Source: a virus. From it: DNA of 28,377 nt. The notes beneath the pieces are model-generated. The model ran no database searches, was not told the origin of the DNA, and saw only the letters and a list, made by a program, of their open reading frames with translations. The DNA lies in the IMG/VR virus record IMGVR_UViG_3300044990_001019, positions 1 to 28,377 of that record. One strand, given 5' to 3'. The position numbers and the translations under genes were made by a program. Shown one piece after another: positions 1 through 28,377 of the stretch. Each line of letters begins with the position of its first letter. Position 1 is the stretch's first letter.

Positions 1-81
1 GCCGCGACCGGACCGGACGGGCGGGTCCACCTCGTCTACGTTGACGGCGCAGGGTTGCATTACAAGGAGGTCGCTCAGTGA
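1..81 (+). CDS. C-terminal fragment of an unidentified phage protein
   Basis: An open frame enters from the left edge and ends at a TGA at 79-81, giving the last 26 residues of a protein (ending LHYKEVAQ). The stop overlaps the GTG start of the next gene in a GTGA arrangement. The downstream Shine-Dalgarno AAGGAGG lies inside this frame, which supports real translation and coupling. The tail is too short to assign a function. From its place upstream of the adaptor genes it may belong to a virion or lysis gene, but that is only inference. Confidence 0.6.
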   Translation, partial: AATGPDGRVHLVYVDGAGLHYKEVAQ

Positions 82-656
82 TCGCGATATCGTCCGCCCA
101 GATCGGCAAGGAACTGTACAAGGCCATCCAGAAGGACCAGGCCAACCGCTACAACCTGCTCAAGGACTGGACGCTCCCCAAGCTGGCCATTGCCGTGCCG
201 GACTACCACGGCGGACTGCTCAAGATCGTGGACGGCGTGATCACGGTCAAAGCCTACACCGGCGACGTGTGCAACGGCTGTTCGCTTTCGCCCGATGAAA
301 TCGGATCATGGAACATGGTCGTCGGGGCGCTGTTCCATGATCCGTGGTATTCCGAACTGGACGCCATAGCCGATGCGTGGAACTGGCCCGCCAAGGCCGT
401 GCGGAAGTTGGGCGACGAGATATTCGCCTGCATCCTCGTGGCTACCGGGACGCCCCGCTGGCTGGCCCGCGCCTACCTCACCGGACTGCGTGCCGGGGGC
501 GGCATCGTCCATTTCCTCAGCAAGGCTTTCGGCAAGGCAATCATGCTCTCGATCATCGCCGGATGGGCGTGCGGATGCGGCTGCCAAATCCCGAACCACT
601 TTGACGACCAACCCGTTACGCCCCCCACCTATGAGGACGCCAACGATGCTGAATAG
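78..656 (+). CDS. DUF1353-like phage protein with C-terminal hydrophobic segment
   Basis: This 192-residue protein starts at GTG 78, seven bases after an excellent AAGGAGG (64-70); an ORF in another frame starting at 41 is a shadow. Residues about 60-145 follow the DUF1353 pattern as I know it: an Asp-Ser-Pro stretch (NGCSLSPDE), a short helix with His-Asp and an aromatic (ALFHDPWY), then an acidic helix (GDEIF) and a Pro-Arg-Trp helix ending in a glycine run (LRAGGG). The C-terminus has a hydrophobic stretch with Cys-Gly repeats (GWACGCGCQ). DUF1353 proteins often sit near phage lysis or tail genes, and their biochemical role is not established. The gene overlaps the next one by 11 bases. 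The family call is from memory of the motif and is moderate. Confidence 0.6.
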   Translation: MIAISSAQIGKELYKAIQKDQANRYNLLKDWTLPKLAIAVPDYHGGLLKIVDGVITVKAYTGDVCNGCSLSPDEIGSWNMVVGALFHDPWYSELDAIADAWNWPAKAVRKLGDEIFACILVATGTPRWLARAYLTGLRAGGGIVHFLSKAFGKAIMLSIIAGWACGCGCQIPNHFDDQPVTPPTYEDANDAE

Positions 657-1068
657 CGCCACCAAAGAGAAGATCGAGCGAACCCGCGAGTACCTGCTCG
701 AAAGCGACCTGCCCGAGGACGCCAAGGACAACCTGCAATCGCTTCTAGACTTCTCCGCCGAAGCAGCGAACGGGTCTACCGACAAGATAAAGGACATGGC
801 GCAGGCGCAGCTCCAAAGCGCCATGTTCCACGTCAAAAACGCCGTCCGGACGCCGAACGTCATCAAGGATATCGTCGCACAGCACGCGGCCAACTGCCCC
901 GGCAAGAAGATCGTCGCCGCGCCGCAGCCCGCTCTGACCGGCAAACTCGCCGCGCTCTACGCCTTCCGCTGGCCCATCTGCATTATCATCAGCGTGATCG
1001 TGCTGGCCGCGTTCCTGTCGGGAAACTTCCCGGCGCTGCTGTCACTCGCGGAAAAAGCTCTCAAGTAA
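646..1068 (+). CDS. Hypothetical protein with one C-terminal transmembrane segment
   Basis: A 140-residue protein starting at ATG 646, inside the end of the DUF1353-like gene. The open frame extends upstream to 373, but that part lies wholly inside the previous gene and has shadow composition, so the internal ATG is preferred. Residues 1-70 are charged and helical. A strongly hydrophobic helix of about 22 residues (PICIIISVIVLAAFLSG) follows near residues 107-128, with a short amphipathic tail (LLSLAEKALK). The topology is a soluble N-domain with a tail anchor. Candidate roles are a holin-like or accessory lysis protein or a host-membrane effector, and nothing in the sequence decides among them. 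Confidence 0.6.
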   Translation: MLNSATKEKIERTREYLLESDLPEDAKDNLQSLLDFSAEAANGSTDKIKDMAQAQLQSAMFHVKNAVRTPNVIKDIVAQHAANCPGKKIVAAPQPALTGKLAALYAFRWPICIIISVIVLAAFLSGNFPALLSLAEKALK

Positions 1069-1099
1069 CCACAACAGACCGAAGAAAGGACCAAGGACC

Positions 1100-1519
1100 A
1101 TGACCAAGACCCGCAGCATCATCTCCCTCATCATCGTGGCGCTCGTGGCGCTCACGATCCCGCAGGCGCAGGCAGGCGGCCCGAACATCTACGCCAACGG
1201 CGACAACCTCGTCATCGCCGCAGGCGCGACAAACGCCTATCAGGACCTCGTCCTCGAAAACATCCAGGGCAAGCTGGAGTGGGGCGAAATCCTCGGCATC
1301 CGCGTCAGCTACAACCGGGCGCTGACCGCCGATGTCGCGGTTGTCTGCACGGACCTGGGCGGCTCGGCCACCATCGCCACCAACACCATGAGCGGCTCCG
1401 GCGTTTGGGCGTCTACGGCGCTGGCCTTCCCCGCCAGAAAAGTGCGGATCAAGGTCGGTATCGGAAACGGCACCGCGACGAACTCGCAGACCTTCACTTA
1501 CGCGATTTTCGCCAAGTAA
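1100..1519 (+). CDS. Small exported protein with Sec signal peptide
   Basis: A 139-residue protein starting at ATG 1100 after a GAAAGGA site (1083-1089). The N-terminus is a classic Sec signal: basic MTKTR, a hydrophobic core (SIISLIIVALVALTI), then a signal-peptidase-I type PQAQA before GG, so cleavage is expected near residue 25-26. There is no lipobox cysteine. The mature part, about 114 residues, is rich in Ala, Thr, Gly, Asn and Val, with alternating patterns that suggest an all-beta fold. I recognise no family. An exported protein just ahead of the adaptor genes is unusual for a phage. It could act in the periplasm during lysis or superinfection exclusion, or be a moron-type gene. Confidence 0.7.
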   Translation: MTKTRSIISLIIVALVALTIPQAQAGGPNIYANGDNLVIAAGATNAYQDLVLENIQGKLEWGEILGIRVSYNRALTADVAVVCTDLGGSATIATNTMSGSGVWASTALAFPARKVRIKVGIGNGTATNSQTFTYAIFAK

Positions 1520-1532
1520 GGAACCCTCGAAA

Positions 1533-2108
1533 ATGACGACACTGGACATCTTCAACAAGGCCCTCGCCGCGATAGGGCGCACCCGCTTCCTTTCGTCCAC
1601 GGCTTCAACCTTCGTTGAAGGTGTCCATTGTCGCGCCGAGTGGGATGGCGCACGCCAGGCCGTGCTATCCGCCCACGAATGGGGTTGGCTGGCCGTCCAG
1701 CTTCCCATGTGCAACGGGAGTGAGTGCGTATGCGAGGCGACCGGACAGCCCGCCTACAACTACCCCAGGCCCCCGGACGCGCTGCGAATCGCCGCCGTCA
1801 TGGACGCCGAAGGCGGGCGCGTGAAGTGGCAGGCCGTCAACGGCGTCATCCAGTCGCCCGTCGAGGCGGTCGCCATCCGCTACATCCCAGACAGCGACGA
1901 CCCGACCGGCTGGCCGTCCGCCATTGTTGACGCCGTTGTCTACGAACTCGCAGCCCGCATAGCCATCCCGCTCACCCGCGACGGCCAACTCGCCAAGGCG
2001 ATGAAGCAGGGCTCACTGCTTTACCTGGGAACCGCCGTTTCCCGCGACAGCTCCGAAGTCAAGTACGGCGGGGACACCGAAAACCGATACGCGAAGGCGA
2101 GGCGCTAA
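1533..2108 (+). CDS. Head-tail adaptor / tail tubular protein A-like, copy 1
   Basis: A 191-residue protein, close to the length of T7 gp11 (196). The N-terminal MTTLDIFNKALAAIG and the later pattern YIPDSDDPTGWP followed by AARIAIP are typical of small helical adaptor proteins in podoviruses. These form the ring between portal and nozzle. It is clearly paralogous to the next gene: both begin MTTLD[IL]FN.AL..IG and share YI.DS.DP..WP..I.DAV..ELAARIAIP. The stop TAA at 2106-2108 directly abuts the start of copy 2. A C-terminal basic tail (AKARR) differs from the acidic tail of copy 2. Assignment rests on length, position before the nozzle gene and the shared pattern. Confidence 0.75.
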   Translation: MTTLDIFNKALAAIGRTRFLSSTASTFVEGVHCRAEWDGARQAVLSAHEWGWLAVQLPMCNGSECVCEATGQPAYNYPRPPDALRIAAVMDAEGGRVKWQAVNGVIQSPVEAVAIRYIPDSDDPTGWPSAIVDAVVYELAARIAIPLTRDGQLAKAMKQGSLLYLGTAVSRDSSEVKYGGDTENRYAKARR

Positions 2109-2651
2109 ATGACCACGCTCGATCTGTTCAACATGGCCCTCGGCATGATCGGCCACGACAAGACCATCAGCGCCCTGCCCTCCACCAGCACCGAGGCCAT
2201 CCGCTGCAACACGTTCTATGAAGCCGCACGCCGCTCCGTGTTCGGGCTCTACAAATGGCAGTGGCTCGCCCAGGACGTGAGCCTAACCTCGTCCTCAAGA
2301 TTCGGCACGGCTGGCCCCTACATCCACGCCAAGCCGACCGGCACGCTCCGCGTTCTCGACGTGACCAACGCCGCTGGGCTCCCGCTGGCCTATGACGTGA
2401 TCGGCGCGAGCATCCACACCGACGCGGCCACCATCATCCTGCGCTACATCGCCGACAGCACGGACCCTGCGACATGGCCCCCGCTCATCGCCGACGCGGT
2501 GGCGTGCGAACTGGCCGCCCGAATCGCCATTCCAATGACCAGCAATTTCAACCTTTCCAAGAGCCTGCGGGCTCAGTCGGCGGGCTACCTCAGCGAAGCC
2601 GCCGCGCAGTACGGAGCCGAGGAAGAGGACCAGCCGAAGCAGGAGGAATAG
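2109..2651 (+). CDS. Head-tail adaptor / tail tubular protein A-like, copy 2
   Basis: A 180-residue paralogue of the preceding protein. The N-terminus MTTLDLFNMALGMIG, a central aromatic helix (YKWQWLA) and the YIADSTDPATWP ... AARIAIPMT block are shared. The C-terminus is strongly acidic and Gln-rich (AEEEDQPKQEE). It starts immediately after the stop of copy 1, with an AAGGCGAGG purine stretch as ribosome-binding site inside the end of copy 1. By position it should sit at the portal-nozzle interface. Having two divergent copies suggests either a mixed ring or two stacked rings, but this is inference. Confidence 0.75.
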   Translation: MTTLDLFNMALGMIGHDKTISALPSTSTEAIRCNTFYEAARRSVFGLYKWQWLAQDVSLTSSSRFGTAGPYIHAKPTGTLRVLDVTNAAGLPLAYDVIGASIHTDAATIILRYIADSTDPATWPPLIADAVACELAARIAIPMTSNFNLSKSLRAQSAGYLSEAAAQYGAEEEDQPKQEE

Positions 2652-2654
2652 GGC

Positions 2655-5600
2655 ATGGCAGTCCGCATCATTCAGAACAATTTCGTCAGCGGCGAGCTCT
2701 CCCCCGAGCTGTGGGGACGGCACGACCTCAAGCCTTACTTCTCCGGGGCCGCTGAAATCCGCAACTTCATCGCCCGCCGCACCGGGGGCCTGCGCAAGCG
2801 CCCCGGAACGAGCGTCATCTATGAGTTGAACGCCATCACGAATCAGGTTGGAAACCGTTTCTTCGCATTCCCCTACCTTTTCGACAGCAACAGCGGCGGC
2901 ATCGTCTACCTTTACGCCACCGGAACCACCGGAGCCAGGTCGATCTATGCCGGGTTCATCACGGTATCCGGATCGAGCGTCGCCGCCGTCGCCCCGTCTC
3001 TTCTCGGCATCAGCGCCACCCTGAACATCGGATCCGAAGGGCTTCTCGCCAGCATCCGCGCCAAGCAGATCGGCGACACTCTGTTTTTCACGCGCAACCG
3101 CAAGGCCGCGTTCAAGTGTGCCATCACCTATTCGCCCACCAACCCGGCAGCGAGCACCCTCTCGTTCTCGATGATGCAACCGACCACGAGCGTCACGGCC
3201 CCGGACAATCTCACAGTTGTGGCCCGCAATTTCAAGTACCGTGAGAAGGCCGGAACAGACCCGACCACCGGGGCGCAGCTATGGGACAATTATCCCTACA
3301 TGGCCGCAACCAAGAAATATGCCCTCTACGGCGTCAAGAACGGCGTGTTCTCGGCCCCGAAGCTCGTCAACCAGGGGATTTACATGCCTTGGTCCGCAGG
3401 GGCCTACGTCGAATTGTCGTTTTATCCGAGATGGGACCTGCACGACTCCTATGTCCTCGGAAAGCAGAACGGCACACAATACGGGATCATCGGCGAGTTC
3501 TACCCGAATTCTACGCAGACGGCCACGCCGCCGCTTGAGTTCGACCGGGCCGACCCGGAAGGCGCAGGCCCCGGCAACACGTTCCGCGAAACGGCCACCG
3601 AAGGCGGGATCGCCTACCAGGTCGCGCCGTGGACCGCAGGCACCGGTCCGACCGGCGTAACCGCCAAGCTCAAGGCAGACCCCAACGCCGTGACCGCCGA
3701 CACCGTGGACGTGGAACTCAGCAAGTACGCGTCGATCTACTTGAGCACGTCCTACCTGCATCCGTCCGAAGTCCTACAGGCCAAAGGCGTCATCACGCCT
3801 CAGTACGTTTTCCCCGACGGGTTCGGAGGGGGCCGCGCTCGCGTGTGCATCGGCGGGACCGTCAGGGCCATCGACGGCCAAGCCGAGGTTGTCACGAGTT
3901 ACGCCGGCATGGCGCTCGTCGTTACCCCGTTCAACTACTCGGCGGACGGCGTGACGTTCTACCCCGAGCAGGAAGTCACGGTAGGAGCCGGAAACTATTT
4001 CGACGTGGCCTTGCCGCTCTACAACGCGAGCACCGAGCCGACTGGAATCAAGAACACCTACGGCCCGACCGTGGAGGACCCCGAGGTCATCGCCGCAGAC
4101 GGAGCCGTGAAGCACATCGGGTTCAAGATCGAGTACATTTTTCCCGACGAAACCGGCGACCACGACGCCCGCATGGATGAGTGCCTTGTCATCAACGGCG
4201 TCGCCTTCGATGAATCCGCCAGCGGCACGTTCGGCTTGGCGCTGGCCGAATGCACAGGCAGCGACTCGTTCGTCTACGCGCTCGACAACACCGCCCCGGA
4301 GGCCACCCCAGGCACGAGCGCCGATTACCTGACCACCGCTATCACCTGCGCGTGGAACTCGTTCAGCGGAGCCGAGAGCACGGCCATCAGCACAACCGAG
4401 CGTTACGAGAGTTTCACCGAAAACGAGTTGGTAACGGTTTCCAGCTCAAATGGAACTTTCCACACGAATAGCCTCATCGTCAGGGGGACCATTTACGTGA
4501 CATGGCCCGGAGGCGCTCCCGCCGCACTGCAAATCTGGCCGGGGGCCATCATGCAGCACGCGGACGGCACGCCCGCCACCTCGCCGACCCTTGACGCCGC
4601 GACCTCGGTTGTACTCTCGCAGAAGAACACGAGCGGAGCATGGACTCAAATTGGATCATGGAACGTGCCGAAAAGCTACTACCTCGACCCGGTAACGCGT
4701 GACATAAACACGACTGTCGCAAACCCGACGAACGAGTTCAAACTCTACTTCGCCGAACGCACCATCATTCGCGGGCTCGCGCTGGTCGGCTCCGGGGTGC
4801 AGCAGGTGTTCAAGGACGACAACATCGCCGCAGGGTCAATCACCGGCATCCAGACCCGGCTGCAGGTCGGCGACAGCGACATGTCGTGCCGCGTCATGGA
4901 CATCTGGGAGCAGCGGCTCGTCATGGCGTCCAGCACGTCTCTCCCGTTCACGCTATGGTTCAGCGTGGCCGGCGACCTCTACAACTTCTACACGAACCGC
5001 CCGCAGACGGACAGCGACGCGTTTAGTGCCACGATCCCGGCAACCAAGGCATCGAAGATTCTCCATATGGTTTCCGGGCGATGGCTGACTATCTTCACGG
5101 AGTCCGGAGAGTTCGTCTGTGACTCGTCCGGCAGCGAGGGTTTTTCCTACCGCTCCATTTCGATCAAGCGTGTTTCCTCTGTCGGCATTCACCCCGACGT
5201 GGAGCCGGTCGCCACCGAGGACCGGATTGTGTTCGTCGCGCACGACGGGCGCAGCGTCTACGAAATGCGGTATGATATCTCGCAGGACAGCGTGATACCG
5301 ATTGACCGCTCCATCCTGGCCTACCACCTCACCGAGGGGGCAACCATCGTCAAGGCGGCATACCAGCGCTTTCCAGACTCCGTGGTTTGGTTTCTGCTCA
5401 GCGACGGGACGATGCTCTCCATGACCTTCATGCCCGACCAGGACGTGATTGCCTGGGCGCGGCACACCATCGCGCAGCCCTCCGGATTCACCGGAACGCT
5501 CAAGCTCGTGGACATCTTCGCCATCGGCTCAGTTTCCTCGGCAACCGGCGTCGAGACGACCAGCGATATCATCCTCCAATTCGAGGTGTTCAGCGGGACC

Positions 5601-6032
5601 ACTCGTCAGACGAAAACCTACCTTGAGCGAATGCGCCCCAACATTTGCACGGACGCCCCGGCCAACGACGCCGCACGATGCTCCGATCATATCGGCATCC
5701 CGAACCCGCCCAACGTGTCCGCCAAGCTCGTGACGCTCCGCCCGGAGTCGCCAGACTTCAACACGCAGGGGCTCCCGAAGAACGTCCAGCACGTCACGAT
5801 CCGGGTCCGCCGCACGCACACCTTGAGCGTGAAGCCAACCAGCGACAGCCTTGCCGCCATCAGCACGACACCGGGGGCCACCGGGGTCAGCAACACGACC
5901 TTATTCACCGGGGACATGAAGGTGACGCCGCGCGGCTACGTCAATGACGACGGCCAGCTCGAAATCACGTCCACCAACAACATGCCATGCGAACTGCTTT
6001 CCATGGTGTTCCGGACGGAGGTGCAGCAGTGA
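2655..6032 (+). CDS. Tail nozzle / tail tubular protein B-like protein
   Basis: A 1125-residue protein starting at ATG 2655 after a perfect AGGAGG (2641-2646). Its N-terminus has the signature of podoviral nozzle (gp12-like, 'stabilisation') proteins: NNFVSGELSPELWGR, then a hydrophobic helix, then RNFIARRTGGLRKRPGT. The rest is beta-rich, with many Thr/Gly/Pro and no transmembrane segments. A central block (roughly residues 730-960) containing WEQRL, LWFS and FSATIPATKA matches the conserved platform region of these proteins. T7 gp12 has 794 residues, so this one carries about 300 extra, probably inserted beta domains around residues 290-620. It forms the tube extending from the adaptor to the fibres. 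Its stop overlaps the next start (GTGA). Confidence 0.85.
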   Translation: MAVRIIQNNFVSGELSPELWGRHDLKPYFSGAAEIRNFIARRTGGLRKRPGTSVIYELNAITNQVGNRFFAFPYLFDSNSGGIVYLYATGTTGARSIYAGFITVSGSSVAAVAPSLLGISATLNIGSEGLLASIRAKQIGDTLFFTRNRKAAFKCAITYSPTNPAASTLSFSMMQPTTSVTAPDNLTVVARNFKYREKAGTDPTTGAQLWDNYPYMAATKKYALYGVKNGVFSAPKLVNQGIYMPWSAGAYVELSFYPRWDLHDSYVLGKQNGTQYGIIGEFYPNSTQTATPPLEFDRADPEGAGPGNTFRETATEGGIAYQVAPWTAGTGPTGVTAKLKADPNAVTADTVDVELSKYASIYLSTSYLHPSEVLQAKGVITPQYVFPDGFGGGRARVCIGGTVRAIDGQAEVVTSYAGMALVVTPFNYSADGVTFYPEQEVTVGAGNYFDVALPLYNASTEPTGIKNTYGPTVEDPEVIAADGAVKHIGFKIEYIFPDETGDHDARMDECLVINGVAFDESASGTFGLALAECTGSDSFVYALDNTAPEATPGTSADYLTTAITCAWNSFSGAESTAISTTERYESFTENELVTVSSSNGTFHTNSLIVRGTIYVTWPGGAPAALQIWPGAIMQHADGTPATSPTLDAATSVVLSQKNTSGAWTQIGSWNVPKSYYLDPVTRDINTTVANPTNEFKLYFAERTIIRGLALVGSGVQQVFKDDNIAAGSITGIQTRLQVGDSDMSCRVMDIWEQRLVMASSTSLPFTLWFSVAGDLYNFYTNRPQTDSDAFSATIPATKASKILHMVSGRWLTIFTESGEFVCDSSGSEGFSYRSISIKRVSSVGIHPDVEPVATEDRIVFVAHDGRSVYEMRYDISQDSVIPIDRSILAYHLTEGATIVKAAYQRFPDSVVWFLLSDGTMLSMTFMPDQDVIAWARHTIAQPSGFTGTLKLVDIFAIGSVSSATGVETTSDIILQFEVFSGTTRQTKTYLERMRPNICTDAPANDAARCSDHIGIPNPPNVSAKLVTLRPESPDFNTQGLPKNVQHVTIRVRRTHTLSVKPTSDSLAAISTTPGATGVSNTTLFTGDMKVTPRGYVNDDGQLEITSTNNMPCELLSMVFRTEVQQ

Positions 6033-6514
6033 AAACCGTGATCTTCCGCCATCCCACGCAGAAGGATCAGGACGAGCTCGCCCGCAACATGCGCCGTTCC
6101 GATGTCGAAGAGGTAGCGGTCATGTCCAAACTCACTCCCCAGGACGTAGTATTCTTCTCCACCGCCATTAGCAAGGTCTGCTACGCCATGCGAATTCAGC
6201 ACGGCCCCCTGCTCTGCATCTTCGGGGCCGCGCTGCCCGAGAACATGCCGGGTGAGGCGTCTATATGGGAGCTCGGCACGGACGCCATAGACAGGCACCC
6301 GGCGCTGTTCATGCGCCATTGTCGCGCCGCGCTTCGCCTCGTAATCGACGCCATGCCCGACATCGACACGTTCTTCAATTTCATCCCCGAATCAAATCAG
6401 CGATCAACGCGATGGCTTCAGAAGATCGGGGCGCGGTTCAACGCCACGACCATCACCCACAACGGGATACATATTCGCGGATTTGTAATCGACAGGGAGG
6501 TTCATCATGTGTAG
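6029..6514 (+). CDS. Gp13-like phage protein (DUF2833), GNAT-like fold
   Basis: A 161-residue protein. GTG 6029 overlaps the nozzle stop by four bases and is preferred over an upstream in-frame ATG at 5987 that lies inside the nozzle gene. The layout matches the Gp13/DUF2833 family in T7-like phages: NMRRSDVEEV near the N-terminus, then a CIFGAALPE core, the WELGTDAIDRHPALFMRHCR block, and a final RSTRWLQKIGARF segment corresponding to the GNAT-like tail. Members sit just before the gp14-like ejection gene, as here. T7 gp13 is needed for proper particle assembly; catalytic activity has not been shown to my knowledge. It overlaps the next gene by eight bases. Confidence 0.75.
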   Translation: MKTVIFRHPTQKDQDELARNMRRSDVEEVAVMSKLTPQDVVFFSTAISKVCYAMRIQHGPLLCIFGAALPENMPGEASIWELGTDAIDRHPALFMRHCRAALRLVIDAMPDIDTFFNFIPESNQRSTRWLQKIGARFNATTITHNGIHIRGFVIDREVHHV

Positions 6515-7157
6515 CCCCGCCGCATTCGTCGCAGGGTCCGGAGCCCTGTCCGCAGGCATGAACGTTTTCAGCGCCTACCAGCAATCAGCGCAGATGCGCC
6601 AGCAGGCCAGCCTTTACGACATCCAGGCCGGAATGCTCGACAACCAGGCCGGGGCCTACACCAAACAAGCCGGCATGGCCCGCGCCATGGGCGGCTATCA
6701 GGCCGGACTCAGCGTGACCCGCGCCGCGCAGGCGCAGATGCAGTCCGAATTGAATCAGGGCGAGGCCGCAGCGGACCGCCGCCAACTCGTCGGGACCGGA
6801 AAGACCGCCTTTGCCGCCAACGGCGTGCTGCTGGAAGGCCGCGAAGGCTCCGCGACTGCCATGTGGGAGCAGGACGAGGCCGCGAGCCTCGCATGGGAAC
6901 AGGGCATGATTAAGAGCAACGCCGACAATGAGGTGTTCGGTCATCTTGCCGACGCCGAAATGTCACGCGCCCAGGGCCGGATGCAGGCCGCGTCATTCAT
7001 GGCACAGGCCGGGGCGAGCAGGCTCAACGCCTCATCCTCGCTCATGCAGGCCCAGCTCACCCGCTACCAGGCCAAGAACGCCATTATCAACGGCTACGCC
7101 GGGGCCATCGGAGCCGGGGCGCAGACCATCGGACAGTATGCCGCCGTAACCGCGTAG
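6507..7157 (+). CDS. Ejection protein, T7 gp14-like (internal virion protein B)
   Basis: A 216-residue protein, similar in length to T7 gp14 (196). The N-terminus MCSPAAFVAGSGALSAGMNVFSAYQQS is a small-residue amphipathic helix suited to membrane insertion. It is followed by a long Ala/Gln/Met-rich helical region with regular spacing and a final Gly/Ala hydrophobic helix (IINGYAGAIGAGAQTIGQY). This composition and the order Gp13-like, this gene, gp15-like, gp16-like identify it as the ejection protein that forms the outer-membrane channel when phage DNA enters the cell. It starts at ATG 6507, overlapping the previous stop by eight bases. Confidence 0.8.
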   Translation: MCSPAAFVAGSGALSAGMNVFSAYQQSAQMRQQASLYDIQAGMLDNQAGAYTKQAGMARAMGGYQAGLSVTRAAQAQMQSELNQGEAAADRRQLVGTGKTAFAANGVLLEGREGSATAMWEQDEAASLAWEQGMIKSNADNEVFGHLADAEMSRAQGRMQAASFMAQAGASRLNASSSLMQAQLTRYQAKNAIINGYAGAIGAGAQTIGQYAAVTA

Positions 7158-7166
7158 GAGATCGCC

Positions 7167-9281
7167 ATGCCCGTAGTCCCGAGGAACACGACCAATCAAA
7201 CCCGCGTAGAGCGGCTTCCAGGCGTCCGCAGCGTAAGCCCCCAGGGTGCCGAGGGTATCGGGGCGCAGGCGGCAGCCGTGGACCGTCAGGCCGATCTGGC
7301 TGGCGGCTACGCTCGTGCCATCGGAAACCGGGGCGAGTCGTTTCAGAACGTGTTCGCCAACACAGCCGCGTCCGCCATCATGGTAGACCGCGTGCAGCGC
7401 ATCCGCGAGGCCAAGCAGGTCGATGAGATTGAAACGCTTTGGAACTCGCACATGTTCAACACGCTCACCGGGGGCGTGGACCCGGCCACCGGCCAGCGCA
7501 TTCCCGGCACGCTCGACACGCCGTTCAACCCGAAGGGCGAGGACGGCACCAAGGGAACCAGCGCCGAAGAGGCTACCACCACCGCGCACGCCGAATGGAT
7601 GCAGGACGAGAGCGGCCCCCTGCGTAAACTCGCGCCACGCGCCCAGGAGTCGTTCAAGCAGCGCGTCGCCAACCGGTTTGAGTCGTTCCGGCAGACCGCC
7701 CGCGAACGCGACGCGCAGAACATCGCCGCCCGCAGCAAGATTATCGACGAAGCTGCATCCGAGTCGAATAAGCGGTTCGTCGCCATGGCAGCCGGCGACA
7801 TCACCGGGACCAAGTGGTCCGACGCCAACGCCATCGGACGCACCCAACACGCCATGCGTATGACCCGGAATATTCAGGTTGATCCCGGAAACAACGACCC
7901 CGCAAAGCTCGCCTTCAGAATCCCCGAGGGCGAGGCGCTGTTCAATCAGAAAATGCGCGAATTCGACGCCGAGTCCGCAAGCCAGCGAGTCGGCACACTT
8001 CTCCAAATGGCGGACGCCGAACCCATCGGCACGCCCGAGAACGACGCCAGGGCCAAGGCGCTGACCGACTACGCCGTCAACTTCGCGCAGGGCTGGCCCA
8101 AGGAAGGCGAGCCGATCCTTACGCCCGACGCCATCGCCAAGGCCAAAGACGCCGCGCAGAAGATCGCAGCGGAACGCACCCGTCGAATCGCCTACCAGCG
8201 CGAGGTGAACTTTTCCGAGGCAAAGACGGTCGCAGCCGCCATCGTCAAAGGCACCGAACGCGACCCGGCCAAGCTCGAAGCCGCGATCCTGAAACTTGAG
8301 CCGACGCACCGTGCCGAGTTGAAGCGGTTCACGCTAGACGCCCGCGCCGCCGAGGACAAGATTCAGTTCGAGAAGTCTTGGAACAGCTACCTGCTGGCCG
8401 GCCATGACCGCATGAAGGCAGCGAACGATGAGGTCGAGAACACTATCGCCGCCATGGTGACGACCGAAGGCCGCACCCACGCGAAGAAAATGGTTCTTGA
8501 CCATCAGTCCGCGCAGGAGTCCGCAGCGAAATCCGACCGGGCTGAAGCGAAGGCCGAGCAGCGCGAACGCGAGGAAGCGGAGAAGGAAGCCGCCAGGGCC
8601 ACCCGCACCGCGTCCAAGGTTGCGCTCGACAGCGGTATCACGCTCACGACGGACGGCCAGGTCATCGCCATCCCGGAATACGACCAGATCGACCAAGGCT
8701 TGTCGCTTCTCAAGTCCGGCGCGATCACGCCGGCAGACTTCCAGGAGTTCAAGGCCAATCTCGGCAAGAAGCGCGTGGAGCCGGTTGTCGCAGACCGCGT
8801 GCTGAAGCTCATCAGCTCAAAACTCGGCATCGAGAACGCCGAAACGCTGTTCGATTACAGCACGACGAAGAACGGGTTTGAACTCGCCACCGTCACGAAG
8901 AAGGGCAAGCAGCAGCCCGTCATGGACCCGACCGACGAAGCCGCCGTTCTCAAGTGGCAGGACGAAAAGGGCAAGGCCAGGAAAACACGCCTGTCCGCTC
9001 AGATCGTCGGCGACCTGCTCAATGCCGCCATGGCCTACGAAATGCAGGTAAAGCCGAAGGACACAACCGGCAGGCCGCCCATGTCCCTCGAAGAACACCT
9101 GTCGTCCATGCTCGCGCCCGAGACGAACGGAGCCGTCCGCGAACTCATGGAGCAGAACGTCCGCGACAACATCGAAGAGAACAGCGGCTTGCTTCGCGAT
9201 ATTCAGGCCATGCTCTCGGAACAGGAATTCCGGGCCGCCGTCCAGGGACTCGAAAAGGGGAAAGCCAATGCCAACGATTAA
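7167..9281 (+). CDS. Ejection protein, T7 gp15-like (internal virion protein C)
   Basis: A 704-residue protein; T7 gp15 has 747. It starts at ATG 7167 after AGGAGA. It is soluble, highly charged and mainly helical, with a long coiled-coil-like stretch around residues 380-480 (many Ala, Glu, Lys, Arg, for example EQREREEAEKEAARA). The N-terminal 90 residues contain a Gln/Ala-rich region (GAQAAAVDRQADLAGGYARA) typical of these proteins. No enzyme motif is seen. In T7 the protein forms the periplasmic tunnel with gp16. The gene overlaps the gp16-like gene by 14 bases, so the two are translationally coupled. The assignment rests on size, composition and gene order. Confidence 0.75.
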   Translation: MPVVPRNTTNQTRVERLPGVRSVSPQGAEGIGAQAAAVDRQADLAGGYARAIGNRGESFQNVFANTAASAIMVDRVQRIREAKQVDEIETLWNSHMFNTLTGGVDPATGQRIPGTLDTPFNPKGEDGTKGTSAEEATTTAHAEWMQDESGPLRKLAPRAQESFKQRVANRFESFRQTARERDAQNIAARSKIIDEAASESNKRFVAMAAGDITGTKWSDANAIGRTQHAMRMTRNIQVDPGNNDPAKLAFRIPEGEALFNQKMREFDAESASQRVGTLLQMADAEPIGTPENDARAKALTDYAVNFAQGWPKEGEPILTPDAIAKAKDAAQKIAAERTRRIAYQREVNFSEAKTVAAAIVKGTERDPAKLEAAILKLEPTHRAELKRFTLDARAAEDKIQFEKSWNSYLLAGHDRMKAANDEVENTIAAMVTTEGRTHAKKMVLDHQSAQESAAKSDRAEAKAEQREREEAEKEAARATRTASKVALDSGITLTTDGQVIAIPEYDQIDQGLSLLKSGAITPADFQEFKANLGKKRVEPVVADRVLKLISSKLGIENAETLFDYSTTKNGFELATVTKKGKQQPVMDPTDEAAVLKWQDEKGKARKTRLSAQIVGDLLNAAMAYEMQVKPKDTTGRPPMSLEEHLSSMLAPETNGAVRELMEQNVRDNIEENSGLLRDIQAMLSEQEFRAAVQGLEKGKANAND

Positions 9282-12200
9282 AGAACGCCGCGAAGGTTAC
9301 AGGTCATCGGACGCGCAGCGGGTTCAGGGGGCGCTCAGCGTCCCCGACTTCGCCACCGACGACCAGAAGTTCAGCGCCGCTCGTGATCTTATGCGGACCG
9401 TCACAGGCATGGACTCCCAAGACGGCTCGATCATCAACAAGGGCAAGCCGCTCGCCGCTGACGAGTTCCTGGGCCGGATGCGGAAGGTCGTATCGGACGG
9501 GCTCGGCACGCTCGAAACCGACGCATCGCGCACATGGAACGCGCTACCCGACGACGAGGAAGCCCGATACACCCACGCAGCCGGCCAGCTCGACTGGTGG
9601 AAGCGCAACGTATCCGCCAAGGGAGCCCGCGCCGTGGACACGTTCAGCACCGTGGACGAGCGAGAATTACCAGAGGACGCCACCCCCGAGGACCGCGAGC
9701 TCGTGAAGCGCCACAAGTACGCGAGCGACTATTTCAAGGCGTCGTCGGTGTCGGAAGGTGCAGCGGTGGACCTGGCCGCCCCCGAGCCGTTTACCCCGGA
9801 GCAGGCTCAGCGGTTCACCGTGCTCAAGGACCGGATCGCCAAGCGCCGCACCATCCGCGAGTACAACGCCGCCATGCAGGCCGAGAACGTGGCACTGCAA
9901 TACACCCTCATCAAAGACGAGCTGTCGGAGCCCGCCCGCGAAATCGCCAAGGCGGCGCTGCGGACCAACAAAATGCCGCAGCACATGGTCGAGCAGTTCA
10001 GCCGGCTGCCCCTCGTCGAGCAGCAGTACGTTTCATCGCTCGTCTATGGGGCTAAGCACGCCAGCACGGACGGGGTCATGTTGACCGCTGGAAAGCAGTT
10101 CATGAACACGGCCCTTGACATCCCCGTCAAGGCCAGCCGCGCCCTATTCACCGACAGCGTTAAGCGCCAATTTATGACCGACGGCGAGTTCAACCGCTTC
10201 GCACAGACCCGCGCCCTGCTCATGGAAGCCCAGGCCGACAAGCTGCCCGAGTTCGGCGGGTTCGGTAGCGCCGTTGTCGGGCTCGCCTCGACGCTGCCCT
10301 ACATGGGATACGCCTCGATCCCCTACGCGGGAATCGGGCTCGTCGCCGGGTCAGCAGCCGACGACTTCGAGCGCCGCGTTGCCGCCGAGGGTGGCGACGT
10401 GACCAGCCTCGAATTCCGGGCCGCGAAGATTGCCACGGCTACCGCCTACGCCATGACCGAGCGGCTACAGGCCGACAAGGCGTTTAGACTCCCGTCCGCC
10501 ATGCAGAAGCGGCAGGCGTTTCTCGGCTTCTGGCGGTCCGCCTACAAGGTCGCCCAGGTCGGCAAAGACTTTGCGGCTACGACCGGCGCGGAACTCGGCC
10601 AGGAGGGCATGCAGGCAGCCATGGAGGACGGCTTTGTCGCCTACGGGCTGGACCGAAACATCGCCCGCGAGGCTGTTCAAGGCGGGCTTCAGGAGCTCAA
10701 GGAAGCCGCAGGCACGATGTTACTAACCAGCGCTGTAGGGTCCGCAGGAAAAGCCATCAGGATCAACGCATCGAAGCGGCTCAGCGTCGAAGAAATGATA
10801 TCCTCGCACCTGCACCGTATCCAGTTGCGCGAAGCCTACACCGCAGGCGACCGCAAGGGAATCACCGAGAGCCGCGCCGCCATCGGCGAGCTGTTTGAAA
10901 AGTGGTATCGGGCAGGGAGCCGCGACAATGCCGTCGCCGAGTTTAAGCGAATCGGCTTCCACCCGGACGAGGCAGGCCGCATGGCCGACACGTTCAACAT
11001 CGAATATCGCACCATTATGGAGTCCGACCAGTTCACGCCCGAGCAAAAACGCGATATCATCGGCGGCGACTCGGACCCGCGCGGACTGGTCCTCAAGCTC
11101 ATGCCGGACGCCCAGATCGAGGAGGGCGAGGACGGCGCGTTCTCGTTCTCCCGCGACATGAACGGCACCAGGCAGACGTACAGCGTTCAGTTCGACGGCG
11201 GGGGCAAGTTCGACGCCAGCACCCCGGAAGCAGCCGCCAGCGTCTCGCAGGCGCTCAAGGGCAGGGGCGTTGAGATCACGCCCGAAGAATGGCTTGCCAC
11301 GCCCGAGGAAAACCGCAAGGCCCTCATCGACGAGCACGGACTCAGGAAGAACGGATTCTTCTCGCCAGTCGCCCCCGGCGTGACCGAAGGCTCGCTCGGC
11401 GTGCTGGCCGGCACCATCCACCTCGACCGCGCAGCGCACCCGGCGACCCTGTTCCACGAGTATTTCCACGGCTTCGCCCGGATGCTCCGCGACAACGGGG
11501 TCATGACCGACGCCGACGTGTCCAAGGCGGTCGAGGAATTCGGACCCGCCCAGGCCCCCGGCGAGCTATTCAACGAGGAAGCCGCCGCCGACGCGTTCAG
11601 GGACTTCGCCACGGCCCGTTCCAACCCGAAGCCTGGGAGCGTTCTCGGCCACATCTGGAACGCCCTGGCCGCCCTTGTGAACGGCATATCGCGCTCCAAG
11701 AACCGCAAGGCCGCCAGCGAGAAGGCCACCACGACGCGCGAAGCCATGTTCGAGCAGGTTCTCAGGGGCAATTTCACCGGAATCCCGGTCGCCACCATCC
11801 CGACCGCAGCCACGGCCACCACCCTAAAAACCCCTGCAAAAGCCTCGTTTTCTCAAAATCAACTTGCTACGGTTGCAAGTTCAACTGGAAACCGTTACCA
11901 GTTCAAGGCGGGCGATACCGTCACCGGAACGCGGGTCAACAAGGCCGGCGAGCGCACCAAGGGGCGCACCGGAACCGTGCTCGACTCCGGTCCGGACGGA
12001 TACCGCGTGAAGTGGGATAATGGCACGACCAGCACGCACCCCGAGTCGTTCTTCTTCCAGGAGTCGGCCCCACCCATGCGTCCGACGCTCACAGGCGACG
12101 CGGGCGGGGTCAGCTTCGCGCCAGTGACCGCCAAGCTCGCCGCCGAGGAATCGGCCAAGGTCGCCGCCATCAAGGGCGCACAGGGCCGTTTTGAGGCCAC

Positions 12201-15200
12201 CACGCCGGACGGCAGCATGAAGGTGGGCGGGTATTGGGCTGCCATGGACCTCGGCGACATCATCACGAGCGACCGGCCCGGATACGACGCGCGGCTCCAG
12301 GGCCGCAACCGCGAAGGCATCGCGAGCCGTATCCAGATAAACGAGATCGCCAACAACGTGCAGCCGTCCCGCCTGTTCGAGTCTCCCGAGACGGACGGCG
12401 GCGCCCCGCTTCTCACGCAGTCCATGAACGTGCTGTCGGGGAATGGCCGCGTGCTGGCCCTCCGCCAGGCGGAACGGCTCGGCAAGCTCGACGACTACGA
12501 CCGATGGGTCCGCGTCATGGCGCAGGAAATGGGGCTCGACGTGGCCGACATGCGTCGCCCGGTCCTCGTTCGTATCATCGACTCGACGACCGACCAGGCC
12601 GAGCTGACCCGCATCAGCGAGCTCAGCAACCGCCCCCGCATCCTCGCCAGGAGCCCCGCCGAGACAGCCGAGGCCGACGCTGCTGCGATCATCGAAGGCG
12701 GCTTGCTGGCCCTCTACGCACCCGACGCGAACGGCAACATATTCGCCGCCAGCAACCGCGAGTTCCTGGGCGCATTCATCCGCGCCGTGAACGACGACGC
12801 CATGATCGACAGCACCGGCAAGCCGACCGACGAGGCAGGCGACCGGGTGCGCCGCGCCATGCTCGCCATCATCGCCGGACGCGGCCCGGACTCCCGCAAC
12901 GTCGTTCGCGCCCTCGTGGAGAACTCCCGCGCGGTCGGCATGGGTCGCATCGTTGACGGCGTGGCGAAGGCAGCCGGCGAGCTCGTGAACCTCGCCGACG
13001 TGAAGCCCGAGTTCTCGATCCTCGACGAGCTCGCCTTCGCCCTGCGCGAGTTCATGCAGTTCAAACTGGACGGCGCCGTGAACGTCGAACAGTGGATCGG
13101 GCAGGCCGACATGCTCCGCCCGCCGCGCCCCGCGATCATCGACAAGATCATCCGCGAAATGGGGAACCGATCGGGGTCCGGCATCTATGCCATGCTCAAG
13201 GACTACACCGACCGCGCCCGCGCACTCGACACCAAGACGGGCGACATGTTCGGAGCCGCGCCGACCAGCAAGGAGGCCGTGCTCGATCTGGCGATCAAGG
13301 CGACGGCGGAAACGGGCGAGCGGTTGAGCGTGAGCGCGGAGAACGTGCGGATCACGGAGCCGGATGCAGTCGGAAGCTCGCACGGTCAATATGACTCCAT
13401 CATCTACGCGAAGGACGGCTCCGATGTTGTCGGATACATCGACCTTTCCGAGTACGACGGGACCATGCAAGCGCGAATGATCGAGGTTGAAGAAGAGTAC
13501 CGCCGCAAGGGAATCGGGACGAAACTGACTCAGGCCGCAGTCGATTACGCCAAGGCCAGAGGCGTCAAGTTCAAGCTGTCGAACACCACCGAGGACGGCA
13601 CCGCGCTTCGCCGCTCACTCAAACGCGCCGGGATTATCCGCTACTCCGTCACCGCCACCCAGGACCGCGCCTATATGGCCGCAGCCGAGGCAGGCGACAC
13701 CGCGACGGCTCAGCGCATGATGGACGAGGCCGCGAAGGCGGCGGGGTATAAAACCGCAGGCTTTCACCAGACTTCAAAGACCGCCATGGAGGCAATTTTC
13801 CGCGAAGGGTTCAGGCTCGACAAGGGCCGCGCCCGCCTCAGCGACGAGCAAGTTCCGGACGGATTCTTTTTCAAGCCGTTCGACAACGATATCGGAGTCG
13901 GGGCAGGCGACAAAAAGGACCAGGCCCAGATTCCGGTTTACCTGAAAATGGATAAAACGCTCGGGCTCATTGACCGGCAGGCGTTCATGAACATCCTCAT
14001 GTTCCTGCCTGAATACAACAGGCTGGAAGGGGAACGCCGAAGTATTGACGCCAAAGAATTAGCCATCAATGACGCGATGGACAAGAAGCTGGTGGAGATC
14101 GCTAAGTCAAACGACAAAGAGGCTTATGGGAAATTGCTCGATGAAATGAGCGATCAGGTAGACGCGTGGGGCGCAAAGATGAAGGACGCCTCCACGGCTA
14201 TGCGACGTGTAATAACTGAATGGATGAAGGCCAAAGGATACGACAGCCTTGAAATTCTCCGCGACACCGGCAGCTTTGGCCGCACGGTTTCCACCATGGT
14301 CGTCCTCGACCCCACCCAAATCAAATCCGCCGACCCGATCACCCGCGACGACTCGGGCCGCATCATCCCCCTGAGCAAGCGGTTTAACGCCGAGTCGGCG
14401 GATATCAGGTATTCCGTGAGTGCGTCAGAAGCCAAAGAATGGAACCGCTCGCTCAATCTGTACGCATCCGGGGAACTCGACACGTCCAAGCCTATAACGG
14501 TGCTCGACGGAACGCCCGTCATCCTTCAACGGTGCGGAGCGGACAACCTGCCTATCACTATCACCAAAACGGCCCTTGACCACAGCATGAGCGGAAAAAC
14601 CGGCGACGATCACGCCGTACCGCTCCGCGAAATGCGAAAGCTGCAGCAGGTGTTGGATGACCCTATCGCCGTGTTCAAATCAAAGAGCGAGCCGGACGCA
14701 CTGGTCATCTATACGGAAATCCTTGAGGGTGGACGCAATACAGTTGTCGCTCTACATCTCGACACGCGAAGCGGACGCCACACTGTCAACGCCGTCAGGA
14801 GTATTTACGGGAAACCGCTTGGCGCTGTTGCAGAGTGGATGAAAGACGGGCTTGCGCTATACGTTCACCAGAAAAAAATAAGCGCCCTGTTCCAGTCCAT
14901 AGGGGTCCAATTCCCCAAGGAGGGTCCAGGGCGCAAAGGGTATCTCACGGAACAGGAATTCAATATACCCCCGTCATCCGGCGATGTCAATACCCCACCC
15001 GCCCCCCGCAACGCCATGGAGGCCACACGCGGGCGCTACTCGCACGAGTCCAACCTAATCGCCAGCGCCGCCGCACGGCTCATCGCCGGGAAGGACGCGC
15101 CGCCCGAGCAATACGACCGGCTCGCCAAGGCGCTCGGCGTTCAGGCGACCGGCGCGGAGATCGTCACCCGCGCCAAGGCGTTCACCGAAGGCGAGGTTGC

Positions 15201-18200
15201 CGCCGCCGCCAAGAAGGCGCTCGCGTCAAAGGACCCCACGGCGGCCATCACCGGCATATCCAAGGCCGTCGAACTTGAGAAGTTCCGCCGCACGGCGACA
15301 GCCGGCGTGAAGAAGGGCGCGGCGCTTGAGCGGCGGCTCTCGGAACTCGGCAAGAAGGCCGAGGACGCGGGGCTCAAGGCCATGCTTGAACAGGTTCGCG
15401 GCGAGAACCTGCAACGGCTCGAAGTGGACACCGGGGCAGACCTGACCGGGACCATGCTCGAAGTGCTGCCCGAAGTGTTCGCCGAGACGCCCCCGAGCAC
15501 CGGCGACACCGGGGCAGAACCGGAACTCATCAACCCCCTCGAATTCGAGCGCGTCGTCACGCAGGAGGAACTCGACGCCCGCGACGAGCGGCTCCGCAAC
15601 GCCGTGGACATGGTGAAGGCGTGGAGCGCCTCCGAACGCGCCGCCCGCGAGAAGCGCATCGCCGAACGCGCCGCGAAGGCCGCAGCGGGTGGCCAGGCCG
15701 ACGAGGACGCCGACGCCGAGCAGCTCGACGACACCGGCGTCATGGTCATCCCCAAGGCGCTGCTTGAAACGGCTCGCGTCAACCTGACCAGCGCCCGCGA
15801 GTTCGCGCACTTCATCCGGCTCTGGATCGGGCAGCACGCGATTGACCGCTCGGCTGGCCGCATCACGGCTCAAACCGTCTGGAAAGACCCGGAGAGCGTC
15901 GAGCTCTACCGCAAGACCGTGGTTCAGCAGCTCACCGATATGGCGGACCGGCTCGTGGACCCCATCGACCGCGCCCTCCCGACCATCAAGACCATCATCG
16001 GCGACATCGTGGCCGGCATGAGCCCCACGCAGATCGAGGGCATGAGCGCCTCGGCCCTGCGCCTCATCCAGAAGAACGCCATCCGGCAGAGCCAGGGCAA
16101 GCTGACCCGCGAACTCGCCACCAACATCGTGAAACTCACGAAGGACGGCAAGGCGTTTGACACGATGAAGGAGGACATAAAGCGGAAGGTGACGGCGGAG
16201 GTCGAACGAGTCGCCCGAAAGCTCGCCAAGATCGTCTTTTACACCGACCGCAAGACCGCTGCCGAGATCGAGCGCCTCGACGCCGAGATCGAAGCCCGCG
16301 AACAGGCGTATGCCAACGTGACAGAACCGGTCGAATCCGACGCGCAATATCACGCCCTGTTCCTTGAGCGCCAGATGGTTGAACGATACGGCGGCCTGCG
16401 CTACCGTATGCCCGCCGACATCCTCAAGGCCAAGGCCGAGATCGAGGATTGGCTCACAGGCGAGAAACAGAAGCTCGTGGACCGAAACGTCCAGCGCGAG
16501 CAGGAAGCCGACCGCCTCTCCAAGGCCCTCACGGCAGGCACCGAACGCGACCCGGAACGCCACGGCAGGCCCGAGCGCGAGACGTTCGCCCAGGGCATGA
16601 AGGACGAGCTTATCGCCACTGTCCGCCAGCGGTTGCAGAACCTCGTGAAGTTCTCGACCGGCACCACGCGCACCGAGGCAAACGAGGCCGTCGAGTTCAT
16701 CGCGCTCACCATGGGGCGTGGCTCGGAACTCTACGCGGCCACCATGGACCGCTACCGCAAAGAATCGGACGCCATCCTTGACGACGTGTCCCAGGGCGAT
16801 CTGTCCGCCTACGTGAAGCACCTCGAAGAGCCGCTCCCGGCAGACGTGGCCCGCGCCGTGGCATCGAAGGAGCAGGGACTCGCCGAGCGCATGACCTACG
16901 GGCAGGCAATCCAGCTTTACGCCTCGATCACCCAGGGCAGCTACACCGAGAGCGTCCTCACCAACGGACGGCAGGAGCACGCCCGTATCCTCGCGGGAGC
17001 ACTCAGCGCGGCAGACTTGCGGCTCGTGGAGAAGCTCCGCAAGCTCTACGCGGCCCGCCGCCTTGAGCTCAGCGAGGTAGTTCAGGAGGTTACAGGCACC
17101 CCCGTATGGTCGCCCGACCCGCTCTATATGCCCGTCAAGATGTTCCTTGGCGCAAAGGGCGGGTTCGCCACGGAGGCCCGCGCCTGGTCCCCGCTGGCCA
17201 AGGCGCTCACGCCGCGCGTGAAGAACCGCCGCGACTTCGACGAGACGTTCGACATCATGTCTATGCTCGCCATGTCGAACGAGCACAGCGCCCGCGCCAT
17301 CGCGTTCGGAACGCGCGGCATCCGGCTCCGGGGTGTCCTGGGCCGCCGCGCCGTGCAGAACGCCATTATCCGCTACCATGGCCGCGAGCAGCTTTCCCGC
17401 CTGCTGGAACAGGTCAACGACCACCTCATCGGGACCGAGCCGCAGCGTGACGCGGGGTCTAAGATGATCAAGATGGCGATGCAGTTGACCACCTTCACGG
17501 CCCTGTCGGGCAACCTGCTAAGCGCCATGAAACAGCTTGGCTCTATCCCGGCCTGGGGGCTCGTGCTCAAAGGCGGACTCGGCGAGGTAGCGGGTCATGT
17601 CCGCAACTTCGACCGGGCGACCGCCGCAGAGCTGGCCGACAGCGACGGCTTCCGCGCCCGGTACGGCGGCGGCATGATGCGCGAAATATCGGAGATCATC
17701 GCAGACGGTCGCGGAAACGTGCTCAAACGCGTCTACATGGCCGGTATGCAGCCCTTACAGGGTGCCGACATGGTGGCGTCACTGCTGGTCGGAACCGGGC
17801 TCTATAAGACCAGGCGCGACGCCTTGGTCAGACAGGGCATGGACCTCATGGATGCGTCCGCGCAGGCCAAGACCGAGACATTCAACCTCATCGAGGAATG
17901 CCAGCAGTCTAGCCGCCCCGAGAACATGCCCCGCGCCATGCGCCGCGACGGCATCGCCTGGCGGTTGCTGATGCAGTTCGCCAGCTCGCCCATGCTCCAA
18001 CTCAGCCACGAAATGCAGGCCGCCCGCGACTGGCGGGCCACGGTGGACCCGGACGGCACCATGAACCTCGCCCAGGTCATCGCCAAGAGCGCCAGCAACG
18101 CCGCGCAGGGGATCGACGACGGACGCGCAAAGCTCGTGCGGTCAATCCTCATCAACCACGCGCTTACACCGGTCATCATGCAGAGCATGAGCAGCCTTTT

Positions 18201-18528
18201 CAACGCCATCCTTGGCGACGACGAGGAACCGGAGGAATTCGCCGCCGAGCTGGCCGTCCAGATGTTCGCAGGTCCGCTCAGCCGGGTGGTATTCTTCGGG
18301 GCCGCGCTCGAAACGATGGCCCGCAGGGTCATCGGAGCGCCCTACAGGGTGCCGCGCACCGTGCCGGCAGAGTCGGCGCTCAGGCTCATCGACAGGGGCT
18401 TCGTGACCGCCACGGACATCCTCACGCTCGACTTCGAGAAGGCGCAGGAGGACCTCGTTAAGATGGTCGAATCGACCGGCGCACCGCAACGGCAGATCAT
18501 CAAGGCCGTGCGGAATTATAGCGAGTAA
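9268..18528 (+). CDS. Giant gp16-like ejection protein / large polyvalent protein
   Basis: A 3086-residue protein, about twice T7 gp16. Modules in order: helical N-region 1-520 with a Gly/Ala hydrophobic stretch (about 329-360); metallopeptidase-like region with HEYFH at 730-734 and a downstream EEAAADAF (770-777) as possible third ligand; SH3/KOW-like segment about 873-935; DdrB-like ParB domain about 986-1330 (SGNGRVLALR, MRRPVLVR); GNAT about 1355-1450 with RRKGIGTKL at 1412-1420; ADP-ribosyltransferase-like module about 1490-1710 (FHQTS 1499-1503, QIKSADPIT near its end); MuF-C/BECR-nuclease-like module about 1735-1890; helical region to about 2700; a C-terminal region (about 2700-3086) resembling the LPD38 end of phage polyvalent proteins, with hydrophobic helices near 2733-2765 and 2992-3020. 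No lytic transglycosylase motif was found at the N-terminus. It probably forms the inner-membrane part of the DNA-ejection machine and delivers enzymes. Domain calls are from remembered motifs. Confidence 0.85.
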   Translation: MPTIKERREGYRSSDAQRVQGALSVPDFATDDQKFSAARDLMRTVTGMDSQDGSIINKGKPLAADEFLGRMRKVVSDGLGTLETDASRTWNALPDDEEARYTHAAGQLDWWKRNVSAKGARAVDTFSTVDERELPEDATPEDRELVKRHKYASDYFKASSVSEGAAVDLAAPEPFTPEQAQRFTVLKDRIAKRRTIREYNAAMQAENVALQYTLIKDELSEPAREIAKAALRTNKMPQHMVEQFSRLPLVEQQYVSSLVYGAKHASTDGVMLTAGKQFMNTALDIPVKASRALFTDSVKRQFMTDGEFNRFAQTRALLMEAQADKLPEFGGFGSAVVGLASTLPYMGYASIPYAGIGLVAGSAADDFERRVAAEGGDVTSLEFRAAKIATATAYAMTERLQADKAFRLPSAMQKRQAFLGFWRSAYKVAQVGKDFAATTGAELGQEGMQAAMEDGFVAYGLDRNIAREAVQGGLQELKEAAGTMLLTSAVGSAGKAIRINASKRLSVEEMISSHLHRIQLREAYTAGDRKGITESRAAIGELFEKWYRAGSRDNAVAEFKRIGFHPDEAGRMADTFNIEYRTIMESDQFTPEQKRDIIGGDSDPRGLVLKLMPDAQIEEGEDGAFSFSRDMNGTRQTYSVQFDGGGKFDASTPEAAASVSQALKGRGVEITPEEWLATPEENRKALIDEHGLRKNGFFSPVAPGVTEGSLGVLAGTIHLDRAAHPATLFHEYFHGFARMLRDNGVMTDADVSKAVEEFGPAQAPGELFNEEAAADAFRDFATARSNPKPGSVLGHIWNALAALVNGISRSKNRKAASEKATTTREAMFEQVLRGNFTGIPVATIPTAATATTLKTPAKASFSQNQLATVASSTGNRYQFKAGDTVTGTRVNKAGERTKGRTGTVLDSGPDGYRVKWDNGTTSTHPESFFFQESAPPMRPTLTGDAGGVSFAPVTAKLAAEESAKVAAIKGAQGRFEATTPDGSMKVGGYWAAMDLGDIITSDRPGYDARLQGRNREGIASRIQINEIANNVQPSRLFESPETDGGAPLLTQSMNVLSGNGRVLALRQAERLGKLDDYDRWVRVMAQEMGLDVADMRRPVLVRIIDSTTDQAELTRISELSNRPRILARSPAETAEADAAAIIEGGLLALYAPDANGNIFAASNREFLGAFIRAVNDDAMIDSTGKPTDEAGDRVRRAMLAIIAGRGPDSRNVVRALVENSRAVGMGRIVDGVAKAAGELVNLADVKPEFSILDELAFALREFMQFKLDGAVNVEQWIGQADMLRPPRPAIIDKIIREMGNRSGSGIYAMLKDYTDRARALDTKTGDMFGAAPTSKEAVLDLAIKATAETGERLSVSAENVRITEPDAVGSSHGQYDSIIYAKDGSDVVGYIDLSEYDGTMQARMIEVEEEYRRKGIGTKLTQAAVDYAKARGVKFKLSNTTEDGTALRRSLKRAGIIRYSVTATQDRAYMAAAEAGDTATAQRMMDEAAKAAGYKTAGFHQTSKTAMEAIFREGFRLDKGRARLSDEQVPDGFFFKPFDNDIGVGAGDKKDQAQIPVYLKMDKTLGLIDRQAFMNILMFLPEYNRLEGERRSIDAKELAINDAMDKKLVEIAKSNDKEAYGKLLDEMSDQVDAWGAKMKDASTAMRRVITEWMKAKGYDSLEILRDTGSFGRTVSTMVVLDPTQIKSADPITRDDSGRIIPLSKRFNAESADIRYSVSASEAKEWNRSLNLYASGELDTSKPITVLDGTPVILQRCGADNLPITITKTALDHSMSGKTGDDHAVPLREMRKLQQVLDDPIAVFKSKSEPDALVIYTEILEGGRNTVVALHLDTRSGRHTVNAVRSIYGKPLGAVAEWMKDGLALYVHQKKISALFQSIGVQFPKEGPGRKGYLTEQEFNIPPSSGDVNTPPAPRNAMEATRGRYSHESNLIASAAARLIAGKDAPPEQYDRLAKALGVQATGAEIVTRAKAFTEGEVAAAAKKALASKDPTAAITGISKAVELEKFRRTATAGVKKGAALERRLSELGKKAEDAGLKAMLEQVRGENLQRLEVDTGADLTGTMLEVLPEVFAETPPSTGDTGAEPELINPLEFERVVTQEELDARDERLRNAVDMVKAWSASERAAREKRIAERAAKAAAGGQADEDADAEQLDDTGVMVIPKALLETARVNLTSAREFAHFIRLWIGQHAIDRSAGRITAQTVWKDPESVELYRKTVVQQLTDMADRLVDPIDRALPTIKTIIGDIVAGMSPTQIEGMSASALRLIQKNAIRQSQGKLTRELATNIVKLTKDGKAFDTMKEDIKRKVTAEVERVARKLAKIVFYTDRKTAAEIERLDAEIEAREQAYANVTEPVESDAQYHALFLERQMVERYGGLRYRMPADILKAKAEIEDWLTGEKQKLVDRNVQREQEADRLSKALTAGTERDPERHGRPERETFAQGMKDELIATVRQRLQNLVKFSTGTTRTEANEAVEFIALTMGRGSELYAATMDRYRKESDAILDDVSQGDLSAYVKHLEEPLPADVARAVASKEQGLAERMTYGQAIQLYASITQGSYTESVLTNGRQEHARILAGALSAADLRLVEKLRKLYAARRLELSEVVQEVTGTPVWSPDPLYMPVKMFLGAKGGFATEARAWSPLAKALTPRVKNRRDFDETFDIMSMLAMSNEHSARAIAFGTRGIRLRGVLGRRAVQNAIIRYHGREQLSRLLEQVNDHLIGTEPQRDAGSKMIKMAMQLTTFTALSGNLLSAMKQLGSIPAWGLVLKGGLGEVAGHVRNFDRATAAELADSDGFRARYGGGMMREISEIIADGRGNVLKRVYMAGMQPLQGADMVASLLVGTGLYKTRRDALVRQGMDLMDASAQAKTETFNLIEECQQSSRPENMPRAMRRDGIAWRLLMQFASSPMLQLSHEMQAARDWRATVDPDGTMNLAQVIAKSASNAAQGIDDGRAKLVRSILINHALTPVIMQSMSSLFNAILGDDEEPEEFAAELAVQMFAGPLSRVVFFGAALETMARRVIGAPYRVPRTVPAESALRLIDRGFVTATDILTLDFEKAQEDLVKMVESTGAPQRQIIKAVRNYSE
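11861..11881. repeat. Perfect 7-bp inverted repeat at a module junction
   Basis: AACTTGC and GCAAGTT flank a 7-base loop inside an AT-rich patch (about 11817-11885) of the giant ejection gene. The encoded peptide is a Thr/Ala/Ser linker lying exactly between the metallopeptidase-like region and the SH3/KOW-like segment. It may be a recombination scar left by module exchange. It could also be chance in low-complexity coding DNA. Confidence 0.35.
13624..14999 (+). other. Lower-GC effector cassette inside the giant ejection gene (ART-like and MuF-C-like modules)
   Basis: Within the 3086-residue protein, residues about 1457-1910 hold the ADP-ribosyltransferase-like and MuF-C/BECR-like modules. 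The cassette is bounded and divided by Arg-Tyr-Ser motifs (1458-1460, 1714-1716, and RYS again at 1923-1925 just downstream). Hand counts of four 60-base rows (14041, 14101, 14221, 14701) give about 43-55% GC, against about 72% at row 15601. The reading frame is unbroken. Both modules belong to families known from phage polyvalent proteins and toxins. The different composition suggests separate acquisition. Confidence 0.5.
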
Positions 18529-18600
18529 AAAGCCAACTCGTTCATCGGGTCACGTCGCATAATATAGGCCACCAAAACAGGCTTATTCGTTGGGCTTTTT
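18526..18600. terminator. Candidate bidirectional terminator between convergent blocks
   Basis: An inverted repeat pairs AAAAAGCC plus AAC (18527-18537) with GTT, one bulged G, and GGCTTTTT (18589-18600). The 51-base loop is longer than usual. Each arm ends in a run of T in its own reading direction, so it could serve both the plus-strand ejection gene (stop at 18526-18528) and the minus-strand terminase block. The rest of the gap, 18601-18679, is AT-rich with no further feature that I can support. Confidence 0.5.
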
Positions 18601-18679
18601 CTCAAATCTGGCGAAAAATAGCCTCGCTGTAACCACATGGAAAAGTAAAAATGTCTTGACGCATACCCCCGAAATCCCC

Positions 18680-18853
18680 TTAACTATCCCCGTTATTGAG
18701 CTTGTCCGCCTCAAGACCATCCGGCGTATTCCAGCAGCGCCAACACAGGTGCAGTCCCTCGCCCTTGCACGTCCGACAAAGCCACTCGCCGCAGTCAAGA
18801 CACTGCGCGACCGTGCCGCAGGAACCGCACCGCTGACAGGTGCGCGGGCTCAA
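18680..18853 (-). CDS. Small Cys-rich zinc-ribbon protein overlapping the end of terL
   Basis: An open frame of 57 residues if started at TTG 18853, whose TTGA overlaps the terL stop; a GTG at 18865 would add four residues. A GGAAG lies five bases before the TTG. The protein has a regular cysteine ladder: CxxCxxC, then CxxC after six residues, CxxC after four and CxxC after seven, as in TCQRCGSC, CLDC, CRTC and CWRC. This is what a pair of zinc ribbons or a B-box-like finger looks like. The terminase-linked position suggests a packaging or regulatory accessory, but no family is recognised. The ladder is unlikely in a random frame, although the non-ATG start lowers confidence. Confidence 0.5.
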   Translation of the reverse strand: MSPRTCQRCGSCGTVAQCLDCGEWLCRTCKGEGLHLCWRCWNTPDGLEADKLNNGDS

Positions 18854-20355
18854 AACGGCTTCCACGCATTGTTCGTCTTGGCGACCTCGCGCACGCTGTC
18901 CGGCTTCGGGGCGACAGGGAAGCGGGCATTTGCCAACACGGTAGGATGCGCGATGTTCGCGAGGCAATCGAGCATATCGTCATGCCGGCAGACGGGATAG
19001 GTAGCGAATTCGTAATGCTGAAAATCGTGCGTCCAGTCGTAGGTTTCGCCAAGCACCGACTGTTTCAGAATCCGGTTCGGCATCCATATCCGGGCCGACT
19101 CAAACAGCGGGACCAGCCACCCTATGCGGTCCTCCTTCGGAACCGACTGCGCCAGCTCAATTATCGGGAAATGCCAACCCACGTCGTTCTGCTTCTCTTT
19201 GACGTGCTCCACATCGGACGCCAGGCCGACCTGCTCCCAGAAGGTCATGTTCGGAGCCCACGCCTCTACCAGGTCGAACAGGCACCGCGTCCGCTCGGCC
19301 AGGTTAATGCGGTCGCGCACCGCGTCCAGGACGTAATAGTTCTTGTCCCGACCCATGCCGTAGACGATGAAAGACGAATAGTCGTTTGTCTTTTTCTTCT
19401 TGTTCGCCGAATCGACGAGGATATAGACATTCTGCTTTGAGCGTTCCGGCATGCGCTCAAGGGTATGCAGCCACCCGTCGCGGAACGTCCTGGTCCCCGC
19501 CGAAATGGGATTCTGTAGCATCTGCGCCGAAAACGTCCGTTCGCCCATCATACGCCGCTTCTCGCCGAGCTCAGCCTCGGGCATCAGGACCGACTTGCCG
19601 TCAGCCCCGTAGCAGGTCCGGCGACGCTCCTTGAGCGCCTTCCGCTCGATCATCACGGAATAGGTGTCGTCCGGGTGGTAGCGCGTCCCGCAGTACCATT
19701 CCCGCCCGCCCTCAGACGTGCCGAGCGCAAGGGACAGCTCCCACGCCTTCGTCGTTTTCTCGATCACCTCGGGCGACGTGACGGAATCCTGGGTCACGAT
19801 GTCGTCGTAAATCCGCAGCGCGTAGTGAGCTCCCACCGGCTGCCCATCGACCAGGCCGCCAGCCTGGACGGTCGGCTCCTTCGGGTTCGCCGTCCGCTTC
19901 ACCACAAGGCCCGACTGCTTCGACCAATTCCGCTGCGGCGGCTTGTCCCACAGGATATCCGGAAACAGCGCCACCAGCGCCGCCCGCTCAAGCTCCACCC
20001 GGATCTGATCGACGAACTTCTCCGCCAGGGGCCGGACGTTCGACAGAATGCCTATCGTGATGTTCGGGTCGCGCAGTATCTCCTGCACCGATCCAGCCAA
20101 CGTGATCACCGTGGACTTGTAATGAAACCGGCTCCACAGGTCCAGGAACCCGACCGGCTCCCGCTCGACCTCCCGGCACCGTTCATAAATCCACGGATGC
20201 AGCGCGTCGGCCCGCCCCATTACGCAGGTCAACAGGAAGAACCGGTCATGCCGGCACATCCAACGCAGCTCATCCACGTCCGAACGGTCCAGAACAGCGC
20301 GATATTCCGCCTTCGCCTCGCCGAATGTCATGGCCTGTAGGGTCGCCTCGTCCAT
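18850..20355 (-). CDS. terL: Terminase large subunit
   Basis: A 501-residue DNA-packaging motor. The ATPase half carries a degenerate Walker A, SRFHYKST at residues 75-82, where the usual Gly before Lys is Tyr. Walker B is LRIYDDI with acids D184-D185, followed by the coupling-type motif CGTRYHPDDTY. The C-terminal nuclease half begins with a beta strand ending in Asp (YILVDSANKK), the expected first metal ligand of the RNase H-like fold, and later acidic residues include CRHDDMLD. The length is normal for the family. It starts three bases after the small-subunit gene and is therefore in the same transcript. It ends overlapping the zinc-ribbon ORF. It should cut concatemers and translocate DNA through the portal. 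Confidence 0.9.
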   Translation of the reverse strand: MDEATLQAMTFGEAKAEYRAVLDRSDVDELRWMCRHDRFFLLTCVMGRADALHPWIYERCREVEREPVGFLDLWSRFHYKSTVITLAGSVQEILRDPNITIGILSNVRPLAEKFVDQIRVELERAALVALFPDILWDKPPQRNWSKQSGLVVKRTANPKEPTVQAGGLVDGQPVGAHYALRIYDDIVTQDSVTSPEVIEKTTKAWELSLALGTSEGGREWYCGTRYHPDDTYSVMIERKALKERRRTCYGADGKSVLMPEAELGEKRRMMGERTFSAQMLQNPISAGTRTFRDGWLHTLERMPERSKQNVYILVDSANKKKKTNDYSSFIVYGMGRDKNYYVLDAVRDRINLAERTRCLFDLVEAWAPNMTFWEQVGLASDVEHVKEKQNDVGWHFPIIELAQSVPKEDRIGWLVPLFESARIWMPNRILKQSVLGETYDWTHDFQHYEFATYPVCRHDDMLDCLANIAHPTVLANARFPVAPKPDSVREVAKTNNAWKPF

Positions 20356-20358
20356 GGC

Positions 20359-20811
20359 CTACTCGCCCAGCTTCTTGAGGACCGGCGCGTCCGGCGCGAA
20401 CTTCACCGTCGATTCACTCTTTTCAGGCTCATTGTATCCAAGCATCTTTGCCAGCAGCTCGGCGCACTCCCGCTTGCCTGGCATCTTGATCTTGCCGGCC
20501 TCGGCGTCATGCTCCTGCGCCAGATCGCTGTCCGGATCGACGTTCGCAATCGGCGTCCGCACCACCCGCGTCAGGAACTCGGCCAGTTCCGTGCGCGTGG
20601 CGATGGTCGCCTTGACGGGTATCTCTTGAAGCTCATCGACCCGAGCCGCAACAGCCGGCTTCTTGGAAAGCTCATAGGCCCGCTGATTGACCGCGCTCGA
20701 CTTCCACTTTTTCGAGCGAGGAAACACGTCGCGGTAACAGTCGCCCTTTGTCTTTTTGCCGCCCGCCAGAAGAACGGCGAACCGCTCATGCCTGTTATCT
20801 TTCAGCTTCAT
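20359..20811 (-). CDS. terS: Terminase small subunit
   Basis: A 150-residue protein from ATG 20811, which has GGAG seven bases upstream; the open frame extends ten codons further without a ribosome site. The N-terminal region (residues 5-55) has the small-terminase helix-turn-helix pattern: CYRDVFPRSKKWKSSAVNQ, AYELSKKPAVAARVDEL. It then has a helical oligomerisation region and a tail with GYNEPEKSES, a phrase I associate with small terminases. It lies directly upstream of terL with a three-base gap. Its role is recognition of the packaging site and recruitment of TerL. Confidence 0.85.
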   Translation of the reverse strand: MKLKDNRHERFAVLLAGGKKTKGDCYRDVFPRSKKWKSSAVNQRAYELSKKPAVAARVDELQEIPVKATIATRTELAEFLTRVVRTPIANVDPDSDLAQEHDAEAGKIKMPGKRECAELLAKMLGYNEPEKSESTVKFAPDAPVLKKLGE

Positions 20812-20862
20812 ATGCACACTCCGTTTTTCACCATATACCACATCACGGCCCGAAAATAAAGC

Positions 20863-21213
20863 CTACTCCTTGGCGCACTCCACGCACATCGCCTGATCAT
20901 TCCGCACGACAGACGCCGGGCTTCCGCGCGCGCATGACACCGGCGCGTAGTTTGAAAAGTGAATCCGGTAGTAATCGCCGGTCCACCCCTCATAAGGACA
21001 CGGCCCCACGTCAATCTTGAGCACGCGCCGAACGATCCTGTGCTTGGCGCTGTACCCCCGCTGAAACGTGACGGTCTTGTATTCGCGCCCTTCAAGGCGT
21101 CCTTTCCAGTGAGGGCATATCTGGCGATACTCCACCAGCTTTTCGCCGCTTTCCACCTTGTCGAACCACAGGCCCGAAAGGATCAGAAACAGATTGTCGG
21201 TTTTCTCGTTCAT
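20863..21213 (-). CDS. ASCH-domain (PUA-like) protein
   Basis: A 116-residue protein starting at ATG 21213, whose A is the last base of the previous gene's TGA; GGAGGGGGGAG lies just upstream. The N-terminus LFLILSGLWFDKVESGEKLVEYR is close to the ASCH consensus, in which a small beta domain carries the SGEKxxEyR signature. A FQRGYS segment and several aromatic residues (WTGDYYRIHF) complete the fold. ASCH domains are thought to bind RNA or modified nucleotides, and some have hydrolase activity. The C-terminal CVEC is an added Cys pair. It is separated by 51 bases from terS. Function in this phage is unknown. Confidence 0.7.
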   Translation of the reverse strand: MNEKTDNLFLILSGLWFDKVESGEKLVEYRQICPHWKGRLEGREYKTVTFQRGYSAKHRIVRRVLKIDVGPCPYEGWTGDYYRIHFSNYAPVSCARGSPASVVRNDQAMCVECAKE

Positions 21214-21713
21214 CACTCCCCCCTCCTGTTCCACGCCTCGGCTGTCGGCCTCTCGTTGTCCAGCGCGTAAAGCTGCAAGAACTCATCTACCACGCCGATG
21301 TCGCCACCGTAAAACCGCTTGGACAATTCCCATAGATGGCGATGCAGTTCAACCAATGCCCACTTGTTGCCCTCGCTTAACTCCTTGATGCGGGTCAGCA
21401 GTCCGCTTGCCGACATCCGCATCCCGTTATGCTTGGGGCCAATAATCTCGCTGCGCCGCACCTCCACGCTTTCGCCCGCCCTGAGGCGCTTGATGGTGGC
21501 AAGCTCGGCGGTGCTTAACTCCACGCTCTCCCCGCTCTCCGTCCGCTTCAGGAGGGCAACGGCTTTCTGGATGCGGTCGTAAACGTGATCATCCATCCAT
21601 ATCTCAGAAAACGGGCAAGAGTTTTCGCGCCCGTCATTCAGGAATTCGGCGCATTGAGTCGATCCCTCATCGCGCTCCACAAGCCCCCCGCACAGCTCGC
21701 ATGTCTCGCTCAC
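21213..21713 (-). CDS. Hypothetical early-type protein with N-terminal Cys motif
   Basis: A 166-residue protein. GTG 21713 overlaps the previous TGA in a GTGA and has GGGGGGAAG upstream. The open frame continues upstream to 22100, but that part overlaps two other coupled genes and has shadow composition. The protein starts with SETCELCGGLVERDEG and two later cysteines, so the N-terminus may bind zinc. Further on, a repeated GESVEL/GESVEV phrase occurs twice about 15 residues apart, followed by helical segments rich in Leu, Lys and Glu. No family is recognised. It lies in the string of small early-type genes. Confidence 0.65.
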   Translation of the reverse strand: MSETCELCGGLVERDEGSTQCAEFLNDGRENSCPFSEIWMDDHVYDRIQKAVALLKRTESGESVELSTAELATIKRLRAGESVEVRRSEIIGPKHNGMRMSASGLLTRIKELSEGNKWALVELHRHLWELSKRFYGGDIGVVDEFLQLYALDNERPTAEAWNRRGE

Positions 21714-21904
21714 TTCCCCCCGCCTTTCTCTCGCTTCACCAGATTTTCCAACGCATTCGCCAGCATGTCCCTCATCCATCGGGCCTCGGCTCGCGTTCCA
21801 ACCGGCGCAATCGTAAACGTCTGACACCCGACTGTCAGAAGCGCAACATAGCCGCCGTCCCACTTGCGGATGCGGGTGTATCGCTTGCGGAGGTTGCCGA
21901 TCAT
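21710..21904 (-). CDS. Small hypothetical phage protein
   Basis: A 64-residue protein whose ATG overlaps the preceding stop (TGATG at 21902-21906). It has basic N-terminal residues (NLRKRYTRIRKWDGG), a short beta stretch (YVALLTVG) and a C-terminal amphipathic helix with ARWMRDMLANALENL. Its stop overlaps the next GTG. Small proteins with this RWMRDML helix occur in phage early regions, but I know no function. The overlapping starts and stops on both sides support it. Confidence 0.6.
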   Translation of the reverse strand: MIGNLRKRYTRIRKWDGGYVALLTVGCQTFTIAPVGTRAEARWMRDMLANALENLVKREKGGGK

Positions 21905-22104
21905 CAAGAGCCGCCTTTCTTTCCTGACTTCGGACGTATGTATTCAACGCCGCAGATATCGCCCATTCTCCATCCGGCAAACTCGGTAGGACAATACTCT
22001 CGCTTGTTGTAATCCCAAAACAGCCAGTTATACCGTATGGTCCTCCACGGAAAACGCCACACTCGCGCGTAGCCATTAGGAATAATTTCGCGTCCGTCAC
22101 TCAT
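21904..22104 (-). CDS. Small aromatic-rich hypothetical protein
   Basis: A 66-residue protein starting at ATG 22104 with GGAGGATCGGGG just upstream. It overlaps the preceding gene's stop in an ATGA. The middle is rich in Trp, Tyr, Phe and Arg (RVWRFPWRTIRYNWLFWDY), followed by a basic tail ending GKKGGS. No transmembrane helix is likely because of the charge distribution. It is not recognised. The longer open frame to 22200 lacks a good start. Confidence 0.55.
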   Translation of the reverse strand: MSDGREIIPNGYARVWRFPWRTIRYNWLFWDYNKREYCPTEFAGWRMGDICGVEYIRPKSGKKGGS

Positions 22105-22364
22105 CCCCGATCCTCCTTCTTCGCCTTTTCCGTCACACACGCCGGATTGCCTACACGCCGATATCCCCGGCACATTGCCGTGCCACGATCCAGACTGCAA
22201 CCAGGCTTGCCCGTTATCGGGCAGGGGTGCGCGTCTGCCGCCTGGTCCGCTTCCGTTCCGCGATCAGACTCCCATCCGTCCCCGCCGCTCATGCACTTGA
22301 TGCAGTTCGGGTTTGTCGGTCCGTCCGACTCGTCATGCTTGCAGTTCCCGCACGTCTCTTTCAT
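22101..22364 (-). CDS. Cys-rich hypothetical protein, probably zinc-binding
   Basis: An 87-residue protein from ATG 22364, overlapping the previous stop in an ATGA. It contains CGNC near the N-terminus, then NPNCIKC, and later PCP, GCSL, MCRG and ACV, giving nine cysteines in 87 residues. The first four (CxxC, then CxxC) form a plausible zinc ribbon. No family is known to me. It is one of several Cys-rich small proteins in this block. Confidence 0.6.
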   Translation of the reverse strand: MKETCGNCKHDESDGPTNPNCIKCMSGGDGWESDRGTEADQAADAHPCPITGKPGCSLDRGTAMCRGYRRVGNPACVTEKAKKEDRG

Positions 22365-23050
22365 GCGCCATCCTTCTGCGTCCACCGAGCGCACGCCATG
22401 TCGTTTGGCAATTTCCATGTTTTAGTTGTGTCGCACAACATATGCGGCGGGCATGGAGTTGGAGGGGTCAGCGAGGCACACGTTCCGCACGCCCTTTCCG
22501 GCGCGGCAGATGGCTCCTTGGCGGGCGCGAGCAGGGGGCGCAACTTGTTAATCGCCTCTTCAACGGTTTTCTTGTACATTATGTGTGTCATGTGCTCCGT
22601 AAGAAGCGCAACCGCTTCGGCAACCTTGGCGCGGAGGGCGGCGAGGGCGGATTCTGCCTTTGGCAAATGAATCCGCTTTAGATCACGCACGATGTTCGGT
22701 AGGTTTGACATCGAGGGGCTTTGAGCGGTGTCTGGACAGTCCATAATCCGCTCGCAATCCGTTACGACCCTGCGCCATCCATCCATCTCCCCCTTGACCT
22801 TCTCCATCTCGGCATCCCGCTCATTGAGTGCCGCAGCATTAGCGTTCGCCCGTGTCGTTTCAGAGCACAAGGCTTCGCCGACCCTCTCCAACTCGGCCCG
22901 CGCCACGGCAAGCTCAAGCTCCTGAGTACGAGCAAAGTCAACGGTAACGAAAAGCCCCGTTCCGTCAGGGCAATAATCTGTTGAGTAGCATTGCCCGTCT
23001 ATCGGCGTGATTCTGAACGACTGCCTATCCGTTCTTGGCGTTTTGCTCAT
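22361..23050 (-). CDS. Coiled-coil early-type protein with C-terminal Cys cluster
   Basis: A 229-residue protein from ATG 23050, preceded by GGTGGAGA; the frame extends to 23107 with no better start. The N-terminus (KTPRTDRQSF) and the phrase FVTVDFARTQELELA are typical of a widespread phage hypothetical protein of unknown role. Residues about 55-175 are a long helical, Ala/Glu/Arg-rich coiled coil. The C-terminal 45 residues have CGTC, then PCPPHMLC and a final CARW, a possible zinc site. Both ends overlap their neighbours by four bases. Confidence 0.65.
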   Translation of the reverse strand: MSKTPRTDRQSFRITPIDGQCYSTDYCPDGTGLFVTVDFARTQELELAVARAELERVGEALCSETTRANANAAALNERDAEMEKVKGEMDGWRRVVTDCERIMDCPDTAQSPSMSNLPNIVRDLKRIHLPKAESALAALRAKVAEAVALLTEHMTHIMYKKTVEEAINKLRPLLAPAKEPSAAPERACGTCASLTPPTPCPPHMLCDTTKTWKLPNDMACARWTQKDGA

Positions 23051-23217
23051 TCTCCACCCGCTTTCGTGGCGACATCGTTCAAGTCCTGAATCTCGCGCCG
23101 TGCGCATTCAAGAAAGCGCTCTGCCTTTGCGTAGTTGCCCTTGTCGCTGCACTTCTTAGCCTCCCTCAAAAAGGCTATTACAACGTGCTCCCAATTTGTC
23201 AGGTCTAGCTCGCTCAT
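23047..23217 (-). CDS. Small helical hypothetical protein, 56 residues
   Basis: A short gene from ATG 23217 to TGA at 23047-23049, with GGGAGGA five bases before the start. It begins MSELDLTNWEHVV and continues as two amphipathic helices rich in Lys, Glu and Ala, resembling a TPR-like pair (GNYAKAERFLECARREI). Its start overlaps the stop of the upstream gene and its stop overlaps the start of the downstream gene, each by four bases, which strongly supports that it is real. Function unknown. Confidence 0.7.
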   Translation of the reverse strand: MSELDLTNWEHVVIAFLREAKKCSDKGNYAKAERFLECARREIQDLNDVATKAGGE

Positions 23218-23357
23218 CTTTCCTCCCTTACTTTTCTTCCACTCCCATCCCTCTCCCCGTCCCGCATCTCCTGTCGCACCTGATCCGCCCAGTGCTCAAG
23301 GGCGCAAGACTCTGCCAGTTCCTTGTCGTCCTTGTCCTGTTCGGAGTTATCGTTCAT
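23214..23357 (-). CDS. Very small acidic/charged protein, 47 residues
   Basis: Starts at ATG 23357, overlapping the nuclease stop (ATGA), and ends overlapping the start of the 56-residue gene (ATGA). The peptide is extremely charged: an acidic N-terminus (NDNSEQDKDDKELAE) and a mixed Arg/Glu/Gly tail. No structure or family is recognised. Support comes mainly from the two exact four-base overlaps, since otherwise a 140-base gap would break the chain. Confidence 0.5.
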   Translation of the reverse strand: MNDNSEQDKDDKELAESCALEHWADQVRQEMRDGERDGSGRKVREER

Positions 23358-23776
23358 ATCGCCGCCTCGTAAATCTCGATCTCCCACCGCCGCCCCTTGC
23401 GCCCGCTCGTCCTGAGCCGCGCCCATATCCACGTCCAATCCGGGTAGAGGTGCTTCGCCTCGTCGAACCGACGCCGGCTGTCTCGGCTATGGATGTGCTC
23501 GCCCTTCGCCTCCACCGCCACCTTGGCCGCCTTGTCAACACCATCCGGGGTGTAGGTGGCCCCGCCGCAGATGTCGAAAGTCCGCCCCTCGAACTCGAAC
23601 GTGCCGGGGAACAGTTTCAGACATGCCGCCTCCGTCTTGTTCGGCCCGAGCGCCCCCCTGGCCGCCCGCGTAGGGCGTTTTGAGGGGGCCGGAGGCGTCA
23701 CGACAGGCCCCCCGGCCTCAGAACGCCGCCTGTAGGCGTCCAGGTCCGCCTGAGTCCATCCGGTGAAGGCGCTCAC
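23354..23776 (-). CDS. PD-(D/E)XK nuclease-like protein (DUF1064-type)
   Basis: A 140-residue protein starting at GTG 23776. After a Pro-rich linker comes NKTEAACLKLF, the helical Glu element seen in DUF1064-type phage nucleases. TYTPDGV then supplies the metal-binding Asp and VAVEAKG gives the E-x-K. A helix with DSRRRFDEAKHLYPDW follows, and the protein ends in a beta strand. This order (Glu helix, PD, ExK, Arg-rich helix) fits a small Holliday-junction or structure-specific endonuclease. Such an enzyme could resolve replication intermediates before packaging, as T7 gp3 does. Starts and ends overlap neighbours by four bases. Confidence 0.7.
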   Translation of the reverse strand: MSAFTGWTQADLDAYRRRSEAGGPVVTPPAPSKRPTRAARGALGPNKTEAACLKLFPGTFEFEGRTFDICGGATYTPDGVDKAAKVAVEAKGEHIHSRDSRRRFDEAKHLYPDWTWIWARLRTSGRKGRRWEIEIYEAAI

Positions 23777-23961
23777 AGCTTCGCCCTCCCGGCAGCCAGC
23801 CGAACGGCGTACTCGAAGTTACTGGCGGCGTTCATCTTCGCCAGTTCCTCGCGCTGGTCATCCGTCATGTCTGGAAAGCGCTGCATCGCCTCACGTGCCT
23901 GTCCGAGCAGCTCGCTGTATAGCTCTCTAAGAGCATTCTCTGTTATATCGTAAGTACTCAT
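23773..23961 (-). CDS. Small helical hypothetical protein, 62 residues
   Basis: Starts at ATG 23961 with GGGAG eight bases upstream and ends overlapping the nuclease start (GTGA). The protein is all helical: TENALRELYSELL, then a REAMQRFPDMTDDQREELAKMN segment with a Pro break, ending in a basic helix. No family recognised. It follows a 23-base gap, one of the few breaks in the overlap chain. Confidence 0.65.
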   Translation of the reverse strand: MSTYDITENALRELYSELLGQAREAMQRFPDMTDDQREELAKMNAASNFEYAVRLAAGRAKL

Positions 23962-23984
23962 TACTATGACTCCCTCTCTCTCTT

Positions 23985-24386
23985 CTAATCTCTTCTTCTC
24001 TTATCTGGTGACGGTCTTGTGACGGTGGCACCGTCACGCCTATCTTTCGACGCCCTCGACGCGGCCATGTTACGGGCGTGCAAGGCCCTTTCCTTCGCGC
24101 TCCTTCCGTTGTGAAGCGTCCAACTCACGACCATCGCCCCGTCCGCCGAAAACTCGATCCATCGCACGGTTTCAAGCGATTGACCGATCCCCGGCAGCCC
24201 CGCTTCCTCGTCGCATCCCTTTTTCGTGAGGAACGGCACCCACCCGTCCGCCGTTGTCCGGTCCAGGTACACCCACAACCGGAACCACCGAGCGAACGCC
24301 ACCTCGTTCGACACGCCGCAGTCCGCCGCGATCTTCTTTATCTCGGGCTTCGACGGCGTGTTTTCCTCGACTTTCAGCCAGGCCAT
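23985..24386 (-). CDS. Winged-helix replication-type protein
   Basis: A 133-residue protein whose ATG directly follows the primase stop. It opens WLKVEENTPSKPEIKKIA, then has VAFARWFRLWVYLDR, DGWVPFLTKKG, VRWIEF and SWTLHNGRSAKERAL. This pattern is familiar from phage replication proteins whose N-terminal winged helix resembles replisome organisers. The C-terminal tail is Arg/Lys-rich and comes from a purine-rich DNA tract. It is short, as if lacking a loader domain. With the adjacent primase and helicase, a role in replication initiation or helicase loading is likely. The domain assignment is from pattern memory only. Confidence 0.6.
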   Translation of the reverse strand: MAWLKVEENTPSKPEIKKIAADCGVSNEVAFARWFRLWVYLDRTTADGWVPFLTKKGCDEEAGLPGIGQSLETVRWIEFSADGAMVVSWTLHNGRSAKERALHARNMAASRASKDRRDGATVTRPSPDKRRRD

Positions 24387-25226
24387 TTAGCCCATCCTCC
24401 ACGTTGCGTTTTTAGCCAGCATGTCAAATTGTTGCCGCGTCGCACCCGCCGCAAACCACGCGCGGATGTCCTTCGCAGGCGGCACGACGACCCGCGCCAT
24501 CCGCCGCACCTCGGCTATCAGCTTGGCGGTCCCCTCAAGGCCCGGATACCAGATCGAGCCGTCCGGGCGCTGGTGCGGCGTGTCATGATCCGCCACGATG
24601 GTCAGCGACTTGACCCGGAGCCGCAGGCACAGCGCCTTGAGTTCCGCCACGGCCCCCAGGCACGACGGGCGGCCCACGGCGGGCAGGTCGAGCGACAGCG
24701 CGGCTGCGGTGTCGGTCGGCCCCTCGCAGATCACGAGGTCCGGGCCGGCCAGCTCCGGCGCGTAGAACAGCCCGTCCTTTCCCCCGGTGACCGCCCACTT
24801 TTTGCCCTCGGCGTTGCGCAGCCGAATCCCCGTCACCACGCCGTCCCCGTCCCGCATCGGGAACGCCAGCGCCTCGTGCGCCGCGTCCCAGGCGGGTTGT
24901 AGCGCCTCAAGGGCGTACTCCCACACGTTGAGCCGTTCAGCCCACGCGGCCACGTCCTCGGGCTTCCAGAGCCGCCGCAGCGCCGCGTGGTACTTGCTCA
25001 TGTCCAGCAGCGAGGGACGAGGCGGCGGCGGGCGCAGGGCGGGCCGGAAGGGCGCGGGCGGAGCATCCTTGAGGCGGTGCAGCCATCCGCCGTTCGCCGT
25101 GGGGCGGTCAGACTTGACGCGCATGCAGACAGCCCACACGCCGTCCGCCGAATAGCCGCACCAATCGGGATGTTGACAGAGGACGCACTTGTGCTTTGCC
25201 GATACTCGCTTGAGGGTGTCGGTCAT
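24387..25226 (-). CDS. TOPRIM primase with N-terminal zinc motif
   Basis: A 279-residue protein from ATG 25226, overlapping the previous stop in an ATGA. The N-terminus has a zinc-binding set: CVLCQHPDWC and AVCMRV (Cys14, Cys17, Cys23, Cys34). The TOPRIM core follows: VICEGPTDTAAALS with the conserved Glu, and IVADHDTPH with the DxD pair. It therefore synthesises primers for phage DNA replication. It ends shortly after the TOPRIM domain, so unlike T7 gp4 it has no fused RecA-type helicase. A separate helicase would be needed; the SF2 helicase upstream is not an obvious replacement. A Pro/Arg-rich linker (about residues 60-85) separates the zinc and catalytic parts. Confidence 0.8.
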   Translation of the reverse strand: MTDTLKRVSAKHKCVLCQHPDWCGYSADGVWAVCMRVKSDRPTANGGWLHRLKDAPPAPFRPALRPPPPRPSLLDMSKYHAALRRLWKPEDVAAWAERLNVWEYALEALQPAWDAAHEALAFPMRDGDGVVTGIRLRNAEGKKWAVTGGKDGLFYAPELAGPDLVICEGPTDTAAALSLDLPAVGRPSCLGAVAELKALCLRLRVKSLTIVADHDTPHQRPDGSIWYPGLEGTAKLIAEVRRMARVVVPPAKDIRAWFAAGATRQQFDMLAKNATWRMG

Positions 25227-25570
25227 GCGCCCTCCCTTATAGGCGGCCATATGTCGCACACCCCGAGAATGACGCGCGTGCCGTCTTTATACCACGGCGT
25301 TCCGTGAACAACGCCCATCGCAATCTCAGCCAACCAGCGGCCATCAGGAGTCTGTTCAATCAAAATGCATCGCTCCGTGTATGCGTATATAGTGCCGCCG
25401 GCGGCAAGATCAACGATGCACGAGTCTATGCTGCACGGCTTTCCGGCTTCAGGACCAGACCAACCCCAACACGTCCGCCATGATCGACGCTGAAAATCTT
25501 CCCGAGAATTTCCGCGAAAACGTCTTTGCGCCGCGTCAATGTCGGCAAGAAAATCAAGCTGCTCGTTCAC
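25223..25570 (-). CDS. Hypothetical protein between helicase and primase
   Basis: A 115-residue protein starting at GTG 25570, which overlaps the helicase stop (GTGA), and ending in an ATGA with the primase. It has a Gln/Arg-rich N-terminus, Cys and Trp in TCWGWSG, and a mostly beta C-terminal part (GGTIYAYTERCILIEQT, VILGVCDIWPP). No family is recognised. Placement between two replication genes suggests an accessory role, without direct evidence. Confidence 0.65.
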   Translation of the reverse strand: MNEQLDFLADIDAAQRRFRGNSREDFQRRSWRTCWGWSGPEAGKPCSIDSCIVDLAAGGTIYAYTERCILIEQTPDGRWLAEIAMGVVHGTPWYKDGTRVILGVCDIWPPIREGA

Positions 25571-27221
25571 GCCGCACCCCGCCTGTTTCCGAACACCCGG
25601 TCAAGAGCCCGCGCCGCCTCATCACGCCGCATGGGGGCGGTGAAGCCGTGGCGTTTCAAGTGCTGCGCCTGTTTGAACGACGCGAGCCCGTTGCCCCATC
25701 TGCGAAAGGTCTCGTTCAAGAGCTGCTTCGCCTGGCCGTATGGCAGGGCGGACGGGTCGATCCCCTGCTTCATCAGGATAGCAGCCTGCTTCTCGGACAG
25801 GTGCTTACCCTTGTCCCATCCGCGCTCCATGGCGGGCGAAATATCGAACACGTCGAATGGGTTGACGGTGGACATGGAGTATTTCGCCTTGGCCGTGAGC
25901 GCCGCACGCTTGAACGCCTCCATTTTCTTTTTCGCCTCGATGGCCTTTTGGGCGGCCTTCAAAGCATCGCTCACGTTGACCGGTTTCGATGACTCCTGGG
26001 CCCTGCGGGTCACTTCCGCGATCACCTCGTCGGAATAGTTGCCGCCGAGAATGTCCGCAGGCGTGATCAGTTTGTGACGGCCCGCGTTACCCACAAAGTC
26101 AATGATCTCGCATGACGGCTTGATGCTGCCCGCGATCATGGCACGCCGCGCCTCGGCGTCAGGAACATCGTTCAGGAGGTGAGCCACCGACTCAGCGGGA
26201 CGGGTGCCACGCCCGAGCATTTGAGCGTAAAGCGCCCGCGACTTTGTGGGCCGCCCCATGAACACGATTTCAACGCCGGCATCGTCAAAGCCCTCTGTCA
26301 GGACGCCGACATTCCAGAGAAACTGAATCGCGCCGGATGCGAAGTCAGACAGGATTTTCCGGCGTGCGTCCTTATCGGTTTTGCCGCACACCCAGGCGGA
26401 ACAACCGGGCCGATACGCGGGCCGGTTCATAATCTCGGAGCCGCGTTCGGCTTCAACGACGCTCGCGCAAAACACGATGCCCCTCCGCTTACCCGCAATG
26501 TCAATCATGACATCCGCCATGCCCATGAGGACTTTATCGTCCTCCATGACTTCGGCCAGGTCCGCACCGTTGAAGTCGCCGGCAACCGTGCCGCAGTTGG
26601 AAAGGTCGATCCCTTCAATGTGGACGGGGTGCTGTTCAACCGGAACAAGCCAACCGTCATCAATCGCGTTTAATGTTTCGTAATCAAACGCCACATCGCC
26701 GAACACCTGGCCAAGCGCCTCCTCGTCCTGCCTGTCAGGCGTCGCCGTGACCCCCAATATCTTCAGGTCCGGATTGCCGTCAACGTACCACTTTATGCAG
26801 CGCCGGTAAGACGCGGATACGGCGTGATGCCCCTCGTCGATAACCAAGACCCCAAAGTCCATGGGGTTGAATTTGGTCATGCGCCCGCCGCCATCACCGC
26901 CCGCCGTCTGCGTCTGGATCGTGGACACGACTACCGGAGGCAGGCCCATGAGGGAATGCGTGTCGGCCCTGTATTCCGCCATTTCGACTTGAGCATCCAG
27001 CCCGGTAACGCGCTGGATTTTGTCCTGGGCCTGATAGATGAGTTCCGATCTATGCGCCAGAACGAGCGCCCGCGCAGGCTGCATCCGCCGAATGACTTCC
27101 GCAAACACGATGGTTTTACCTAACCGCACCCCGTCGGCAAAACCAACAGGGTGCTATTTTTCTCCTTCCATTGTTCGAGGACTGATTCGACGGCCTTGAT
27201 TTGGTACGGGCGCAGGTTCAT
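25567..27221 (-). CDS. SF2 DEAD/DEAH-type helicase, reading frame interrupted in Walker A
   Basis: Translation from ATG 27221 (overlapping the ParB-like stop) gives 33 residues: MNLRPYQIKAVE with the Q-type start, then LVLPTGCG, and then TAG at 27120-27122. The rest of the helicase continues in another frame from the GGT at 27118-27120. Dropping five bases between the two GGT codons restores PTGCGKT exactly and yields a 549-residue protein. All other motifs are intact: VLAHRSELIYQ (Ia), IDEGHH (II, residues about 126-131), GVTATPDR (III), and QMLGRGTRP (VI). The C-terminal 150 residues are helical and Lys-rich. It may remodel DNA or recombination intermediates. It is either made by ribosome bypassing, or is a frameshifted pseudogene, or contains an assembly error; restarting at GTG 27129 would lose the P-loop. 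Confidence 0.8.
27111..27145 (-). other. Candidate translational bypass (hop) site with hairpin
   Basis: On the minus strand the order is GGT (27123-27125), TAG (27120-27122) and GGT (27118-27120). The take-off and landing codons are thus identical, five bases apart, with a stop right after take-off. The flanks can form a 10-bp hairpin: UGGUUUUGCC (27136-27145) pairs with GGUAAAACCA (27111-27120), one pair being G·U, enclosing a 15-base loop that contains the take-off codon. The landing GGU is the start of the 3' arm. T4 gene 60 also uses matched Gly codons (GGA), an adjacent UAG and a take-off hairpin, over a 50-base gap. Confidence 0.45.
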
Positions 27222-28213
27222 CCCTTGAGTTCCCCCGGCACCACGTTGTCGAAACGAAACTTGCTCATCATGCCGAGCTTCTTGCACATGGCGCACCCGA
27301 TCCCCTGGCATGACGGGCAGAGGCACCATGGTTCGGCACTGGTCAGCTCTTTGAACGCCATGTCCAAGTGCGACAGCACCGATGAGAAGTTGATTTCACC
27401 GAACAGCGGATCGTTGCCCTCTTGAGCAGCCCGCAGGTCGCACCGGACCTTGCTGACCTGCTTGGCGAGTGCCGACACTTCGCCGCGCCGGTTCCAGACT
27501 TCGACCAGTCCGGGCGGCACCTGCTTCCCGCGCTCGTCGTTCGGCAGGACAGGCGGCGCGGCCTTGCGGGACGGCGCAGGGGGCGCGACGGGCGGACGGA
27601 CGGGCGGCGTGGGGCGGGAAGGGGGCGCGTCGCACATGTCGCCGGACCCGTCCTCGGGGTCGGGATCGGCAGGCGGCGGAGCCGGTCGGCGGGGCGGCGG
27701 AGGGGGCAGCGTGCGGGTTCTGTTGTCAGCTCCCGTCGTTGTTGTTCGATTGGCCCAACTGGCGATTTTCGCCAGTTGACCAGACGCGGTTTCGTGGTTG
27801 CACCCAACCAAATCAGCAATCACGCGAGCCGAAACGTCATCCGGCAGCCCGAGCTTTTTCCGCTGCTCGTAGGCCGTCGAAATAGCCGTCTGCACATCGG
27901 CACGGGTCCGCCTCATGCCGTGCGTCACGTTGGCCCCCAGGGCGGCGCGTAGGGCGTCCACGAACTCGCCGTCCGTCACGTCACAGCACACCTTGGTCTT
28001 GCCGTTCTGACGGTACGCGGCGAGCCGGTGGAAGCCGTCCGCCAGCCAGTACTTGCCGGCTTTGTCGCGGAACACCTCAAGGGGCGGAAACACGGCCTTG
28101 CGCTCGCGTTCGGCCTCGGCATATTCGCGCACGGCGTCCATGTCCAGAGCCGCCCGCATTTGCAGGCCGGTTGTCTGGATCAGTTTGATGTCGATGAATG
28201 TTTTTTTCGGCAT
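27218..28213 (-). CDS. ParB-like protein with HTH and C-terminal zinc motif
   Basis: A 331-residue protein starting at ATG 28213. Residues about 40-72 have the ParB/sulfiredoxin-like core: PPLEVFRDKAGKYWLADGFH, with DGFHRLAAYRQNGK. GMRRTRADVQTAI follows and then a helix-turn-helix (ARVIADLVGCNHETASGQL, about 128-148). A Pro-rich linker (about 165-225) leads to a C-terminal domain whose last 40 residues contain CLCPSC and CAMC, a probable zinc ribbon. It could bind phage DNA for replication control or partition, or act as a ParB-type nuclease. Its stop overlaps the helicase start by four bases. Confidence 0.75.
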   Translation of the reverse strand: MPKKTFIDIKLIQTTGLQMRAALDMDAVREYAEAERERKAVFPPLEVFRDKAGKYWLADGFHRLAAYRQNGKTKVCCDVTDGEFVDALRAALGANVTHGMRRTRADVQTAISTAYEQRKKLGLPDDVSARVIADLVGCNHETASGQLAKIASWANRTTTTGADNRTRTLPPPPPRRPAPPPADPDPEDGSGDMCDAPPSRPTPPVRPPVAPPAPSRKAAPPVLPNDERGKQVPPGLVEVWNRRGEVSALAKQVSKVRCDLRAAQEGNDPLFGEINFSSVLSHLDMAFKELTSAEPWCLCPSCQGIGCAMCKKLGMMSKFRFDNVVPGELKG

Positions 28214-28216
28214 GGG

Positions 28217-28377
28217 TTATGCAACCTTAAATTCGTGTTTTTCGTTCAGGCGATATTTCACACCAGCCTTAACATCGTTTTCGCCAACATAGGCGACTGC
28301 CATCCGGTAGCGGTTGTTTTCGTAGTCATAATATTTGATGCACAGCAAACCGCTTTTGCCCGCCGTGGCCGTGCCCT
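28217..28377 (-). CDS. C-terminal part of an unidentified early-type protein
   Basis: An open frame entering from the right edge ends at TAA 28217-28219, three bases before the ParB-like start. About 52 residues are visible: a small beta-rich, aromatic segment (LLCIKYYDYENNRYRMAV, then AYVGENDVKAG) and a basic end (NEKHEFKVA). The N-terminus is outside the window. Not recognised. Confidence 0.55.
   Translation of the reverse strand, partial: GTATAGKSGLLCIKYYDYENNRYRMAVAYVGENDVKAGVKYRLNEKHEFKVA

Follow-up and report, generated by a model that had tools for sequence, protein, structure and literature searches.

The window, by which we mean the whole stretch of 28,377 nucleotides analysed here, is a phage fragment from the IMG/VR record IMGVR_UViG_3300044990_001019 with a GC content of 62%. 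A longer record, IMGVR_UViG_3300044987_002232 (44,481 bases), spans it with 100% identity wherever the two were compared. Judged by its integrase, repressor, portal, tail and internal virion proteins, the source looks like a temperate podovirus, and its portal shares 32% identity with that of BPP-1. A 3,086-aa protein with ddrB-ParB, GNAT acetyltransferase and MuF_C domains (positions 9268-18528) is presumably an injected polyvalent protein. Furthermore, two neighbouring genes at 1533-2651 match the same tail-protein family, phrog_394, and the replication-initiation protein at 23985-24386 consists of the N-terminal domain alone, with 133 aa compared to about 310-330 aa in its homologues.

On the minus strand this phage carries an SF2 helicase gene that is split into two out-of-frame ORFs of one protein (Table 1). 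The first frame, MNLRPYQ…LLVLPTGCG, is closed by a TAG. The second frame, which lies five bases past the stop and reads GKTIVFAEVIRR..., goes on with GKTIVF…; after the landing GGT it continues with AAA ACC and so on through 516 codons, helicase motifs intact, to the TGA at 25569-25567. The PF04851 match, which leaves the first frame at position 35, is taken up in the second at position 35 and extends to 164, with zero profile positions missing across the join. The take-off and landing codons, both GGT, can be read by the same tRNA. A preliminary description had placed the stop inside PTGCGKT in a GGT-TAG-GGT layout, and reading of the minus strand confirmed this as well as the integrity of the other helicase motifs and of the 516 downstream codons. 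Its further statement that a GGT-to-GGT hop over five bases would rebuild the P-loop with no residue gained or lost is in keeping with the profile join. No terminator was found at the interruption site in a terminator scan, and the 44-kb record contains no second ResIII-type helicase.

Table 1. Features of the interrupted helicase gene and its surroundings (positions in the window)
Feature	Position	Strand	Remarks
Upstream ParB-like gene	27218..28213	-	its TGA overlaps the helicase ATG as ATGA
Helicase start ATG	27221-27219	-	ATGA overlap with the TGA of the upstream gene; translation-coupled start
ORF1, helicase N-terminus to take-off codon (MNLRPYQIKAVESVLEQWKEKNSTLLVLPTGCG, 33 codons)	27123..27221	-	PF04851 positions 2-35
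13-bp mRNA hairpin	27126..27154 (5' arm 27154-27142, loop TTT, 3' arm 27138-27126)	-	-22.6 kcal/mol
Take-off codon GGT (Gly of PTGCG)	27123..27125	-	GGN here in 14/14 interrupted records
UAG stop adjoining the take-off codon 3'	27120..27122	-	TA is the sole dinucleotide in real split helicases
Five-base insert TAGGT (= GGTTA at 27121-27125)	27118..27122	-	absent from intact homologues
Landing codon GGT	27118..27120	-	begins at the last base of the UAG
ORF2, rest of the SF2 helicase (516 codons + TGA)	25567..27117	-	motifs intact

Of 160 homologous helicase loci fetched for comparison, 154 carry an uninterrupted G-x-G-K-[TS], and the five-base insert is absent from all 160. The plain motif in these relatives weighs against a hop, as the preliminary description had anticipated for an uninterrupted GGT-AAA. 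It is not decisive, because T4 gene 60 likewise stands alone among its relatives (PMC3014915). Four of the 160 (L048, L050, L100 and L122) contain inteins of 340-349 aa with a LAGLIDADG-type domain at PTG^CGKT, a position six bases ahead of where the 5-nt insert sits. The window's site is not an intein: its insert measures 5 nt, and neither LAGLIDADG_3 nor HNH is matched in the 44-kb record. In simulations, 83% of 5-nt tandem duplications were hop-compatible, so that a small duplication brings matched codons with it at little cost. The 154 intact homologues and these freely available matched codons had at first led to the conclusion of a private frameshift allele, which was dropped after the interruption was seen to recur in IMG/VR. 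DNA and protein searches for nearer relatives of the window's gene returned the near-duplicate record IMGVR_UViG_3300044987_002232 alone. The nearest relative of its helicase that was found, L012, is 56% identical, and selection after insertion is thus unmeasurable in the window's gene.

Scanning IMG/VR with PTGxG-TAG-(+5)-GKT patterns, which called for a GGN landing codon at +5 and thereby preset the hop length and the glycine match, resulted in 11 loci for CCNACNGGNNNNGGNTAGGNAARAC, 8 of them helicases broken identically at the same codon, and, when broadened, in 14 records of SF2 helicases with GGN-TA-GGN-AAR at the same Walker A codon. These were the window's phage (L172), L178, L179 and the identical L180, L181, L183, L184, L186, L215, L234, and the L213 clade (L213, L242, L243 and L254), representing about nine lineages if L234 is counted with the L213 clade. 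Hence the GGT-TAG-GGT arrangement that the preliminary description had suggested looking for in other helicases does recur, in the form GGN-TAG-GGN. Pfam assigned every downstream frame tested to the SF2 helicases, and the interrupted helicases are mostly 20-50% identical to one another. L178 and L183, which share 44% identity, are each nearer to intact relatives (71% and 49%, respectively) than to each other; thus, the interruption arose several times. Separate gains are also implied by the nearer intact relatives L012, L115, L039 and Cellulophaga phi46:1. Take-off and landing codon do not share their third base in L183, P12024, L215 and the L213 clade. Several hits were rejected: L212, L214, L255 and L259 are false positives whose other frame holds an intact SNF2-type GLGKT, and L182, L185 and L187 are chance matches. 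In bacteria, 791 genomes from the classes to which G002 (an Oscillospiraceae MAG) and G003 (Lederbergia) belong contained no split helicase and gave 3 chance matches, fewer than the reversed-pattern control. The papers that were searched contain no description of bypass in phage helicases, and none of the listed P12024L papers treats this topic, judging by its title.

When the dinucleotide between the glycine codons was left open (CCNACNGGNNNNGGNNNGGNAARACNNT, all 16), 28 loci were obtained. The real split helicases among these belong to six lineages, all with TA, which is the sole dinucleotide making a stop codon at the site. None of the other 15 dinucleotides gave a real split helicase; the remaining loci are chance matches or SNF2-type P-loops that are intact and were read out of frame. 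Assuming uniform dinucleotides, the probability of six of six TA under random insertion is estimated at ~6e-8.

The 3' end of the window's 13-bp hairpin adjoins the take-off codon, and this hairpin is the dominant structure of the site (p of 1e-4 or less under synonymous resampling). Of 2,630 windows in the genes of the phage, 0 match its synonymous z-score of -4.8, and its three G.U pairs fit the sense strand only. In contrast to the 5' stem-loop of T4, it should be melted inside the ribosome at take-off, with -4.7 to -5.4 kcal/mol left when 12-15 nt are occluded. The preliminary description had instead drawn a 10-bp hairpin across the site (27111-27145), the 3' arm of which includes the landing codon. 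This structure can form (-12.0 kcal/mol as drawn; -15.7 kcal/mol for the best fold of the stretch) but is the wrong one to regard as the key structure: as a stimulator it was rejected, the same arms pairing at -12 or better in 8% of the intact homologues.

Hairpins of 13-15 bp whose 3' end adjoins or enters the take-off codon were found in five lineages. For the 36 bases ending with the take-off codon, the fold energies are -24.0 (L172), -26.7 (L178), -28.5 (L179), -25.1 (L183) and -19.7 kcal/mol (L215), and synonymous codon resampling gave p values of 1e-4 to 3e-4 for each of L172, L178, L179/L180, L183 and L215. The mean of 159 intact homologues is -8.6 kcal/mol, with -19 reached by a single one (L152), and the fold of intact relatives that share 71% identity with L178 amounts to -7.5 kcal/mol. 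Read on the sense strand, all 12 wobble pairs of the five lineages are G.U, and each of the five hairpins folds less strongly as antisense, which argues that the hairpins act as mRNA. The differing pairing registers (36, 36, 37, 36 and 33) indicate that they arose separately. In 5 of 10 groups, namely L181, L184, P12024, L234 and the L213 clade, the 5' hairpin is absent (p > 0.06, synonymous resampling). These cases are AT-rich (GC 0.29-0.36) and must rely on another stimulator or need nothing further. L152 is intact and lacks the insert, and it has nearly the same strong P-loop hairpin (-25.5 kcal/mol); it is possibly a precursor or a revertant of a hop site.

Members of the L213 clade are 57-82% identical, with dS above 1 and dN/dS of about 0.13-0.29. 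The insert is kept throughout: all of them read GGA TTC GGG [TA] GGT, and together with their relative L234 they all retain [GGG/GGT]TAGGT. ORF1 is conserved in the clade as Q-motif plus P-loop. The contigs of these four contain in-frame TGA where relatives have Trp, as in code 4; UAG at the hop site is still a stop in this TGA=Trp clade. Furthermore, L186 corresponds to the genome of P12024L, which is a cultured phage, and a second cultured phage, P12024S, has the same insert. Their helicases differ by 41 substitutions (25 synonymous, 16 not; dN/dS about 0.17), with the insert kept. In the L213 clade as well as in the P12024 pair, the insert is retained under purifying selection and not in a state of decay.

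One competing explanation is an inactivating frameshift. Here a private or hot-spot 5-nt insertion, resulting from slippage at the hairpin base or left as an end-joining scar at a homing-endonuclease site, would have given rise to dead alleles with no rescue. Small duplications yield matched codons automatically, the LAGLIDADG inteins at PTG^CGKT in homologues mark the site as a known cutting target, and a polymerase could stall at the hairpin. However, random insertion would be served by the 15 other dinucleotides, whereas TA (UAG) alone is seen; the downstream frame is under purifying selection in diverged lineages; the hairpins fit the mRNA strand rather than DNA and are missing in half of the cases; and no template for the insert of at least 7 nt exists within 3 kb. 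We therefore consider inactivation unlikely. The slippage or assembly error that the preliminary description had allowed for likewise fails to explain the recurrence, the TA-specificity, the hairpins, the selection and the presence in cultured phages.

In the genomes of P12024L (L262, NC_018272 16629-22279) and P12024S (L263, NC_018271), the helicase is annotated from an internal ATG past the P-loop. This would be in line with internal initiation, in which translation of ORF2 would begin anew past the stop to give a deliberately P-loop-less helicase, and the window (GTG CGG TTA), L178 and L183 have a GTG in frame shortly before the landing codon. On the other hand, there is no ATG, GTG or TTG at this place in L179, L181, L184 and the L213 clade, the product would be without the Walker A glycines though the other helicase motifs remain, Q-motif and P-loop are conserved in ORF1 of the L213 clade, and the TA-specificity would have no reason. 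Internal initiation thus appears quite improbable, and the P-loop-less annotation of the two P12024 helicases is explained by the hop site. That a strong inverted repeat misled sequencing or assembly is hardly credible: all cases but P12024 are metagenome assemblies, but the five extra bases are present in both IMG/VR records that contain the window, in L179/L180 from two metagenomes and in genomes of cultured phages that were submitted independently, and half of the cases have no hairpin.

Recurrence, UAG-specificity, convergent hairpins, purifying selection and two cultured phages together support the programmed ribosome hop put forward in the preliminary description. On this comparative sequence evidence, we regard it as likely that the site is a programmed short translational bypass, or stop-hop, from GGN to GGN over UAG that rebuilds PTGxGKT, and ribosomes probably hop over five bases in these phage helicases. 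The ribosome would translate ORF1 up to the Walker A glycine, so that GGT occupies the P site and UAG enters the A site, where the stop codon is expected to cause a pause, as in gene 60 (PMC5009743, PMC11194080). The peptidyl-tRNA-Gly would then release, the mRNA would advance by five bases, and the tRNA would re-pair with the second GGT. Decoding would restart at AAA (Lys), resulting in LPTGCGKT with the residue count unchanged. No re-pairing other than the +5 step from GGN to GGN brings back the frame in every case together with the exact PTGxGKT. Frameshifting by -1 (or +2) before the stop, for which the open -1 frame across the window's site might be cited, is most improbable, since a shift back by one base would put the P-site tRNA for GGN on CGG in the window and on AGG in L181, with which it cannot re-pair, a shared slippery heptamer is absent, the stimulator lies upstream and the P-loop of the product would be two residues longer.

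In the window and four other lineages, the likely stimulator of the proposed stop-hop is the strong mRNA hairpin reaching the take-off codon. Its top, which in the window would reach about -18 after a move by five bases, should leave the mRNA exit channel about when this move is done. Refolding could then hold the ribosome at the landing site as a pawl against backsliding, a step we infer and a role that, by analogy, could be comparable to that of the 5' stem-loop of T4 gene 60. The efficiency of the hop may differ between lineages. It might serve to hold the helicase at a level that is low or RF1-sensitive, or to preserve an insert by which a homing endonuclease is blocked.

Among phages, efficient natural bypassing has so far been known essentially from T4 gene 60. 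The sites described here share with it a glycine take-off codon, a UAG directly 3', a matched glycine landing codon and, in five lineages, a 5' mRNA stem-loop, the interruption of an invariant catalytic motif (ORF1 of T4 ends in DADHDG, here in PTGCG), and the occurrence of interrupted phages among intact relatives. In contrast, the hop covers 5 nt instead of 50 nt, and the gene encodes a helicase instead of a topoisomerase. The window's take-off stem-loop is weak (-4.3 vs -13.4 kcal/mol in T4), and there is no counterpart of the KKYK nascent-peptide motif, located ~30 residues from the P site in T4, ORF1 being an ordinary helicase N-terminus. The window's hairpin adjoins the take-off codon, with its 3' arm at -13 to -1 as compared to -20 to -10 in T4. 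In our own fold of the T4 5' stem-loop, the uppermost 5 bp occupy -20 to -16, and a further four lie at -13 to -10. The site thus resembles T4 gene 60, to which the preliminary description had likened it, but is devoid of the take-off-stem and nascent-peptide signals. Moreover, several lineages are involved here, whereas the T4 bypass appears to be unique among T4-related phages (PMC3014915).

Stop-hops of +5 and +6 between matched codons in E. coli are known from synthetic constructs (Weiss et al. 1987, as cited in PMC5009743). Our sites have the same codon-stop-codon grammar and hop length, but are natural, retained by selection and in some lineages provided with a selected mRNA hairpin. The byp elements of Magnusiomyces capitatus mitochondria are similar in being short coding inserts to skip, with codons not always perfectly matched (PMC5009743). 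They differ in that they occur in many genes of one mitochondrial genome and have been described as not depending on mRNA context and as linked to an unused A-site codon, whereas we found phages, UAG, one motif and some hairpins. A natural bypass has also been proposed for an essential gene of Streptomyces phage Hau3, that of the terminase (PMC5009743), where it is linked to the rare UUA codon in place of UAG and the Walker A motif. Recurrent short stop-hops would provide comparative data on the minimal needs of bypassing, i.e. UAG between two glycine codons, whether or not a hairpin precedes them, and would make the origin of bypass sites directly testable. They also indicate that gene callers misread hop genes, as for the P12024L and P12024S helicases annotated without a P-loop. 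The gene 60 insert was suggested to give protection against a homing endonuclease (PMC5009743). It may tentatively be speculated that Gly-UAG-Gly bypass repeatedly evolves at glycines of invariant motifs (Walker A; DADHDG), where it would block homing endonucleases or inteins while the hop keeps the protein. If this is true, bypassing is a recurrent adaptation of phages to genetic conflict rather than a curiosity of T4.
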